64,000 bases of DNA, taken from Bradyrhizobium guangdongense. GTDB taxonomy: Bacteria; Pseudomonadota; Alphaproteobacteria; Rhizobiales; Xanthobacteraceae. The first letter of the stretch is position 1; every line of letters begins with the position of its first letter. Below are positions 1 through 64,000 of this stretch, in pieces. The notes beneath the pieces are model-generated. The model was not told where the DNA came from. It saw nothing but the letters and a program-made list of their open reading frames with translations, and did no database searches. The stretch is from positions 5,704,001 to 5,768,000 of the forward strand of contig NZ_CP030051.1 of the NCBI RefSeq assembly GCF_004114975.1, read 5' to 3'. The translations under genes and the position numbers were made by a program.

Positions 1-1
1 C

Positions 2-556
2 GCGCGCGGGCTCACCCCGATCGGCCCGACCGATTTCGAACGCCCTGTGACGCTGCCCGACGGCACCGTCTCGGCCGCCAAGTTCCGCACCTTCATGTGG
101 CCGACCGCGGAAGCACCGGGCGGCGTTCGCATCTTCGCCTGTCAGCACAAGACACGCGAGACGGTGTGGATCCCCGCGTTGATGACCCACGCCAATGCGG
201 CAAAGCGGATCCGCGAGGTGCTGATCGCAACGCCAGAGCCGGCGAAGGAAGCGGCGCATCTGGCGCGGCTGATCGATCGCGAACCGACGGCGGGAGCCGA
301 CGGTGCCGTGACGGTGGCCTCAGGCGGCGACCGCGCCGACTTCGTCTATCTGACGCTCGACCAGCTCGGCAAACGCTATCCCGGTGTGCCGCTCACTGGC
401 CTCTCCGAACGCGGCGGCGCGGCACTGGTGCTCGTCAGCGATGACCTCGTGGCAACCGAGAAGGCGCTCGGCTCGGCGGGCGTCCGTAGTAGGAGCGCGA
501 TCGTCGTGCCTCCCGCCAAAGCCAACGGCACCCTGCTCGCCTTCATTGCCGGCTAA
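2..556 (+). CDS. Glyoxalase-like (VOC) domain protein, 5' end outside window
   Basis: The reading frame is open from the first bases of the window with no stop, so this is the C-terminal part of a longer gene. A GTG at 47 could be taken as a start, but the residues before it continue the same kind of sequence. The fragment (about 184 residues) has an FMWPTAEAPGG...CQHKT segment followed by a second alpha/beta half, which resembles the C-terminal half of the Glyoxalase_3 type of VOC proteins seen in alphaproteobacteria. No catalytic residues can be assigned from the fragment, and the substrate is unknown. Confidence 0.65.
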   Translation, partial: ARGLTPIGPTDFERPVTLPDGTVSAAKFRTFMWPTAEAPGGVRIFACQHKTRETVWIPALMTHANAAKRIREVLIATPEPAKEAAHLARLIDREPTAGADGAVTVASGGDRADFVYLTLDQLGKRYPGVPLTGLSERGGAALVLVSDDLVATEKALGSAGVRSRSAIVVPPAKANGTLLAFIAG

Positions 557-707
557 TTCGAACCACCACCGCGTTCCTGCACTGGGAACACCGTACTAAC
601 ACTGGAGGTGCCCGCATCATCGCAGCTTCGCCGCAATTACGGTTAAGAAGTCCTTGTCACCGGCGCGCCGCTGGTCGTTCCCCCACAGTTCGAGGACTTT
701 TACCGAG

Positions 708-1646
708 ATGCGATTTCTCGTCGCGGCTTGCGCTGCGTTCCTGCTTCTGATGTGCGACGTCAGCTCTCCGCCGACCCAAAGCGCTCATGTCGACGACGCG
801 ACGCCAAAGTCCGATCGCGCGCCCTCGCTGGTTCCGCTCGTCGAAATGTTCCTCGCAAGCGTGCAGGCCATCGAGCTCGCCAATGCGCGCGCCTCGTACG
901 AGGAGACGATCGAGCCGCCGCCCGCGGTCGAAACGGCCGAACAGGTTTCGGTTTCACCGACCGAGCAATTCTGCCGCGCACTCAAGGAAGCGGCCGAGGA
1001 GAGCGGCATTCCCGTGCCGTTCTTCGCCCGCCTGCTCTGGCAGGAGAGCCGGTTCAAGTCCAACGAGGTCAGCCAGGCCGGCGCACAAGGCGTTGCTCAG
1101 TTCATGCCGGAGACAGCCGCAGAGGTCGGGCTCGACGATCCCTTCGATCCCATCAAGGCGCTGCCCGCCTCGGCGAAGTTCCTGCGCAAGCTCCGCGACG
1201 ATTTCGGCAATCTCGGTCTCGCCGCGGCCGCCTACAATGCAGGCCCCGGCCGGATCCAGAAATGGCTCGCGAAGGAAAGCGACCTGCCGCGCGAGACGCG
1301 CGACTATGTGCGCATCATCACCGGCACCAGGGCCGAGGACTGGATCGAACGCGCCGATGCGCTCGCGATCCGCATCGACCTGCCGCGCGAGGCGCCGTGC
1401 GAAGGCGTCGGCAGCCTGTCCAAGAGCAAGGACGTCGCCTGGGTCCCGGCGAGCCTCACGCCTTCGGCCACCAGCATCATCCGCAGGGCCGAGCAACTGG
1501 CGGCACGGCTCGCAGCAAACCGCGCCCGCAAGCACCTCGTGTCCCTGCTCCGCAAGAACGGCGCGGCCCACGGCAAGGCACGCAGCATGATCGCGGCGCG
1601 CGTCAGGAGCGCAAAGACGCACGCCATCCGAGTCGCGGCGCGCTAG
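708..1646 (+). CDS. Lytic transglycosylase, SLT domain
   Basis: Predicted periplasmic murein-cleaving enzyme of 312 residues. The start is placed at ATG 708 because it opens directly into a signal peptide (residues 1-20, hydrophobic core AACAAFLLLM); the upstream TTG at 654 would put 18 polar residues in front. The SLT domain covers about residues 85-215: the catalytic Glu is E113 in WQESRF, followed by GVAQFMPETA (128-137) and AYNAGPG (175-181), the standard family-1 signatures. The C-terminal 90 residues are Arg/Ala-rich and lack a known domain. It stands alone between the VOC gene and a Nudix gene. Involvement in a specific secretion or division system cannot be told from the context. Confidence 0.9.
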   Translation: MRFLVAACAAFLLLMCDVSSPPTQSAHVDDATPKSDRAPSLVPLVEMFLASVQAIELANARASYEETIEPPPAVETAEQVSVSPTEQFCRALKEAAEESGIPVPFFARLLWQESRFKSNEVSQAGAQGVAQFMPETAAEVGLDDPFDPIKALPASAKFLRKLRDDFGNLGLAAAAYNAGPGRIQKWLAKESDLPRETRDYVRIITGTRAEDWIERADALAIRIDLPREAPCEGVGSLSKSKDVAWVPASLTPSATSIIRRAEQLAARLAANRARKHLVSLLRKNGAAHGKARSMIAARVRSAKTHAIRVAAR

Positions 1647-1696
1647 CCGAACTGATAAGCAGGCCCAGAGGACCACAGCCTGCACGGAACCTCGCG

Positions 1697-2167
1697 ATGC
1701 CATCGAGAAGCGCCGGCATCCTTGCCTATCGAAAACGCCGCACATGCGAGGTGCTCCTCGTCCATCCCGGCGGACCGTTCTGGCGCAACAAGGATCTCGG
1801 CGCGTGGTCGATTCCCAAGGGCGAATATGGCGGGGACGAGGACGCCGAAGTCGCAGCACGCCGGGAGTTTACCGAAGAGCTCGGACTTGAAGTCTTGGGA
1901 CCGCTGATCCTGCTCGGCGAGGTCAAACAACGCGGCGGCAAAATCGTCACCGCGTTCGCAGCCGAGCTGGACGTCGAGGTCGCCGGCATCCGCAGCAACA
2001 CATTCGAGATCGAATGGCCGCCTCGCAGCGGCCACCGGCAGCGCTTCCCGGAGGTCGACCGCGCCGAGTGGTTTGCACTCGCGCAGGCGTACGAGAAGAT
2101 CAACCAGGGACAACGCCCGCTGCTCGACCTCGTGGCACAGCTGGGCCGCAGCGGAAAGGCGCCTTGA
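1697..2167 (+). CDS. Nudix hydrolase
   Basis: A 156-residue Nudix protein that should hydrolyse a nucleoside-diphosphate-linked substrate with Mg2+. The Nudix box is complete at residues 42-64: G42, E48, R56-E57, E60-E61, G63, matching GX5EX7REUXEEXGU exactly. The protein starts SAGILAYR, as in the NTP-pyrophosphohydrolase and diadenosine polyphosphate group of Nudix proteins, and WSIPKGE precedes the box. ATG 1697 is chosen because the domain begins immediately after it; the frame is open further upstream only as antisense-like sequence over the transglycosylase. The substrate cannot be assigned. Confidence 0.9.
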   Translation: MPSRSAGILAYRKRRTCEVLLVHPGGPFWRNKDLGAWSIPKGEYGGDEDAEVAARREFTEELGLEVLGPLILLGEVKQRGGKIVTAFAAELDVEVAGIRSNTFEIEWPPRSGHRQRFPEVDRAEWFALAQAYEKINQGQRPLLDLVAQLGRSGKAP

Positions 2168-2501
2168 TCGTCCTACGGGCCGACGTTGACCCCCGCTGTC
2201 CAGACAAAATCGTCAAAACAACCCCATGCACAGTAGCGGGCGCCGTCCGAACTACGACCTAGGCTGCTCCGATTGCGGAATCTCAGAAATCGCGTTTGAC
2301 ACGTCGGGCAAAACAGGCGCATAATGACATGATCGCGATATCAGCCTCTGCCTGCGCCATAACGTCATGGCGCGCATCTCGGCCAGGCTGCGCGACAACG
2401 CCTCAACAACATCTGACAATCTCAACCGCCGCGACGACAGACGCGCGATCGGCCTTGCTTGCCGCGAGCCATTGCGTCTGCGCCGGCCAAGGACACATCC
2501 C
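2168..2501. other. Intergenic stretch, no gene seen
   Basis: 334 bases between the Nudix gene and the next gene. Short frames cross it, but none has a ribosome site or protein-like composition. The last bases carry AAGGA about eight bases before ATG 2502, a plausible ribosome binding site. No convincing promoter or repeat was found. Confidence 0.4.
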
Positions 2502-3095
2502 ATGACGACCTCCCTGACACATCCCGCGACAGCCCTCGTGGCCAGCGCTCCCGCCGCGATCATCGCAGGCCCGAAAGTCAAGCTCCGCCGCAACCGCATC
2601 GTGATCGAGCATCCCGATACGCGCGCCGGCGAAAAGCTGCTGGCCGAGGCGCTCGGTGCCGTCGACCGCGACGCGCTGCATGGCCTCCTGGGCCAGCTGG
2701 CCAAAGCCAGCGCGGTGGCGCGCAAGCCCGACCAGGGCAATCTGTCCTTCATGATCTCGATGCTGAAGAGCATGACACCGAAGGACTCGCTCGAAGCCAT
2801 GCTGGCAGCGCAGATGGTGAGCATCCACGTCGCCTCGATGCGTTGCGCCTGCCGCCTCGCCTGCACCGACGACGTGCCGCAGCAGGAGAGCCTCACGCGC
2901 GCCCTGACCCGGCTGGCCCGCACCTATGCAGCCCAGATGGAGGCGCTGAACCGCCATCGCAGCAACGACGCCTGTGCGATCACGGTGCAGAACCTGTCGG
3001 TGCAGGACGGCGGCAAGGCCGTCGTCGGCCATTTCACGCAACACGCAAACCTGATCGCGGCGCAGCCGAACCTGGTCGATGCGGTCACGGCGTGA
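2502..3095 (+). CDS. Hypothetical protein, alpha-helical, cysteine cluster
   Basis: Not recognised as a named family. The start at ATG 2502 is supported by AAGGA eight bases upstream; the frame stays open to 2367 but that extension is Arg-rich and unlike the body. The 197-residue product is mostly helical, with a central segment containing MRCACRLACTDD and a C-terminal stretch beginning ITVQNLSVQDGG that looks like beta structure. The stop overlaps the GTG of the next gene by four bases (GTGA), so the two are probably translated together. The pairing with a short HGG-motif protein is reminiscent of phage-derived small genes in Bradyrhizobium, but no terminase or capsid gene is nearby. Confidence 0.7.
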   Translation: MTTSLTHPATALVASAPAAIIAGPKVKLRRNRIVIEHPDTRAGEKLLAEALGAVDRDALHGLLGQLAKASAVARKPDQGNLSFMISMLKSMTPKDSLEAMLAAQMVSIHVASMRCACRLACTDDVPQQESLTRALTRLARTYAAQMEALNRHRSNDACAITVQNLSVQDGGKAVVGHFTQHANLIAAQPNLVDAVTA

Positions 3096-3454
3096 GCCAC
3101 AACCGCAACACCGGTCCGATGCGAGCAAGCCCGCGCTGCGGCGCCCGGACACGCAATGGTGAAACCTGCCGCGCGCCGGCGCTGCGCGGCAAGGTACGTT
3201 GCCGCATGCATGGCGGAGCATGGGGATCGGGAGCCCCATTCGGGAACGGCAACGCCGTCAAGCACGGCTTCTTCACCGCCGAAGCCATCGAGGAGCGGAA
3301 GTTCGTTCGGACCGTGCTGACCGAAGCGGAGGCCTTCCTGCGCAAACTCCCCGCGGGATCTTTGCCAAGCGGCAGGCCCGACGCGAGCGGAACCCCACAC
3401 GGCGCAGCGGGAACGGATTCCCCTCCTCCGCACTTAACAAAGGCTGGGAAGTGA
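3092..3454 (+). CDS. HGGxG-motif small zinc-ribbon-like protein
   Basis: A 120-residue protein in the same operon as the gene before it (GTGA overlap at 3092-3095). An internal ATG at 3119 is an alternative start. The N-terminal half carries CGARTRNGETC, then C-x-MHGGAWG and GNGNAVKHG, the pattern of small HGGxG-motif proteins often found beside phage terminase genes, where the Cys/His residues probably bind zinc. The C-terminal half is Pro/Gly-rich and low in complexity. Function unknown; a nucleic-acid-binding role is an inference from the motif. Confidence 0.65.
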   Translation: MSHNRNTGPMRASPRCGARTRNGETCRAPALRGKVRCRMHGGAWGSGAPFGNGNAVKHGFFTAEAIEERKFVRTVLTEAEAFLRKLPAGSLPSGRPDASGTPHGAAGTDSPPPHLTKAGK

Positions 3455-3462
3455 GGTGCAAC

Positions 3463-3819
3463 ATGGGCCAATCGAAGCCGATCCGGCCGACCGCCATCGT
3501 CGTCGAGGACGACGATATCCAGCGCGAGATGCTGACGATGCTGCTCGAGGACAACAATTTCGACGTGCTCCAGTGCGAGGACGCCGAGACGGCAGCTCTG
3601 GCGGTGAAGGCGCGGCATCCGTCCCTGATCGTCACCGACATCAGCCTGGTCGGGAAGATGAACGGCGTCGATCTCGCTCACTTCGCGCAACAGCAGAATG
3701 CCGGTGTGCGGATCGTCGTGATCTCGGGCCGCCCGCTGCCCCGTCCCCTGCCGCCGGGGGCAAGGTTCATCACCAAGCCGGTCTTTCCGACGGCGCTGCT
3801 CGCGGAGACCGCGCAATAG
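3463..3819 (+). CDS. Stand-alone response regulator receiver domain
   Basis: A 118-residue single-domain receiver. The acidic cluster E15-D16-D17, the phospho-acceptor D59 in LIVTDIS and K105 in FITKP are all in place, so phosphorylation should work. There is no output domain, so it probably acts by protein contact or as a phosphate relay or sink. ATG 3463 has GTGAGG seven bases upstream. The loop before K105 is proline-rich (PLPRPLPPG), which is somewhat unusual. No kinase is adjacent; the HWE-type kinase at 21.9-25.1 kb is the nearest in the window, but a partnership is not implied. Confidence 0.88.
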   Translation: MGQSKPIRPTAIVVEDDDIQREMLTMLLEDNNFDVLQCEDAETAALAVKARHPSLIVTDISLVGKMNGVDLAHFAQQQNAGVRIVVISGRPLPRPLPPGARFITKPVFPTALLAETAQ

Positions 3820-3849
3820 CAGCTGTTTGCTGCCGCGCAGCCCGCACGC

Positions 3850-4587
3850 TCACCGTTCGATCCAACCGCTAGCGATCGCGCTGGCCCAGCTCGCCATGCC
3901 CTTGTCGCGCGCGAGCGCAGCCATGGCCGTGCCGTCGTAGGGCACGTAGCGAAGCGTCGCGGACCAGCCGGCGCGGGTCCGCTCCAGAATTGCGTAGCAG
4001 GCGTGCGGTGTGCCGACCTCGACCACATAAGGAACCGGCGTGCGTCCATCGTAGCCCGGCAGCCCGACGCTGCCGGGATTGACGATCATTCGCCCATCCC
4101 TGAGGCGGACCACACGCGGGATATGCGTGTGTCCGCAGAGAATGAGCTCTGCGTCGATACCTTCAGCGCCGGCCTCGATCAGATCGATGGGGCTCGCGCG
4201 GACGCTGCCGTCGGCAGCGACCTGATCGAGCCAGAAGGCCGCATCGTCTTCGGGCGACGCATGGCAGAGAAACACGCTTTCGCGATAGACGAGCGTCGGC
4301 GGCATGCCGGCCATCCAGTCGAAATGCCTGCGCTCCAGCTGCCGGAAATCGCTCCGCGCCGACGTCCCTCCCCGCCAGAGCTCGACGAGAATGCGGTCCT
4401 GGTCACCCTGCACCGATGGAAAGCCCCGCGCCATCAGCAGGTCCGCCGTCCTGGCAGCCTCGAGCGGGCCGCTGACGTGATCACCGAGGTTGACGATCGC
4501 GCGGATGCCGAGCTCAGCGATATCGGCGAGCACGGCTTCAAGCGCCGGGCAGTTGCCATGGATGTCCGCGATCGCAGCAAATTTCAT
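3850..4587 (-). CDS. Metallophosphoesterase (YfcE/MJ0936-like)
   Basis: A 245-residue calcineurin-like phosphoesterase. Metal-site motifs: D8-x-H10 (ADIHGN), GD35-36 (NLGDHVSGP) and GHTH at 152-155, plus H109. The usual GN[HC][DE] motif reads QGDQD (60-64), so the conserved Asn is replaced by Asp; activity could be altered. The start at 4587 is supported by GGAGGGCGAG directly upstream on the minus strand and by the domain starting at residue 2; a longer frame to 4761 adds unrelated residues. It converges with the receiver gene at 3819. The substrate is unknown (phosphodiester or phosphoprotein). Confidence 0.85.
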   Translation of the reverse strand: MKFAAIADIHGNCPALEAVLADIAELGIRAIVNLGDHVSGPLEAARTADLLMARGFPSVQGDQDRILVELWRGGTSARSDFRQLERRHFDWMAGMPPTLVYRESVFLCHASPEDDAAFWLDQVAADGSVRASPIDLIEAGAEGIDAELILCGHTHIPRVVRLRDGRMIVNPGSVGLPGYDGRTPVPYVVEVGTPHACYAILERTRAGWSATLRYVPYDGTAMAALARDKGMASWASAIASGWIER

Positions 4588-5068
4588 CTCGCCCTCCGCC
4601 TTCAGGGACGACCGACGATGCTCGTGTTGCGGGAGGATGCAGGACTGGCCGTTCGCTTTAGCTGCATTTTGAGAAGCGCCCGCAAGCTGAGTGTCAAATC
4701 GGCGCCGTGCGGAAACGTAGCACCGTATTGACGGCGCGAGCAAGTGACGATGCCAGTCCATCGGCCAGGCTGCGCTTGATCTGAGGGAAGTCCGCTCATT
4801 GCGCAGAGCGGACCAGATTTGCCCAACCGGGCTCTTTGCAGTTTGACCGTGAGCGGACCTTCGCGTCGGGCGCCCAGGATCAGAGACATGAAACTACGGT
4901 CGCGCAGGCAGCGCAGCCTGCAATCCGACCCAGCTAGGGCACGTTAACTGGTGGCATAGATGCGGTCGGGCGCGGTACCAAAAATTTGTTTGATGCTGGC
5001 CTCGTGCGGCCAACATAAGCGAGAAAGCTACAAAAACAATGAGAAGCTCCCGCATCGAGCGACTCATA
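4588..5068. other. Intergenic stretch holding dispersed repeat copy A
   Basis: 481 bases without a credible gene. It contains one copy of the dispersed repeat (4769-4860, listed separately). From about 4900 the base composition turns visibly more AT-rich and stays so through the next group of genes, which may mark the edge of an accessory region. Nothing else was identified. Confidence 0.5.
4769..4860 (+). repeat. Dispersed repeat, copy A
   Basis: Shares several blocks with three other places in the window: tccgctcattgcg, gcggaccagatttgc, caaccg-gctctttgcagttt and gagcggac. The ends are approximate. The copy is shorter than B, C and D at its left side. Copies differ by substitutions and small indels, so they are old. 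It does not overlap a gene. Confidence 0.75.
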
Positions 5069-5248
5069 TCAAGGCATAGCCACCATCATCGGAAGGGCAG
5101 CCTCGCCGTTTCCAGGACCGCCCAACGCAAAGTAGAGCGCAATGAGAGCGATTGCTCCCAAAATGCTATAACCAGCAGTGATCCATCCGTCGTAGTCTCG
5201 TGTCGCCTGCGCTGACGACGCGGTGTGAGTATATTCGGTGGTTGCCAT
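5069..5248 (-). CDS. Small single-span membrane protein (59 aa)
   Basis: The start at ATG 5248 has AGGAG seven to eight bases upstream; the frame extends to 5314 but without a better site. The polar N-terminus (MATTEYTHTASSAQ) is followed by one membrane helix (about residues 27-43, ILGAIALIALYFALGG) and a short tail with MMVAMP at the end. No family recognised. It lies in a run of three small minus-strand genes, each with its own ribosome site, in the AT-richer stretch, which suggests stress- or envelope-related micro-proteins, but this is only inferred from size and topology. Confidence 0.6.
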   Translation of the reverse strand: MATTEYTHTASSAQATRDYDGWITAGYSILGAIALIALYFALGGPGNGEAALPMMVAMP

Positions 5249-5333
5249 GACCTGACTCCTTCGAGTTTTGGCGCACCATAAGGCGCGCCGAGATGACGGC
5301 GAGTGGCTCCTCACTTATGAAATGCGGCAGACG

Positions 5334-5573
5334 TTAGTGATTCGATCGAATGTCGGTGCGCAAGGTGGCGTGCTGTTCTATGCCGCTTGACGTGGTCATG
5401 CGCTGGTGGACACCAATCGCGGTTCCGCCAGCCAAGAACAAGCAGGTGTAGAAGCCCAGCACGACTTTAGTCCAGCGCTTGTGAGTCATCCTGTCTTCGC
5501 GAGTGCTTGCAGCAGGCTCGTTTGGTGAAAAGCCGTTGGTGATGTGTGCGGAATCTTCGCTAAAATAATCCAT
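5334..5573 (-). CDS. Small membrane protein (79 aa)
   Basis: ATG 5573 is preceded by AAGGAG with a seven-base spacer, a strong ribosome site; the upstream in-frame ATG at 5603 lacks one. The first 35 residues are acidic and polar (MDYFSEDSAHITNG), then one transmembrane helix (about residues 38-57, VVLGFYTCLFLAGGTAIGV) and a basic/polar C-terminus. No family recognised. It is separated from the next small gene at 5248 by only 85 bases on the same strand, so the two may share a transcript. Confidence 0.6.
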   Translation of the reverse strand: MDYFSEDSAHITNGFSPNEPAASTREDRMTHKRWTKVVLGFYTCLFLAGGTAIGVHQRMTTSSGIEQHATLRTDIRSNH

Positions 5574-5790
5574 GGAAAAGCTCCTTGGAATTTGATCAGG
5601 CATGAATTCCGAAAGTTTTCATCAAAAGTGAATTGGTCCTACTTCCTGACAATCGGAAAAGCGTTTCGCCAGCAGGATTTTCTGTTTCACGCCGTGAAGA
5701 TTACTCAGAGACACGCAACGCCTGCCCAGCGCTTCTCTGCGAGCCAGTCCTTGTCAGACCACGGAGAGTTGACTGAGATCCAGTGACGCC

Positions 5791-6039
5791 TCAGCAACTT
5801 TCAGTGTTCTCGCACTTCAGAACCGCAATCTGATGGGGAGAGGCCGGCATACCGTCCAACATTCGCGTCGGCCTAACCGTGCTCTCCTCCACGCGGGACG
5901 AGCCCAGCACGGCTACTTGATGCTGGGCGATCGGGAAGCCCGCAAGTTCAAAAGTTGGAAGGCGCAATGCGCACGCGTCGGCGCGATGGGTTGCACACAG
6001 GGCAGCAATGGCAGTTACCATTAGGAACGGATTTTTCAT
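5791..6039 (-). CDS. Small secreted protein (82 aa)
   Basis: ATG 6039 opens a signal peptide (KNPFLMVTAIAALCATHRADA, cleavage likely near residue 20-22); AGGGTGAGG lies just upstream. A GTG nine bases earlier is possible but less likely. The mature part has two Cys residues (one near the cleavage site, one close to the C-terminus in LKCENTESC), which could form a disulphide, and two similar phrases, FPIAQHQVAVL and ASPHQIAVL, which look like an internal duplication of about 40 residues. No known family. Confidence 0.6.
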   Translation of the reverse strand: MKNPFLMVTAIAALCATHRADACALRLPTFELAGFPIAQHQVAVLGSSRVEESTVRPTRMLDGMPASPHQIAVLKCENTESC

Positions 6040-6328
6040 GGGCCTCACCCTTTTGAAGTGGAGGTATTCCCAATACGAATTCCGTAATCAACCTAGCCCC
6101 GGCCCCGGATGCCCTATGTGAAGTTGTTCACTATGGGGCGCGAAAAACTTGCAAAGGTTCATCGGATGGTGCACGCGAATAAAGGTCAACGTGACTGCAT
6201 GTTTTGCGAAAGTCCGAGCCCTTTGTCCGGAATTGGCCCGCTGCTGCCCCTCTTGCGAACCGCCGCAGCGTCCGCTTTCCGACGTGGGCCGGACCGGCCG
6301 TGAGGCGCGGTCGAAGTCGCAGTTGACC

Positions 6329-7006
6329 CTAAGCCGACTTGGACATAAGCATCCCCGCCGTAGCGAGCAAACTTTCACGTTCATTAGGAGGCATCGCCTG
6401 GATACGGCGCATCGTCGCAAGCCGTATCGCAACGAAGCCGCCGACAAAGATAGCTACCTTGCTGACGATGCCGAAGATCGGCATGACCATCGCCCAAGTT
6501 TGGACAGTGCAGACGGCGGCGACCAGTGCATTAAGGACGGCGGACAGGAACATGAGAGCGGCCCAGCAGTAACCTACGACGACAGCGACATCGGAAGACA
6601 CCGCCTTTGCAATCCCCGGCAGGTAGCGGATCATCCAGCCCGCCCTAAGCATCATGGCTCCTACGATCCCGTAGATAAGGCTTGGCTTGAAGAGCACGAA
6701 GCGCGGATCGTCAGTGGCGATGGTCGCCGAACCTGCGGCGAGGACCAGAAAGAGGCTCAACCACTCCATGCTGTGGACGGGCCTTCCTCGAATAAGCTGA
6801 ATTAAGATCTGGATCACCCCTAAAGCCGAGCCCAGAACAACCGATAAGATCGTATTGTGCGTCAGGAGCTGCAGCACCACGAAGAAGATTGTAGAGGAAA
6901 GATCAAGAAGCAGAAACTTGGCCGCCCTCAAAAAATCTGACACCAGATCGGCTCCGAGTCCGTGGTTTCGCTTCTCCAGATACAACCCGGGGTTGGTTCG
7001 ACGCAA
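6329..7006 (-). CDS. YciB/IspZ-type inner membrane protein
   Basis: A 225-residue multi-span protein. The centre carries the family hallmark DDPRFVLFKPSLIY (residues 99-112; in YciB proteins DDP.F...KPT.IY), inside about five membrane helices. YciB family proteins sit in the inner membrane and affect cell envelope and division. This one is longer than the usual ~180 residues and is isolated among accessory genes, so it is probably a divergent paralogue rather than the housekeeping copy. The start is uncertain: TTG at 7006 has only a weak AAGGAC site, and a GTG 22 codons in is possible. Dispersed repeat copy B starts about 20 bases upstream. Confidence 0.7.
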   Translation of the reverse strand: MRRTNPGLYLEKRNHGLGADLVSDFLRAAKFLLLDLSSTIFFVVLQLLTHNTILSVVLGSALGVIQILIQLIRGRPVHSMEWLSLFLVLAAGSATIATDDPRFVLFKPSLIYGIVGAMMLRAGWMIRYLPGIAKAVSSDVAVVVGYCWAALMFLSAVLNALVAAVCTVQTWAMVMPIFGIVSKVAIFVGGFVAIRLATMRRIQAMPPNERESLLATAGMLMSKSA

Positions 7007-7025
7007 GTCCTTTCGATCTCGCGGT

Positions 7026-7163
7026 CTGGTCCGCTTCTGGCCCGACTGCGAAGTTGCGCCGCATCGCTCGGAGGTCCGCTTATTGCCCTAGGGCAGACGA
7101 GATTTGCTCAACCGGAGCTCATTGCAGTTCGGCCCAAAGCTGAAGTCCGCGGCCAGCGGACCA
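7026..7163 (+). repeat. Dispersed repeat, copy B
   Basis: Contains ggtccgcttctggcccg, gcgaagttgcgccgca, ggaggtccgcttattgc, gagatttgctcaaccggagc and cattgcagtt. It is the fullest copy and aligns with C and D over nearly its whole length and with A over the right two thirds. It lies in the gap between the YciB-like gene and the hydrolase gene. Confidence 0.8.
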
Positions 7164-7204
7164 ATTGCTGATAAACGCTCTGCGTGACAAGAAGCAGCGG
7201 GTCA

Positions 7205-8512
7205 TCACGGCGGGCCGCACTCTCTCAGGATCTGCGCTACGCGCAACCTCGCTGCGCGTGTGGCGTGGATAAAGTGGATGAGGCCTAATTGATTACGCTC
7301 ATCTTCCGACACTTTGACGGTCGAGACGATGCCCGTAATGCCACTGGGAATCGGTTCGCATTCGATGTGCATCAGGCCTTGGTGCCGCAGAACGTCCCGT
7401 CCAAGAGCGAGGGCTAACACAATATTCGCGGGGATAAGAACCAGCGGACCGACCAACGCAAGCGCCGCATATGCAGCGCCAATCAACAGGGCAACCAGCA
7501 ACGGCACTTCGATCACGGAGCTAAAAATCCCCGCTGCAACGTGCCGTGCCAATGCAACTGGGTCCGTCTCGATAAGGAGCCACACGGTTTGCGGATTGTA
7601 GCTTCCGTCCATTAACGACGTAACAATGAATAGCACTAAGCCCAATCCAAGCGAAAGTTGCAACCGCCCGATCCAAGTCTCACGGTTTAGACGGGCTCGA
7701 AGCCAGTCGAACGGGATAAGCATGCAGCGCGTGAACAGCAGATCCGACACCAAGTCAACGAACTGCGAAGTGCTAATTGCGATGTTCGCTTCATCGCTGG
7801 GGCCACGAACTGCATAAAGTGACCAATCCTGCAACTCTGGTCGAAACCCTTTGTGAATCTCCGCAGCCCTCACTTTGATCAGTCCAATCTTCCAAAGAAC
7901 GAAGAACGTCGGTGTGACCACTGCGATCATCGCCGTCACATACACTGGAAACACCATCCACAAGAGCGCGGGATCAGCAAGAGGATCACGAAACTCGAAA
8001 ACATACACCAGGCAGGCAAAGAGCGTTAAAGGCGCCCACCCGAACCTCAGGGCCATATAGCGCGCCGCGAGTTCGCGGATGTCTCGATCGCTGGGTCTGA
8101 TTTCTGCAAAGGGAGTTGCAAGAGTGATGATTTTCGAGAGAAGATTTCGATTTTGGTCATCCAATATGCAAGCCGCTTCAATCGACACAGACCCTCCGTG
8201 GCTGTGAGCGATAACGACGTGTTCGGCCTCAGGCTCTTTGTCGAACCAGCCGGTCAAGTGTTGCGCAAGCGCTTTGGCTGCACCGTGTCTCGCTTCGAAC
8301 GAATTTTTGCCGTTCCATCGGTACGGCACCCACTCGAAGCGTCGGCCCGTCAGAGTAGCCAATTCGATCTGAAAAGATGAGTGGTCTTCAAACCACGGCG
8401 TCTCCTTGTCCTTGACTCGAAAGGTCTTTCCAAACATCTGACGCCAAAGGCCATAGGGCCAAGTGCCATGAACGGAATGAATAATGAGCTTTGACGAAGG
8501 AACTTCGTTCAT
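7205..8512 (-). CDS. Membrane-anchored alpha/beta hydrolase-like protein
   Basis: A 435-residue protein with a hydrolase-like N-terminal domain and several membrane segments behind it. Residues 9-18 (LIIHSVHGTW) look like a first beta strand with oxyanion loop, and AHSHGG at 102-107 gives the nucleophile elbow with S104. Membrane helices lie at about 158-172, 180-205 (two closely spaced) and, in the second half, near 280-300 and 325-365. The C-terminal about 50 residues are soluble. This arrangement resembles bacterial lipase- or thioesterase-like membrane proteins, but no named family was recognised. The start at ATG 8512 has GGTGA upstream. The codon use and GC are lower than in the flanking core genes, suggesting acquisition. 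Confidence 0.65.
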   Translation of the reverse strand: MNEVPSSKLIIHSVHGTWPYGLWRQMFGKTFRVKDKETPWFEDHSSFQIELATLTGRRFEWVPYRWNGKNSFEARHGAAKALAQHLTGWFDKEPEAEHVVIAHSHGGSVSIEAACILDDQNRNLLSKIITLATPFAEIRPSDRDIRELAARYMALRFGWAPLTLFACLVYVFEFRDPLADPALLWMVFPVYVTAMIAVVTPTFFVLWKIGLIKVRAAEIHKGFRPELQDWSLYAVRGPSDEANIAISTSQFVDLVSDLLFTRCMLIPFDWLRARLNRETWIGRLQLSLGLGLVLFIVTSLMDGSYNPQTVWLLIETDPVALARHVAAGIFSSVIEVPLLVALLIGAAYAALALVGPLVLIPANIVLALALGRDVLRHQGLMHIECEPIPSGITGIVSTVKVSEDERNQLGLIHFIHATRAARLRVAQILRECGPP

Positions 8513-8582
8513 AAATCACCCTGCGAAAGGCGAGTATGTCTTTCCAACGTGCTCCGAAGCATAACACGTTCTCGATCGATGG

Positions 8583-8702
8583 AGGTCCGCTTCTCGCCCG
8601 TCTGGGAAGTTGCGCCTGATCTGACAAAGCTCCGCTCGTCGCGGCAGGACGGACCCAATTTGCTCAACCGGAGCTCTTCGCAGTTTGATCCGGAGCCGAC
8701 CT
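8583..8702 (+). repeat. Dispersed repeat, copy C
   Basis: Matches copies B and D: ggtccgcttctcgcccg, gaagttgcgcctga, ctccgctcgtcgcgg, aatttgctcaaccggagc and tcttcgcagttt. It lies between the divergent hydrolase gene and the sigma-factor operon, close to where that operon's promoter would be. Confidence 0.8.
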
Positions 8703-8843
8703 CTTCACGCAGCCCGCCGACCGCCGGCTTTTACCCCCAACCGGGCTTGGACTATTTTTTCGGAGCCGCGAACCGTTTCTCATTTTCCAAGTCTCTAAGT
8801 CTTGAGGGCGTCAGAAACGACGCTACAAAGGCAGGAGGTTAAT

Positions 8844-9053
8844 TTGCTGTACAAGAAGAACGTGGCTGGCTGGGAAAGTTGGGTCCGGCTCCTGGCTGGG
8901 GCAATCATGATCGCGTGTGGACTACTAGGTCTTAAAGGGTTGCCCGTTGGATATCTGATCGCCGGTGTCGGGGTCATGACCGCGCTGACAGGCGTTTTCG
9001 GATACTGCCCGGCATGCGCGGTCGCAGGTCGAAAGCTGCGCGCCGAGCCATGA
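8844..9053 (+). CDS. DUF2892-like two-span membrane protein with CPAC motif
   Basis: Start decided by the ribosome site: a perfect AGGAGG at 8833-8838 lies five bases before TTG 8844, while the longer frame from 8802 has none. The 69-residue product has the N-terminal YKKNVAGWESWVR phrase and two membrane helices (about residues 13-28 and 31-48), then GYCPACAVAG and a basic end. This is the layout of small DUF2892/YgaP-membrane-domain proteins. The CPAC pair could be redox-active or metal-binding. Its stop overlaps the ATG of the sigma factor (ATGA at 9050-9053), so the two are coupled. Confidence 0.75.
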   Translation: MLYKKNVAGWESWVRLLAGAIMIACGLLGLKGLPVGYLIAGVGVMTALTGVFGYCPACAVAGRKLRAEP

Positions 9054-9574
9054 GCAGATCCTTTTTATCGCCGGGCACGATGGAAGCGGCCATCGGCGGG
9101 GACGCCGACGCCATCCTGACGCTGCTCAAAACGTCGCAGCCCGACATACGCCGCTACGCGCGAAGAACCTGCCGCACGACGAGCGATGTGGAAGACGCGG
9201 TTCAGGAAACCTTATGGATCGTGTACCGCCGCATCGGTCGTCTCCAACGTGCCGGAGCCTTTTCCCTCTGGCTTTTTCAGATCGTTCATCGAACCTGCCT
9301 GAGATTGGCAAAGCAGCATATAGGCGTTCCCGATGACGTCTCCTCCCTGGAAAATGACCTGCAGCTTTCGAAGAGGCCGGAATCAGAACTTCGCATCGAT
9401 ATAGCTGCCGCGATCCAGTCGCTGCCGAGCCACTACCGGCAGGTGCTGATGTTGCGGGATGTGGACGAAATGACGATCAGTGAAATAGCACAATCGCTGC
9501 AGCTGACCCGAGAAACCGTGAAGGCGCGATTGCATCGCGGACGAGCGCTCGTGCGTGAATATATGGTGCGCTGA
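9050..9574 (+). CDS. ECF-family RNA polymerase sigma factor
   Basis: A 174-residue sigma-70 family protein. Region 2 covers about residues 28-90 (YARRTCRTTSDVEDAVQE, then a WLFQIVHRTC segment), and region 4 covers about residues 118-172 (LPSHYRQVLMLRDVDEM, TISEIAQSLQLTRETVKARLHRGR). There is no region 1 or 3, so it belongs to the ECF class. ATG 9050 overlaps the previous stop, giving translational coupling. It is flanked by two small membrane proteins with Cys-x-x-Cys motifs and no classical anti-sigma gene is present; one of the flanking proteins is therefore a candidate regulator. Confidence 0.88.
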   Translation: MSRSFLSPGTMEAAIGGDADAILTLLKTSQPDIRRYARRTCRTTSDVEDAVQETLWIVYRRIGRLQRAGAFSLWLFQIVHRTCLRLAKQHIGVPDDVSSLENDLQLSKRPESELRIDIAAAIQSLPSHYRQVLMLRDVDEMTISEIAQSLQLTRETVKARLHRGRALVREYMVR

Positions 9575-9583
9575 GGAGTCGGA

Positions 9584-9802
9584 ATGTTCGCCAGCAGTTC
9601 ACTCACCGAGCACCTTATCCGAGGTCTTGTCGGAATTGCAGCTCTCTGGACGGCGGTGTGGGTCGGGACAGACGCAGGTTGGACGGCAGTGCTTGGCTCC
9701 GTGACTCTGGGGCTGATATCATTGATCGCCTTTCGAGGATGCCCGGTCTGCTGGTCTATCGGCCTGTTTTCGATGGCACGCAGGTCGTTGACCTCGCTGT
9801 AA
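9584..9802 (+). CDS. Second DUF2892-like small membrane protein with CPVC motif
   Basis: 72 residues with GAGGAGTCGG just before ATG 9584, nine bases after the sigma-factor stop. Two membrane helices (about 12-27 and 32-49) are followed by RGCPVCWSIG, similar in position to the CPAC motif of the protein encoded upstream of the sigma factor. The two proteins share topology rather than close sequence. Together the three genes make one operon: membrane Cys protein, sigma factor, membrane Cys protein. Confidence 0.72.
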   Translation: MFASSSLTEHLIRGLVGIAALWTAVWVGTDAGWTAVLGSVTLGLISLIAFRGCPVCWSIGLFSMARRSLTSL

Positions 9803-10277
9803 TCGGGTTCACGTCTGCTTCCGGCGGCCCGTATGCGAAATTGCGCCACGTCCGTCGGAGGTCCGCTCATCGCGGGAGAGCGGACCAAATATATTCGACC
9901 TGAGCTCTTCGCAGTTTGGCCGTCAGCGCCGCCGAGGCGTAGCGCCACGACGTCCGCTTGCAGGGACAGACCGGACGTTTTCAGCCGGGCGCAACCACCG
10001 CGTTTGACCCGTCCCGGAGTCCACCAACGCCCTTGGGAGAGGCATCTCGGCTAAAGGTCTCCGGATGCCGCTCCCCAGCCCGCCTCAGCAAGCGGCCGGG
10101 ATCATCGGAATCCCTAGCCGGCTTCAATCGGTACCGGCGGCCGGCTTCGCCCGGACTCCACGGCCGAGTTCGTCGGAATGCGCAACTCACGAACTTACGC
10201 GCACCCCTGCCGGGTGCAAGCGACGCGATACGAGGCTGTTTCCCCGAGCAATGGAACGCTCGGCAATCCGAATGCAC
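9803..10277. other. Intergenic stretch with repeat copy D
   Basis: 475 bases between the sigma-factor operon and the convergent pilus operon. The left part holds dispersed repeat copy D. The rest has no frame with a ribosome site and no hairpin with a T run was seen. Confidence 0.5.
9813..9935 (+). repeat. Dispersed repeat, copy D
   Basis: Carries gtctgcttccggcggcccg, gcgaaattgcgcca, ggaggtccgctcatcgcgg, gagcggaccaaat, cgacctgagctcttcgcag and tttggccgtcagcg, matching copies B and C in order. It begins just after the last gene of the sigma-factor operon. Confidence 0.78.
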
Positions 10278-11639
10278 CTATTTGGAGACACGGAGCTGAG
10301 AGATTGATGTGCCGATCGCGGCAAACGCCGAGCTGATTTGACTTGCTTGAGTGAGCATGAAGAAATTACCCGGGCCGCTGGCGCAAGCCGGCAAAACGGC
10401 CGACTGTCCAGCGCCGTCAGTGTCTATCTGAACCGTGTAGATGACCACGCCGCTCGCCTTGATGGCGCTGCACAGCGTCGTCATGCGACTGTCGACCTGT
10501 GTGGAGATGCTACTGCCATCGCCATACCAGCGGTCGGCCGTATTCAAGCCGTCGGTAAAAAGGATGATGATGTGCTGGTACTGGTTGTTCGACGATTCGG
10601 CGGGTGCATTGAGAGGGCTCTGCTGCAGCAACGAGAGCCACCCCCATAACAGACCGATCGTCTGGTTTGTGGCTCCGTTCGGCGACATGGCGTTGATCGT
10701 ATTGTTGACGTTGGTCCAATTATAAGTGAGCGGCAGGATGGCGGCTGCCGGGCAGTTGCCCTCTTGATTGGCCGGAAACGAAGTCGGCAGTGATGACGGT
10801 GCGGTGGCGCTCACGTCATAGCTCTGGTCGCGATCCGCAACGCAGCCGTTCCAGGACGATTTATTCGTCGAAGGGCTGCCGTCGCTCCAACTATAGCCGT
10901 GGCCCACACATTCGGCTCTGGCAAACCAGGAGTAGGTGCTCTGACTGCAATAGGAACGACCCCAGGAATCCTTGTTATTCGCATCCCACTGATCCCAGCG
11001 CAGCCAAGTTGCACTCGAATTTGCAGTCCCGACGTTGACGTTGACCTCGAACGGAACAACGGAGATGTAGACATCGCCCTGGTTTTGGGCGAGCGCCGAA
11101 AGTTGGCTCACGAGTTGCTGCGCCGCCGGCTTGAGTGCCGCCATTTTGCCGCTCTGCGACATCGAGCCGGTATTGTCGAGAACGAGCGCTACACGCAGCA
11201 GATTGGCGCCCCACGTCGATGTCGAGTTTGCATTAAAGCCCAACGAGGGAAACCCGACGATCTGCATGAAAGCGGTCTGGATTTTGGCAGAGCCGCTGAC
11301 CTGGACAGTCGAGCCGTTGCTGCCGCTGGACTGAGTATATGCCGCACTGATGCTGACCGACTGGGCCTCCGTATCGGTATAGAGCGCAGTGAAGTAGGTC
11401 TGAGCCTTTGAATTGATCTGTGCGGTCGTGATGAGTCCGCTCGATAGATCCTTTGCGACCATCAGCGACACGGAATCCAGAACTGACTGCATCGTGGCTT
11501 TTGCGCGGCTCGCGCGCGCATAGTCGATCGCTGCGCCCGCGAAGCTCAGCACAGGGATGATCATGATCCCAAAAATGACGGCTACATTTCCGCGCCGATC
11601 CTTACGGAAGCGCTTCATCAGGCTTGAATTCGAGAGCAT
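10278..11639 (-). CDS. TadG-like pilus assembly protein with von Willebrand A domain
   Basis: 453-residue protein. The N-terminus has the Tad pilin-like pattern KDRRGNVAVIFGIMIIPVL with one membrane helix (residues 19-38), then a VWA domain starting at about 148 with a D155-x-T157-x-S159 MIDAS-type motif. The large exported part is Ser/Asn/Thr-rich. ATG 11639 has GAGG upstream; the frame is open to 11693 in a less likely extension. In Tad systems TadG-type proteins help assemble Flp pili at the envelope. This gene is last in an operon with two TadE-like genes, but the motor, secretin and pilin genes are not in the window. Confidence 0.85.
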   Translation of the reverse strand: MLSNSSLMKRFRKDRRGNVAVIFGIMIIPVLSFAGAAIDYARASRAKATMQSVLDSVSLMVAKDLSSGLITTAQINSKAQTYFTALYTDTEAQSVSISAAYTQSSGSNGSTVQVSGSAKIQTAFMQIVGFPSLGFNANSTSTWGANLLRVALVLDNTGSMSQSGKMAALKPAAQQLVSQLSALAQNQGDVYISVVPFEVNVNVGTANSSATWLRWDQWDANNKDSWGRSYCSQSTYSWFARAECVGHGYSWSDGSPSTNKSSWNGCVADRDQSYDVSATAPSSLPTSFPANQEGNCPAAAILPLTYNWTNVNNTINAMSPNGATNQTIGLLWGWLSLLQQSPLNAPAESSNNQYQHIIILFTDGLNTADRWYGDGSSISTQVDSRMTTLCSAIKASGVVIYTVQIDTDGAGQSAVLPACASGPGNFFMLTQASQISSAFAAIGTSISQLRVSK

Positions 11640-11689
11640 GAGTGCCTCGCCTCTCTTCCTGCCGCATTCACATCCTCGCAACGTGGACC

Positions 11690-12312
11690 TCACGCTGTGG
11701 GACAGATGTTCGTCTGGGGGATCGACGGATAGAACACACAGGATTTCTGGCGCGGCCTGGTGTAGGAATCATCCGTCAAGTTGACGCCCGATCTCAGCAC
11801 GACCAGGGTCGCGTTGGTGTAGAGATAGCTGACGTGACTGTAGATCAGATACTGATTGGCCAGGACCTGGTTGTTTGAACCGCGGGAAATCAAGCCGCCT
11901 GGAATTGGGACAGGCGTACCGGTCGGTATTGCCGCCGTGTTGTATCCCTTGCTCCATTCAACGCGCACCTGCCCGCTGGAGGGGTCCACGTACAACAAGC
12001 TCACCGTTATGCTAATCGGCGTCGTGTCGTACGGCATCACGATCCCACTGCTGGCCGCGAAAAAGTTCGCGAGGTCCGCGTCGGTGACCACGCCGGCCTG
12101 GGACGTCAAATCCGAAACTGTCCGAGCTATCGACGTAACCTTGCGATCTCGATGGCGCTGGTCAGTTCGACCGTGCCGAAAAACAGCGCAAGCATAATCG
12201 GAGCAATGAAAGCGAATTCGACAGCTGCCACGCCGCGGCGATCTCTTGACAGGCGTGCAATCCAGCAGAAAGACCGCAGGACATTTCTTTTTGATTTCAC
12301 GCGACAGGTCAT
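11690..12312 (-). pseudogene. TadE-like protein gene with frameshift
   Basis: The N-terminal part (ATG 12312, reading to a stop at 12127) is a typical TadE start, DRRGVAAVEFAFIAPIMLAL with a membrane helix, ending TSAIEIARLRR. In the neighbouring frame the sequence continues from DRKVTSIARTVSDL to the stop at 11690 with a normal TadE body. Joining the two gives an intact ~200-residue TadE protein, so one or four bases are missing near 12140-12150 (the sequence gagatcgcaagg; a lost atcg unit from a doubled atcgatcg would explain it). The start overlaps the previous stop (ATGA). It may be a true mutation, a slippage-prone switch or a sequencing error. Confidence 0.8.
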
Positions 12313-12893
12313 GTCCCGCAGGCTCCGCCGTAGGGCTCATTGCGGAATACGGCCGTCGCCGTCAAAAGTCGCTGATTTCCATTCAAGTTGGAAAGGTTGA
12401 GACCGAGCCGGGTCACGAACAATGGCCATTTATAGAACAGCCGGGCGACCACGACATCGCAAGAGCCTCCGAGGTTGTAGCTGAGAGTGCTCGTGTCGAA
12501 GTTGCCGCCAACGATTTGACTGCTGACGGACATCGTCTGAAAGGACGAATAGCTCTTAACATCGACGGATATGCCGTTTGAGGTGCCGTTGCTGGGGTTA
12601 CAGGTAAATAGCGCCGGCGCCGGATTGCAGATGACTTGTGTGAGGTACGCGCCAACATTCGGGTAAGTCGACTGTGCCTGTCCTGTTCGAATTAACCGCG
12701 CCGCGTTATCATTTATCGACTCGAGGTAATCCGATGCCAGGAACATCAGTGACGTCTCGATGATTGCAAACAACAGCGCAATGAAGACGGGCGCGATCAA
12801 CGCGAATTCGACGGCCGCTGATCCTCGGCGGCTGCAGCGAAATCGACCAAGCACTGTTCTGATGAAGAACAATAGCGGAGCGAACGACGACAT
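12309..12893 (-). CDS. TadE-like pilus assembly protein
   Basis: 194 residues with the TadE hallmark: a basic segment SRRGSAAVEFALIAPVFIALL and a following membrane helix (about residues 24-50), then a periplasmic domain with four Cys residues (CNP, FTCNP, GSCD, GGACGT). Its stop overlaps the start of the next TadE gene by four bases. First gene of the TadE-TadE-TadG operon on the minus strand. In Tad systems such minor pilin-like proteins are needed for Flp pilus assembly. Confidence 0.85.
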   Translation of the reverse strand: MSSFAPLLFFIRTVLGRFRCSRRGSAAVEFALIAPVFIALLFAIIETSLMFLASDYLESINDNAARLIRTGQAQSTYPNVGAYLTQVICNPAPALFTCNPSNGTSNGISVDVKSYSSFQTMSVSSQIVGGNFDTSTLSYNLGGSCDVVVARLFYKWPLFVTRLGLNLSNLNGNQRLLTATAVFRNEPYGGACGT

Positions 12894-13341
12894 CGAGAAC
12901 TCGCGAGGCTGGCGGATTCCTTCAACACCAACCTAGAATAGAATTGTTGTTGAAAGGTTGAGGCGGCCGCCGCTGCGAAGCTGATCTTGTTAACCGGCCA
13001 TTAGGGAATGGCGCATGAGTGGGTAACGGGCCTGGTGGAACGCTGAGCGCTCAACGCTTCGGCTCGCGCCCGCGGATGTGATCGAAACCTTGCTTGATCG
13101 CGGCAAAGCGCGCACGCACCTGATGCGAAAGCGGCGGGGGTTCGGACCTCCGAGGACGCTGCGAGCTACGCGATGAAGGCGTGCATGCCCTCGACCGGGA
13201 TGTTCTTGGACCGAAACGCGCCCTCGAAGGGCGAAGTCCCGGAGCAAGCTCCGCCTCCCGGAAGCTATCGCGCGGTCCTAAGGGAGGAGTGGGGCGATTT
13301 CCTTGAGGAGTGAACATCGCCTTCCGCCCATCTTCCCCGCG
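12894..13341. other. Intergenic stretch, no supported gene
   Basis: 448 bases between the pilus operon and the TAXI receptor gene. One protein-like frame of 46 codons (ATG 13173 to stop 13313, plus strand) reads like a real protein tail (EEWGDFLEE at its end) but has no ribosome site. It may be a remnant. Nothing else was seen. Confidence 0.4.
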
Positions 13342-14775
13342 CTACGTGCCGCCTGATCCTCGCGCCATCGTCGTCGCCGGCCCTCGCACGGCCTCGACAT
13401 TGCCACGTTGCAACGTGGCGCGCCTCTCGGCGATGGCGTTGCTCAACAGCTCGAGCACCAGGCCGAACGCCGCGAGTTCCTCTTCCTCGAGCGAGCCGTC
13501 GTCGTAGCATGCCAGCGTCTCGCGGATGATCCCGTCGGCCTCGCGCTGGAGGGTCAGAAGCTCCTGATTGGACTCCGCGGTCCGCGCGCTGGACACCATG
13601 GCGAGGATTCTCCTGCGATGGCTGGTGTTTTCCTCCCTTTCGTCGCGGTTCAGATAGCGGCGCAGCCAGGCGGCGGCCGAGCCGATGCCGGAGAGAAGCA
13701 GCAGCCCGAACCAGAAGTAATCGCCGTAACGGTCGAGAAAGGTGCGCTCGTTGCCGTCGATCACGGCCGCAGCTCCGCGATGGACTGGCAGCTCGGTGTC
13801 CTTCTCGAGGTCCGGCTTGGTGATGTGAGCGGCGCCGGGAACCTGCCTCGCGATCGCCTGGCGAACGGCAAAGAGCTCGCGAAAGAAAGCGGCCACCGTC
13901 GTCTCCGAGAGAGTCTTTCTCGCCACGATGAGGTGGCTGACGCTGACGGTCTCGACCTTGTCATCCGGCCAGGCCGGATCCGCATTGAAGACGCTGGGCG
14001 GAATCTCCTCGGATTCGTAGCGGGGATGCTTCAAGGCGATCGCTTCCGAGGTCTCGACCGCGAGAAACTTCGGCTCGCCGCGCAGGTGCGCGGTCGCAGC
14101 AATGGCGTCCGATGTGATCTTGCTGTCGAGCGGCCCGACCGCCATGAAGGCATCGAGGTGAGGATCGCGCGCCAATTCCTCGAGATGCTCGGTGCCGAAC
14201 TGCGTCACCGCGACCTTGTCGGCGTCCACCCCGGAGGCGCTCAGGATCACCCGCAGCAACACGGCATTCGCCGCCGTCTTGCCGATGATGCCGACATGAT
14301 GCCCGGCGAGATCTGCAATTTCCTTGATTTTCGGCGTCGGCTTTTTCTTCGAGTTCCTGGTTGCAAGTCCGGAAGGCGCCCACAGCACGACGAAGTTCTT
14401 GCGCACCACCGCGACTTGCTGCGCCTCGGCAGGCATCTCCAGGTCGCCGCGGCCAACGGCCAGGTCGGCCTTGCCGGCGCCAAGCAGGGCAAGGGATTGC
14501 GCCGCCCCCTCGGTCCTGACCGGCGACAGCCTGACGGTTCGGCTCTCGGCAGCGAAGGCATCGGCCATCGCCTGGATGACCTTGTCGTCGTCGCTGCCCG
14601 GCGGTCCAACGGCGATGCGGAGCGTGTCCGGCCGCAACGCATAATAGAGGGCGCCCGACGCCGCGCCAAAGACAAGAAATCCGACCGCAAGAACCAGCAA
14701 GAAGCTATTGCGTCTTCTCCGCTCCCAGCGGGCGGCGTCATTGGTCGTCTGGCTGGTACTCTCGGACAAGGACAT
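13342..14775 (-). CDS. TAXI-family TRAP-type solute-binding protein, membrane-anchored
   Basis: 477-residue protein. One N-terminal membrane helix (about residues 22-46, LLVLAVGFLVFGAASGALYY) is followed by the TAXI binding domain, which begins with LRIAVGPPGSDDD and contains GAGKADLAVGRGD and HHVGIIGKTAAN. A second membrane helix lies near 345-360 (WFGLLLLSGIGSAAAWLRRYL) and a helical tail follows. This is the anchored form common in Bradyrhizobium; it lacks neighbouring TRAP permease genes here, so it may be an orphan sensor or receptor. ATG 14775 is preferred over the TTG at 14787. The ligand is unknown. Confidence 0.85.
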   Translation of the reverse strand: MSLSESTSQTTNDAARWERRRRNSFLLVLAVGFLVFGAASGALYYALRPDTLRIAVGPPGSDDDKVIQAMADAFAAESRTVRLSPVRTEGAAQSLALLGAGKADLAVGRGDLEMPAEAQQVAVVRKNFVVLWAPSGLATRNSKKKPTPKIKEIADLAGHHVGIIGKTAANAVLLRVILSASGVDADKVAVTQFGTEHLEELARDPHLDAFMAVGPLDSKITSDAIAATAHLRGEPKFLAVETSEAIALKHPRYESEEIPPSVFNADPAWPDDKVETVSVSHLIVARKTLSETTVAAFFRELFAVRQAIARQVPGAAHITKPDLEKDTELPVHRGAAAVIDGNERTFLDRYGDYFWFGLLLLSGIGSAAAWLRRYLNRDEREENTSHRRRILAMVSSARTAESNQELLTLQREADGIIRETLACYDDGSLEEEELAAFGLVLELLSNAIAERRATLQRGNVEAVRGPATTMARGSGGT

Positions 14776-15048
14776 CACCGCTGGCAACTGCAGACCGGGA
14801 GCGCCTGCTCCCGGTCATACCACGTTTTGCCGAGAACAACGTCTTGACGGCGGGGCCGGTTCATCGGCCTGAGGCCTGAAATGGACCCGATGGCCGGAGG
14901 CCGGCCGCCATGGAGCGGCGCGCAAACCCTCGCCGACGTGATCTGCCCCCAGGTCTGGTCCGCCCTGCGCCAACGCCTCCCTCCAGCTGTTGGCACGGGC
15001 CGCACCATCGTGTAACGGCACGAAAAAGCCCATTGGGACCGAACGCTG

Positions 15049-16296
15049 ATGAGTGTTGTTGCCAGGGAAGAAGCGGGACATGGCACTCGCGCGCTGATCT
15101 TCGCGCTGGTCGCGCTCGCCTGCGGGCACATGCTCTCGACCCTGCTGCGTACGATCCCGGCGCTCAGCCTCGATCTGATGGCGGCTGATTTCCGTATCGA
15201 GCCACAGGTACTGGCGAGCCTCACCTCGGTCTATCATTTCGCCTTCGCGGCCTCGCAGATTCCCGTGGGCGCGGCGATGGACCGCTTCGGCGTGCGGCCG
15301 GTGTCGCTGAGCCTGCTCGCAGGCACCGTAATTGGCGCGATCGCGTCGGGCTTCGCGACCGGGCCCGCAAGCTTTGCCTTCGGGCAGCTGCTGCTCGGAA
15401 TTGCCACCTCAGGCATGCTGATGTGCCCGATGACGCTGGCGGCGAAACAATTGTCGGCGGCACGCTTCGGGCTGTGGTCCGGCGCGATCCTGTCGATCGG
15501 CAATATCGGCATGCTGTTGTCCGCGAGCCCGCTCGCCTTCGTGGTCGACGCTTACGGCTGGCGCGCCGGATTCTGGATCGCCGCAGCAGGCGGCATCGCG
15601 GTGGCGCTCGCGGTTTTCGCGCTGGTGCCGAACCAGCCGGCTGAGCACAAGGACGATTCTTCGCCGCTGTCGCAGATGATCGAGGTGCTCAGGCTCGGAC
15701 TGTCGCGCCCCTTGCGCGGGCTCATCGCGCTGGCGCTGGTTTCGCTGGCGACATCGCTGGTGCTGCGCGGCCTGTGGGGCGGACCGTGGCTGATGCAGGT
15801 CAAGGGGCTGACGCGGGTCGAGGCCGGCAACCAGCTCGGCGCCTATACGCTGGCGATGATCGCAGGTCCCCTGTGCATGGGCATGATCGACCGCAGGGTC
15901 GGCCGCCGAAGAGAGCTCGTGGCCGGCGCGCACGCCGTGGCCGCGCTACTGGTTCTGCTGATGGCATTGGGGGCGCCGCATTATGCCGTCGCATGGCTGT
16001 TCGGCGTGCCGGTCATGCCGCCGCAATATGATCTGACGCTGTTCGTGCTGATCGGGCTCGCCTCTTCGGCGCAGCCGCTGCTGTTCGGCATGTGCCGGCA
16101 GCTCGTCGATGCGCAGGTCGCGGGCAAGGCACTGGCCGCGGTGAACCTCGCCTTCTTCCTCGGCACCGCCTTGATGCAGTCGCTCACCGGCGCGGTGGCG
16201 GCGTTCGCAGGATTGCCGGCCGTGCTGCTGTTCATGGCCGCGGCGCTGCTCGTGGGGGTGATGATCTTTTTGACTTACACCTCGTCGCATTCGTAG
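15049..16296 (+). CDS. MFS transporter
   Basis: 415 residues with about twelve membrane helices. The loop between helices 2 and 3 has GAAMDRFGVRPVS, the typical MFS G-x-x-x-D-R-x-G-R motif, and the loop in the second half has GMIDRRVGRRRELV. No substrate-specific feature was recognised. The start ATG 15049 has no strong ribosome site. It is followed 31 bases later by an M20 peptidase and further on by an enolase-superfamily enzyme, so uptake of a small organic acid, amino acid or peptide is a reasonable guess, no more. Confidence 0.85.
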   Translation: MSVVAREEAGHGTRALIFALVALACGHMLSTLLRTIPALSLDLMAADFRIEPQVLASLTSVYHFAFAASQIPVGAAMDRFGVRPVSLSLLAGTVIGAIASGFATGPASFAFGQLLLGIATSGMLMCPMTLAAKQLSAARFGLWSGAILSIGNIGMLLSASPLAFVVDAYGWRAGFWIAAAGGIAVALAVFALVPNQPAEHKDDSSPLSQMIEVLRLGLSRPLRGLIALALVSLATSLVLRGLWGGPWLMQVKGLTRVEAGNQLGAYTLAMIAGPLCMGMIDRRVGRRRELVAGAHAVAALLVLLMALGAPHYAVAWLFGVPVMPPQYDLTLFVLIGLASSAQPLLFGMCRQLVDAQVAGKALAAVNLAFFLGTALMQSLTGAVAAFAGLPAVLLFMAAALLVGVMIFLTYTSSHS

Positions 16297-16327
16297 GATG
16301 ACGGCTTCGCATCCAAGGAAATCAATC

Positions 16328-17533
16328 ATGCCCGTCGACACCAAGGCCGCCACCGACCGTCTCATGCGCTTCCTCTCCGTGGAAGGCGTCACCGGACAGG
16401 AGGCGGCGATCGGGCGTGAGCTCACCGCCGCGCTGAAGCAGGCCGGCGTGCCTGCCAAGGCTATCCGGCTCGACGATGCCAACACCCGCATCCCCGTGCC
16501 GACCGAGACCGGCAACCTCATCGTCGACCTGCCCGGCCGCGGCGCATTGCACAACCAGCCGCGCATCATGTTCATGACCCACATGGACACCGTGCCGCTC
16601 TGCGCCGGCGCCAGGCCGAAGAAATCCGGCCGCAAGATCGTCAACGAGGCCAAGACCGCCCTCGGCGGCGACAACAGATGCGGCTGCGGCGTGCTGGTGA
16701 CGCTGGCGGCCGAGCTCGAAAAGCAGAAGCTCGACCATCCACCGATCACGCTGCTGTTCTGCGTGCGCGAGGAGAGCGGGCTCTACGGCGCGCGCCACGT
16801 CAAGCTCGACGAGCTGGGCTCGCCGGTGATGGCCTTCAACTATGACGGCGGTTCGGCCTCCAACGTCGTGATCGGCGCTGTCGGCGCGGACCGCTGGACC
16901 GTGGAGATTTTCGGCCGTGCCTCCCATGCCGGCGTCGCGCCGGAGCGCGGCATCTCCTCGACCATGATCATGGCGCTGGCGCTTGCCGACGTGAAGGCCG
17001 GCGGCTGGTTCGGCAAGGTGGTGAAGGGCAAGGGCGCGAGCGCGCGGATGGGCACCAGCAATGTCGGCCCGGTCACCGGCGGCGAGGGCCGCCCGGCGGG
17101 CGATGCCACCAACGTCGTCACCGATTACGTGCATGTGCGCGGGGAATGCCGCAGCCATGACGGGAAATTCTTCAAGGAGATCACGAAGGCTTACAAGGCT
17201 GCGTTCGAGAAGGCGGCGAAGAAAGTCACCAATGCGCAAGGCAAGTCCGGCAAGGTCAAGTTCAAGGCCGAGACCGACTATTATCCGTTCCGGATGAAGG
17301 AGAACCTGCCGGTCGTGAAGCGCGCGATCGAGGCAGTGTCCGCCGTCGGCGGCACGCCGAACGTGCGCGCCGCCAATGGCGGCCTCGATGCCAACTGGAT
17401 GGTTCGCCATGGCATTCCGACCGTCACCTTCGGCGCGGGGCAGAACGAGGCGCACACCATCGACGAGTGGATCAATCTCGACGAATACGACCGGGCGTGC
17501 GCACTCGCGTTGCAACTCGCGACGATGCGGTGA
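16328..17533 (+). CDS. M20-family metallopeptidase, PepT-like
   Basis: 401 residues. Metal and catalytic residues are in place: H85 and D87 in THMDTVP, D115 in GGDNRCG, E148-E149 in REESG, D173 in NYDGG and a late His in NEAHTIDEW. The lid/dimerisation domain contains GRASHAGVAPERG. The order and spacing match tripeptidase T-like M20 enzymes. ATG 16328 is preceded by AAGGAAA; a frame to 16298 is a less likely extension. It follows the MFS gene closely and is probably cotranscribed with it. Confidence 0.88.
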   Translation: MPVDTKAATDRLMRFLSVEGVTGQEAAIGRELTAALKQAGVPAKAIRLDDANTRIPVPTETGNLIVDLPGRGALHNQPRIMFMTHMDTVPLCAGARPKKSGRKIVNEAKTALGGDNRCGCGVLVTLAAELEKQKLDHPPITLLFCVREESGLYGARHVKLDELGSPVMAFNYDGGSASNVVIGAVGADRWTVEIFGRASHAGVAPERGISSTMIMALALADVKAGGWFGKVVKGKGASARMGTSNVGPVTGGEGRPAGDATNVVTDYVHVRGECRSHDGKFFKEITKAYKAAFEKAAKKVTNAQGKSGKVKFKAETDYYPFRMKENLPVVKRAIEAVSAVGGTPNVRAANGGLDANWMVRHGIPTVTFGAGQNEAHTIDEWINLDEYDRACALALQLATMR

Positions 17534-17541
17534 ATTGGTGG

Positions 17542-17647
17542 GGTGGGTTAGCCCTGCAGATGCGCGAAGTGCATCTGCAGGGTGTAACCCACCACTTCTG
17601 TTCCCGCGGACAGCAAGGAGGTGGGTTACGCCTTCGGCTAACCCACC
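17542..17647. repeat. Palindromic REP-like repeat (GGTGGGTTA / TAACCCACC)
   Basis: Two hairpins in tandem. The first pairs ggtgggtta (17542-17550) plus gccctgcagatgc with gcatctgcagggtg plus taacccacc (17585-17593). The second pairs ggtgggtta (17620-17628) with taacccacc (17639-17647) around a cgccttcggc tip. The same nine-base arm is used four times in 106 bases. It sits between the M20 gene and the enolase-superfamily gene. It could act as a terminator or a mobile REP element; there is no clear T run. Confidence 0.8.
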
Positions 17648-17674
17648 CTACAAAAAGAAAAATCGGGAGGTCCC

Positions 17675-18760
17675 ATGCCACACATCGCGAACATCGAATC
17701 CGCGCTCTACCGGATCCCCCTCCCCGTCACGTTGTCCGATTCCACGCATGGCGACATGTCGGCGTTCGAGCTGGTCACCTGCCGCGTTCGCGACACCGAG
17801 GGTGCGGAGGGTGTCGGCTACACTTACACAGTCGGACGCAATGGCGGCGCCGTCGCCGATATCCTCAAGCGCGAGATTCCGCCGCTGGTCGACGGCCGCG
17901 AGGCCGACGATACCGAGGCGCTCTGGCATCATGTCTGGTGGGGCCTGCATTATGGCGGCCGCGGCGGGCCGGCGGTGCTGGCGCTGTCCGCGCTCGACAT
18001 CGCGCTGTGGGACCTCAAGGCGCGGCGCGCCAAATTGCCGCTCTACCGATTGCTCGGCGGCTTCGATGCGCACGTGCCGTGCTATGCCGGCGGCATCGAC
18101 CTCGATCTCTCCGTCGAGGCGCTGCTGAAGCAGACCGACGGCAATCTCGCCAAAGGTTTTCGCGCCATCAAGATGAAGGTCGGCCGGCCCGATCTGAAAT
18201 CCGACGTCGCACGGGTCGCGGCGATGCGAAACCATCTCGGCGACGGCTTTCCGCTGATGGCGGATGCCAACATGAAATGGACGGTGGAGGAAGCGATCCG
18301 CGGCGCCCGCGCGTTCGCGCCGTACGATCTGACCTGGCTGGAGGAGCCAATCATTCCCGACGATGTCGCCGGCCACGCGCGCATCATGCAGGCCGGCGGC
18401 GTGCCGATCGCGGCGGGCGAGAATCTGCGCTCGCTGTGGGAGTTCAAGAACTACATCGCATCGGGTGCGGTGTCGTATCCGGAGCCTGACGTCACCAATT
18501 GCGGCGGCGTCAGCGCCTTCATGAAGATCGCGCGGCTGGCGGAAGCCTTCAACCTGCCCGTCACCAGCCACGGCGCCCACGACATCACCGTGCACCTGCT
18601 CGCGGCCTGCCCGAACCGCTCCTATCTGGAGGCGCACGGCTTCGGGCTCGACACATACATCGAACATCCGCTGGTGCTCGAGGACGGCAAGGCGCTCGCG
18701 CCGGACCGTCCGGGCCACGGCATCAGCTTCGATTGGACGGGGTTGGCGAAGCTGGCGTGA
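17675..18760 (+). CDS. Mandelate racemase / muconate lactonizing enzyme family protein
   Basis: 361-residue enolase-superfamily enzyme that should abstract an alpha proton from a carboxylate substrate bound to Mg2+. Capping domain: residues 1-125. Barrel: base pair K166-x-K168 (KMKVG), metal ligands D197 (MADANMKW), E223 (LEEPI) and E249 (AAGEN), and the His base H299 with D272 as dyad partner (SHGAHD, PDVTNCGG). This is the mandelate-racemase subgroup pattern, as in sugar-acid dehydratases. GGGAGG precedes the ATG. It lies between two M20 hydrolases; a shared carboxylate-degrading pathway is possible but unproven. Confidence 0.9.
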   Translation: MPHIANIESALYRIPLPVTLSDSTHGDMSAFELVTCRVRDTEGAEGVGYTYTVGRNGGAVADILKREIPPLVDGREADDTEALWHHVWWGLHYGGRGGPAVLALSALDIALWDLKARRAKLPLYRLLGGFDAHVPCYAGGIDLDLSVEALLKQTDGNLAKGFRAIKMKVGRPDLKSDVARVAAMRNHLGDGFPLMADANMKWTVEEAIRGARAFAPYDLTWLEEPIIPDDVAGHARIMQAGGVPIAAGENLRSLWEFKNYIASGAVSYPEPDVTNCGGVSAFMKIARLAEAFNLPVTSHGAHDITVHLLAACPNRSYLEAHGFGLDTYIEHPLVLEDGKALAPDRPGHGISFDWTGLAKLA

Positions 18761-18771
18761 CATCATCCTCC

Positions 18772-18876
18772 GTCATTCCGGGGCGCGACGAAGTCGCGAG
18801 CCCGGAATCCATCCGGCCACGGTGATTGCTGCACAATGGATTCCGGGTTCGCGCCAAGGGCCGCGCCCCGGAATGA
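18772..18876. repeat. Palindromic repeat (TCATTCCGGGGCGCG...)
   Basis: A long imperfect inverted repeat. Left arm gtcattccggggcgcgacg, then cgcgagcccggaatccat; right arm atggattccgggttcgcg, then ccgcgccccggaatga. The two halves mirror each other around a short central gattgctgcac. This form is common between genes in Bradyrhizobium and Rhodopseudomonas relatives as a REP-type element. It is unlike the other two palindromes nearby. Confidence 0.82.
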
Positions 18877-18982
18877 TGGAGGCTCATGTTGCTGCACCTG
18901 GGCCATTCGATAGCGCTTGATGCACCGCGCCGATAATCCGCTATGGTGACCACCAGCCATCACCATCCGAGAGAGCCGCGCC

Positions 18983-20131
18983 TTGACCCCTGAGCTGCAC
19001 AAGAAACTGACCGCCTGGCGCCAGCATCTGCATGCCCATCCCGAGCTGTCCCTGCAGGAGAAGGCGACCGCCGCCTTCGTGCAGGAGCGCCTCACCGAGC
19101 TCGGCATTCCCTTCGTATCAGGCATCGGCGGCCACGGCGTGGTCGCGACGCTGACGCGCGGATCGGCACAAGCGCGCGTCGGCCTGCGCGCCGACATGGA
19201 TGCGCTGCCGATCACCGAGGATACCGGCCTGCCCTATGCCTCGAAGACATCGGGCGTGATGCACGCATGCGGGCATGACGGACACACTGCCGCGCTGCTC
19301 GGTGCCGCCGCGCTGCTTGCCGCGGACACCAGCTGGAGCGGCACGGTGGACTTCATCTTCCAGCCGGCCGAGGAAGGTTTCGGCGGCTCGCGCGCGATGG
19401 TCGCGGCCGGGCTGTTCGAGCGCTTCCCGATGGAGCGGGTGTTCGGCTTCCACAATTGGCCGGGCCTGGAGGCCGGCACCATCGCGGTCCATGACGATGT
19501 CGTCATGGCCTCCGGCGGACGCGTCACGATCACCATCGAGGGCCATGCCGGACATGCCGGCATGCCCCACCTCACCCGCGATCCCGTCATGGCGGCCGGC
19601 CATCTGCTCGTCGCAATGCAATCCATCGTGTCGCGCAGCGTCGATCCGCTCGACACCGCCGTGCTTTCGCTGTCGACGATCGAGGGCGGCACTGCGCCCA
19701 ATCAAGTCGCGGGCAAGGTCGTGATCCGCGGCACGCTGCGGCATCACCGCAACGAGGTGAAGGACATCATCCTCAATCGGATCGGCGAGATCTGCGCCGG
19801 CATCGCCACGAGCTTCGACGTCAAGGTGACGCCCGACATCGTCATGGGCGTCGGCGTGGTCGTCAACTCGCCCGACGAAGCCGGCTTCGCGCGCATGGCC
19901 GCGGACAGAGTGCGCGCACCCGTGCGGCGCGACCTCGCGCCCAGCATGGCCGGCGAGGATTTCGCCTTCTATCTCCAGCACCGCCCCGGCGCGTTCGTGT
20001 GGATCGGCAACGGGCCCCTGCGCGACGGCGCCGAGCTGCACGGCCCGCGCTATGATTTCAACGACGCGATCCTGCCGGTGGCATCAGGCTGGATGGCGGA
20101 AGTCGCCAAGACGGCGCTGTCGGCGAATTAG
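18983..20131 (+). CDS. M20D amidohydrolase (hippurate/N-acyl amino acid hydrolase type)
   Basis: 382 residues. Catalytic set: HPE at 19-21, D71-M-D73 in RADMDALP, C96-G-H98-D99 with H101 in ACGHDGHT, E130-E131 in QPAEEG and a late H in HNWPG. The dimerisation domain includes GHAGHAGMPH. This is the M20D pattern (hippurate hydrolase, N-acyl-L-amino acid amidohydrolase, IAA-amino-acid hydrolase), so it most likely cleaves an acyl-amino acid amide bond in the cytoplasm. TTG at 18983 is the start, with GAGAG nearby; there is no ATG at a sensible position. Confidence 0.9.
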   Translation: MTPELHKKLTAWRQHLHAHPELSLQEKATAAFVQERLTELGIPFVSGIGGHGVVATLTRGSAQARVGLRADMDALPITEDTGLPYASKTSGVMHACGHDGHTAALLGAAALLAADTSWSGTVDFIFQPAEEGFGGSRAMVAAGLFERFPMERVFGFHNWPGLEAGTIAVHDDVVMASGGRVTITIEGHAGHAGMPHLTRDPVMAAGHLLVAMQSIVSRSVDPLDTAVLSLSTIEGGTAPNQVAGKVVIRGTLRHHRNEVKDIILNRIGEICAGIATSFDVKVTPDIVMGVGVVVNSPDEAGFARMAADRVRAPVRRDLAPSMAGEDFAFYLQHRPGAFVWIGNGPLRDGAELHGPRYDFNDAILPVASGWMAEVAKTALSAN

Positions 20132-20217
20132 AGGCGGCGATCGGCGGGCAGCAAGTCGTGGGCTGCGGCGGCAGCTCGCTTTTGAACTTTGACCTTTCCG
20201 AATCTACGGCTTGGTCC

Positions 20218-20352
20218 ACCTCTCCCCAGCGGGGAGAGGTCGGAATTTGCGAGAGCAAATTCCGGGTGAGGGCCGCAGCGATCGGTGGGACCGTAACCCT
20301 CACCCGGATCGCATTTTCAATGCGATCCGACCTCTCCCTTCGGGAGAGGTGT
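20218..20352. repeat. Palindromic repeat (CCTCTCCC / GGGAGAGG)
   Basis: Two nested hairpins: cacctctccccagcgggg with its return gagaggt, and gaccctcacccgga...tgcgatccgacctctccc with cttcgggagaggtg. The core pairs aaattccgggtgaggg with ccctcacccgga. It lies after the M20D gene and before the convergent small genes, with no T run. It is a third type of palindrome, distinct from those at 17.5 and 18.8 kb. Confidence 0.8.
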
Positions 20353-20394
20353 CCGTTTGGGCTCACATCGATTCAACCAAAGTTCAGCGCGTCC

Positions 20395-20607
20395 TCAGCT
20401 GAGTGCCGCCGGACCCAGTTCGGACGGCTGGTCGAACCGCGCGATGCGCTTGTCCAGGCGCCAGAGTTCGATGCGGTGGACCAGCACGAGCGCTGCGGCC
20501 TGGCGCTTGGCGTCCTCGTCGTCGCCGCAAACGAGGTTGATGCAGCCGAACACATGGCCGTCGGGATCAATCTGGAAAGCGCGGTAGTGCTTGACGGATT
20601 GTATCAT
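20395..20607 (-). CDS. Small conserved hypothetical protein (70 aa)
   Basis: Not a named family, but the phrase YRAFQIDPDGHVFGCINLVCGDDEDAK followed by VLVHRIELWRLDKRIARF has the look of a conserved small soluble alpha/beta protein that recurs in Bradyrhizobium. It is translated from an ATG overlapping the stop of the gene upstream (shared bases 20604-20607), so the two make a coupled pair. Function unknown. Confidence 0.65.
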   Translation of the reverse strand: MIQSVKHYRAFQIDPDGHVFGCINLVCGDDEDAKRQAAALVLVHRIELWRLDKRIARFDQPSELGPAALS

Positions 20608-20813
20608 GCCCCTCCATGGCGTCTGTAGGCCGGTGCGCTCAGCAGATCGGTCAAATCGGAAGCCACCTCGTTCTGCTTGGCGCGCCTCAGCAGAGATTCG
20701 CGCTCCTTGCCGGGCGGCATTCCGCGAGCGCGCTCCTTGGCGACGTCAGCGAATGCCATCAGTCGCTCCTGGAGCGATTGCGTCTGTTTCCTTCGATTGC
20801 GTTTGGCCGTCAT
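20604..20813 (-). CDS. Small basic hypothetical protein (69 aa)
   Basis: Lysine/arginine-rich N-terminus (TAKRNRRKQTQSLQ), then a helical stretch with ERARGMPPGKERESLLRRAKQ, which resembles small rhizobial proteins of unknown function. The stop overlaps the ATG of the next gene. GGGT sits ahead of ATG 20813 as a weak ribosome site. Its role could be nucleic-acid or ribosome related because it is basic, but this is a guess. Confidence 0.6.
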   Translation of the reverse strand: MTAKRNRRKQTQSLQERLMAFADVAKERARGMPPGKERESLLRRAKQNEVASDLTDLLSAPAYRRHGGA

Positions 20814-21161
20814 CGGATACCCTGCGAGACTTAGGTTCGAGAGAGAGCCGGCTCCGGCGGGGAGGTCATGCGCCGGAGCCTTGTTCTTGCCGGGTGAGCG
20901 AGACCCGCGCCGGCAATGTTTGTAGCTTCGGGCTGCAAACGGGTTCCGGCATTTCCATAGGTTAACGAAGGGGATTTTTGTGCTGATGGCGCGCTCTGCG
21001 CGGATTCACCTGCTTTAATGCAGGGCTTCGGGCAAACGCGGACACTGAATATTCCCGCCGTCGCAAACAGCGGTGGGCATCTTGGCCCCAGCGCGCGATC
21101 CTCTCAGGAAGCCCCCAGAGCGCTGGGGCCATTTTCAGCCAGCAGCGCCAGCTGCGGCGGC

Positions 21162-21908
21162 TTAGCCCTTGCTGTAGAGTTGCAGGTATCCCGGCGAAAA
21201 CAGCGCGGCACTCTTGAGGGCATCCAGATCCGGGATCGTGAGCATCCGGTCTCGCAGCGTGATCAGCCCGGCTGCCCTCAGCTCCTGGATCGTGCGGTTG
21301 AGATGAACGACGGAAAGCCCGGTCGCATCGGCCAAATCCATCTGGGTCACCGGAAAACCGCATGAATTGCCGTCGATCAGACCGACCGGGCGAAGCCGCT
21401 CGTAAATTTCGCAGAACAGGTGAGCGACCTTCTCCAGGGCGGCGCGCCGGCCGAGATTGATGGCCCATTCGCGCTGAATCGCGTTGTTCAGCGCCGTTTC
21501 GCACAGGAAGGCTTCGGCGAGCGTGCGATCGCTTGCCATGAGCTTTTCGAACCGGGAGCGTTTGATCTCGGCGTAGGCGACCGGCGTCGCCGTCGTGATC
21601 GAGTGATCGATGGCGGGCAGGAGATAGGCGTAGGCGTCGCAGGTCTCGCCGGGCAGGATGAAATTGACGATCTGCCGCCGGCCGTCCTCGAGCGTCTTGT
21701 GCCGGAACAGCCAGCCCGAGAGCACGACCCGGACGCTGTCGACCGGATCGCCTTCGACAACCAGATCTTCCCCGGGACCGGCACGAAACAGGCCCTCGAG
21801 AATAGCTTGCTCGAGGGCCGCAACGGCTTCCTCGGATAAAGGCCGCAACAGGTTGAAGCGGCGAATGACCGCCTGCGCCAGACTTCCTTCGTTGCCCGTG
21901 GCGCGCAT
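21162..21908 (-). CDS. Crp/Fnr-family transcriptional regulator
   Basis: 248 residues. The cyclic-nucleotide-type sensor domain covers about residues 20-140 (PGEDLVVEGDPVDSVRVVLSGW, then FILPGETCDAYAYLL). The helix-turn-helix is at about 190-230 (MDLADATGLSVVHLNRTIQELRAAG). The FNR-type four-cysteine set is absent, so it is not an iron-sulphur oxygen sensor. Its start codon shares one base with the stop of the CheB/CheR/kinase gene upstream, so it is probably the transcriptional output encoded with that sensor. The DNA target was not found. Confidence 0.87.
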   Translation of the reverse strand: MRATGNEGSLAQAVIRRFNLLRPLSEEAVAALEQAILEGLFRAGPGEDLVVEGDPVDSVRVVLSGWLFRHKTLEDGRRQIVNFILPGETCDAYAYLLPAIDHSITTATPVAYAEIKRSRFEKLMASDRTLAEAFLCETALNNAIQREWAINLGRRAALEKVAHLFCEIYERLRPVGLIDGNSCGFPVTQMDLADATGLSVVHLNRTIQELRAAGLITLRDRMLTIPDLDALKSAALFSPGYLQLYSKG

Positions 21909-24900
21909 CAGCCGTCCATCGAGGGTGTGTGAAAGGTTCGCTTGGTCAAGGGAATTGCAATCTGGCAGTGGAGTCCCGAGGAGTTGAAGGACATCGTGGT
22001 GTGACCCTTGAGGTCAAACGCCAGGGTCCGCTCCAGAAGCTCCGAACCAAAACCCTTCCGCGCCGGCTGCGCCACAGGCGGCCCGCCCCGCTCGCGCCAG
22101 TCGAACAGCAGTTGCGGCGGTTCGGCCGCTTCGTCGATGCGCCAGGAGATTTCGAGGCGGCCCGAGGGATGTCCGAGCGCGCCATATTTGAGCGCATTGG
22201 TCGCCAGCTCATGGATCGCGAGGGCAAAGGTCTCGGCGGCCTTGGGCTGGAAGCGGACCACGGGGCCGGACACGCGCATCTGCTCGCCCTCGCGAGCATT
22301 GTAGGCGAGCAGCTCCTCGACCACGAGATATTCGAGATCGACGCCGCCTTCGGGATCGCGCGTCACCAGCGCCTGGGTTCGCGCAAAGGCGTTCAGGCGG
22401 CCGTCGAGATGCGCGGCATATTCCTCGACCGTCGAGCTCGTCTCGGCCGAACGGCGGGCGATCGACCTGACAACGCCGAGCGTGTTGCGGACGCGATGCT
22501 GAAGCTCGGCCAGCAGCAGCCGCTGCCGTTCCTCCGCGCGCGTGATCGCGGTGACGTCGACGAAAGTGATGACCACGCCGGCGATGAAATTGTCGATGCT
22601 GCGGTACGGCAGGATACGGACGATGTAGCGTGTGCCGCTGTCGGGCGCGGTCAGCTCGCGCTCGGCGCTCGCGAGCGTGCGCAACACGCGGCGAACATCA
22701 TCATAGAGCTCCTCGATCGGGATGCGCGCCTTGATGTGCGCGATCGGGCGCCCGGCGTCGGTCTCTACCAGATGCAGTATCTGGGTAATCGCCGGCGTGA
22801 AGTTCATCACGCGCAGATCGTTGTCGAGGAAGACGGTCGCGATCTGCGTGCTTTCGAGGAAGTTCTTCAGGTCGCTGGTGGCGCGGGTCAACTCCTGAAC
22901 GCGATGCGCCAGCTCGCCATTGACCGTGGTCAGCTCTTCGTTGACCGACTGCAATTCCTCGCGCGAGGTCTCGAGCTCTTCGTTGGCCGACTGCAGCTCT
23001 TCGTTGAGGGACTGGTACTCCTCGTTGGAGGACTTCAGCTCCTCGTTGGTGCTCTCGAGCTCCTCGATGGTGGCCTGAAGGCGCTCGCGCGTCGCCCGCA
23101 ATTCGCCCTCGAGGCGTTCAACATGCTCGGTGCGAACCAGCGCGCTCGGATTGCTGTCACGCTCGTCATCGGTGCGCGCGGGACCGTCCTTGAACAGGAC
23201 GACGAAATTGCGATGGCCGTCCGTACCCTCCTGGATCGGCTCGACGGTGATGTCGACGAGAACCCGGTGGCCGTTGACGCCGAGCTGGACCTGCTCGGCA
23301 TGCGCGGGCTCGCTGGTTTCGGCCGCGCGGCTGAGCGCCGTGCGCAATTCCAGCCTGAGGTCGCGGTGCACGAGCTGGAGCAGGTCGAGCGAGGCAGCCC
23401 CCGCCGTCGGCTCGATATAGCGCCCGGTGCGGCCGGAGAAATGCAGGATCTGGAAATTGCCGTCCGTGATCACGTAGGCGGGCGCATAGCGCTCCGCGAT
23501 GCGCTGGGCGCGGCGCTCCAATCCGACGTCCGGACCGAACGAACGGACCGGCGGCAGCTCGACCGGCACCCGGCCAGCCGCGGTCGAGATCGGAAATTCC
23601 GGCGGCAGCCGCGTGCCGGTCTCCAGCTTCTTGAAGATGCGGGCACGGCGGTCGACCGGCGCGAACAGCTTCGGATGCCGCGTCACGTTCTCGGAATTGC
23701 CGAGGAAGAGGTAGCGCTCGGGCAGCAGGGCAAAATGAAACAGCGGGATGACGCGGTTCTGAAGCTCGGCGTTGAGATAGATGAGCAAATTGCGGCAGGA
23801 GACCAGGTCGAGCTTCGAAAACGGCGCATCCTTGATGACGTTGTGCTGGGAGAAGATGCACATCTCCCGGAGCTCCTTGACCACGCAATAGGTATCGCCC
23901 TCACGCACGAACCAGCGTGCCAGGCGCTCGGCGGTCATGTCCTGCTCGATATTGGTACGGTAGCGGCCGACGCGCGCGGCCGCGAGCGCCCTTCCGTCGA
24001 TGTCGGTGGCAAAAATCTGGACCTGCGGAGCGGAATCCATTCTTGCCATATGCTCGCGCAGCAGAATGCCGATCGAATAGGCTTCCTCGCCGGTGGCGCA
24101 GCCGAGCACCCAGACGCGAACCTGCTGCCCCATCCCCTTGTTCTCGAAGATCTTGGGAATGATCTGGCTCTCGAGCACCTCGAATTCGCGCTTGTCGCGA
24201 AAGAACTCGGTGACGCCGATCAGGAGATCGTTGAAGAGATGCTGGGCCTCGTCCTTGTCGTTCCTGAGGAAGTCGACATAGGACGCGATCTCCTCGATCT
24301 GCACCACCTGCATGCGGCGCTGGACGCGGCGCAAAAACGTGTTCTGCTTGTAGCCGTGGAAATCGTTGCCGGTCTTGTTGCGCAGGATGTCGGCGATGCG
24401 CGACAGCGAGGTCGCGGCGGCCGCCAGCACCTCGTCGAAGCCCTGCTTCTCCTCCAGGCGCCGCAGATGGCGCGCATAGACCTGGATATGTTCGGGGATA
24501 TCCTCGGGGACCAGCACGTAGTCGGCGATGGCAGCCGGCTTGCTGCTGTCGGCGAGTTGCTCGGACTCCTCGTCGCCGACTTTTTCCGCGATCGCCAGGC
24601 CACCATGGTCCTTCAGTGTGGCCGCGCCCAACGTGCCGTCGCCGTCGGTGCCGCTCAGCAGCACGCCGATGGATTGCTCGGCCCGCTCTTCCGCCAGCGA
24701 GACCAGGAAGCTGTCGATGGTCGCCCGCTCGCCGGGCCCCTGCTCCGCCTTACGCACCGCAAAACGACCACCCTGGATCGTGGTGATCATGGCAGCAGGG
24801 CTGAGATAGATCGTCCCGCCTTCGATCGCCGCCCCGTCGCCGGGCTCGGAAACGCGGGCTCCCTCCGCGCGCTGGATGAGGTCCCTGAGCCGCTCGTCCG

Positions 24901-25075
24901 CGAGCGCCTCGCGGTGCTGAAGCACCAGCACGAGCGTCTGGTCGTCCGCAAGAGCAAGCTTTCCGAAGAAGCGCTCGATGCTGTCGATCGCGCCGGCCGA
25001 GGCACCTACGCCAATGATCAATGGGGCCTTGACCTGACGCTCCCCACCCCCCGGCGCTTTGCCGACTTCATCCAT
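21908..25075 (-). CDS. CheB-CheR-PAS-HWE histidine kinase hybrid
   Basis: 1055 residues, a fused signalling protein. CheB methylesterase: about 17-195, with S27 in GASAG, H53 in QHREAL and the late Asp in LLSGTDGDG. CheR methyltransferase: about 210-470 (WVLGCATGEEAYSI is the S-adenosylmethionine loop). A PAS-like region at about 520-630 is followed by a long coiled coil (about 640-740, repeated EELxSxNEEL), a second PAS domain and a C-terminal HWE-type kinase domain from about 865 (ELQHRVRNTLGVVRS holds the phosphorylated His) to the end. This order is known for stress- and chemotaxis-linked hybrids in alphaproteobacteria. The stop overlaps the Crp/Fnr regulator start. Confidence 0.9.
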   Translation of the reverse strand: MDEVGKAPGGGERQVKAPLIIGVGASAGAIDSIERFFGKLALADDQTLVLVLQHREALADERLRDLIQRAEGARVSEPGDGAAIEGGTIYLSPAAMITTIQGGRFAVRKAEQGPGERATIDSFLVSLAEERAEQSIGVLLSGTDGDGTLGAATLKDHGGLAIAEKVGDEESEQLADSSKPAAIADYVLVPEDIPEHIQVYARHLRRLEEKQGFDEVLAAAATSLSRIADILRNKTGNDFHGYKQNTFLRRVQRRMQVVQIEEIASYVDFLRNDKDEAQHLFNDLLIGVTEFFRDKREFEVLESQIIPKIFENKGMGQQVRVWVLGCATGEEAYSIGILLREHMARMDSAPQVQIFATDIDGRALAAARVGRYRTNIEQDMTAERLARWFVREGDTYCVVKELREMCIFSQHNVIKDAPFSKLDLVSCRNLLIYLNAELQNRVIPLFHFALLPERYLFLGNSENVTRHPKLFAPVDRRARIFKKLETGTRLPPEFPISTAAGRVPVELPPVRSFGPDVGLERRAQRIAERYAPAYVITDGNFQILHFSGRTGRYIEPTAGAASLDLLQLVHRDLRLELRTALSRAAETSEPAHAEQVQLGVNGHRVLVDITVEPIQEGTDGHRNFVVLFKDGPARTDDERDSNPSALVRTEHVERLEGELRATRERLQATIEELESTNEELKSSNEEYQSLNEELQSANEELETSREELQSVNEELTTVNGELAHRVQELTRATSDLKNFLESTQIATVFLDNDLRVMNFTPAITQILHLVETDAGRPIAHIKARIPIEELYDDVRRVLRTLASAERELTAPDSGTRYIVRILPYRSIDNFIAGVVITFVDVTAITRAEERQRLLLAELQHRVRNTLGVVRSIARRSAETSSTVEEYAAHLDGRLNAFARTQALVTRDPEGGVDLEYLVVEELLAYNAREGEQMRVSGPVVRFQPKAAETFALAIHELATNALKYGALGHPSGRLEISWRIDEAAEPPQLLFDWRERGGPPVAQPARKGFGSELLERTLAFDLKGHTTMSFNSSGLHCQIAIPLTKRTFHTPSMDG

Positions 25076-25244
25076 AATTGCCGTTACTCTCGTTGTCGGG
25101 GATCAAGGAACCCAGCCGTCTGCAGATAGCAGAAAACCAGCCTATCCCAACAGCTAAATGGCGGAAATAGCTCCGCGTTCCCGCCCGGAGATGGGGTGAT
25201 GAGACGGACGGAAAAAGCTGACCGGATCCCCCGAAGAACGGCGA

Positions 25245-25526
25245 TCAGGGGCTCGCGGGCGGCACGGAATCGACCTCGCGCTGGAGGTAGTTGACCCGCT
25301 GCACGATCAGGACACGGTGTCGCTCCCATTCCAACAGGGTTTGCTTGAGCAGATCGACCAGCCTTTCAGCCTGCCGAGTGTCATGCCCGCCGGCGCGAAG
25401 CTCGCGCACCCGATCTTCCTGGTTGCGAATCCGGCGCCAGCCCTCGTCGATGTCGGCATCCGCCTTCACAAGAAGGCGCTGCTCGGCGTGGAGTTGTTCG
25501 GTCCGCTCGGCTAGGGAGATGGCCAT
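25245..25526 (-). CDS. Small coiled-coil hypothetical protein (93 aa)
   Basis: No named family. The product is almost entirely helical and charged (AERTEQLHAEQRLLVKADADIDEGWRR and a second long helix ERLVDLLKQTLLEWERHR), with a Pro-rich end. It lies between the CheB/CheR kinase gene and a second CheB gene on the same strand, twelve bases past the CheB stop, so it is probably part of one operon with that CheB. Confidence 0.65.
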   Translation of the reverse strand: MAISLAERTEQLHAEQRLLVKADADIDEGWRRIRNQEDRVRELRAGGHDTRQAERLVDLLKQTLLEWERHRVLIVQRVNYLQREVDSVPPASP

Positions 25527-25538
25527 GGGAGCGCCTGT

Positions 25539-26546
25539 TTACGTCTCTCGCGCGCGGATCGCCGGGTCGAACGATTGTAGCACGACACGCCGGATCATGT
25601 CGGCATATTCGCGATATTCGGCAGCGCGTTTGTCGTACATTTCCGCGACCGCGGCCCGCCCGCTGCGCCGCCCGTCGTCGGCCATGCGCTGCACCAACTC
25701 GGCGCGCTCCTCGATGATCCGCAACGCCACCCGCAGGGCTTCATCGACCTGCCCCTCCTGCTCCCTGGCGAGCGTATCGGCGGTATAGGCGTGACCGACC
25801 TGGCAACGAAACCGCATGGGATGGCCACCCTTCACCGCGGACAACACCCCGCCGCAGCTCGGACAGGTCAGCGCCGCGGGATCGGCGATCTTGGCCAGGC
25901 TTTCGGATCCGATCCTTTCGCCGGCTGCAATTTCGACCTCGAGGCGAATGTCGGGAGCAATCGGCAGCGCGGTCCCCGGCGCCTCCTGCGCGAGATCGGA
26001 CAGCACGTCGCCAAGCCTTGCAGCGGGGACGCAGAGATCGGCGATGGTGGCTTCCAGCGCGCGCTGCGGCATTTCCGGCGAGATCGCGTCGGCGGGGTCC
26101 TGGACCAGCGCCATTCCGCCGCAGCGCTTGATGGCATGGAGCCCGGCGGCGCCATCGGACAATAGTCCGCTCAGGACGATTCCGATCACGCGGGGACCGT
26201 GATGCACCGCAGCCGACCGGAACAAGGCATCGATGGCCGGACGGACCATGTTTTCGCGCGGGCCGCGTCCGAGTTGGATGTGGTTTCCGGACAGCAAAAG
26301 ATGGTGGTCGGGAGCCGCCAGATAGACGTGGCCGCGCTCGAACGCCATCCCGTCCACCGCCTGATGCACCGGAAGCCTTCCGGCGGCGGCAGCCACCGTC
26401 GACAGGATGCCGATGCCCTGGGCCGGAATGTGCAGGACAATGAAGATGGCGGCCGGCAAATCGGGCGGAAGCGCCGCCAATATCTGCTTCAAAGGGGCAG
26501 TGGCGCCGGCGGAGCCACCGATCACAATGATATCACGGTTGCTCAT
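25539..26546 (-). CDS. CheB-type methylesterase with C-terminal zinc ribbon
   Basis: 335 residues, no receiver domain. Catalytic triad visible: S12 in GGSAGAT, H39 in VLHIPAQG and the Asp of SGLLSDGAAG (about 130). Past residue 190 comes a linker and then a zinc-ribbon-like block, CPSCGG...RFRCQVGHAYT (about 228-260), and a helical tail. This is the type found outside classical chemotaxis operons, often beside hybrid kinases. There is no obvious CheR partner except the fused CheR in the kinase encoded just downstream on the same strand. Confidence 0.88.
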   Translation of the reverse strand: MSNRDIIVIGGSAGATAPLKQILAALPPDLPAAIFIVLHIPAQGIGILSTVAAAAGRLPVHQAVDGMAFERGHVYLAAPDHHLLLSGNHIQLGRGPRENMVRPAIDALFRSAAVHHGPRVIGIVLSGLLSDGAAGLHAIKRCGGMALVQDPADAISPEMPQRALEATIADLCVPAARLGDVLSDLAQEAPGTALPIAPDIRLEVEIAAGERIGSESLAKIADPAALTCPSCGGVLSAVKGGHPMRFRCQVGHAYTADTLAREQEGQVDEALRVALRIIEERAELVQRMADDGRRSGRAAVAEMYDKRAAEYREYADMIRRVVLQSFDPAIRARET

Positions 26547-26631
26547 TGGGAACCCGCCATCGCATGCTTCGTTTGCACCAAGGCGGCCCTTGGCCGTATG
26601 TTCCTATGCTTTTCGGGCGCTGGAGGGAAAC

Positions 26632-27036
26632 ATGGTGATGCCGGAAACGCTGTCACGTGAGCGCGCGCCATTGTCCGGACGCAGGGTTCTGGTCGTCGAG
26701 GACGAATATTTCCTCGCCGACGACATCAGCCGCGCGTTGCGATCGGTCGGCGCCGATGTTGCCGGGCCGGTTGGCGAAGTCGGCGACGCGCTGCGCATCC
26801 TCCATGACGGCTCGGTGCTCGACGGTGCCGTGCTCGACGTGAACCTTCGCAACGAGATGGTGTTCCCGATTGCGCAAGAGCTCAGGGCGCGCCAAGTGCC
26901 GTTCGTGTTCACGACGGGCTATGACCCCGTCAGCATCGCGCCTGAATTCCAGGACGTCCTGCGCTGGGAAAAGCCGATCGACGTCGCGGCCATGATCCGC
27001 GGGCTCGGCGGACTGATCGGCCCGCGTGAGATGTGA
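26632..27036 (+). CDS. Receiver-domain response regulator
   Basis: A 134-residue single receiver domain. Acidic residues are at E23-D24 (VVEDEYFLAD), the phospho-acceptor is D69 in GAVLDVNL and the late Lys is in RWEKPID. The start at ATG 26632 has GGAGGG six bases upstream; the longer frame to 26407 runs over the CheB gene and is rejected. It is divergent from the CheB gene with 85 bases between them and may be a receiver for the HWE-type kinase, as often occurs in rhizobia, but this cannot be shown here. Confidence 0.88.
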   Translation: MVMPETLSRERAPLSGRRVLVVEDEYFLADDISRALRSVGADVAGPVGEVGDALRILHDGSVLDGAVLDVNLRNEMVFPIAQELRARQVPFVFTTGYDPVSIAPEFQDVLRWEKPIDVAAMIRGLGGLIGPREM

Positions 27037-27068
27037 CGCGCTTGCGTTGGTCGAAGGTCCCGGCCTGC

Positions 27069-27188
27069 CTAGAGCAGCCTGCTCCAGGTCAGCCACGCCG
27101 CGACCGCGATGCAGATGAAGATTGCGAGAAACGGCAGGGCGATGCGCAACGCCGCGGTCGCTCTGCCCGCTAGCTCAACATCATCCAT
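27069..27188 (-). CDS. Micro-membrane protein (39 aa), tentative
   Basis: Too short for most gene finders. Starting at ATG 27188 it reads MDDVELAGRATAALR, then one hydrophobic helix (LPFLAIFICIAVAAWLTW, about residues 18-35) and a short basic end. Its start lies inside the end of the next small gene on the same strand (19-base overlap). Composition and the charged start followed by a single membrane helix are typical of real small membrane proteins, but no ribosome site is clear. Function unknown. Confidence 0.4.
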   Translation of the reverse strand: MDDVELAGRATAALRIALPFLAIFICIAVAAWLTWSRLL

Positions 27189-27259
27189 ATGATCGCCCCG
27201 AGCATGATGAGAAAGCCCGTGATCGCAGTGCCGACGAATACTTTTTCGACGCGATCCAT
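27170..27259 (-). CDS. Micro-membrane protein (29 aa), tentative
   Basis: From ATG 27259 the product is MDRVEKVFVG, then a hydrophobic helix (TAITGFLIMLGAIIWMM) and a stop. It overlaps the start of the 39-residue protein downstream. The charged start followed by a single membrane helix looks real, but the ribosome site is weak (gacggca). It could be cotranscribed with the gene below it. Confidence 0.38.
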   Translation of the reverse strand: MDRVEKVFVGTAITGFLIMLGAIIWMMLS

Positions 27260-27362
27260 TGCCGTCGCAGCCCCGGTCCCGGAACCATTGTGGCTTGTCC
27301 AGGTGATTTCCGCATTAGGCTATGTGAATCGGTCGGGCGATAACGCCTGATGCATGACGCGA

Positions 27363-30300
27363 TCACGTCTCGTCCAGAAGGTCCAGCAGCTCCTCGACAC
27401 GCTCGAACGGAGCATCGCGCATCGGTGCGTGGTAGACGACGCGATCGCCGTCACGTTGCAGCGACTTGCCCTTGGATTTCCGCAACCGTCCCGGCAGGAA
27501 CGTCGCGGCCACCGCGCTCTGGCCGACGTCGAGACGGATGATGCCTCTGCGCTTGCAATCCAGCCGCAGTCGCGCCGCCGCAAAGAAATCGCGGGCGGCC
27601 TGCGGCAAGGGCCCGAAGCGGCGCGAGGTCTCCTCCTCGAGATCCTCGAGCTCGTCCTCGCTGGCGCAGCGCGCGGCACGGGCATAGAGCTCCAGCCGCA
27701 CCGGCGCGGATTGCACGTAGCTCGGAGGCAGCATGTCCGCGACCGGCAAATTGAGGTCGGGCACCCACACCACCGACCTGCCGTCGTCGACCTTCTCCGA
27801 GGCCATCTTCAAGAGGTGGCTGTAGAGCACCGGGCCGAACACCTGGACGTGGCCGGATTGCTGCTCGGAGAACAGATCGCCCGCGCCGCGGAGATCGAGG
27901 TCGCGCTCGCTGATGGCAAAGCCTGCACCCGGCCGGCTGAACTCCTCCAGCACCGCGAGCCGCTTCTCGGATTGCCCCGAGGCCGACTCGGTCAGGAGAT
28001 AGGCGAAGGCGCGGATGCCGCCGCGGCCGACGCGACCGCGCAGCTGATGCAGCTGGGCGAGGCCAAAGTTTTCCGGCCAGCACACCACGATGGTGTTGGC
28101 GCGCGGGATGTCGAGGCCGCTCTCGACGATGTTGGTCGCGAGCAGCACGTCGGCCTTGCCTTCGACGAAAGTCATCATGCGCTCGTCGATCTCGTCGGCC
28201 GGCAATTTGCCGTGCAGACAGATGATCTTGAGATCGGGCGCGACCGCCTGCACGCGCGCCAGCATCGGCTCGAGATCCTGGATGCGCGGGCAGATCAGGA
28301 AGCTCTGCCCGTGCCGCCGCTGCTCGCGCAGCAGCGCCGAGGCGATCGCGGCATCCGACAGCGGTGCGATCTTGGTCGCGACCGGCAGGCGATGTACGGG
28401 CGGGGAAGCGATGACGCTCAGATCCCTGAAGCCGGCGAGACCGGCGGCGAGCGTGCGCGGAATCGGCGTCGCGCTCATCCAGAGCGTATGAGCATTCCTG
28501 GCAAGCCCGGACAGCTTTGCCTTCTCGGCCGCGCCGAAATGCTGCTCCTCGTCGATGATGACGAGGCCGAGATCACTAAACTTCACGTCCTTCGAGGTCA
28601 GCGCCTGGGTGCCGACCACGACCTTGATCCGGCCGCTGCGCAAGCCCTCCCTTGTCTCCCGTACTTCCGCACCAGAGGTGGCGCGCGACAGGCTGCCGAC
28701 TTCGATATCGAGAGGCGCAAACCGCTTGCGGAAGGTCGCGACGTGCTGCCGTGCCAATACGGTAGTCGGCACCGCGATCGCGACCTGCTTGCCCGACAGC
28801 ACCACGGCCGCCGCCGCGCGCAGCGCCACCTCGGTCTTGCCGAAGCCGACGTCGCCGCAGATCACCCGGTCCATCGGATGGCCGGATGCCAGATCATCCA
28901 GCACGTCGTTGATGGCCTTGGCCTGATCGATGGTCGTAAAATAGGGAAAGCGCGCGACGAATTTCTCGTAAGGCGCCCCCGGCGGGACCAGCCTGGCCGC
29001 CTTTCGCCGCTTGCGCTGGCTGATGTGCTTGGCAAGCACCTTGCCTGCGGCCTGGATCTCCTGCTCGGCCTCGCCGCGGCGGGCCCACCATGTGCTGCCA
29101 TCCGCCTTGTCGAGCGCGAGCTTGCCGCGCTCCGTCGAGTAGGGCCACATCAAAGCGAGATCAGACGGCGGCACCAGCACGGCGTCGTCGCCGGCGAAGG
29201 ACAGCCTGACCATCTCGCGCATCGCGCCGCCGCCGGTGTTGATCGTCTGCAGACCGTCGAGCACACAGATGCCGCGCTGGAGATGCACGACCACCGTGCC
29301 CTGCTCCGGCACGTCGGCATGGTCGAAGGCCGCGCCCCAGTTGCGCGCCATCGGCTGCGGATGATGCGCGCGGCTGCCGAGCACGTCGCTCGCGGTGAGG
29401 ACGACGGCAGACTTCCTGCCCGGAATGACGAAGCCGGCGTCGAGATCGGCCAGCAGCGCCACGTCGCGCTGGCGCGCGCTCTCGACCTCGTCCCAATCCG
29501 CGACGCGTTCCACCCTGACGCCGCTCATCCGCTCCATCACGCGCAGATCGTCCTCCTGCGCCGCGACGAAGATCAGGCGCGAGCCCGCGCGCCTGGCATC
29601 CTCGACGAAGGCGCGCAGGGCTTTCCTCGATGACGTCAGCTTGGAGAATTCCGGCGTCGCCTGGAACGGCGCGCTGCGCGGCAGCACTTTCATGCCGCGG
29701 GTCGCCTGCTTCCAGTCGCTCCGCCCGAGATATTCCCGTTCCCGGTCCGCACGGCCGGCGGCCTCCTCGATCGTGCTCAGCCAGGCATCGGCGTGCACGG
29801 GCGCGCCGGCATCGGCGATCCACTTGGCCTTGCCGCAATAATCGAACAGCGTCACGCGCTTCGCCCGCGCGCCCGCCATGGCGAGCCGCGTCGACATGGG
29901 ATCGACGAGCAGCTCCTTCGTCTCGAAGATGATCTCGTGCTCTTGCGGATCGAACGCCACGATCCGCTTGATGGTGCGCGCCGAATGCTCGACCCGGAAC
30001 GGCCCGAGGGCGCCTGCGGGAAAGATCTCGAAGGTCTGGCCGTGAAACAGGGCGCCGCCCGGATAATCCGGCTCGTCGTCGAGATCATAGCCCAGCTCTT
30101 CCAGACGGACGCGAAGCTCGGCTTCCGAAAACGTGCCGCCGACCTTCAGGCTCGTGTTGAGGCGCAGCAGGCTCGCCGGCGGCGGCAAGCGCTCCATCAC
30201 GGCTTCCGCCGTCGAGATGAGAAAGATCGGCTGTTTGGATTTCGCAAGGCGCCGCAGCACCTGAGCCCTGCGGCCCGCGATCTCGCGCGACGGCTCCAAC

Positions 30301-30758
30301 TGATCGAACGGCAGGGTGTTCAGCCGCGGAAAGACCAGGACTTCGCAGGACGGGTCCAGCGCATGAATGACGCTGCCGAGCCGCTCGGCCCTGTTCTCGC
30401 TCTCGGCGAGGAACACGACGCCGCTGCGCCCGGACTCCCTCCATTGCACCAGCAGATGCAGCGCCATCATTCCGAGCGGCGACGACGACGAGATCGCGGC
30501 GCGCTGCGGGCTCTTGCCCGGCTTCGGCGAAGGCTTGGCCGGTGTGCGCCTGCTTGTGGAGCTCTTTGTAGCTCGCTTGGCCGGCGAGCGCATCTTGGGC
30601 GAACTCTTGACCGGCGAGTTCTTTGCTGGCCGCACTTTCTTGGAATGACGCACGTGGATCCGTTTCTCGTCGTAAGCAAACGTCGATGGCACGCGCGGCC
30701 GGGCTCGTATTGATTCGGTCGCGGACATGCATATGGGACGAGGCGCACGAACGAACAT
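27363..30758 (-). CDS. Mfd-like transcription-repair coupling factor (ATP-dependent DNA translocase)
   Basis: About 1131 residues. The C-terminal half is an SF2 translocase of the RecG/Mfd type: GDVGFGKTE (Walker A), DEEQHFG (motif II), SATPIPRTL (motif III), [14 protein letters not shown] and [11 protein letters not shown]. Ahead of it lies a CarD-like RNA polymerase-interacting segment ([20 protein letters not shown]). The very N-terminal 80 residues are Lys/Ser/Pro-rich and low in complexity. Mfd moves stalled RNA polymerase and recruits UvrA; whether this protein does so is unproven, and it may be a second paralogue beside a normal Mfd. ATG 30758 has GGGAGG; ATG 30728 is an alternative start. 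Confidence 0.83.
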
Positions 30759-30878
30759 GCGCCTCCCATAAACCTCAGACGACGCAACGGTCGTCGGCCA
30801 ACGCACAAGCGCGAGGACAGGCCGCCAGTCGTCTAGCAGACGCGCCGGCCCATTTCCACTCTTGTCTCGATGCGGCGA

Positions 30879-32066
30879 CTAAATGATGCCGCTCTGCCGA
30901 AGCGCTGCGATAGCAGCCTGGTCGTAGCCAAGTTCCGCCAGCACGGACTCGGTATGCTCGCCGAGCGTCGGCGGACGCGCTGCGATCTCGCCGGGTGTTT
31001 CCGACAACCGGATGGCCGCGCGGGCAATTGGTGCCTGTTTCGGCAAGCCGGGATAATCGACCTCGTGGAGAAAGCCTGCGGCGCGGATGTGCAGATGATC
31101 CAGCGCCTGCTGCGGGCTCAAGACCGGCCCGGTCGGAATCATCGCCTTGCCGAGAGTATCCACAGCCTCCTGCGTGGTGCGCTCGGCGCACCAGCGCGCC
31201 ATCCGCTCGCTGATGACGGCGCCGTTGTTGCCGCGGCTGATGTCGTCGGCAAAGCGCGGATCGTTCAGCCAAAGCTCTTCCTCGCCCATCAGCCTCGCCC
31301 AGCGCTTGAACAGCGGATGTCCCGTGACCTGGCACAGCACCCAGCCGTCCTTGGTGCGGTAGATATCCGCCGGCGCCGCGGTCTGACCGAGATTGCCCGT
31401 CGGCACGCGATTCACGTTGATGACGGCCTGCTCGATCAGCGTGGCATTGGTGAAGGACAGCGCGGTCGCGAGCAGCGCGCCCTCGACGATCTGCCCACGC
31501 CCGGATTTGCCGCGCTCGATCAGTGCGGCGAGCGTGCCGAACGCGCAGTGCAGCGCGGTGCCGAAATCGACCCAGTTCACCGCCGCGCGATAGGGCGGAT
31601 CGCCGGCGCCGGTCATGTAGACCGAGCCGGACATCACCTGCCCGACGCCGTCGAAGCCGACGCGGTCGGACCAGGGGCCCGGTCCGCCGAACGCGGTCGC
31701 CGTGGTCAGGATGATGTCGGGCTTGATCGCCTTGAGCTGCTCGTAATCGAGCTTCATTGCGCGCAAGGTCTGCGGCGGCAAATTGGCGACGACGACATCG
31801 GCGGTCGCAATCAGCTTGCGCATCACCTCCTGCCCCTCCGTCGTCATCGGATCGAGCGTGATGCACTTCTTGTTGCGGTTGACCTGCAGGAACAGCGCCC
31901 CCTCGCCGCCTTCACCGACCGGGGCCACGAAGCGATCCTCGCTGCCGTCGCGCTTTTCGACGCGAATGACCTCAGCCCCGAACTCGGCCAGCAATGTCGC
32001 GCAATACGGCCCCGCGATATAGCGCCCGAAATCGAGGACGCGCACGCCTTCCAGAACTCCCCCCAT
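30879..32066 (-). CDS. CaiB/BaiF-type CoA-transferase
   Basis: About 395 residues, family III CoA-transferase. The N-terminus is diagnostic: LEGVRVLDFGRYIAGPYCATLLAEFGAEVI. The catalytic Asp is expected in the central NWVDFGTA region. Enzymes of this family move CoA between a thioester and a free acid (formyl-, succinyl-, carnitine-type). ATG 32066 and ATG 32075 are both possible; the GGAGGG site fits 32066 at long spacing. It diverges from the VOC gene. The acyl group cannot be named. Confidence 0.9.
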   Translation of the reverse strand: MGGVLEGVRVLDFGRYIAGPYCATLLAEFGAEVIRVEKRDGSEDRFVAPVGEGGEGALFLQVNRNKKCITLDPMTTEGQEVMRKLIATADVVVANLPPQTLRAMKLDYEQLKAIKPDIILTTATAFGGPGPWSDRVGFDGVGQVMSGSVYMTGAGDPPYRAAVNWVDFGTALHCAFGTLAALIERGKSGRGQIVEGALLATALSFTNATLIEQAVINVNRVPTGNLGQTAAPADIYRTKDGWVLCQVTGHPLFKRWARLMGEEELWLNDPRFADDISRGNNGAVISERMARWCAERTTQEAVDTLGKAMIPTGPVLSPQQALDHLHIRAAGFLHEVDYPGLPKQAPIARAAIRLSETPGEIAARPPTLGEHTESVLAELGYDQAAIAALRQSGII

Positions 32067-32234
32067 TGACCTCATTCCCTCCGCATGTCCGCGCAGATTA
32101 CAGGGAATGAGTGCCGCGGCAAGGTGGCAGCGCGCGCCATGCGGAGTCTTGCAAGATGTGATCGCCCAGGTGTTTCGGCCGGCGGAAATTCTGCTCTAGT
32201 ATGGACCACCCGCCCTCCAGCCAGAGGCACACCC

Positions 32235-33122
32235 ATGCCGCAACAATTCGATCGATCCGCAGAAGATCTCGGCAACGCCATCCATTTCGAGCACGTCAAC
32301 ATCCAGGTTCCGGACCAGCGCCTCGCCACGCTGTTTTACGTCGCCGGCCTCGGGTTGACCCGCGATCCCTATCTGATGGTGTCCGACACCAACATGTGGA
32401 TCAACGTCGGCCGCAGCCAGTTTCATCTTCCCAGCGGCAGTGCGCAGGTGCTGCGCGGCCGCACCGGCCTCGTCATCGAAGGACGCGAGGCGCTTCTGGC
32501 GCGATTGGCCTCGGTTGCGAAGAAGCTCGAAGGCACCGCCTTCGCGTACGCCGAGCACAACGATTATGTCGAGGCGACCTGCCCATGGGGCAACCGCATT
32601 CGCATCCACGAGCCGGACGCGGCGCGCTTCGGCCGCATCACGCTCGGCATTCCCTATGTCGAGTTCGACGTGCCGGCCGGATCGGCGCAGGCGATCTGCG
32701 CCTTCTACCCTGAGGTCATGGGCATGCCCGCGGCCTTGCGCAACGGTGACGGTAAGGTTGCGGCAGTGAAGACCGGGCGTGACCAGTACCTCTTGTTCCG
32801 CGAGACCGATCGGCCGCAGCCCGCGTACGACGGCCACCATGTGCAGATGTACGTCACCGATTTCTCCGGTCCTTACCGCAAGCTGCTGGCGCGCGACCTG
32901 GTCTCGCGCGAGGACAACCAGTACCAGTATCGCTTCTGCGACATCGTCGATCCCGACAGCGGCAAGCCCGTCTTCACCGTCGAGCACGAGGTGCGCAGCG
33001 CGACGCATCCGATGTTCATGCGGCCGATGGTCAATCGCAATCCCGTGGTCAACAACCGCAACTATGCGTTCGGCCACGATCAGGCGTCATGGGCGATGGG
33101 GCCGGATCAATATGACGGATAG
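32235..33122 (+). CDS. VOC-family (glyoxalase-like) protein
   Basis: 295 residues with two VOC modules: one starting HFEHVNIQVPDQRLATLFY (about residue 17) and a second around 142-210 (LGIPYVEFDVPAGSAQAICAFY, then HHVQMYVTDFSGPY). The end has several unique segments (HEVRSATHPMFMRP). Ligand residues for a metal site are plausible (H/E pairs at the strand ends), but the activity is unknown. ATG 32235 is chosen because the first module begins soon after. It is divergent from the CoA-transferase gene, which hints at catabolism of an organic compound. Confidence 0.82.
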   Translation: MPQQFDRSAEDLGNAIHFEHVNIQVPDQRLATLFYVAGLGLTRDPYLMVSDTNMWINVGRSQFHLPSGSAQVLRGRTGLVIEGREALLARLASVAKKLEGTAFAYAEHNDYVEATCPWGNRIRIHEPDAARFGRITLGIPYVEFDVPAGSAQAICAFYPEVMGMPAALRNGDGKVAAVKTGRDQYLLFRETDRPQPAYDGHHVQMYVTDFSGPYRKLLARDLVSREDNQYQYRFCDIVDPDSGKPVFTVEHEVRSATHPMFMRPMVNRNPVVNNRNYAFGHDQASWAMGPDQYDG

Positions 33123-33249
33123 GACTCCCGCGACGAAATTCGCGACAGGAAGCGCAACGTGATACCGGTCACGGCGCTCGCGTGAAGCATGCGGCATGCT
33201 GTCCACAGTTGCGGGGATGATCCCGCGGCATCAAAACAGGAGAGACAAC

Positions 33250-33486
33250 ATGACCCATGAGATCAATAACGACAGCATCAATTGCGAGCTCTCGATGGAA
33301 GAGCTCAACAACGTCGCCGGCGGCGGCTGGTTCAGCAGCATCGTGCACGCCGTCGAGCACGGACTGAAGTCGTTCTTCACCAACCCGGTCGTGGCAGGGA
33401 TTGCCGCCGGCGTCATCCTGGTCGGCGGGATCGTCACGGGTGCCGGTGGTGGCGGTGGTGGTGGCTCCAACATGAAGCTGAACTGA
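33250..33486 (+). CDS. Double-glycine-leader bacteriocin-like peptide precursor (78 aa)
   Basis: A short precursor with a clear AGGAGAG site before ATG 33250. Leader: residues 1-25, acidic and polar, ending SMEELNNVAGG (the E-L-x-x-V-x-G-G type cut by C39 peptidases). Core: residues 26-78, beginning WFSSIVHAVEHGLKSFF, then a hydrophobic helix rich in glycine (VVAGIAAGVILVGGIV) with GxxxG spacing, a run of seven Gly (41 residues into the core at most) and SNMKLN at the end. This fits a membrane-active class II-type bacteriocin or related peptide. A strong terminator follows, so it is its own transcription unit, converging on the peptide exporter operon. No immunity gene is obvious. Confidence 0.72.
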   Translation: MTHEINNDSINCELSMEELNNVAGGGWFSSIVHAVEHGLKSFFTNPVVAGIAAGVILVGGIVTGAGGGGGGGSNMKLN

Positions 33487-33517
33487 GGGCGGGACCGAAC
33501 AAAGTTGGCTGCCCAAG

Positions 33518-33554
33518 AAACTCCCGGACAAGGACGTCCGGGAGTTTTTCTTTT
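33518..33554 (+). terminator. Intrinsic terminator after the peptide gene
   Basis: A perfect 12-base stem (33518-33529 with 33536-33547, aaactcccggac and its complement) around a six-base loop, followed by ttctttt. It stands 31 bases after the peptide stop and 23 bases before the end of the convergent exporter gene. Confidence 0.9.
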
Positions 33555-33576
33555 GCGCGGAAGGCCGGCGAACGGG

Positions 33577-36459
33577 TCAGAGCATCTGACGCCGCGCGAA
33601 GGAGGCGAACATGCCGGACGCGGCATTCAGCTCGGCGAATGTCCCTGTTTCGACGATCTTGCCGTCGACCAGCACGATGATCCGATCGGCTCGCTGAACG
33701 GTGCTGAGCCGGTGCGCGATCACGATGCGGGTGACGTTCAGGTTTTCCAGCGCGTCGCTGACGATGGCCTGGGATCGATTGTCGAGCGAGCTCGTCGCCT
33801 CGTCGAACAACAGGATGCGCGGCCGCCGCGCGATCGCCCGCGCGATCATGATGCGCTGGCGCTGGCCGCCGGACAGCGTGCTGACGCCCTCCGCGACCTG
33901 GGTGAGCATGCCCATCGGCATCGCCTTGATGTCGTCAGCGATACCGGCAAGGCGCGCGGCCTCCCAGGCCTGCTCGAGCGGCAACCGGATTCCGCCGCAG
34001 ATGTTCTCGTAGATGTTGCCGTTGGCGAGCTTGGCGTTCTGCAGCACCACGCCGAGCTGGCGCCGCAGCGCGCTCGCATCCAGCGTCTCGATCGACTTGC
34101 CGTCGTAGAACACCGCGCCCGATTCCGGCCGCTCGAACCCGAGCAGCAGCCGGAACAGGGACGATTTCCCGCTGCCCGACGGCCCCACCACCGCGACATA
34201 CTCGCCGGGCGTGATCTTCAGGCTGACATTGTCGAGCACCAGCGGCCCATTCGAAAGATACCGGAACGAGACGCGCGCGAGCTCGACCGATCCGGACAAT
34301 TCTCCCGGCGACTTCCGGTCATCCGGGATTTCGGTCGGGCTCGCGATCAGAGGCCGCAGCCGAAGCAGCGGCGGGATGGCGATCAGCGCTTCGCTGACGC
34401 CGGCCGCCCAGGAGCCGACCGATCCCATCGACTGGCCGAAAGCGGAAAAAAACGCGAAGAAAGTGCCGATGTCGGTGAGCAGGCCGCTGCTCGAATAGGA
34501 CGCGTAAGCGTAGATGATCAGCGTCGCGATGGTGGGAAATGCGGTCTCGAACGCGCCGAGGCCGTTGCCGGCCAGCTGCGACGAGACGAAATACTGCTTT
34601 TGCGTCGCAAACTGCCTCGACCAGATCGCGAGCGCGCGCGAGGTCGCAGCCGAGACGCGCAGTTTGCCGACGCCGGTCAGGAGCTGGAGGACAAATCCGC
34701 TGACCTTGCCCTGCTGGTTGAAGTGCTTGCTCTCGAAATGCAGCCGCACCAGATTGGTGCCGATGATGGCGACCGCCCTGAGGAATGTCAGTGCGATCGC
34801 GACCAGCGCCAGCTTGAAACTGTAGTAGAGCATCAGGCCGAGGCTGAACAGGCAGAACAGGCCGGCGATCATGCCGCGCAAGGCGTGACCGGTCAGGGCC
34901 CGCCGCGCCGCATCGATACCCATGGCGCGGTCGACCAGTTCGCCCGCCGTGTACTCGCGGAAGATGGCGGTCGGCAGCCGCAGCAGGCGGTCGATCATCG
35001 CCGCCTGGAGCCGCCAGTCGATCGTGGCCTCCATCCGCAGCATGACGAAACCCTGCATGACCTGGACGCCCGCCACCGACAGGCCGGCGAGAACCAGCGC
35101 GAGCGCGCAGAAGGCGAGCTGGTCGAGCTCGGATCGCGGAATGATCGAGCTGATCAAAAGGTTGGTGACGAACGGCGTCACCAGCGACAACAGACCGATC
35201 ATGACGACCGACAGCGCGATGCGCAGCCCGCTGCCACGGGCGTGGCGCAGCGAGAATTGCAGAAGGTCGGTGAACTTCAGCGCCCGCGAGGGCAGCGGCG
35301 GATACAACGTGGCCGCCTCCGGCGCCATTTGCGCCGCGATGCTGCGATCGACCGCCCGGCGCGCCTTCGTGAGCGGGTCGATCATCAGATAGCCGCGGCG
35401 TGGCTCGTAGACGAGCGCGACCGGGGCGCGCGTCTCGCCGTACCAGCCGACAAGCGGACCCGCATCCAGTCTCCACCAGTCCGACCGGAGCAGGACCTGA
35501 CGGAGCCGCAGCCGCGCCGCCTGCGCGATCTGTGCGAGGCCGGCAACATCCTGCGCGCTGCCGTCGACACGGCCGGAGATCGCAATCGGCGCCCGCATCG
35601 CGCTGCCGACGATCTGGCAGGCGCCGGCCAGCCTGTCGGACCAGGAGGCATCGACCGCGTCATGATCGAAGCGCCGCACGATGATGCCTGAGAGGCGGTC
35701 GAAGGCTTCGACCGCCTGCGATGCGGCGAGCCCGGTTCGGCTCTGCAGCCGCGCGCTCTCATCTTGCGTGTCGCGGACCAGGATGTTCTGGATGCACTCA
35801 CCAAACCACAGATGGAACTGGTCGATCGCCGGCCAAATCAGATCGTCGGCCGGCGCATGGGTCGCAGCGCTCGTGGCACATCCGTCGGTGCCCGCCTCGA
35901 TCCACAAGCCCGATGTCAGAGGCAGCGGCGGGCTCGCGGCGGCATAGGGCGCACCGGTCCCGATCAGCCTGAGCGAACCACGCGCCACGTTGAGCCAAAG
36001 CAGACCGCGCATCGGACCGCGACGCGACTCGCCGCTGGCCAACGTCACCTCGCCCTCCGGCAGTTCGGCCATCTGCCACGACGGCGCCGGTCCCGCGACG
36101 AAGCGGGCGAGCCGCTCGATCCAGTGCACCGCCTGTTCCGGCGCCAGATCGGTCCTGGCCACGACGGACGCCCGCGTGTCCTGCGCGCCGACCGCAATGA
36201 AGCGCAGGCCGTCCGGAGACGACGCCGGGAATCCAGGCAGATCGGGAATGACATCCCCACTTTCGACGCGGAACAGGTGATGGCGGCTGCCGGATCGGCC
36301 GTCTTTGACCTCGATGGCAAAGACGTCGGCGTGGCCGCTGACGATTTCGAGCACGTGACCGTGGTGATCGAGCAGAATGGGCCGGCGGCCGTCGAGGGTC
36401 ACTTCCCCCGCCGCCACGAGGCTCGCACTTGACACGATATTGTCGATGCTGCCGGTCAT
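33577..36459 (-). CDS. NHLM-type ABC exporter, long N-terminal region, no peptidase
   Basis: 960 residues. The first ~430 residues form a soluble region without a recognised catalytic motif; then about six membrane helices (from ~440), and an ATP-binding domain at about 720-960 with [11 protein letters not shown] (Walker A), LSGGQRQRIMIARAI (signature) and LLFDEATSSLD (Walker B). The C39 peptidase of its partner is absent here. The start at 36459 overlaps the stop of the partner gene (ATGA). This is the second ABC protein of the NHLM bacteriocin-system cassette, in which both ABC proteins occur together; the N-terminal part probably has a substrate or regulatory role, inferred only. Confidence 0.88.
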   Translation of the reverse strand: MTGSIDNIVSSASLVAAGEVTLDGRRPILLDHHGHVLEIVSGHADVFAIEVKDGRSGSRHHLFRVESGDVIPDLPGFPASSPDGLRFIAVGAQDTRASVVARTDLAPEQAVHWIERLARFVAGPAPSWQMAELPEGEVTLASGESRRGPMRGLLWLNVARGSLRLIGTGAPYAAASPPLPLTSGLWIEAGTDGCATSAATHAPADDLIWPAIDQFHLWFGECIQNILVRDTQDESARLQSRTGLAASQAVEAFDRLSGIIVRRFDHDAVDASWSDRLAGACQIVGSAMRAPIAISGRVDGSAQDVAGLAQIAQAARLRLRQVLLRSDWWRLDAGPLVGWYGETRAPVALVYEPRRGYLMIDPLTKARRAVDRSIAAQMAPEAATLYPPLPSRALKFTDLLQFSLRHARGSGLRIALSVVMIGLLSLVTPFVTNLLISSIIPRSELDQLAFCALALVLAGLSVAGVQVMQGFVMLRMEATIDWRLQAAMIDRLLRLPTAIFREYTAGELVDRAMGIDAARRALTGHALRGMIAGLFCLFSLGLMLYYSFKLALVAIALTFLRAVAIIGTNLVRLHFESKHFNQQGKVSGFVLQLLTGVGKLRVSAATSRALAIWSRQFATQKQYFVSSQLAGNGLGAFETAFPTIATLIIYAYASYSSSGLLTDIGTFFAFFSAFGQSMGSVGSWAAGVSEALIAIPPLLRLRPLIASPTEIPDDRKSPGELSGSVELARVSFRYLSNGPLVLDNVSLKITPGEYVAVVGPSGSGKSSLFRLLLGFERPESGAVFYDGKSIETLDASALRRQLGVVLQNAKLANGNIYENICGGIRLPLEQAWEAARLAGIADDIKAMPMGMLTQVAEGVSTLSGGQRQRIMIARAIARRPRILLFDEATSSLDNRSQAIVSDALENLNVTRIVIAHRLSTVQRADRIIVLVDGKIVETGTFAELNAASGMFASFARRQML

Positions 36460-38615
36460 TCCTGCGACACCAGGCGAGCATATTCGCCGTTCAGGGCAAG
36501 AAGGGTTTCGTGCGTGCCGCGCTCGGCGACCTTGCCCTGCCGCAGGACGATGATCTCGTCGCAATCCCTGATCGTGCTGAGGCGATGGGCGATGATGATG
36601 CAGGTGCAGCCGCAACGGCGCAGATTATCGTCGATGGCTTTCTCCGTGACGGGATCGAGCGCCGCGGTCGCCTCGTCGAGCACGACGAGGGACGGACGGC
36701 CGACCAGCGCGCGGGCAATCTCGATGCGCTGGCGCTGGCCGCCGCTGAAATTGGTGCCGCCCTCGTTGACGTAGGAATCGTAATTGCCGGCGCGGATTGC
36801 GATGTCGTCCTGGATCTCGCCGTCCTTGAGCGCCCGCGTGAGATCGATGTCAGGCACGGTCCGATCCCAGAGCGTGAGATTGTCGCGGACCGTTCCCTCG
36901 AACAGGAAGATGTCCTGGTCGACATAGGCAATGGAGTTGGCGAGGATGTCGGGCGGGATGTCCGCGAGCCGCGTCCCGTCGATCAGGATCTCTCCCGCCC
37001 AAGGCTTGTAGAGCCCGCAGACCAGGCGGCCGAGGGTCGACTTGCCGCTGCCGGAGGCGCCGACCAGTGCGACGCGCGAGCCCGGATTGACGGTGATCGA
37101 CAGATCCGAGATCAGCGGCGGTTCGAGCAGCGAATAGCCGAACTGCACGTCCTTGAATTCGATGCGTCCAGCGAGCCTTGCGGGGAAGGCCTTGTCCGAT
37201 GTGCGCGGGGGATCGCCGAGCGGATAATTGTAGACGTCTTCGAGGCGGTCGAGTGCGCCCTTGATCAGCTGGAAGCCGCCGGCCTGATTGACGAGCGTCG
37301 CCACCGGCTCGGAAAAGCTCGCCATCAGCGCCTGGAAGGCAACGAGGCTGCCGAGGGTGAGCGAGCCTTCGATCACCCTGAGGCCACCGAGGACCAGGAT
37401 AGCAGTCATCGTCAGGCCGGCGATCAGGGTCGGGATCATGTCGAGGATGATCGACGACGACGCCAGATCGCGCTCGGCGTTCAGGACCTTGGCCTGGACG
37501 CCCGCCCATTGTCCGAACGCCTCGTCCTCCAGCCCGCTCGCCTTGATGGTCTCGATCGAGCGGACGATGCTGACGACGGCTCCCAGCAGCTTGCCGCGTT
37601 CCAGCGAGAGCCCGCGGCTGAGATCCTCCCGGCGCCGCATCGACAGCCGCAAGGTGAGAACGTTGAGCAGCGACAGGCTGATGCACACCGCGGCGAGCCA
37701 ATGGTCGTAGACGATCATCGCGAAGGCGAAGAACACCACCGAGGTGAGGCTGAGCGCATTGGCGGCGATGCCGCCTGCGAGCAGACGCGCAATCTGATCA
37801 TTGGCGCCGACTCTTGCCGCGATGTCGCCGGCGTGGCGCTGCGTGAAGAATTCGATCGGCAAGGCCATCACCCGCCAGAGGAAGCGGCTGATCATCACCA
37901 CCGAGAGTTTCGTCTGCAGCCGCAGCAGCAGGGATTGTTGCAGCAGCGCCAGGATGGTGCGGATCAGCGCGGTTGCGGCCATCCCGATCAGCAGCGGACG
38001 CAGCCACCCGTTCAGATGCTGAATGAGAATGTCGTCGATGAAGATCTTCGAGAAGCTCGCGGCGACGAGGCCGGGCACGACCATGACGAAGCTGAGCAGG
38101 ATGAGCAGCCCGACCGCGGCTTTCGACCCGCGCAGCTCCCGCAGCAGCAGCCGCAGTCCCGCCGGCTTGCCGCCTGATGGCGCAAAGCCCGGCCCCGGCT
38201 CCATCGTCAGGACGACGCCGGTGAAGCACCTGTCGAGCTCGTCGATGCCGATCTGCCGGCGTCCGAAGGCGGGGTCGTTGATGGAGGCGGACTTGCCCTT
38301 GATGCCTTCCAGGACGACGAAATGATTGAAGTTCCAGTGAATGATGCAAGGCATCGGCGCCGAGCCGAGCGATGCAAGGTCGAGCCGAAATCCCTTTGAA
38401 GAGAGCCCGAAACGCTTCGCCGCCCTGACGACGTTGCTCGCCTTGCTGCCGTCGCGGGAGACGCCGCATTCGACGCGCAGGCGTTCGAGCGGCACCCAGG
38501 CCCCGTAATGCGCCAGCACCATGGCGAGGCACGCGGCGCCGCATTCGGCCGCTTCCATCTGCAGGATGGTCGGCGTGCGCTTGATGCCTGCGGTCGGCGT
38601 CACAGGACTAGCCAT
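36456..38615 (-). CDS. NHLM-type ABC exporter with C39 peptidase domain
   Basis: 719 residues. The C39 peptidase domain spans about residues 14-135: Q19 and C25 in QMEAAECGAACLAM, H98 in IIHWNFNHFVVLEG and D114 in SINDPAFG make the catalytic set. Six membrane helices follow (about 160-440), then the ATP-binding domain with [26 protein letters not shown] and LVVLDEATAALD. Such exporters cut double-glycine leaders and export the peptide, so the 78-residue precursor 3 kb away is the obvious substrate. The start lies eight bases into the end of the adaptor gene and the stop overlaps the next ABC gene. Confidence 0.92.
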   Translation of the reverse strand: MASPVTPTAGIKRTPTILQMEAAECGAACLAMVLAHYGAWVPLERLRVECGVSRDGSKASNVVRAAKRFGLSSKGFRLDLASLGSAPMPCIIHWNFNHFVVLEGIKGKSASINDPAFGRRQIGIDELDRCFTGVVLTMEPGPGFAPSGGKPAGLRLLLRELRGSKAAVGLLILLSFVMVVPGLVAASFSKIFIDDILIQHLNGWLRPLLIGMAATALIRTILALLQQSLLLRLQTKLSVVMISRFLWRVMALPIEFFTQRHAGDIAARVGANDQIARLLAGGIAANALSLTSVVFFAFAMIVYDHWLAAVCISLSLLNVLTLRLSMRRREDLSRGLSLERGKLLGAVVSIVRSIETIKASGLEDEAFGQWAGVQAKVLNAERDLASSSIILDMIPTLIAGLTMTAILVLGGLRVIEGSLTLGSLVAFQALMASFSEPVATLVNQAGGFQLIKGALDRLEDVYNYPLGDPPRTSDKAFPARLAGRIEFKDVQFGYSLLEPPLISDLSITVNPGSRVALVGASGSGKSTLGRLVCGLYKPWAGEILIDGTRLADIPPDILANSIAYVDQDIFLFEGTVRDNLTLWDRTVPDIDLTRALKDGEIQDDIAIRAGNYDSYVNEGGTNFSGGQRQRIEIARALVGRPSLVVLDEATAALDPVTEKAIDDNLRRCGCTCIIIAHRLSTIRDCDEIIVLRQGKVAERGTHETLLALNGEYARLVSQE

Positions 38616-39873
38616 CGATCCCCGTCCACTTCCGCAGCAAGGGCACGACGAGGTCGATCGGGCGGCGGCTGCGCGTGGTGATTTCGGCCTGCGCCAGCGT
38701 GCCGCTGGTCAGATGCACCTGCGGCCCCTGACCCACAGCCCAGCGATAGCCGCTTGCGGTCGAGGGATCCTGCTCCAGCGACACCGAAACGGCGTAGGGC
38801 GCGCCGTCGTGGGAGAACACTTTGACGAGCTGATCGTTGTGGAGCACGGCGGTCATGCCCTGCGGCGTGACCGGAAATTCCGAGACGCTGGAGACGACGC
38901 CGATCATCGTGCCGAATTCCTCGCGCTTGACCGTGCTGGGCGCGACGCGGACCTGATAACCCGGCTTGACGCTCTTGCCTTGCTCGGCGGGGATGTAGAC
39001 CACCGCCTCCAACCGCGCCCCCTCGTCCTCGATGAGAACGACCGGCGTACCCACGGCAAGAACCGAGCCTGACGAGGTCTTGATCTCGAGCACGCGGCCC
39101 GCGATCGGGCTGACCACTTGCGAATTGCGCCCCAGGGTTCCCGCCAGCGCCTGCATCTCGCGGCGCGCGTTATTCGCAGCGAATTCGGCCTGCTGCAGTT
39201 CGCGCTCGCGCTGGGTTTCCAGGTCGGTCTTCTGCGCGTGCAGCTTGAGGATCTCGTTCTGCGAATCCGTCCGGCGCTGCTGAGCCTCGGTCAATTCGAG
39301 ACGGCGGTCCTCCAGCGTCTTCCGCGTCGTCAGGCCCTTGGCCATCAGCTGCTCGAGATTCTGCACGTCCACGGCAAGGGCCCGGACCCGCTGATCGGTG
39401 GCTTCGATGACCTTGTTGAAGGCCGCTTCAAGCTTCTCGAAATTGGAGGCCTTGACCGCGAGCTCGGCGGCGACTTTCGCCGCCATGTCGTCATGCTCGC
39501 GCTGGCGCTCCCGATAGGTTTCGACGGCGTTGCGGTACTTCTGCTCGATCTCGGTCTGCGAGATCTGGGCGATCACCTGCCCGCGCTCGACATGGTCACC
39601 GACGGAGACGCTGAGCGACGCCAGCCTGCCTTCGGCAGCGGACACCGCATCGACCACGCGACCGCTGCCGACCAGGATTCCCTGTCCGGAGACGCGTGAC
39701 GGGATCCGGCCGTAGATGCCCCAGACGAGCGCCGCAAGCATCGCGATCGTCACGATCGCCGTCAGGATCCAGTCGGCCGGCTTGGTGATCGCAACGAGGT
39801 GATCAAGCTCCTCCGGCGAGGCCGCGCGCTGCAGCGCGCTGGCGCGGAAGATTCTGTCAGTGCCATCGGTCAC
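38608..39873 (-). CDS. HlyD-type periplasmic adaptor of the NHLM cassette
   Basis: 421 residues. One N-terminal membrane helix (about 33-53), then the biotinyl-lipoyl-like half (GRVVDAVSAAEGRLASLSVSVGDHV), a long coiled coil (about 100-240), the second lipoyl half (VVSPIAGRVLEIKT) and the beta barrel. Membrane-fusion proteins of this kind connect the ABC exporter to the outer membrane. It starts with GTG 39873, preceded by GAAGGGG six bases upstream. First gene of the operon: adaptor, peptidase-exporter, long exporter. Confidence 0.9.
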   Translation of the reverse strand: MTDGTDRIFRASALQRAASPEELDHLVAITKPADWILTAIVTIAMLAALVWGIYGRIPSRVSGQGILVGSGRVVDAVSAAEGRLASLSVSVGDHVERGQVIAQISQTEIEQKYRNAVETYRERQREHDDMAAKVAAELAVKASNFEKLEAAFNKVIEATDQRVRALAVDVQNLEQLMAKGLTTRKTLEDRRLELTEAQQRRTDSQNEILKLHAQKTDLETQRERELQQAEFAANNARREMQALAGTLGRNSQVVSPIAGRVLEIKTSSGSVLAVGTPVVLIEDEGARLEAVVYIPAEQGKSVKPGYQVRVAPSTVKREEFGTMIGVVSSVSEFPVTPQGMTAVLHNDQLVKVFSHDGAPYAVSVSLEQDPSTASGYRWAVGQGPQVHLTSGTLAQAEITTRSRRPIDLVVPLLRKWTGIDG

Positions 39874-40013
39874 GCTGCGCCCCTTCGCGAAAATATTGCA
39901 GCGCCAGCGTTCACGCGCACGACGCCGAGAATAGGATTGAGCGAAATTGTCAGCGGGGATAAGCTTACTACGAGAACTGCATTTGTCGAGGCAGAGGACA
40001 TCGGACGCATCAG

Positions 40014-40541
40014 ATGAACCGGCAAGCCGATCGCATCATGCCCGCCGCAACTGCCCGCGCCCTGACGGCTCGGCTGGCTTGGTCCGGGCTTGCAGTGCTG
40101 CTCGCCACCAATGCGTGTGTGGCCGGCGTCCTGAGCCAGGCGGACCTGAAGAGAGTCGAAGATCTCAGGCCGATGTTCGCGGGCCTGATGGGCGATCTCG
40201 TACAGACCTCTAAGCGACCCGACATCTCCGCTGTCGACGCAGATTGCGTGAAGTCCACGATCCAGAATCTTGTCGAGATTTCTCAAGAGCTGTCCAGTTT
40301 TGAATATCTGATCACGATTGAGAAAGATCTGACCAATGTCAGTGAAAATGACCCGACCCGCGACGTGGTGAAATTCGCCGTCGAGCAGTCGACCAACATC
40401 CTGACCAGCCAGCGCAAGAAGATCGCCCAGCTGCCCGATCAATGCGCGAGGTCGCCCCTCGCCTTGGCCAAGGCTCAGCAGGCTCTGCAAGTCGTCGACG
40501 CGACGACAGGAATTTTGAGTTCTATTCGCTCTCGACTTTGA
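40014..40541 (+). CDS. Secreted helical protein, divergent from the peptide exporter
   Basis: 175 residues; not a recognised family. Signal peptide at residues 1-37 (RLAWSGLAVLLATNACVAG). The mature part is predicted helical with two Cys residues (in DADCVKST and PDQCARS), which may be linked, and a C-terminal end IRSRL. The start codon is 140 bases from the adaptor gene on the opposite strand, so the two probably share a regulatory region. A role as immunity, processing or accessory protein for the exported peptide is possible from position only. Confidence 0.65.
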   Translation: MNRQADRIMPAATARALTARLAWSGLAVLLATNACVAGVLSQADLKRVEDLRPMFAGLMGDLVQTSKRPDISAVDADCVKSTIQNLVEISQELSSFEYLITIEKDLTNVSENDPTRDVVKFAVEQSTNILTSQRKKIAQLPDQCARSPLALAKAQQALQVVDATTGILSSIRSRL

Positions 40542-40632
40542 GGGGAATTGTCGACAGTTAGGATGCCCGGACAAGGTTACCGGGTGGCCGATCGAATGAG
40601 GTCATCCGAACGAATGACACCGGCGCACATTG

Positions 40633-40677
40633 TCATTTCCGGGACGGCTTGTTCTCGAAGGCCGCAGACTCGGTCAT
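40633..40677 (-). CDS. Possible 14-residue peptide gene
   Basis: A very short frame starting at ATG 40677 with a perfect AGGAG six bases upstream. The product is polar (MTESAAFENKPSRK) and has no membrane segment. Below the size at which genes are normally called. Listed because the ribosome site is so good and the 295-base region between the secreted protein gene and dinB is otherwise empty. Confidence 0.2.
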   Translation of the reverse strand: MTESAAFENKPSRK

Positions 40678-40836
40678 CACCATCTCCTGTTCGCCTTGGG
40701 AGGGACCACCCCTCTTGATCAGTGGTGATACGCATAACATCGCCGGAGCGTCGGCGCTGTGAGGCCAATCACACAGCGGTACGCCGGAACCCGCCGCCAG
40801 CTCGCGATTTCTGCGGCCCGATTGTATCATCCGCGC

Positions 40837-41937
40837 ATGGGCGAATCCGACACCGTGGAAGGCGAGGCGACACGCGTTCGCAAGATCATCCATATCGACA
40901 TGGATGCCTTCTACGCATCGGTGGAACAGCGCGACGATCCGGAGCTCCGCGGCAAGCCGGTCGCGGTCGGCGGCTCGGCCGAGCGCGGCGTGGTGGCGGC
41001 GGCGAGTTATGAAGCGCGCAAGTTCGGCGTTCGCTCCGCCATGCCGTCGGTTACCGCGAAGCGGCAATGTCCGGACCTGATCTTCGTCAAGCCGCGCTTC
41101 GAGGTCTACAAGGCGATCAGCCGGCAGATCCGCGAGATCTTTGCCGAACACACTGACATCATCGAACCGTTGTCCCTCGACGAGGCCTATCTCGACGTGA
41201 CCGAAAACCTGCAGGGCATCGAGCTCGCCCGCGACATTGCGCGGCTGATCCGCGAGAAGATCAAGGCCGAGACCGGCCTCAACGCATCGGCAGGCATTTC
41301 CTACAACAAGTTCCTGGCCAAGCTCGCCTCCGATCACCGCAAGCCCAACGGGCAGTTCGTGATCTCGCCGGAGATGGGACCCGCCTTCGTGGAGACGCTG
41401 CCCGTCGGCAAGTTCCACGGCATCGGCCCGGCGACCAGCGCGAAGATGAATGCGCTCGGCCTGTTCACCGGCCGCGACATCCGCAACCAGACGCTCGAGT
41501 TCATGAACGCCAACTTCGGCAAGTCGGGCGCCTATTACTACTGGATCTCGCGCGGCGTCGACGAGCGGCCGGTGCGGAGCAACCGGATCCGCAAGTCGAT
41601 CGGCGCAGAGACCACATTCTCAGCCGATCTGGCCGAATTCGACGCACTCGTTACGAGGCTTCGGCCTCTCGTCGACAAGGTCTGGCGCCATTGCGAGACC
41701 ACCGGCAGCCGCGGCCGTACCGTCACCTTGAAGATCAAGTTTGCCGACTTCGAGATCATCACGCGCAGCCGCTCCCTCCTCGCGCCGGTCGCAGGACGGG
41801 ACGAGCTGGAGCGCCTCGCCTGCGGCTTGCTCGAAGTCGAGATGCCGTTGCCGAAGGCCGTCAGGCTGCTCGGCGTCGCGCTGTCTTCCCTCCAGGCCGG
41901 GGACGATGCGGAGCCACAATTGACGCTGGGAATCTGA
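40837..41937 (+). CDS. dinB: DNA polymerase IV, translesion Y-family polymerase
   Basis: 366 residues. Y-family palm motifs: D21 and D23 in IHIDMDAFYASVEQRD, D115-E116 in SLDEAYLDVT; the finger region YEARKFGVRSAMP is also typical. The little-finger domain follows in the last third, and the end, QLTLGI, fits a beta-clamp binding motif. Bypasses damaged bases at the cost of fidelity. ATG 40837 is preferred because it starts seventeen residues ahead of the palm; the frame is open to 40759. It converges with the FAN1-like nuclease gene, 22 bases away, which also acts in DNA repair. Confidence 0.94.
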   Translation: MGESDTVEGEATRVRKIIHIDMDAFYASVEQRDDPELRGKPVAVGGSAERGVVAAASYEARKFGVRSAMPSVTAKRQCPDLIFVKPRFEVYKAISRQIREIFAEHTDIIEPLSLDEAYLDVTENLQGIELARDIARLIREKIKAETGLNASAGISYNKFLAKLASDHRKPNGQFVISPEMGPAFVETLPVGKFHGIGPATSAKMNALGLFTGRDIRNQTLEFMNANFGKSGAYYYWISRGVDERPVRSNRIRKSIGAETTFSADLAEFDALVTRLRPLVDKVWRHCETTGSRGRTVTLKIKFADFEIITRSRSLLAPVAGRDELERLACGLLEVEMPLPKAVRLLGVALSSLQAGDDAEPQLTLGI

Positions 41938-41959
41938 CGAGCGGCTGCGCGCCGTCCGA

Positions 41960-44119
41960 TCAAGCCGCAATGTCTTCTGACCCGCCTCGTCCCTCGTCGC
42001 GCTTGGCGTTGATCAGGTTGAGAAGGTGCGCGGCCGCGCGGGCGTCGCACAGCGCGCGGTGGTGGTCCTTCAGCTCGATATTGTAGGCACGGGTGAGCTT
42101 GCCGAGCCCGTAGGATTTGTGACCGGGATAGTGCCGGCGCATGCCGGCGCAGGTGCAGAATTTTGGAAAGCGGAATCGGCGTTCGAGGCGTTCGTATTCC
42201 GCGGCGATGAAGCCATAGTCGAAGTTGACGTTGTGGGCGACGAAGACGCCGTCGCCCATGAATTGCATGAAGCTGTCAGCGATTTCCGCGAAGAGCGGCG
42301 CGCTCCGCACCATGTCGTTGGTGATGCCGGTCAACGCGACGATCTTGGCCGGGATCGACCGCTGGGGATTGAGCAGCGAATGCCACTCCGCCACGACCTC
42401 GTGATTGCGGATCCTGACGGCGCCGATCTCGGTGATGCGATCGCCGCCGGTCCAGCCGCCGGTGGTTTCGATGTCCACGACGACATAATCCTGGTCCGGA
42501 TCGAAACGGAAATCGGCGCGGCCGATCTCCGCGGGAATGCCGGCATGACCGAGCTGGCGAAGCCGCGTCAGCTGGTTGCGCCTGATGACGTCGCCCTCGG
42601 CCTTCACTTCCATGAACGAGACAGCGCCATTCGTGACGAGCATGAGATCGGGAAAACCGTCGCGCATGGCGCGATAGTCTTCGCACATCAGGCGAAGCAT
42701 CGTGGCGAGACCGGTCCCATTCGCGCCGGCAAGCAGCGCCCGGAGCGCATCCATGTCGACATGGTCCCAGGCGAACACGCCGTTCGGCTTTCCCCATTTC
42801 CCGGCGACGATCCGCAGGATCTGGGGCAGCGCAGCATTCGATGCGACGGCCTGCAGCTTCGTCTCGATCTGGGACGAGAACATCAGCGCGAAGGTTCTGT
42901 CCTTCAGGCAATGCGGCATCCAGTCGAACCCGCTGTGCAGCTGCCCGGATTCGAACAGCTCGTCCCAGAACAGCAATCCGAACAGGCAATGCCAGAGCGT
43001 GTTTTCCACGTGGAAGACCTCGAGGCCCTGCCGGCGCAAGACGCCTGCGATGCCTGCCTCCGGATGACCGCGCCAGATATCGTCGACCCGGAGCGTCCGC
43101 CCTGCCCGCAGCAACTCGGTGCAGAGTCCCGTCCGGCGTCCATCGAACTTGCGGGCATAGAAATCGCTTGCGAAGACGAATTCGTCGTCGCTTGCGGGAT
43201 CGTCGATCATACGGCGCAGCAGGTCTTCGGCGGCGTCCCTGTCTCCTTCCGCATAAAGCAGGCGCGCGAGGCGCTCATGGCATTCGGCGGAGCAGCCGGC
43301 GCGATAGAGCTGGATGGCGAGGCCGGCCTCGCCCTTCTTTTCAAAATGCAGACCCGCCTTGTGCGCCGCGCGGCTTCTCAGATCGAAGGCATAATCCGTC
43401 GGACAGACCGGGCCGCCGAGAATGGCGGCAACGGAACTGCGATAGACCTCGTCGGATTTGGTCTCGAGCTGGCGCAGCAGGCGGGCGTAATGGAAGCAGG
43501 CCCTCGCTTCATCCGCGTCGGCAAACCGGGCGCTGAAATCCGCCTGGTCGTTGGTACTGAGGATGCCGAGGTCGCGCAGCGCGAAGTTCTTGAGGTTGTG
43601 CTCCGTCTTGCCAAAGTAGAGATAGAGCAGAAACTCCAGCGGCTCGGTGTCGCCGAGTGCGATGAACGCCTCGCCACCGCAGTGTCGGAATGCCGTGCCG
43701 AACGATAGATGAGCGAGGCAATACTCCGTCAACTTGCCCTTCGGCCACGATGCCCGGACATCGCTCAAGCCGGCCGCCTTCGCACCGTCGAACAGCACCG
43801 GCTTGGCAAGGCACGCCAGGAACGCTGCGTAATCCTGTCCGACCAGGGCTCGAACATAACCGGCGACAGCAAGCTCCCCCAGCGCGCCGACGGGATCCGC
43901 GATCTCCGTGTACTTGAACGTCGAGGGATTGAAGACCGTACCGCTGCGATTGACCATCCGAATGAATAGGCACTGGGCGTCTTTCGACAGCGACAAGAAA
44001 CGATCGACGAAGGCGTGATGAGTTTCAGTCAGCACCGGACCGTAGGTGTCGCAAACGAAGCTCAACATCTCCTTGAAGTGGTCGTGGTAGTAGTAGACCG
44101 GCAGAACTGGCAGGCTCAT
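41960..44119 (-). CDS. FAN1-like VRR-NUC nuclease fused to a DEDDh exonuclease
   Basis: 719 residues. Residues 1-320 are helical and begin YYYHDHFKEMLSFVCDTYG, similar to bacterial FAN1 N-termini. The VRR-NUC part is at about 365-530 (E372 in HVENTLWHCLFGLLFWDELF; P490-D491 and E504-x-K506 in SFMEVKAEGD), the layout of FAN1, which trims DNA next to interstrand crosslinks. A DEDDh exonuclease follows at about 545-710 (D549, E551 in VVVDIETTG; D634 in AHNVNFDYGF; H687 and D692 in DHHRALCDA), like DnaQ-type proofreading domains. ATG 44119 is preferred since the FAN1 similarity begins close to it. The fusion in one chain is unusual. Confidence 0.82.
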   Translation of the reverse strand: MSLPVLPVYYYHDHFKEMLSFVCDTYGPVLTETHHAFVDRFLSLSKDAQCLFIRMVNRSGTVFNPSTFKYTEIADPVGALGELAVAGYVRALVGQDYAAFLACLAKPVLFDGAKAAGLSDVRASWPKGKLTEYCLAHLSFGTAFRHCGGEAFIALGDTEPLEFLLYLYFGKTEHNLKNFALRDLGILSTNDQADFSARFADADEARACFHYARLLRQLETKSDEVYRSSVAAILGGPVCPTDYAFDLRSRAAHKAGLHFEKKGEAGLAIQLYRAGCSAECHERLARLLYAEGDRDAAEDLLRRMIDDPASDDEFVFASDFYARKFDGRRTGLCTELLRAGRTLRVDDIWRGHPEAGIAGVLRRQGLEVFHVENTLWHCLFGLLFWDELFESGQLHSGFDWMPHCLKDRTFALMFSSQIETKLQAVASNAALPQILRIVAGKWGKPNGVFAWDHVDMDALRALLAGANGTGLATMLRLMCEDYRAMRDGFPDLMLVTNGAVSFMEVKAEGDVIRRNQLTRLRQLGHAGIPAEIGRADFRFDPDQDYVVVDIETTGGWTGGDRITEIGAVRIRNHEVVAEWHSLLNPQRSIPAKIVALTGITNDMVRSAPLFAEIADSFMQFMGDGVFVAHNVNFDYGFIAAEYERLERRFRFPKFCTCAGMRRHYPGHKSYGLGKLTRAYNIELKDHHRALCDARAAAHLLNLINAKRDEGRGGSEDIAA

Positions 44120-44315
44120 CGGTGCTTCGCCCCGGGCGCGGCGTGGCGAAATCCGGCTTTGGTCAAGCTTGCGCGGCATGCGGAGGCGCCGGCCGCCGTT
44201 GATTCATGGGCGTGCATGTTCGACTTCTGTTCTTTTCGCCAGACAGTGTCAAGCTTGGAATTCAAACGGCTTCATTCTCTTGCCGACCCTTTCGCACAAC
44301 CAGCGGTCCGCCGAT

Positions 44316-45374
44316 TCAATGGCCTTGTCGAAACTCCCATGCCCAGACGGAATCGCCGGCGTCTCGGCGGCTGACCAGGGTGACGCGCATGAAACGATCG
44401 TGGGCGAGTGCCGCGCCCAGCCATAATTCGTTCCACGCATCGAATATGGCGGGAGACATCTGCTCCCGACCGGACATGAGGCGCCACGTGGTTTGCCGTA
44501 CGATCGCCGTGTCACCTTCAAGATGCATCTCGGCGTCATCGCCCTGGCCCCGCAACAGCCTCGTGAATGCGCTCGCAAATCCCGCGACGCCTCGGTCCAC
44601 TCCGCCGAGCATGGCGGCAACGTCGTCGAACGTATGCATGCCGATCAATCGGGCAGCCAGACCTCCCATATGGCCTCCCTCGGCGGGTCCAAGCACCGCC
44701 ATCATTTCAGGCAGAATCGAGGTGATATAATCCATCGCGTAATTGCGGAGCGCCTTTCGCAACCGGCTTTCCGGCCAGTGCGTTTCGGGAAGACGCGGCG
44801 CAAGCTCCGGCCTGAACGGCGGGCATCGCTCTCCCGGAGAGAATTGCAGCCGCTCCTCCGGCGCAAGCTCGTGATCGTATTCCCGGTAATATCCCTCAAG
44901 GCCCGGCTGCCCGTCGACGGTCTGTCCCGTGCAGACGAAGCCCAGGCGGGGATTACCGAGAACCACGCCGTTGTTGCCGTGCCATCCCCTGAGCATCCCG
45001 CGGGACACTTCCGAGGGAATTCCACAGATCGCGGTGCCATGCCAAAGCCAGCGGGGAGGCGGATAGCGGATCCACGCCTTCTTGTCGCTCTCATAGACAT
45101 ATTCGACCTTTACGCCGCCTACCTGATTGGCGAGGTAGTTGTACTGCGCGCTGGCGACCGCATGCGGCAGCCCGTCCAGACCGAGCTTTTTGAGGCTCGC
45201 GACGAAATGGGTCGCTTGCTGGCGGCGAAACATCCTGAACACGATCTCGGCCGCACGCGTCGCCCCGGCGCGCGACGAGAGATGAAGGATGAGACCCGTG
45301 AGATAGGAGTGGTAGATCCGCTCGACCGCGCGATAGGCCTGCACGTCATCCGGCGCACTGTTCGTCATCGTCAT
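44316..45374 (-). CDS. Hypothetical protein (352 aa), soluble
   Basis: Not recognised. ATG 45374 has GGGAG five bases before it. The protein has no signal peptide or membrane helix. Segments with an ordered look are RIYHSYLTGLILHLSSRAG near the start, GGVKVEYVYESDKKAWIRY (about 85-105), a Pro/Trp-rich RYPPPRWLWHGTAI region and a C-terminal block where HLEGDTAIVRQTTWRL suggests beta structure. It may bind a hydrophobic ligand; that is a guess. It is encoded on the same strand upstream of the FAN1-like gene, about 200 bases apart. Confidence 0.6.
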   Translation of the reverse strand: MTMTNSAPDDVQAYRAVERIYHSYLTGLILHLSSRAGATRAAEIVFRMFRRQQATHFVASLKKLGLDGLPHAVASAQYNYLANQVGGVKVEYVYESDKKAWIRYPPPRWLWHGTAICGIPSEVSRGMLRGWHGNNGVVLGNPRLGFVCTGQTVDGQPGLEGYYREYDHELAPEERLQFSPGERCPPFRPELAPRLPETHWPESRLRKALRNYAMDYITSILPEMMAVLGPAEGGHMGGLAARLIGMHTFDDVAAMLGGVDRGVAGFASAFTRLLRGQGDDAEMHLEGDTAIVRQTTWRLMSGREQMSPAIFDAWNELWLGAALAHDRFMRVTLVSRRDAGDSVWAWEFRQGH

Positions 45375-45643
45375 TGTTTCTCCCGGAGCTTGTTCGATGC
45401 ACAGAGAATGCAGCAGCGGGGCCGCCGGCTCGCGCTGCTGATGACCTCAGTCAGGCCGCTTCATTTCGTCCTCGCGGCCCACGCCGGCGGCTTGTCGCGA
45501 TCTGGGCCGACGCGATGCGAACACTGCTCGATACGAAAACGAAGAAACGGCAAAAGTAAAGAGCGTTGAGGACGGCCTCACCGCACGCGCAATAAATATT
45601 CCCGGGCGCCCTCGAGACGCTGACGGCCGATGTCAGCAAGGTG

Positions 45644-47047
45644 TCAGGCCGAGGGAGCGACTGACGCTCTTGCCGGGCGGCTCGGCCGGCCGGACACCCC
45701 TGGCCTCACGGCGATGACCGCCTTCAGGCCGCCGAGCTCCGAGCTGGAGAGCTCCAGGCCCCATCCGTACGCATCGAGGACGTCCTGCACGATGGCCAGG
45801 CCCAGGCCCGCAGCGCCGCCGCGCTGATCGAGGCGCACGCCACGTTCGAGCACGCGCGACAAGTGGGCCGGGTCAATGCCTTCGCCGTCGTCCTCGACGA
45901 CAACAGACGGCTGGCCGTCATTCGAGGTGATCCGGACCCGGCCTGCAGCATGGCGGGCCGCGTTTTCGATCAGATTGCCGAGCACTTCGGCGAGGTCGGT
46001 CCGATCAAGCGTGATGGTCAAGTCGTCGCGGATGAGGTTCTCGAACGCCACTCGCATGCCGTCGGGGGTGCGCGACATCGTCGCCACGATGGATTCGACG
46101 AGAGGCCTCACGACGGTGGACGTCGCGGCCTTCCCCCTTGCGTGGCCGCGAACCCTGGCCCGCGCGAGCTCGCGGTCGACATGGCGCCCCATGACCTCGC
46201 CGACAGCCTCGATGTCGCGGGCGATCTCGCGCTCGCCCCGCTCCCGGAGGCGTGAAGCGTCGGCGGCAAGGGCGGCGAGTGGCGTCTTCAGCCCATGGGC
46301 CAGATCCGCTGCGCGGCCGCGGGACCGCTCTATCTCGGCTTCCTGCGCATCGACGAGGGCGTTGACCTCCTCGACGAGCGGTTGGACTTCGCTCGGGACC
46401 GAGGACGGCAGATGCCGGCTGCGTCCTGCCCTGATATCGGCCACTCCCCGGCGCAGCGCGACCAGCGGATGCAGTCCGACGCCGACCTGGACCCAGGTCG
46501 CGAGGGCCAGTACGGAGCCGAGCAGGACGAGCGCGATGGAAAGATCCTTGGCGAAGGCCGAGGTCGCCGCCGTGACCCGCGCCAGGTCCTCCGCGACGGC
46601 AAGGCGTACGACCACCGGCTTCCCCTCCGCGGAAAGCGTCACCGCCCGTTCGGCGACCAGCACGCGCTGACCGCCCGGTCCATCCGCTTCGTGCTGATGC
46701 GTTTCACCGGGGCTCAGCCGATCCGCCGGCAGTTTCATGGCGGAATCCCACAGCGAGCGCGAACGCAGCAACTGCCCGCGATCATCGCTGACTTGCCAGT
46801 ACAACCCGGAGAGCGGATCGGCGAAGCGTGGATCGACCGGTGTCTGCGTGAGCACCAGCTTGCCCTGAGCATCCAAGTCGATGTTCGCGAGAAGCTGCTT
46901 CAGATGGACGTCGAGATCCTGAGCCAGGGTTCGCGAGACATGGCGTTGGAAGACGACGACGAGCGCGCCGCCAGCGATCGCAAGCGCGATCAGGATCGCA
47001 ACGATTCCGCCGGCGACCAACCGCAGCCTGAGCGAATGCCGGTTCAT
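45644..47047 (-). CDS. Sensor histidine kinase, PhoQ/OmpR-pair type
   Basis: 467 residues. Two membrane helices (about 10-32 and 168-190) enclose a periplasmic domain; a HAMP-like segment follows, and the dimerisation box with H is RAADLAHGLKTPLAALAAD (about 250). The ATPase domain has NLIENAARHA (N box), VEDDGEGI (G1) and AGLGLAIVQDV (G2). The sequence pattern is that of PhoQ-type kinases in rhizobia that sense envelope conditions such as acid or metal. The start overlaps the stop of the regulator gene by four bases, so the pair is translationally coupled. Confidence 0.88.
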   Translation of the reverse strand: MNRHSLRLRLVAGGIVAILIALAIAGGALVVVFQRHVSRTLAQDLDVHLKQLLANIDLDAQGKLVLTQTPVDPRFADPLSGLYWQVSDDRGQLLRSRSLWDSAMKLPADRLSPGETHQHEADGPGGQRVLVAERAVTLSAEGKPVVVRLAVAEDLARVTAATSAFAKDLSIALVLLGSVLALATWVQVGVGLHPLVALRRGVADIRAGRSRHLPSSVPSEVQPLVEEVNALVDAQEAEIERSRGRAADLAHGLKTPLAALAADASRLRERGEREIARDIEAVGEVMGRHVDRELARARVRGHARGKAATSTVVRPLVESIVATMSRTPDGMRVAFENLIRDDLTITLDRTDLAEVLGNLIENAARHAAGRVRITSNDGQPSVVVEDDGEGIDPAHLSRVLERGVRLDQRGGAAGLGLAIVQDVLDAYGWGLELSSSELGGLKAVIAVRPGVSGRPSRPARASVAPSA

Positions 47048-47709
47048 GCGGGCGCCTCCGGCATGAGATAGCCGAAGCCCCGCCGCGTTTCGATCGCTTC
47101 CGCGCCCAGCTTCTTGCGCACGCGCGCGACCAGCACCTCAAGCGTATTCGAATCGTGCTCTTCGCCGTGGCCATAGACGTTCTCGTCGATCTCCTGCTGC
47201 GAGACGACTCTTCCTCGATTGCGGAGGAGATGGGCGACCAGCCGATACTCGAGCGGAGAGAGCGTGATGGGCACGCCACGGCGGGTGACCTTCATCTGCC
47301 GCTCGTCGAGCGTGATCTCGCCCGCGGTGATGACCGAAGAGCCGTGCCCGGCAGAACGCCGCACGATGGAGCGCAGCCGCGCCAGCAACTCCTCCATCCG
47401 GAACGGCTTCGGCAGGTAGTCATCGGCCCCGGCGTCGATCCCGTCCACCCGCTCCGCCCAGCTTCCGCGCGCGGTGAGGACGAGGACGGGCATGTGCCGA
47501 CCGTTGGCGCGCCAGCGCTTCAGGACCGCAAGCCCATCCATTCCAGGCAGACCCAGATCGAGGATGACGGCTCCGAAGTCCTCGGTGTCGCCGAGGAACC
47601 AAGCGTCCTCGCCATTCGCGACCGTCTCGACCACGTAGCCGGAGGCTTCGAGCATTCGCGAGACATCCGACGCGATCCGCGGGTCGTCCTCGACAACAAG
47701 CACGCGCAT
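47044..47709 (-). CDS. OmpR/PhoP-type response regulator
   Basis: 221 residues. Receiver: D8-D9 (VVEDDP), phospho-acceptor D51 (AVILDLGLP), late K in LPKPF. Winged-helix DNA-binding domain at about 125-218 (ITLSPLEYRLVAHLL, ending VARVRKKLGAEAIETRRGFGYLM). ATG 47709 has AGGAG five bases upstream and is the first base pair past the end of the PepSY gene. Cotranscribed with the kinase and the PepSY gene. Confidence 0.9.
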   Translation of the reverse strand: MRVLVVEDDPRIASDVSRMLEASGYVVETVANGEDAWFLGDTEDFGAVILDLGLPGMDGLAVLKRWRANGRHMPVLVLTARGSWAERVDGIDAGADDYLPKPFRMEELLARLRSIVRRSAGHGSSVITAGEITLDERQMKVTRRGVPITLSPLEYRLVAHLLRNRGRVVSQQEIDENVYGHGEEHDSNTLEVLVARVRKKLGAEAIETRRGFGYLMPEAPA

Positions 47710-48023
47710 CACTTCTCCTTGGTTCGCTCGATTTCGCCGCTCTTCGCATCGACGTGGATCTCGAGCAGCCGGCCCGTGCCGTCGAGCACGCGGAGCTCGT
47801 ACATCCAGGCGCCAGCTTCGCGTTCGAGCTTCACGCCCACGACCTCCCCCGGAAGCTTCCCCTTCACCACATTGAGGATGTCGGCGTAAGGACGGATTTC
47901 GCCGGCCTCGACGGCCCGTTTCGCGTCATCGTGGTCGCGCGCGAACGCCGGCATCCCACCGCCCGCGCCCACAAGGGCGGCCGCAAGGATCAGGATATGG
48001 ATTCGGCGCAGTCTTGGGCACAT
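47709..48023 (-). CDS. PepSY-domain secreted protein
   Basis: 104 residues. Signal peptide at about 1-30 (RIHILILAAALVGAGGGMPAFA). The mature part is a PepSY module (DHDDAKRAVEAGEIRPYADILNVVKG, then LDGTGRLLEIHVDAKSGEI), which in some cases inhibits proteases or modulates sensor kinases. It is encoded directly upstream of the PhoP-like regulator and the kinase and overlaps it slightly, so it may tune that kinase in the periplasm. Confidence 0.82.
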   Translation of the reverse strand: MCPRLRRIHILILAAALVGAGGGMPAFARDHDDAKRAVEAGEIRPYADILNVVKGKLPGEVVGVKLEREAGAWMYELRVLDGTGRLLEIHVDAKSGEIERTKEK

Positions 48024-48170
48024 AAGAAGCTCGTCATCGGGAAGATATGGATGCCAGATATCACCTGACAAATAGCTGACGTAGCTCAACAGGTGTCCGT
48101 CAGGCCGCTTCTGGCAGGTTGCTCCGCATGGCCGGCGCATGGTGCGGCCGGCCACCGTCAGGAGATACCT

Positions 48171-48443
48171 ATGCGCAAGATCGCAATTCTTACCGTCGGC
48201 GCCGTGATCCTCGGGGCGGCCTCCGCCCAGGCCGGCAGCCTCGGCAAGCCGTGCACGTCGGCCCCGGAGGCTCAATGGCTGCCGATGGGGCAGTTGCAGG
48301 CCAAGGTCGAGGCCCAGGGCTACAAGGTCCAGAAGGCCAAGCTCAAGAACGCTTGCGGCGAACTCTATACGCTCGACAAGAACGGTCATCGGGTGGAGCT
48401 GTTCGTGGACCCGACCAACGGCCAGATCATCGGCCAGATGTAA
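48171..48443 (+). CDS. PepSY-like small secreted protein
   Basis: 90 residues with AGGAG six bases before ATG 48171. Signal peptide at about 1-21 (RKIAILTVGAVILGAASAQA); the mature part has two Cys residues and the sequence PMGQLQAKVEAQGYKVQKAK...ELYTLDKNGHRVELFVDPTNGQI, the PepSY_2 pattern. It is divergent from the PepSY-regulator-kinase operon and precedes a cytochrome b gene on its own strand. It is probably under control of the neighbouring two-component system, an inference from position. Confidence 0.82.
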   Translation: MRKIAILTVGAVILGAASAQAGSLGKPCTSAPEAQWLPMGQLQAKVEAQGYKVQKAKLKNACGELYTLDKNGHRVELFVDPTNGQIIGQM

Positions 48444-48453
48444 CGGTCCGCAA

Positions 48454-49020
48454 ATGAGAACCGTGAGCAACACGATCGGAGCCGGCGGCGCGATGCCGCC
48501 GGCCACGGTCAAGGTCTGGGATCCGTTCGTCCGGATCTTTCACTGGTCGCTGGCGAGCTTGTTCGTTCTGGCCTACGCCACCGGCGACGAGATCGAGCGG
48601 GTGCACGTCGCGGCCGGCTACGCCATCGCCGGCCTTCTCGCGATCCGCGTCATCTGGGGCTTCATCGGGCCGCGACATGCGCGCTTTTCGAACTTCGTTC
48701 GTCCGCCACGCGAGGTGCTGGCCTATCTTCGCGACGTCGCTCTCCTCAGGGCTCCCCGCTACATCGGACATAACCCCGCGGGCGGTGCCATGATCATCGC
48801 TCTCGTCGTCGCGCTGGCCGGCACGTGTGCGACGGGCTACATGATGACGACGGATGTCTACTGGGGCTCCAAGCTGATCGAACACGTCCACGAATTCCTG
48901 GCCAACCTGACCGTCGGCCTGGTCGTGGCGCATGTGCTCGGCGTGTTGATCGCAAGCTTGGAGCATCGCGAGAACCTGGTCGCGTCCATGATCTCCGGCC
49001 GCAAGAGAGCTGCCGACTAG
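48454..49020 (+). CDS. Cytochrome b561 family protein
   Basis: 188 residues with four membrane helices. Heme-ligand His residues are visible in FHWSLASLF (about 30), VHVAAGYAIA (about 52), KLIEHVHEFL (about 145) and VVAHVLGV (about 160), the b561/hydrogenase-b type pattern. It would pass electrons across the inner membrane to or from a quinone. ATG 48454 follows the PepSY-like gene by ten bases; ATG 48493 is an alternative. Its stop lies in the hairpin described separately. Confidence 0.85.
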   Translation: MRTVSNTIGAGGAMPPATVKVWDPFVRIFHWSLASLFVLAYATGDEIERVHVAAGYAIAGLLAIRVIWGFIGPRHARFSNFVRPPREVLAYLRDVALLRAPRYIGHNPAGGAMIIALVVALAGTCATGYMMTTDVYWGSKLIEHVHEFLANLTVGLVVAHVLGVLIASLEHRENLVASMISGRKRAAD

Positions 49021-49031
49021 GCAGCTCTCTT
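49003..49031 (+). terminator. Perfect 12-base hairpin over the cytochrome b stop codon
   Basis: Stem aagagagctgcc (49003-49014) pairs with ggcagctctctt (49020-49031) around the five-base loop gacta. The loop and stem contain the stop codon (49018-49020). No T run follows, so it may be an attenuator or a stabilising hairpin rather than a strong terminator. Confidence 0.6.
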
Positions 49032-49060
49032 CAAACCCAAACCACAACCAGGAGCGTCCT

Positions 49061-49756
49061 GTGCCAGCCACCCCTCACATCGAGAAGCACTTCACCGCCT
49101 CCGAAAGCGTCCGCGACGTCGTGATCGGGATGGCTGACGGCTTGACGGTCCCGTTCGCGCTGGCGGCGGGCCTTTCGGCGGCCGTCACCAACACGGACGT
49201 GATCGTCACTGCCGGATTGGCCGAGGTCGTCGCCGGTGCGATCGCGATGGGCCTTGGCGGGTATCTCGCCGCGCGCACGGATGCAGAGCATTACGCCGCT
49301 GAAGAACAGCGCGAACACCATGAAATCGATCACATGCACGAGCGGGAGATCGACGAGGTCGAGCAGATCTTCCGTGAGTATGGCCTTGAGGGCGATGCGC
49401 TCAAGTCGGTTGTCGGTGCTGTGGCGTCAAACCGGCAGCGATGGGTCGACTTCATGATGCGCTTCGAATTGGGTCTGGAGCGCCCCGACCCGAAGCGCGC
49501 GCCGATCAGCGCCGCCACGATCGGAGGCTCATACGTGGTCGGCGGTCTGATTCCGCTGGTGCCCTACATGTTCACCCAGAACATCGGGACAGCGCTGCAG
49601 ATCTCCGTCGCCGCGACCGGCGTCGCGTTGCTCTGCTTCGGGGCCGTCAAGGGGCACTTCACGGGCGTCAACAAGATCAAGTCGGCGTTGCAGACGTTGC
49701 TGGTAGGCGGATTGGCCGCCGGGGCGGCGTATTGGCTCGCGCATTTGTTCGGGTAA
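49061..49756 (+). CDS. VIT1/CCC1-family Fe/Mn transporter
   Basis: 231 residues with about five membrane helices. Typical first helix DVVIGMADGLTVPFALAAGLSAAV, then a cytoplasmic metal-binding loop (RTDAEHYAAEEQREHHEIDHMHEREIDEVEQIF, about 75-108) rich in Glu/His, as in VIT/CCC1 proteins. It should move Fe(II) or Mn(II) out of the cytoplasm by exchange for protons. GTG 49061 with GGAG upstream. Cotranscribed with the cytochrome b gene, which makes a redox link to iron plausible. Confidence 0.9.
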   Translation: MPATPHIEKHFTASESVRDVVIGMADGLTVPFALAAGLSAAVTNTDVIVTAGLAEVVAGAIAMGLGGYLAARTDAEHYAAEEQREHHEIDHMHEREIDEVEQIFREYGLEGDALKSVVGAVASNRQRWVDFMMRFELGLERPDPKRAPISAATIGGSYVVGGLIPLVPYMFTQNIGTALQISVAATGVALLCFGAVKGHFTGVNKIKSALQTLLVGGLAAGAAYWLAHLFG

Positions 49757-50021
49757 GCGCGCACCTTCGGGCGGGGAATTCCATTTGCGACGTCAGGGCG
49801 CGGCCTTTGTCACGGCCATGGGCGAGGCGACCCTTACGGCGCGATGGGGACATTGTCGGCGGGGCATTCCTCATCCGTCCATGCAGCGGCCCGTCATCGG
49901 CGGAGCTCGAGCAGGCATCTCCAACAAGCCATTGTTGCAAATCCGTCACTTGCGAATGAGAGAAGCTGCGAACCGCCGATTGCTGCTTGACCGCGGTTTT
50001 GAATAGGGCTGTTGAACGACG

Positions 50022-52064
50022 ATGAAGCGGATATGTCTCACAGGCGCAGTCGCAAGCCTCGCCCTTGCTGCGCCCGGTGCAGCGAGCGCGGCGGAGTCGT
50101 ATCCAGTCAAGGCTCCAAGGCCTGACGCTGCGGAATGGACCGGCTTCTATCTCGGCGGCCATTTCGGATATGCCGGCGGTCGGTCCAATTGGAGTGCGAA
50201 CGACGGCTTGTCCACCGTGAACGGATCGGCCGGCTTGTTCAGCGCCTATGACGCGTTCAAAGGGACAGGCAGCTATCTCTTCGGCGTGCAGGGCGGCTAC
50301 AATCTGATGCTGCCCTCGCGCTTCGTGATGGGTTTCGAGGCCGACTTGTCCGCCCCGAACACCATGGCGGGAGATCAGACCGTAACGTCGCTCTCCGGCG
50401 GGACCGCCAGCTATCGCGACACCGTCCTCGGCATGGGGACGGCGCGCGGCAGGCTCGGCTATGCCTTCGACCATTGGCTGCTCTATGCGACGGGGGGATT
50501 CGCCTGGTCCTATGACAGGCTGGAGCGGACGCAACTCGCGGGCACCCCACTGGTCGGCAGCGCGGCCATCGGCACCGTGGATACGGCCTTGACATGGCGC
50601 CTCGGCTGGGTCGCCGGCATCGGAGCCGAGCTGCCGGTCGCACCGCACTGGACGGCCAAGGCCGAATTCCTGGCTTCGGAGTTCGGCGATCACCACAAGA
50701 GCCTCGCAGCATCGGCAGAACAGCTGAACTCCGGCCTCTCGGTCCAACGTGTCCAGGTCGGGCTCAACTATCAGCTTGGTCCCGATCCCGCCCACACCGA
50801 CTTTGCCATCAAGGGCATCGCCCCCGCGGAGACCGATAATTTCGCCGTGCATGGGCAGACGACGATCGTCACGCAATATGCGCTGCCGTTCCGCGCGCCC
50901 TATGCCGGCCAGAACAGCCTCTCGCCCAATCAGGTGCGCGAGACATTCGATGCGGACCTCTTTGTCGGCTTCCGTCCCTGGGACGGCGGAGAAATCTGGA
51001 TCAATCCGGAAATCGACCAGGGCTTCGGTCTCAACGGCACATTCGGAGTGGCGGGCTTCCCGAGCGCGGAGGCCTACAAGGTCGGGTCCACCTATCCGTA
51101 TGCGAGGATTCCGCGCGCCTTTTTGCGGCAGACGATCGATCTCGGCGGCGACGTGCAGAAGGTCGAATCCGGGCCCATGCAGTTCGCGGGCTCCCAGACC
51201 AGCGATCGCCTCGTGCTCACCGTCGGCAAGTTCAGCGTCGTCGACATCTTCGACTCCAACAAATACGCGCACGATCCGCGCGGCGACTTCCTCAACTGGA
51301 CGCTGGTCAACACCGGGGCATTCGACTACGCCGCCGATGCCTGGGCCTTTACCTATGGCGCCGCGGCCGAGTGGTACACCGGCCCTTGGACCTTCCGTGC
51401 CGGCGTATTCGACGGGCCCGTGACGCCCAACAGCACAAACCTCGATCCGGCCTTCGGCCAATTCCAGATGGTTGGCGAAGTCGAGCGTCGCTACGAGGTC
51501 ATGGGGCAACCCGGCAAGATCGCCGTGACTGGCTATCTGACGCGCGCGCGGATGGGAAATTTCCAGGACGCCGTCGATCTTGCCAACCTGACCGGCGCCG
51601 CGCCGGACCTCTCGCTGGTGCGCACCTACACGAGCAAGCTCGGAATTGCCGGCAACATCGAGCAGCAGATCATACCCGGTGTCGGCCTGTTTGCACGAGC
51701 CGGTTACACGCCCGGCAGGCTGGAGGCCTACGCATTTACCGATGCAGACGCGACGCTCGCGGGTGGCGCCTCGATCTCCGGAAAATTCTGGAGCAGGCCG
51801 AACGACACGCTCGGGATAGCAGGCATTCGCAACACGATTTCCGCAACGCACCAGGCTTATTTCGCGACAGGCGGTTACAGCGCGCTGATCGGCGACGGGC
51901 AGCTTCCGCATCCGGGCGCCGAGAAGATCATGGAAATATACTACACGCTTCCGATCGCGGCGTGGACGCTCGGTTTCGATTATCAGTTCATCGACAACCC
52001 CGCCTACAATCGCGATCGTGGACCAGTCTCAGTCGTCGCGACTCGCTTGCATGCGCAGTTCTGA
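50022..52064 (+). CDS. Two-domain outer membrane porin (Omp25-like plus OprB-like)
   Basis: 680 residues. Signal peptide 1-23. Residues 35-250 form a first beta-barrel of the Omp25/OmpW type (GFYLGGHFGYAGG, TGSYLFGVQGGYNL and a late VQVGLNYQLG). Residues 285-680 form a second barrel of the carbohydrate-selective OprB type (FVGFRPWDGGEIWINPE, KFSVVDIFDSNKYAHDPRGDF). The C-terminal residue is Phe as in outer membrane proteins. Porins of this kind pass sugars. The fusion of the two barrels is unusual enough to report. No close ribosome site is evident. Confidence 0.82.
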   Translation: MKRICLTGAVASLALAAPGAASAAESYPVKAPRPDAAEWTGFYLGGHFGYAGGRSNWSANDGLSTVNGSAGLFSAYDAFKGTGSYLFGVQGGYNLMLPSRFVMGFEADLSAPNTMAGDQTVTSLSGGTASYRDTVLGMGTARGRLGYAFDHWLLYATGGFAWSYDRLERTQLAGTPLVGSAAIGTVDTALTWRLGWVAGIGAELPVAPHWTAKAEFLASEFGDHHKSLAASAEQLNSGLSVQRVQVGLNYQLGPDPAHTDFAIKGIAPAETDNFAVHGQTTIVTQYALPFRAPYAGQNSLSPNQVRETFDADLFVGFRPWDGGEIWINPEIDQGFGLNGTFGVAGFPSAEAYKVGSTYPYARIPRAFLRQTIDLGGDVQKVESGPMQFAGSQTSDRLVLTVGKFSVVDIFDSNKYAHDPRGDFLNWTLVNTGAFDYAADAWAFTYGAAAEWYTGPWTFRAGVFDGPVTPNSTNLDPAFGQFQMVGEVERRYEVMGQPGKIAVTGYLTRARMGNFQDAVDLANLTGAAPDLSLVRTYTSKLGIAGNIEQQIIPGVGLFARAGYTPGRLEAYAFTDADATLAGGASISGKFWSRPNDTLGIAGIRNTISATHQAYFATGGYSALIGDGQLPHPGAEKIMEIYYTLPIAAWTLGFDYQFIDNPAYNRDRGPVSVVATRLHAQF

Positions 52065-52133
52065 TTTTCTTTTCACGTGACGCTGCTATCTGATAGGATT
52101 CATTGATCAAGTCGATGACCGATCGGTGCTGCA

Positions 52134-52511
52134 ATGCGCAATTGGAAGCCGCACTCGTTGTCGCTGCTCGCGATCGTTTTCCTGGTGCAAGCGGCCTGCT
52201 TCCCGGGCACCGCGTTAGCGCTCGGAAGCTCCAGTTCGCACGACGGCCCGTGGAATCCCGATCACATCGATCGGTTGCCGCCCGACATTCGCAATACCGT
52301 GCTCCAGAGGTGTGGCGGGCGCGCTCAAGCCCTCCACTACTTCGGGACCTATCTCAACCAATCAACGACCGTCAGACTTCATTTCGAGAACGTGCGATGC
52401 GACGGCGACAAGGCATTCCGAAGGGGCGAGAGCTGCCTGCACGAGGAGTATGTTGCGTACGGAAGGCACTATCGTCTTGCGAAGCACTACTATGGCCCGT
52501 GCGATGATTGA
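52134..52511 (+). CDS. Small secreted hypothetical protein (125 aa)
   Basis: Signal peptide at about 1-29 (LSLLAIVFLVQAACFPGTALA). The mature part has four Cys residues (LQRCGG, NVRCDG, ESCLH, YGPCDD), which could give two disulphides, and several Tyr/His-rich segments (YGRHYRLAKHYYG). No known family. It is encoded after the porin, 69 bases downstream, perhaps from its own promoter. Confidence 0.65.
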   Translation: MRNWKPHSLSLLAIVFLVQAACFPGTALALGSSSSHDGPWNPDHIDRLPPDIRNTVLQRCGGRAQALHYFGTYLNQSTTVRLHFENVRCDGDKAFRRGESCLHEEYVAYGRHYRLAKHYYGPCDD

Positions 52512-52527
52512 TATAAGTTCGCCTGTA

Positions 52528-52550
52528 CCCCGCATGGCCAAGATGCGGGG
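52528..52550. terminator. Hairpin between convergent genes
   Basis: ccccgcat (52528-52535) pairs with atgcgggg (52543-52550) around a seven-base loop. It lies between the convergent ends of the secreted-protein gene and the P-type ATPase gene. No T run, so a weak terminator at best. Confidence 0.5.
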
Positions 52551-52566
52551 CGTATCCAGCGACCGC

Positions 52567-54870
52567 CTATGCCGCCACGGCTTCGTAGATATCCTCCTCC
52601 TGGGCCGTGTGCATGCGCACCAGCGTTTCGATCGCCTCGATTACCCGTTGAGCGTCACGGACGAGATAGCGATCGACCTTCTCTGACGGCAGATCCTCCA
52701 CGATCCGATCGAGCAGCCGCGTAAGATGCAGAATTTCGCGATGGGCGCGGCTCATGGCTGAGAGGCCGTGGTGATCGCGCAGCACTGTCGCAAGCTTCGG
52801 ATAGACGCTGTCCTCATCCGCGCGCTCGTGCATGACGACGCTGCTCTGAACGATGCGTTGAGCATCCCCGATCAACGCCGCGGCTGACTCGGGGGCTGCG
52901 TCATCCAGCGCATCGACGACCTTGCGCAAGCGATCGAGGTCCTTGAACAGGGCCTGATGATCGTGATGCAATGCCAAGCCCTGCTCCGCGGTGATGTGCG
53001 CACCGCCCCTGGCGAGCGGCGGAGCGAGCGCCCGCAGGGCGTTCAGAATGACGGCAACGTCGATGACCTCCTGGACGATGGCCGCAGGCACCGGTTCAAG
53101 CCAGCCAACGGCGGCGGCGAGCATCGCCAGCAATGACAACCCCATGCCGACAACAATGCTTTGCAAGGCAATGCGTCGGGCCCGTTGCGCGATGATAATG
53201 GCCTCGCCGACGCGATCGAGCCGGTCGGCCAAGATCACCACATCGGCGGCCTCGGACGAGGCGGTCGCGCCGCGCGCGCCGAGCGCGACTCCGATATCGG
53301 CCACGGCCAATGCCGGGGCGTCATTGATGCCATCGCCGACCATGATGGTCGGATGCAGCCTCTGTTCGGTGCGCACCGCCTCAACCTTGTCCGAAGGAAC
53401 GCGGTCGGCCAGCACGTCGTCGAGGTCGAGCGCCGCACCAATCGCCTGCGCCGCCGCGGCGCGATCGCCAGTGACCATCACCATTCGTGCGATCCCCGCA
53501 TCGCGCAGCAGGCGGATCGCCCGCGGCGTATCAGCCCGCAACTCGTCCGCCAGCAGCAGCGCGCCGATCGGGCGGCCATCCACGGCGACGAAGACGATGA
53601 GCGCCGAGCGCCACGAAGCGCGCCGGATCGCCCGCAGCTCCCACGCCGACAGTTCGCCACGCGAGCGCAGCAGTTCTCGCGAGCCCGCGGTGACCTGGCG
53701 CCCGTCGACCAGACCGCGCAAGCCGCTGCCCATGGTCTCCTTGACCTGTTCCGGCGCTTTCAGCTTGAGGCCGCGATCGAGGGCCGCAGCGACGACGGTC
53801 TTGGCAAGCACGTGATGCGAGGCCTGCTCGAGCGATGCGCCGAGCCGCAGGACCTCGTCGGGGTCTTCCCCCGGAGGAACCTCGATCGAAAGCAGCCGTG
53901 CCCCTCCGACGGTCAGGGTCCCGGTCTTGTCGAACAGCACCGTGTGAGCGCGGGCCAGCGCCTCCAGCGCCCCTCCCCCTTTGGCAAGAATGCCGCGCCG
54001 AGCCGCTCGCGCCACCCCGGCAATGAAGGCGACCGGTGCAGCCAGGATCAGCGGACAAGGCGTCGCCGCCACCAGCACGGCAAGGCTGCGCGTCAGATCA
54101 CCGGACAGGCGCCAGGCCAGGAAGGCGACGACGAGCGTCACCGGCAGAAGGACCAGCGCGAAACGATCGGCCATCCGCACGAAGGGAGCCTTCGCGGTTT
54201 GCGCCGCCGTCACCATGCGCACGATGCCCGAGTAGGTGCTCTCGCCTGCCGGTGCGGTCGCGGTCAACTCGAAAGTCTCGCCCGCATTCAGCGAACCGGA
54301 GAGAACCGCGCTGCCGCGTGTCTTCTCGACCGGGATCGGCTCGCCCGTAACCGCGGATTCGTCGATGGTCGCCGCGACCGAGCCAACGATGCCATCGACC
54401 GGCACGATCTCGCCGGCCCTCACCAGGAGCTCTTCGCCGACCAAGACTGCGTCAACCGGAATGTCCTCGATCCCACCATTGATTTTGCGGTGCGCCTGCC
54501 GCGGCGCCCGATCGACCAGGGAGTGCAGGTCGCGCTCGGCTCGTGCGATCGCAATATCCTCCAGCACGTTGCCGCCGGAATACATCAGCGCAACCACGGC
54601 CCCCGCAAGTGGCTGGCCGAGCGCCAACGCTGCGCTCATCGACAGCAGCGCAATCGCATCCACTCCGAAGCGACCGCTCAGAAGATCCCTGACGATCGAG
54701 ACGGCCAGTCCGCCGATCACGGGCGCGGTGCCGAGTTGCCATGCAATATCCGCGAGATCAGCGCGACCCGCCACTCCCGCGAGAAGACCCGCGGTCAATC
54801 CTGCGATTGCAATCGCAACCAGGCCCCATCGCAGGACCCGCTCTATGGATTTGGTCTCGCTCCACATCAC
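52567..54870 (-). CDS. P1B-5-type metal ATPase with C-terminal hemerythrin domain (Nia-like)
   Basis: 767 residues. ATPase core: DKTGT at 314-318, GDGINDAPAL at 512-521 and TGEP at 175-178. Transport-site signatures: T270-P-C-P in helix TM4 and QEVID at 600-604 in the following helix. This pair (TPCP and QExxD) is the P1B-5 pattern. A hemerythrin domain follows at about 625-767 with HHDHQALF, VVMHERADEDSVYP, AHREI and RMHTAQEEDIYE as possible iron ligands. The usual SEHPLA motif reads SHHVLA. Family members such as the Sinorhizobium meliloti Nia protein export Ni and Fe. A FixK/FNR-type box lies 33 bases upstream. Confidence 0.88.
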   Translation of the reverse strand: MMWSETKSIERVLRWGLVAIAIAGLTAGLLAGVAGRADLADIAWQLGTAPVIGGLAVSIVRDLLSGRFGVDAIALLSMSAALALGQPLAGAVVALMYSGGNVLEDIAIARAERDLHSLVDRAPRQAHRKINGGIEDIPVDAVLVGEELLVRAGEIVPVDGIVGSVAATIDESAVTGEPIPVEKTRGSAVLSGSLNAGETFELTATAPAGESTYSGIVRMVTAAQTAKAPFVRMADRFALVLLPVTLVVAFLAWRLSGDLTRSLAVLVAATPCPLILAAPVAFIAGVARAARRGILAKGGGALEALARAHTVLFDKTGTLTVGGARLLSIEVPPGEDPDEVLRLGASLEQASHHVLAKTVVAAALDRGLKLKAPEQVKETMGSGLRGLVDGRQVTAGSRELLRSRGELSAWELRAIRRASWRSALIVFVAVDGRPIGALLLADELRADTPRAIRLLRDAGIARMVMVTGDRAAAAQAIGAALDLDDVLADRVPSDKVEAVRTEQRLHPTIMVGDGINDAPALAVADIGVALGARGATASSEAADVVILADRLDRVGEAIIIAQRARRIALQSIVVGMGLSLLAMLAAAVGWLEPVPAAIVQEVIDVAVILNALRALAPPLARGGAHITAEQGLALHHDHQALFKDLDRLRKVVDALDDAAPESAAALIGDAQRIVQSSVVMHERADEDSVYPKLATVLRDHHGLSAMSRAHREILHLTRLLDRIVEDLPSEKVDRYLVRDAQRVIEAIETLVRMHTAQEEDIYEAVAA

Positions 54871-54902
54871 ATGATGATTATCTTCTGGAACCAGCCGGTT
54901 GT

Positions 54903-54916
54903 TTGAGGAGAATCAA
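54903..54916 (-). promoter_or_regulatory. FixK/FNR-type box, TTGA-N6-TCAA
   Basis: Perfect ttga ggagaa tcaa. It lies upstream of the P1B-5 ATPase start. The centre is about 40 bases from ATG 54870, so the transcript start would be very near the start codon if the box acts at the usual -41.5 position. Confidence 0.6.
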
Positions 54917-54965
54917 CATCGCGTCCCGAACTCCGCTTTCCAAGCAATTTGCTCGTATAGAACGC

Positions 54966-56150
54966 CTAAAACGGTTTCGGACCACGCCGGTCGAACTTGG
55001 CTTCCCAGGCAAGAAGGCTTGCAATCGCGATCATCAAGATAATTCCTGAGGCGCTGACAATGGCCTCCATTGCCAGTCGGCCGGAGATCTCGTTCAAGAC
55101 GACGAAGCCGAGAAATGAAGCGAGTACGCTGAAGCAATAGATCGAGAGTGAGTTTTCTCCGCAGCGAATCATTGCAACCGCCCACGGCTTCAGCTTGCTA
55201 TGCTTGATCGGTGATAAGAAGCGCATTCCCAAGACCATCAGGGCTAAGAAGTGCACGAGCCGGGGCGGCGCCAAATGGGTTTTGTAAATCGGATAAATCC
55301 AGCCCACAACTGCGTCCGGGACCAGCCATTTGAGCTGTTCGATACGCCAGCTCAGCGTGACGACAAGGCTGAATATGACGACGCTAGCGGCAACCGAAAC
55401 CACAACCGGAGATAACGAGATCCCTGCGAGCCGGGCGGCGCCGGGAGTTGCGCAGTAAGCGCCGAGCACGAACAACATCTGCCAAGCCAACGGATTGAAG
55501 TATGCTTCACGGGCCGGCCAGGCCGGCAAATTCCAGCTATAGAGCTGCACCATCATGTAGAGCAGAAAGGAGGCGCTGAGCGCGATCGTTGCGTTGCGAA
55601 TCATGAACCACAGCACGAGCGGAAAGCCGAAATGCAGCATGACAAACAGCGGCAGGATATCTGTATTCACAGGCGTGTATTGCAGCGCCAGAAGATGGAT
55701 GAGGGCAATTCCCGGATTGTCAAAAAAGACTCTGGTATTGGTCTCGTCGCGATAGAGGTCAGTTCCCGTGACCCAGACCAGAGCAAGATAGGCGATCACG
55801 AGCAGCAGAAATGCAGCGTAAATTTCCAGGCTTCGCCGCAGGCTGCGGACAACGACGGTTGGCCAACCCTGCCGCCGCAGCGCCCCGCCATAGGAAAGCA
55901 TGCAGGTATAGCCGGACACGAACACAAAAATTTCTGAAGTATCAGAAAACCCGTAGTTCCGAAGGGTCAACCAGTCAAAAGCGTTGCCAGGAATGTGATC
56001 AATGAAAATGAACCAGAGTGCGAGGCCGCGACAGGCGTCGAGGCGCAAGTCACGATCGCCATCGAGATAACCAACGTGATCGCATCCGTGCTTGGGATCG
56101 TGGTTCAAGTCGTTCGTTCCTGCATTGAGACGTGCCCCGCGTACCAGCAT
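54966..56150 (-). CDS. OpgC-domain membrane protein (acyltransferase-like)
   Basis: About 394 residues with roughly ten membrane helices. The N-terminal RDLRLDACRGLALWFIFIDHIP and the following FVFVSGYTCMLSYG match the OpgC/acyltransferase family, which modifies glucans or glycans at the periplasmic face; OpgC adds succinyl groups to osmoregulated periplasmic glucans. ATG 56150 is chosen, with the family part beginning about 30 residues in; a longer frame runs to 56258. It is 49 bases past the ABC adaptor gene on the same strand, so it may be in the same operon. Confidence 0.82.
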   Translation of the reverse strand: MLVRGARLNAGTNDLNHDPKHGCDHVGYLDGDRDLRLDACRGLALWFIFIDHIPGNAFDWLTLRNYGFSDTSEIFVFVSGYTCMLSYGGALRRQGWPTVVVRSLRRSLEIYAAFLLLVIAYLALVWVTGTDLYRDETNTRVFFDNPGIALIHLLALQYTPVNTDILPLFVMLHFGFPLVLWFMIRNATIALSASFLLYMMVQLYSWNLPAWPAREAYFNPLAWQMLFVLGAYCATPGAARLAGISLSPVVVSVAASVVIFSLVVTLSWRIEQLKWLVPDAVVGWIYPIYKTHLAPPRLVHFLALMVLGMRFLSPIKHSKLKPWAVAMIRCGENSLSIYCFSVLASFLGFVVLNEISGRLAMEAIVSASGIILMIAIASLLAWEAKFDRRGPKPF

Positions 56151-56199
56151 TTTCCGTTTCTTCGTCCACAAAGCTCCGAGCGGTTCATGGCGCGGCCTC

Positions 56200-57405
56200 T
56201 TAACGTGGTCGTTGTGCGATGCGCACACCCGGTACAACCCGGTCGCTCGGATAGACAATCACCTCTTCCCCCGGCGCGAGGCCCTTGGCAACAGCCGCGA
56301 GGCGCCCGGAACGCCGCAGAACCTCAATTTGGCGCAATTCGGCGCGCCCGTCCCTCGCGACATATACATTCCAGCCTTCTCCGCGACGAAACAACGCGCC
56401 CGCCGGAATGGTCGTCGCATCGTCCCGCGCGAAGACGCCGATTTGAACATCCACCTGATAGGCGTCACCCAGCCGCGCCCACTGCTCCGGCGGCGAGAGG
56501 ATGTCGACGAGAACATTGACCCTCTGCTCCTCGACGCCGAGCGTTGATATCTTGGTGAAGGCTGCCGGCTCGACCCGGCGTACCCGGCCCTTCAGCTTCC
56601 CCTCCCCGCCCCAATGATCGATGACGACATCAGCTCCGGGACGGATCTCGACGGCATCGGTGCTCAAGACATCGACCACGACTTCGATATCCCCGGCGTC
56701 GCCGATGTCCAGGAGTGGAGCGCCCGGCTGGACGATCGTCTCGCTTTCCTGGGCGACCTTCAGCACCACGCCGGCAACAGGCGATGCGACATTCCAGCTA
56801 TCCGGGTGCCCGCCGCCGTCGCTGCCGTATCGCGCCAACAATGCGCGCTGTTGGCTGATCTCGTGCTCTGCGGCGTGATCCTGAAACTCCGCCGCGCGCA
56901 AATCCCTGTCGGCAAGGCGCATCGCGAGTTCTGCACGCTCGAGGGCCTGCGCCGTCGCGGCCCCTTGCTGAGCCAAGGTTTTCGTCCGCACCAGGTCGGT
57001 GTTGGCCTGCTCCCTCTGGGCCCGCGCACGCTCGACAATGGCCTTGGCGCGCTCCAGGTTGGCTTCGGCTGTTCCGAGCATTTCCTCGACTTCGCGGCGG
57101 GTGCGGGAATCCATCAGCGGCGCCGGAGAAGGGGTGATTGTCGCGAGGGCGTCATCGACCCGAACCTGGTCGCCGACCTTGAAGCGGATTCGGCTCAGCC
57201 GCCCGGCGAGCGGCGCTGCGACCACGTATCGCTCACGCACACGCGTCTTGCCGTCCTCATCGACGGTGGCGACGAACCTTCCCTTCGTCACCGCGGCAGT
57301 CTCGACCGGCACCGGGGCGGGGATCAAGAGCCAGACCGCGATGCCGACGGCGGCCAGAAGCCCGGCAGCGATGGCGATATGGCGGCCCGTGATATGCATG
57401 TTCAT
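56200..57405 (-). CDS. HlyD/MacA-type periplasmic adaptor
   Basis: 401 residues. One N-terminal helix (about 8-28), lipoyl halves (YVVAAPLAGRLSRIRFKVGDQVRV and NVASPVAGVVLKVAQ), a helical hairpin (about 105-190) and a barrel region with RVEPAAFTKISTLGVEEQRVNV. It is the adaptor of a tripartite exporter whose ABC components are encoded directly upstream. The start overlaps the permease stop by four bases. Confidence 0.88.
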   Translation of the reverse strand: MNMHITGRHIAIAAGLLAAVGIAVWLLIPAPVPVETAAVTKGRFVATVDEDGKTRVRERYVVAAPLAGRLSRIRFKVGDQVRVDDALATITPSPAPLMDSRTRREVEEMLGTAEANLERAKAIVERARAQREQANTDLVRTKTLAQQGAATAQALERAELAMRLADRDLRAAEFQDHAAEHEISQQRALLARYGSDGGGHPDSWNVASPVAGVVLKVAQESETIVQPGAPLLDIGDAGDIEVVVDVLSTDAVEIRPGADVVIDHWGGEGKLKGRVRRVEPAAFTKISTLGVEEQRVNVLVDILSPPEQWARLGDAYQVDVQIGVFARDDATTIPAGALFRRGEGWNVYVARDGRAELRQIEVLRRSGRLAAVAKGLAPGEEVIVYPSDRVVPGVRIAQRPR

Positions 57406-59765
57406 TCCCTGGTCTTTAGAGCCGCGACCAGATCGAGCCGATCGACACGGCCTTTGACGATGTACGCGCTGGCTGCGGCCGCCGCCAACACGACGCCCGC
57501 TGCAATGAAATAGGTCTGCGTCGCGATCACGGCGGGTATCTGGAAACTCTCGTTGGAGTGAAATCCGGCGATCAGGCCGATAACGGCGTGAGAGAGCGGC
57601 AGGCCAATCAGAATTCCAAGCACGATCTCGATGGCGAACTCGCCGAACAGGATGCCCCCAACCTCACCGCGGGTGAAGCCCAGCACGCGCAGGCTGGCCA
57701 ACTCCCAGGCCCGCTCCTGCAGGCTGATGCGCGCACTGTTGTAGACCACGCCAACCGTGATGATCGTGGCGAAGGCGGCAAGAATGCCGGCCGTCACGAA
57801 CACGAGGCCGGCAATCTTCTCCATGAAGGAGGAGAGCGTGTACGCCTTCATCGTCACGGACTCGATGGTCGGGAGGTTCTTGAACCTCCGCCCCAACGCC
57901 GGCATCGCCGTCGGCTCGACATACAGACTCGCAGCCGAGATCACGGCGCCCTCGTCCGTGAAGCGGTTCAGGGTTTCGATCTCCATGTAGGAGGCCATTC
58001 CGATCGACTCGTCGACGATGGCGGTGACCGGGAGGTCGCGCTTGCGCCGCCGGCCCTCCATCGCCTCGACGGCGATGATGTCGCCGACCATCACATCGAG
58101 CCGCTCGGCAAGCCGACGGGTGAGCGTGATCCCGTCGGGCATGGCCGCGATCGGATGCAGGATGGCGTCGTGCGGCCGACGCAGCTCATCTCCTGCAGAC
58201 AGGCCGATCACGGAGGTCAAATAGCTGCGCTGCCCGGCCCGAAGGCGCACCGGCACGATGCGCTGCCCTTCCGCCACGAGAACGCCTGGCTCGCGTGCCA
58301 GATCGCGCAGGATGGAACGATCCAGGGGGTGCGGAAACGTCACCGTCGCGTTGCCGCGCTCCACCAGGTTGAACTGCAGGTCGATCATCTCATTGATGGC
58401 GTCGCGCCAAAAGATTCCCAGCACCATCATCGGGATCGCAAAGGCCACTCCGGCCACGGTCAGTACCGAACGGAATGGACGCCCGGCGGTATTCCGCAGG
58501 ATCATCAGCCGGCGCGATCTGGTCGCAGCGCGCGGCAGAAGCGCTTCGATCCAGGACCGTCGGAAGCCGAGAGGCGCAGCCGGTCGCATTGCGACCGCGG
58601 GTGCGAGGCTGACGACCTGCCGTAGCGCGGTCAAGACGCCGAGAGAAGCCGCCGTCAGGCTGATCGCAATTCCCAGCACGGCCGACCAAGGCGTCAGCCC
58701 GAACGGCAGCTCCGGCAGACGAAAGAAACCCTGATAGCTCGCGATCATCGCTCGTCCGAAGCCCCAGCCGGCGGCAATTCCAAGCGCCGATCCAATCAAC
58801 ACGATGACGAGGACGAGCTTCAGATAGTGCAGCATCAGCGTCGCGGTTGGAAAGCCCAATGCTTTCAACGCGGCGATCTGCTCGCGCTGGGCTGCCACCA
58901 GCCGGCCCAGTGCGCTGTTGAGCAGGAACGCCGCAACGCCGAAAAAGATCAGCGGGATGGTGGTCGACATCACCTTTTGCTGGTTCAGCTCATCCTCAAG
59001 GAAGCGGTTGGATGGTTGATCCCGCCGCGCGACGGCACCGATCGATCCATAGGGCTCGAGCAGCCGATCCAGTTCGTCGATCACAGGCTTCGGATCGGCT
59101 CCCGGCGCCAGCGAAATGACGGCATCATTGAAGGCCGCCTTCATGTCGAACGCGGCTTCCGCCGCGCGGCGGTCGACCCAGAGAATGGCATAGAGCCGGT
59201 CGTCCGGAATGGGCAGACCGGGCTTGACGGCATAGACATATTCCGACGAGAGCGCGACGCCGGATACGTGAAAAGCTTCCACCTTGCCGTTGAGCAGCAC
59301 ACGGATGTCGTCGCCGGGATTCACACCATTGGCTTCGGCAAACGCTTCGTTGACTGCCGCGCTTCTTGGGGAGCCCGGTTCGGGCGCCGCGCCGCGGCGC
59401 AAATGCAGACGGGCAAGCCGTTCGTCGCCAGCATGGTTGAGCGACACCATGCGCGCCGAGACCGGCTGCGAAGCGGCCGGCCAGTCCACGATGACCTCGC
59501 GAACAATACGGGCTTCCACCGTCGCAACCCCGGGGATGGCGTTGAGCTGCGGAACGATCGATAGCGGCGCACGCTTGAGCGTCACGAAGACCTGCGGGAA
59601 TCGCGCGGTAGCGTAGAAGCGCTCGACGGCCGTGCCGAGCGAATTGTAAGTCGAGACTGAGCCAACGAAGACGGCGACGCCGGCGGCAACCAGCAGGGCG
59701 ATGGTGATCACCTGGCCCCGCATTGCGGCAACATCGCGCAGCAGTTTTCGATCGAGCAGGCTCAC
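57402..59765 (-). CDS. FtsX-like ABC transporter permease, duplicated
   Basis: 787 residues. Membrane helices lie near 20-40, 270-300, 320-345, 370-400 and near 440-460 and in a C-terminal group (about 670-780). The two FtsX-type groups of helices, each with a periplasmic MacB_PCD-type domain between them ([22 protein letters not shown] and the second around 470-600), mark the duplicated LolE/MacB type. It would act with the ATP-binding protein encoded just upstream and the adaptor downstream. Substrate unknown. Confidence 0.88.
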
Positions 59766-60499
59766 CAGTGCACCTCGTCGGCCGAGAGTCGGTGCGCATT
59801 ACGTTCCTCTCCGACGATCCGCCCGCCACCGAGCCGCAGCACGCGGTCCGCCATTCCCGCGATCGCCGCATTGTGCGTGATGATAATCGTTGTGGTACCG
59901 AGACGCTCATTGGCTCGCGCGATCGCCGCCAGCACCACTTTGCCGGTCTCGTAGTCCAGAGCCCCTGTCGGCTCGTCGCACAAGAGAACATCCGGCGACT
60001 TGACGATGGCGCGGGCAACCGCCACACGCTGCTGCTCGCCGCCGGACAACTGTGAAGGAAAGTGGTCGATCCGCTTTTCGAGACCGACGAGCGCAAGGAC
60101 CTCGAGCGGATCGAGCGGCTTGTCGGCAATCTCGTTCACCAAAGCGACGTTCTCCAGCACCGTGAGGCTGGGGATAAGATTGTAGAACTGAAAGACGAAG
60201 CCGACGTGCTCGCGGCGGTAGCGGGTCAATTCGGCATCCGTCGCGCCGACCAGATTGTGGTCGCGCCAGTGGGCCTCGCCCGAGGTTGGACTGTCCAGAC
60301 CTCCCAGGATGTTCAGCAGAGTCGATTTCCCCGACCCGGACGGCCCGAGGAGCACAACGAACTCGCCTTCGAAGACGTCGAGATCGACGTCCCGCAGGGC
60401 ATGCACCTCAACCTCCCCCATCCGATAGGTCTTCGAAAGCCCGCGGGCGCGAAACACCGGAGCGTTCTTGCGATCCTGATTGGCCGGAAAGACGTCCAT
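59762..60499 (-). CDS. ABC transporter ATP-binding protein (MacB/LolD-type)
   Basis: 245 residues. [18 protein letters not shown] (Walker A), [17 protein letters not shown] (signature) and [15 protein letters not shown] (Walker B) are intact, and [13 protein letters not shown] holds the switch His. The type is the lipoprotein/MacB-like group that works with FtsX-type permeases. ATG 60499 is preferred over longer frames. The stop overlaps the permease start by four bases, making an ATPase-permease-adaptor operon on the minus strand. Confidence 0.9.
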
Positions 60500-60567
60500 G
60501 AGTTTCAAGTTCGAAGTCGGAGGCCGGACTTCCGACCTACATTGTGATGTCGTCGGCCGTTCGCCGC

Positions 60568-61404
60568 TCAGTGAGAGAACAGGACCGGAATCGGCGGCTT
60601 CGTCAGGATGCTTCGGGTCGCGCCTCCCAATATGAACTCGCGGAAGCGCGAATGGCCGTAGGCGCCCATCACGAGGAGATCCGTTCGGCGGGACGCAATC
60701 TGCGCTGCAAGAACCTCGCCGATGGCCCGCCCGGCGGCATCCACCTCGTCGACGATCACATCGATGCCGTGCCGCGATAGATTCTTGGCGAGTTCGGACG
60801 AGGAACGCCGGCTCGATATCGCCTTCTCGTTGATCACGGTGAGAATGCACACTTCGCGCGCCTTCTCCAGGATCGGGATGGCATCGGAGACTGCGCGCGC
60901 CGACGCGCGGCTGAAGTCCCACGCGACGAGTACCCTATTCAAGTCAGCCGCCCTGGACGCCGGGGCTTCGGGGAGCACCAAGGTGGGTCGTCCGGATCCG
61001 AAGATGACGGCTTCGGCATACCATTGGTCGTAGGATTCCGGCACTGACACGATGGTGAGGTCGCGCAGCCGCGCATATTCCACCAGCAGGTCCGGCACTT
61101 CGGATGTCAGGCAGCGTTCGAGAATGATCTCGTGCAGCGCGCCGGCTTTCTGAGCGGCCGCTTCAAACGCGGCCAGCAAGTCCTGCGCATTCTTTCTGCT
61201 CTTCTGCGCCTCGCTGGCCACGATCGACCCGAGATGCCCGGCGCCGCCGAGGAAGGTGCCGGGAACCTGCACATGAGCCTCACATGAGATCGCCGCAATG
61301 TGGGCGCCGAGCGTTGAAGCAAGCGCCACGGCGCGATCAATCACTGAAACCGGCGCCGGATCCGGGTAGCTGGTGAGCGTGAGCAAAACGTCCTTGATGG
61401 CCAT
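60568..61404 (-). CDS. Universal stress protein, tandem domain
   Basis: 278 residues with a partial first UspA-like half (about 1-145) and a full second one (about 150-278) with [22 protein letters not shown] and the nucleotide motif [24 protein letters not shown], the G-x2-G-x9-G-[ST] pattern that can bind ATP. Such proteins respond to low oxygen or general stress. Its start is 16 bases after the end of the second universal stress protein gene, on the same strand, and both follow the FixK-type box at 62.3 kb. Confidence 0.88.
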
Positions 61405-61420
61405 GGTGTCTCCGAACGAC

Positions 61421-62242
61421 CTAGTGCGACATCATCACGCAGATCGGCGCCTCGTTCAGCAGATCGCGCGTCACGCCTCCGAACATCCACTCGCCGAGGC
61501 GACTATGGCCATAACCTCCGGTTACGATCAGATCGGCGTCCTCGTCCTTTGCCACCCGAAGAAGCTGGTGCGCATCGGGCTCAGCCATGTGCACGCGCAC
61601 TTCGGCTTGGCATTTTACCGCATGGGCCTGCAGATATTTCGCGATATCGCGGACGCGGCGGCGCGCTGCGTTCTGTTCCTCGCAGGTGCAGATCTCGACG
61701 ATCGTGACCTGCGAAGCTTTAGAGAGGAACGGTAGCGCATCTCGCAGAGCGATTCTTGCCTCGCGAGTGTCTTTCCATCCGACCAGAACGCGATCGGCCT
61801 TCAGCGCCGGAACGTGGTCAGGAACCAGCAGCGTCGGTCGTCCCATCCGCATCATGGCCTCGGCGGCATCAATGAAATGGAACTGGTCTGTCCCTTCCTG
61901 CCTGCACCTGATCACCACCAGATCGGCGGATCGCGCTTCATTGGTCAGGAACGCGGTAGGGTAGTCTACGCTGCAGCGCCACTCGACCCGCTCTTTCGGC
62001 AGGCCGGCCACGCTGCGAAACCACTGCTCCTTGTCCGCGAGTGCCGACTTCATCCGCTTCAGGTCGTCTGCGGTGGTCTCCTTGATGATGACGCCCTCGG
62101 CCACGAAGGGAGGCTCGACCGCGAAAGCCGAAGCGCCGATCAACGATGCTCCAAATCTGTCTGCAATGTCCCGGGCGATGCGGACTTGACCTTCCGCCTG
62201 CTGCTCGGGGTCAACGTAGACCATCACGGTCGCGATCGTCAT
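61421..62242 (-). CDS. Universal stress protein, tandem domain
   Basis: 273 residues. First half begins TIATVMVYVDPEQQAEGQVRIARDIADR; the second half contains VLVGWKDTREARIALRDALP and the nucleotide motif LIVTGGYGHSRLGEWMFGGVTRDLL. The start at ATG 62242 is chosen because GGAG sits eight bases upstream; ATG 62248 has the same site at only two bases. It is probably first in an operon with the next stress gene. The upstream region carries a perfect FixK/FNR-type box (62302-62315), 60 bases before the start. Confidence 0.88.
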   Translation of the reverse strand: MTIATVMVYVDPEQQAEGQVRIARDIADRFGASLIGASAFAVEPPFVAEGVIIKETTADDLKRMKSALADKEQWFRSVAGLPKERVEWRCSVDYPTAFLTNEARSADLVVIRCRQEGTDQFHFIDAAEAMMRMGRPTLLVPDHVPALKADRVLVGWKDTREARIALRDALPFLSKASQVTIVEICTCEEQNAARRRVRDIAKYLQAHAVKCQAEVRVHMAEPDAHQLLRVAKDEDADLIVTGGYGHSRLGEWMFGGVTRDLLNEAPICVMMSH

Positions 62243-62301
62243 CGGCATGGCTCCGCTAATTGATGCGCTTCCACTTTTTGGCACCTCTCGCATGCGTCCA
62301 A

Positions 62302-62315
62302 TTGACCCAAATCAA
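62302..62315. promoter_or_regulatory. FixK/FNR-type box in divergent region
   Basis: Perfect ttga cccaaa tcaa. It lies between the stress-protein gene (start 62242, minus) and the permease gene (start 62381, plus), about 60 and 66 bases from the two start codons, so it could serve either or both. Confidence 0.65.
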
Positions 62316-62380
62316 GAGGCTGCGCGCCAGGCCCGCTGATATAATCTCTCGGAATTCAGCCCTCGCTTGCAATGACGTGA

Positions 62381-63619
62381 ATGGAAACAGTGCCGCAAGA
62401 TCGGATCCTGCCTGCGGCCGGTTTGCGACGGCGGCTGGGGCTGCCATTGCTGGTCCTCTACGGGACGGGGGTCACCGTGGGAGCCGGGATCTACGTCTTG
62501 ATCGGCGCCGTTGCGGGCCATGCAGGCGTCTACGCCTCGTGGGCGTTCGCATTAGCGGCCGCTGTCATGGCCTTGACGGCCGCCTCGTATGCCGAGCTCG
62601 CCACCCGCTACCCCGTCAGCGCCGGGGAAGCCGCCTACGTCCGTGCCGCATTCAACTCCCGATTTCTATCCAGGACCGTCGGCTCATTGAGGCTCGCCAT
62701 TGGCATCATCTCGGCTGGGGCGGTGACCGTCGGGGGTGCTGGCTACTTAGGCCAGTTGATCACACTGCCTGCACCAGTGATCGTCGTGGCGATCGTCGCT
62801 GCCCTCGGCGTGGTCGCCGCCTGGGGCATTCTCGAATCGGTAATGCTCGCGGGGTTTCTGACGTTGATCGAGACGGGCGGACTGGTATGGATCATCGTAT
62901 CCGCCATTCATTCGGATGTCTCGTTCAGCTCCGCGCTATTTACGCCGCCCCCGCTCGACGGCGGTACCTTTTCCGGAATCACCTTTGCCGGCGTGCTGGC
63001 ATTCTTCGCCTTCGTCGGTTTCGAGGACCTCGCCAACGTCGTGGAAGAGGCCAAGAGCCCACAACGGGATATCCCCTGGGCTATGGCACTCACGCTGCTG
63101 ATCACGAGCGTGCTTTACGTCCTGATCGCGGCGATTTCAGTCAGCGCCGTACCGCCGAGCGTCCTTGCCGGGTCAACGGCGCCGCTGAGCCTGGTCTTCG
63201 GCGCCGTGGCGCGCATAAGTCCGACGACGTTCAGCGTGATCGCGGTCGTGTCGACGCTCAACACCGTGCTCGCCCAGATGACCATGACGGCGCGTGTCAT
63301 TTATGGCATGGCACAACAAGGCGACCTGCCCGGACTTGTAGGACGTGTCCATTCGCGAACCGGGACGCCGCTGATCGCCACGGGGATGGTCATGCTGAGC
63401 GTTGCGGCTCTCGCGCTGATATTCCCGCTGGAACGGCTGGCAGAAGGTACGTCTCTTGCGACGCTGTTGATGTTTGCCGTTGTCAACCTGTCTCTGCTTC
63501 GAATCCGCGCGCGGCACACTCGATCCGATCCAGCGGCCGTCCGCGTCCCGCTCTGGATAGCGTCCCTTGGTCTCGTCTCCTGCGTGCTCATGATCGGAAC
63601 CGCCCTTTTCACGGCATAA
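62381..63619 (+). CDS. APC-superfamily amino acid permease
   Basis: 412 residues with about eleven membrane helices. The N-terminal LLVLYGTGVTVGAGIYVLIGAVAG is the typical APC first helix with the G-x-G-I-[FY] motif; GFEDLANVVEEAKSPQRDIPWA matches the conserved loop after the sixth helix (normally FD/FE...EE). Substrate not determinable. It is divergent from the universal stress protein genes across the FixK-type box. ATG 62381 is used. Confidence 0.88.
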   Translation: METVPQDRILPAAGLRRRLGLPLLVLYGTGVTVGAGIYVLIGAVAGHAGVYASWAFALAAAVMALTAASYAELATRYPVSAGEAAYVRAAFNSRFLSRTVGSLRLAIGIISAGAVTVGGAGYLGQLITLPAPVIVVAIVAALGVVAAWGILESVMLAGFLTLIETGGLVWIIVSAIHSDVSFSSALFTPPPLDGGTFSGITFAGVLAFFAFVGFEDLANVVEEAKSPQRDIPWAMALTLLITSVLYVLIAAISVSAVPPSVLAGSTAPLSLVFGAVARISPTTFSVIAVVSTLNTVLAQMTMTARVIYGMAQQGDLPGLVGRVHSRTGTPLIATGMVMLSVAALALIFPLERLAEGTSLATLLMFAVVNLSLLRIRARHTRSDPAAVRVPLWIASLGLVSCVLMIGTALFTA

Positions 63620-63627
63620 CAAGACCG

Positions 63628-64000
63628 ATGGGAAAGAACAGTCAATCGCAGCCAATGTTTCAAACGACACAATTTCCCGATCGAAGGCTGGCTCGGACCA
63701 CTCTTGCAGTGGTCATCGGGCTGGGCGTTGCCGTCTGCGCGTTCATGGCGAAGCCTTTCCTCGGCGCGCTCGTCTGGTCCACGACGCTTGCAGTCTTGTT
63801 CGTCCCGCTGGACATGGCCATCAGCAAGCGCTTGGGGTCGCGTAGTCTTTCGGCGCTGACGACGGTGACGGTGACCGCCTGCATTGTGGTCGTTCCTGCG
63901 ATCCTCGTAGCGGAGACCTTGCTCAACGAGGCCGTCCGGAGCGCAACGCTCGTCGTGCCGATGTTCGACGCGGAGGACTGGAAACGTTTCATGGGCGGGC
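63628..64000 (+). CDS. AI-2E family transporter-like protein, 3' end outside window
   Basis: The frame starting ATG 63628, nine bases after the permease stop, stays open to the window end (124 codons). It begins MGKNSQSQPMFQ and then carries membrane segments (ARTTLAVVIGLGVAVCAFMAKPF, WSTTLAVLFVPLDM) and TVTVTACIVVVPAILVAETLL, the N-terminal layout of PerM/YdiK-type AI-2E proteins. Probably cotranscribed with the permease. Function in export or channel activity cannot be told from the fragment. Confidence 0.7.
   Translation, partial: MGKNSQSQPMFQTTQFPDRRLARTTLAVVIGLGVAVCAFMAKPFLGALVWSTTLAVLFVPLDMAISKRLGSRSLSALTTVTVTACIVVVPAILVAETLLNEAVRSATLVVPMFDAEDWKRFMGG

Follow-up and report, generated by a model that had tools for sequence, protein, structure and literature searches.

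In a 64,000-nt stretch of Bradyrhizobium guangdongense contig NZ_CP030051.1 (hereafter the window), we find an NHLM-type export module that appears to serve a changing set of probably unmodified, class II microcin-like peptides, and that here carries one 53-aa glycine-rich peptide. We put the probability of this reading at about 0.58.

Architecture of the export cassette

The window contains an NHLM export cassette, as seen from an adjacent trio of minus-strand genes whose products score above the NCBIfam cut-offs of all three exporter families, and from an intact C39 catalytic triad. The trio comprises an HlyD-type adaptor of 421 aa with a GTG start (38608..39873; TIGR03794, 312.8 bits, cut-off 156.2), a C39-peptidase ABC exporter of 719 aa (P0003, NHLM ABC1; 36456..38615; TIGR03796, 1028.5 bits, cut-off 853.3) and a second ABC exporter of 960 aa (NHLM ABC2; 33577..36459; TIGR03797, 845.6 bits, cut-off 709.4), with overlaps of 8 bp between hlyD and the C39 exporter gene and 4 bp between the two exporter genes. 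The TIGR03797 model spans residues 275–959 of the second exporter, which has Walker A (759), signature (862) and Walker B (882) motifs and gave no C39 match in the profile search. The solved C39 domain nearest to that of P0003 by sequence is LahT (PDB 6mpz; E 2.8e-50). An alignment over 134 residues pairs C25, H98 and D114 of P0003 with C27, H101 and D117 of LahT, the same triad. To our knowledge, LahT is not an alphaproteobacterial protein.

Converging on the trio from the plus strand is the gene for the 78-aa precursor P0001 (33250..33486), which consists of a 25-aa leader (33250–33324) and a predicted mature core (33325–33486), with an AGGAGAG sequence upstream of the ORF at 33238–33244. 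The gap between these convergent genes contains a plus-strand terminator, a 12-bp perfect hairpin with a T-rich run after it (33518..33554); its 53-nt fold has a z-score of −4.73, and none of 200 shuffles was equally stable. The gene order, the overlaps and the peptide gene's own terminator agree with what a sequence-only reading of this DNA had described. That reading had overlooked a fifth gene of the cassette, a secreted-looking one that lies divergent from hlyD on the plus strand (40014..40541) and encodes the 175-aa protein P0005. In the window the cassette is adjoined by glo and dinB, and the recognised genes of the glo-to-dinB interval are those for the peptide, the exporter trio and the divergent protein, none of which was recognised as a three-TM immunity protein.

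The precursor peptide

P0001 is a double-glycine (class II) precursor, having hydrophobic residues at −12 (L14), −7 (L19) and −4 (V22), together with E18 at −8 and the pair G24-G25. The leader is indeed about 25 residues long and ends in E-L-N-N-V-A-G-G, as previously proposed, with G25 its terminal residue. This glycine is invariant in 26 of 26 aligned sequences and position 26 varies, so cleavage is predicted after G25. P0001 is more than a chance ORF, because it has homologues in 25 protein clusters (E ≤ 0.01), its gene shows dN/dS values of 0.19–0.58 between the window copy and seven relatives, and G25 never changes. The predicted core (53 aa, 5067 Da, pI 8.6) has an N-terminal GWFSSIVHAVEHGLKSFF stretch followed by a Gly-rich hydrophobic segment, VVAGIAAGVILVGGIVTGA, and its hydropathy reaches a 19-residue maximum of 2.25. 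It contains no Cys, and Ser and Thr together make up 6 of the 53 residues.

Searching leader profiles gave P0001 no NHLP match, while the double-glycine code is present: neither TIGR03793 (NHLP leader) nor TIGR03798 (Nif11 leader) produced a row at E ≤ 10. Matches to the CCRG-2 family RiPP leader model (NF033456, 14 bits, cut-off 24), the CTB family bacteriocin model (NF038167, 17.6 bits, cut-off 32), the class IIb lactobin A/cerein 7B model (TIGR03949, 15.6 bits, cut-off 21.5) and the BlpC and Bacteriocin_IIc models all fell under their cut-offs. The window was said to hold no modifying enzyme, and this extends further for two families, as the whole-genome search returned no YcaO and no LANC-like match at E ≤ 0.01; radical SAM matches are absent from the window and number 21 elsewhere in the genome. 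The NHLP model TIGR03793 has two matches elsewhere in the genome, both under cut-off.

The sequence-only reading had treated the short leader as an exception for an NHLM exporter, a view we do not uphold. In the account of LahT, the enzyme has leader pockets for V−4, L−7 and L−12, requires merely the last 13 leader residues, and cleaves Nif11, nitrile-hydratase-type and shorter leaders, thus both long and short ones (PMC6363468). Some precursors in cyanobacterial clusters that combine HlyD and a C39 exporter with a further ABC exporter lacking C39 are described as belonging to neither the NHLP nor the N11P type (PMC3140520). The short leader is therefore not anomalous, because its last 13 residues hold the V−4/L−7/L−12/Gly-Gly code read by LahT and because clusters of the same gene types also include non-NHLP precursors. 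What stands of the earlier claim is that short double-glycine precursors recur with the exporter pair, and that in the window no modifying enzyme was found close to it.

Cargo diversity across Bradyrhizobium cassettes

The NHLM adaptor (TIGR03794) was found in 70 of 265 genomes. Recurrence had been set as a test beforehand, and at least one candidate double-glycine precursor is present at 57 of 75 cassettes; the same exporter and peptide occur together in other Bradyrhizobium, as 8 of the 75 homologous cassettes carry the P0001 family. In the 75 cassette regions (1.18 Mb), 158 of 11523 ORFs matched the leader model at 8 bits or more, compared with 0 of 3351 ORFs in 0.376 Mb of control DNA; the former count is partly circular, since these flanks themselves supplied the seeds of the model, and the controls are not. 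These counts exclude ORFs outside 30–200 aa and leader scores below 8 bits, and leader lengths are approximate because first-start ORFs were used. Among the 158 are three ORFs that coincide in part with a gene for an exporter protein or the partner, and 10 pairs whose members overlap. The 158 ORFs represent 134 distinct sequences, whose cores form 39 clusters (cores of at least 15 aa) plus nine shorter cores, each left uncompared and counted as one group although two are identical; 19 of these 48 core groups were found in two or more loci. Among 106 distinct leaders the code is shared (L−12 in 99, L−7 in 104, V−4 in 95, E−8 in 67, G−2 in 104, G−1 in all 106). No precursor was detected in 18 of the 75 regions, several of which end at contig ends.

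At the related locus L069 the peptide gene is largely deleted, leaving its 3′ end and the hairpin with a shorter loop, and the exporter proteins remain 95% (HlyD), 95% (ABC1) and 88% (ABC2) identical; a strong P0001 homologue in another genome (G160, contig C167) lies on a stretch without an exporter match (12.0 of 18.6 kb examined). A second peptide of sister loci accompanies the P0001 family at 5 of the 75 loci and is absent from the window genome, where P0001 itself was the sole match below E 0.1. Signs of modified cargo occur elsewhere in the genus: Cys is present in 47 of the 158 candidate cores, three loci have a radical SAM gene in common, the L044 precursor is Nif11-type (over the TIGR03798 cut-off), and the second peptide of the sister loci (L082) reaches 25.8 bits against the CCRG-2 cut-off of 24.

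The partner protein P0005

P0005 has a signal-peptide-like N terminus, as judged by eye, and is predicted to be a four-helix bundle with two invariant cysteines, C78 and C144; no known family could be assigned to it. The partner gene is present at 59 of 75 Bradyrhizobium cassettes, and in all 59 it lies upstream of hlyD and divergent from it. It occurs in 60 of 265 genomes, all among the 70 with TIGR03794, and is absent from all 195 searched genomes that lack the cassette (Fisher P 2e-49, uncorrected for kinship). Partner distances covary with those of both ABC1 and HlyD (Mantel r 0.95 with each), equal to the covariation of ABC1 with HlyD, across the 56 of 75 loci with complete ABC1, HlyD and partner. 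Most likely, judging from these sequence patterns, P0005 belongs to the export machine and not to any single cargo.

Discussion

We propose that the C39 domain of P0003 would bind the last ~13 leader residues (through L14, E18, L19 and V22) and cleave the precursor after G25, upon which the unmodified 53-aa core would leave the cell by way of both ABC exporters, HlyD and a channel of the TolC kind whose gene lies elsewhere. The core would most likely insert in membranes as a class II microcin-like bacteriocin directed against related bacteria, and P0005 would probably have a periplasmic role in handling, tolerating or sensing peptides. Within the genus, the export machine would persist as cargo genes turn over. 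Counting against this reading are the sub-cut-off scores of P0001 with the bacteriocin models, the lack of a GxxxG excess in the core, the 18 regions in which no precursor was detected, the sister second peptide missing from this genome, the P0001 homologue in G160 with no exporter match beside it, the signs of modified cargo elsewhere in the genus, and the failure to recognise an immunity gene specific to the cargo. We tentatively suggest that P0005 could be a cargo-independent periplasmic guard or chaperone, providing self-protection and hand-over for changing, unmodified, membrane-active peptides without per-cargo immunity genes; although doubtful, this role fits because P0005 tracks the exporter and many unrelated cargo clusters, and because no cargo-specific immunity gene was recognised in the window.

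The exporter proteins relate the cassette to the NHLM/NHLP trio, as far as that system is described in PMC2887384, and differences from it are that P0001 matches neither the NHLP nor the Nif11 leader model, that no modification gene was found here, and that there is an extra divergent secreted-looking protein. By gene types, the cassette also resembles cyanobacterial bacteriocin groups IV and V, which come from another phylum and likewise have HlyD, a C39 ABC exporter and an additional peptidase-less ABC protein. In the portions of PMC3140520 that cover them, the mean number of double-glycine precursors in a cluster is 3.8 and 3.1 for these groups, the precursors are diverse, with 15 of 61 and 16 of 37 precursors classed as 'Other', and no counterpart of P0005 is mentioned; five LanM-bearing clusters there also hold an additional ABC exporter. 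LahT, as presented in PMC6363468, was characterised with modified-peptide precursors, unlike the probably unmodified P0001.

P0001 might instead be a RiPP modified by an enzyme from another part of the genome, as NHLM exporters have been linked to modified precursors (in the account of PMC2887384), radical SAM matches lie outside the window, and related loci include the shared radical SAM gene, the CCRG-2-scoring sister peptide and the L044 Nif11 precursor. We nevertheless regard modification as unlikely: the genome has neither a YcaO nor a LANC-like gene, the core lacks Cys and is poor in Ser/Thr, its own CCRG-2 score is well below the cut-off, and the precursor at the three radical SAM loci is another, longer one. 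A role in signalling between cells or to the plant, rather than as a toxin, would accord with the reported passage of quorum-signalling peptides through C39 exporters (in the account of PMC6363468) and with a partner-less sister group, in which a hybrid histidine kinase is encoded close to the cassette at eight loci, six of them with a LuxR-type response regulator nearby (one representative of each protein scanned with Pfam). It would also accord with the short cores predicted at loci that lack the partner, whose median length is 16 aa (21 ORFs). Against it, the median in partner-bearing loci is 43 aa, and the window cassette has a hydrophobic, Gly-rich core of 53 aa and no kinase/regulator pair beside it, which makes a signalling role rather unlikely here.

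An alphaproteobacterial comparison is Caulobacter Cdz, compared by its description in PMC5380434, in which type I export serves small bacteriocin-like proteins that are rich in Gly and believed to lack modification, and the 86- and 84-aa CdzC and CdzD remain on the cell surface. The P0001 core could likewise be a surface-retained, contact-dependent glycine-zipper protein, given its small, Gly-rich, hydrophobic character, GxxxG motifs starting at 50, 60 and 64, a type I-like exporter and an alphaproteobacterial host. Yet GxxxG pairs in the core, with the Gly tail excluded, show no excess over composition (shuffle P 0.38), and Cdz differs in that it combines two peptides, whose N termini are RTX-like, with a three-TM protein dedicated to immunity and has a single ABC exporter; as none of the two-peptide set, immunity protein or RTX-like N termini was recognised here, we consider surface retention improbable. 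A released, probably unmodified microcin-like peptide is the reading we prefer.

What looked like a single-genome oddity becomes, with the adaptor in 70 of 265 genomes, a widespread system of a genus that includes legume symbionts, in which a single exporter architecture and an unexplained partner protein go with dozens of small peptides unrelated to one another. A report of bacteriocin-like inhibition among bradyrhizobia assigned no gene to it (PMC4520892), and the cassette loci are concrete candidates. P0005, in turn, makes producer tolerance of many exported peptides a testable question.

An NHLM exporter cassette faces a short double-glycine precursor gene

The arrangement described in the sequence-only reading is present in full, in a genome of 8.44 Mb on two contigs. 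Minus-strand genes for a HlyD adaptor (38608-39873), a C39-peptidase ABC exporter (ABC1, 36456-38615) and a second ABC exporter of 960 aa (ABC2, 33577-36459) are joined by end-to-start overlaps, and all three products exceed the equivalog cut-offs that NCBIfam sets for the NHLM trio. A plus-strand gene for a 78-aa double-glycine precursor (33250-33486) converges on the trio, with a strong hairpin terminator between them. A fifth gene, on the plus strand and not described in that reading, encodes a 175-aa protein, here called the partner protein (40014-40541), and diverges from hlyD. Elsewhere in the window, Pfam matches make the product of 52567-54870 (minus strand) a P-type ATPase whose C terminus carries a hemerythrin-like domain.

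Homologues of the precursor fall into 25 clusters at E ≤ 0.01, one of which UniRef names a class IIb bacteriocin, and moderate purifying selection acts on the gene (dN/dS of 0.19-0.58 across seven comparisons with the window). By sequence, the nearest solved C39 domain to that of the window is LahT (PDB 6mpz, E 2.8e-50); the paper on it locates the recognition motif within the final 13 leader residues and reports cleavage of Nif11, nitrile-hydratase-type and also shorter leaders (PMC6363468). The window's leader carries L14, E18, L19 and V22 at LahT-code positions, and among 106 distinct leaders from cassette flanks we found L-12 in 99, L-7 in 104 and V-4 in 95. G25 is invariant and position 26 variable in 26 aligned homologues of the window's peptide, and cleavage is therefore predicted after G25, in keeping with the earlier expectation of a cut after G24-G25 or G25-G26. 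The view that a short leader is exceptional for an NHLM exporter was not borne out, given the LahT motif in the last 13 residues and the cyanobacterial case: like the window's cassette, cyanobacterial clusters pair HlyD and a C39 exporter with a further ABC exporter that lacks C39, and many of their precursors lie outside NHLP and N11P (PMC3140520), so that the exporter-precursor combination has precedent in another phylum.

Candidate cargo is diverse across Bradyrhizobium cassettes

We surveyed 75 Bradyrhizobium NHLM cassettes, reading up to 17 kb around 74 of them and 22 kb for the window, and counted ORFs to which a leader model gave 8 bits or more. This gave 158 ORFs, against none in 21 control stretches (two of them from the window), where the best score was 5.6. 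Of these ORFs, three overlap a gene for an exporter or partner protein, and ten pairs overlap one another. At least one candidate occurs at 57 of the 75 loci, so the exporter pair recurs alongside double-glycine precursors in other Bradyrhizobium. The ORFs represent 134 distinct sequences, whose cores of at least 15 aa form 39 clusters (9 shorter cores were left out of the comparison) that mostly track exporter subclades. Tandem near-identical precursor copies (MIEACELIDMELDAVSGG...) adjoin the cassette at two loci (L045, L059). Two gene clusters whose representatives (L046:6365-6901 and L050:2323-2886) match the cyclic-nucleotide-binding domain recur near the cassettes, at 22 and 16 loci, respectively; neither is found in window positions 26001-48000.

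The window's own peptide family occurs at 8 of the 75 loci, always adjoining the ABC2 gene and converging on it, so homologous cassettes do carry it. Nine of 265 genomes match the peptide at E < 1e-14: eight are these cassette loci, and the ninth (G160) holds a homologue at C167:4370-4579 (locus L163) with no exporter match in the 12.0 of 18.6 kb of contig read, possibly an orphan cargo used in trans. Exporters closely related to the window's may be without the peptide. At one such locus, L069 (HlyD and ABC1 95% and ABC2 88% identical to the window's), positions 2881-3060 form a scar in which the last peptide codons and the terminator hairpin are kept and the remainder of the gene is lost, so that loss by deletion is directly seen. 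Another locus, L072, also lacks the peptide, with a gap of 69 bp between the neighbouring gene glo and ABC2.

A partner protein is strictly linked to the exporter

Relatives of the partner protein are present in 59 of the 75 cassettes, in every case upstream of and divergent from hlyD at a distance of 112-1580 bp. Across 265 genomes of the genus, 60 encode it at E ≤ 1e-5, all among the 70 with an NHLM HlyD at E ≤ 1e-30, and none was found in the other 195; in one genome (G168) the partner and HlyD matches lie on different contigs. Pairwise distances at 56 loci are correlated (Mantel r 0.95 each for partner-ABC1, partner-HlyD and ABC1-HlyD), which alone is no proof of interaction because genes with a common species history correlate too; strict co-occurrence is the stronger point, with the caveat that related genomes are not independent. 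The protein matches no family above any cut-off and gives two weak PHROGs matches. Judged from alignments, its N terminus resembles a signal peptide with a likely cut before G-V-L-S, and C78 and C144 are invariant in 53 sequences. Its structure is predicted to be a four-helix bundle, with generic structure matches only.

Leaders and cores differ in length with the presence of the partner. Where it is present, leaders are short, with a median shortest estimate of 23 aa, and the median core has 43 aa (137 ORFs); where it is absent, leaders are longer (48 aa) and cores are short, with a median of 16 aa (21 ORFs). Eight partner-less cassettes (L040, L041, L042, L044, L049, L050, L052, L053) lie near genes for a hybrid histidine kinase and a TauE-like protein, and six of the eight have a LuxR-type response regulator. 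Six of the eight have precursors, mostly with a long leader and short core (nine around L040), an arrangement that would suit a peptide pheromone circuit.

In an order-wide sample, 26 of 397 genomes, four of them Bradyrhizobium, encode an NHLM HlyD. A search of 20 loci, drawn from 19 of the 22 non-Bradyrhizobium genomes, detected no partner protein; seven of these loci gave leader matches. Three divergent NHLM cassettes (L071, L091, L106; ABC1 42-43% identical) adjoin ORFs of at least about 2450 aa that run to the edge of the stretch read; the leader model finds no double-glycine precursor there.

The window's peptide as a candidate bacteriocin

Among the open-access papers listed, judged mainly by title and the opening of the abstract, none describes such a system in Bradyrhizobium. 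The NHLM exporter and, from cyanobacteria, its pairing with such precursors are already known; no account was found among those papers of the partner protein, of how strictly it is linked to the exporter or of cargo diversity on this scale within one genus.

The predicted mature peptide, GWFSSIVHAVEHGLKSFFTNPVVAGIAAGVILVGGIVTGAGGGGGGGSNMKLN, is about 5.07 kDa and has one segment of membrane-spanning hydrophobicity. We infer that it is left unmodified. As in the earlier reading, no modifying enzyme was found in the window: whole-genome searches found no YcaO and no LANC-like match, none of the genome's 21 radical SAM matches lies in the window (the nearest is about 32 kb before its start), and Pfam, run on ten of the window's larger genes in addition to the cassette and glo, gave no RiPP enzyme among those ten. 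The NHLP model gave only two weak genome matches, both below cut-off and 1.7 Mb away. Modification by a remotely encoded enzyme, which would make the peptide a RiPP, is improbable. Signs of modified cargo do occur at several other loci of the genus. At L044, 177-407 (minus strand) encodes a Nif11-type precursor beside the cassette (TIGR03798, 42.6 against a cut-off of 32.3 bits), and L082, a sister locus, has a second peptide that scores above the cut-off of the leader model for CCRG-2 RiPPs. Loci L063, L064 and L107 have in common a gene of a 713-aa type, whose L107 copy (L107:10270-12411) exceeds the radical SAM cut-off and has a B12-binding match just under cut-off, and a longer precursor ending ...DLNAVAGG; these are possibly modified-peptide versions of the same exporter.

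A signalling role is unlikely for the window's peptide, though slightly less so than modification; a Cdz-like surface-bound toxin is the least probable of these alternatives. Sub-threshold matches of the precursor to several bacteriocin models, the turnover of cargo and the absence of an adjoining kinase/regulator pair are pointers, none of them proof, to a class II microcin-like bacteriocin as the most likely role of the peptide.
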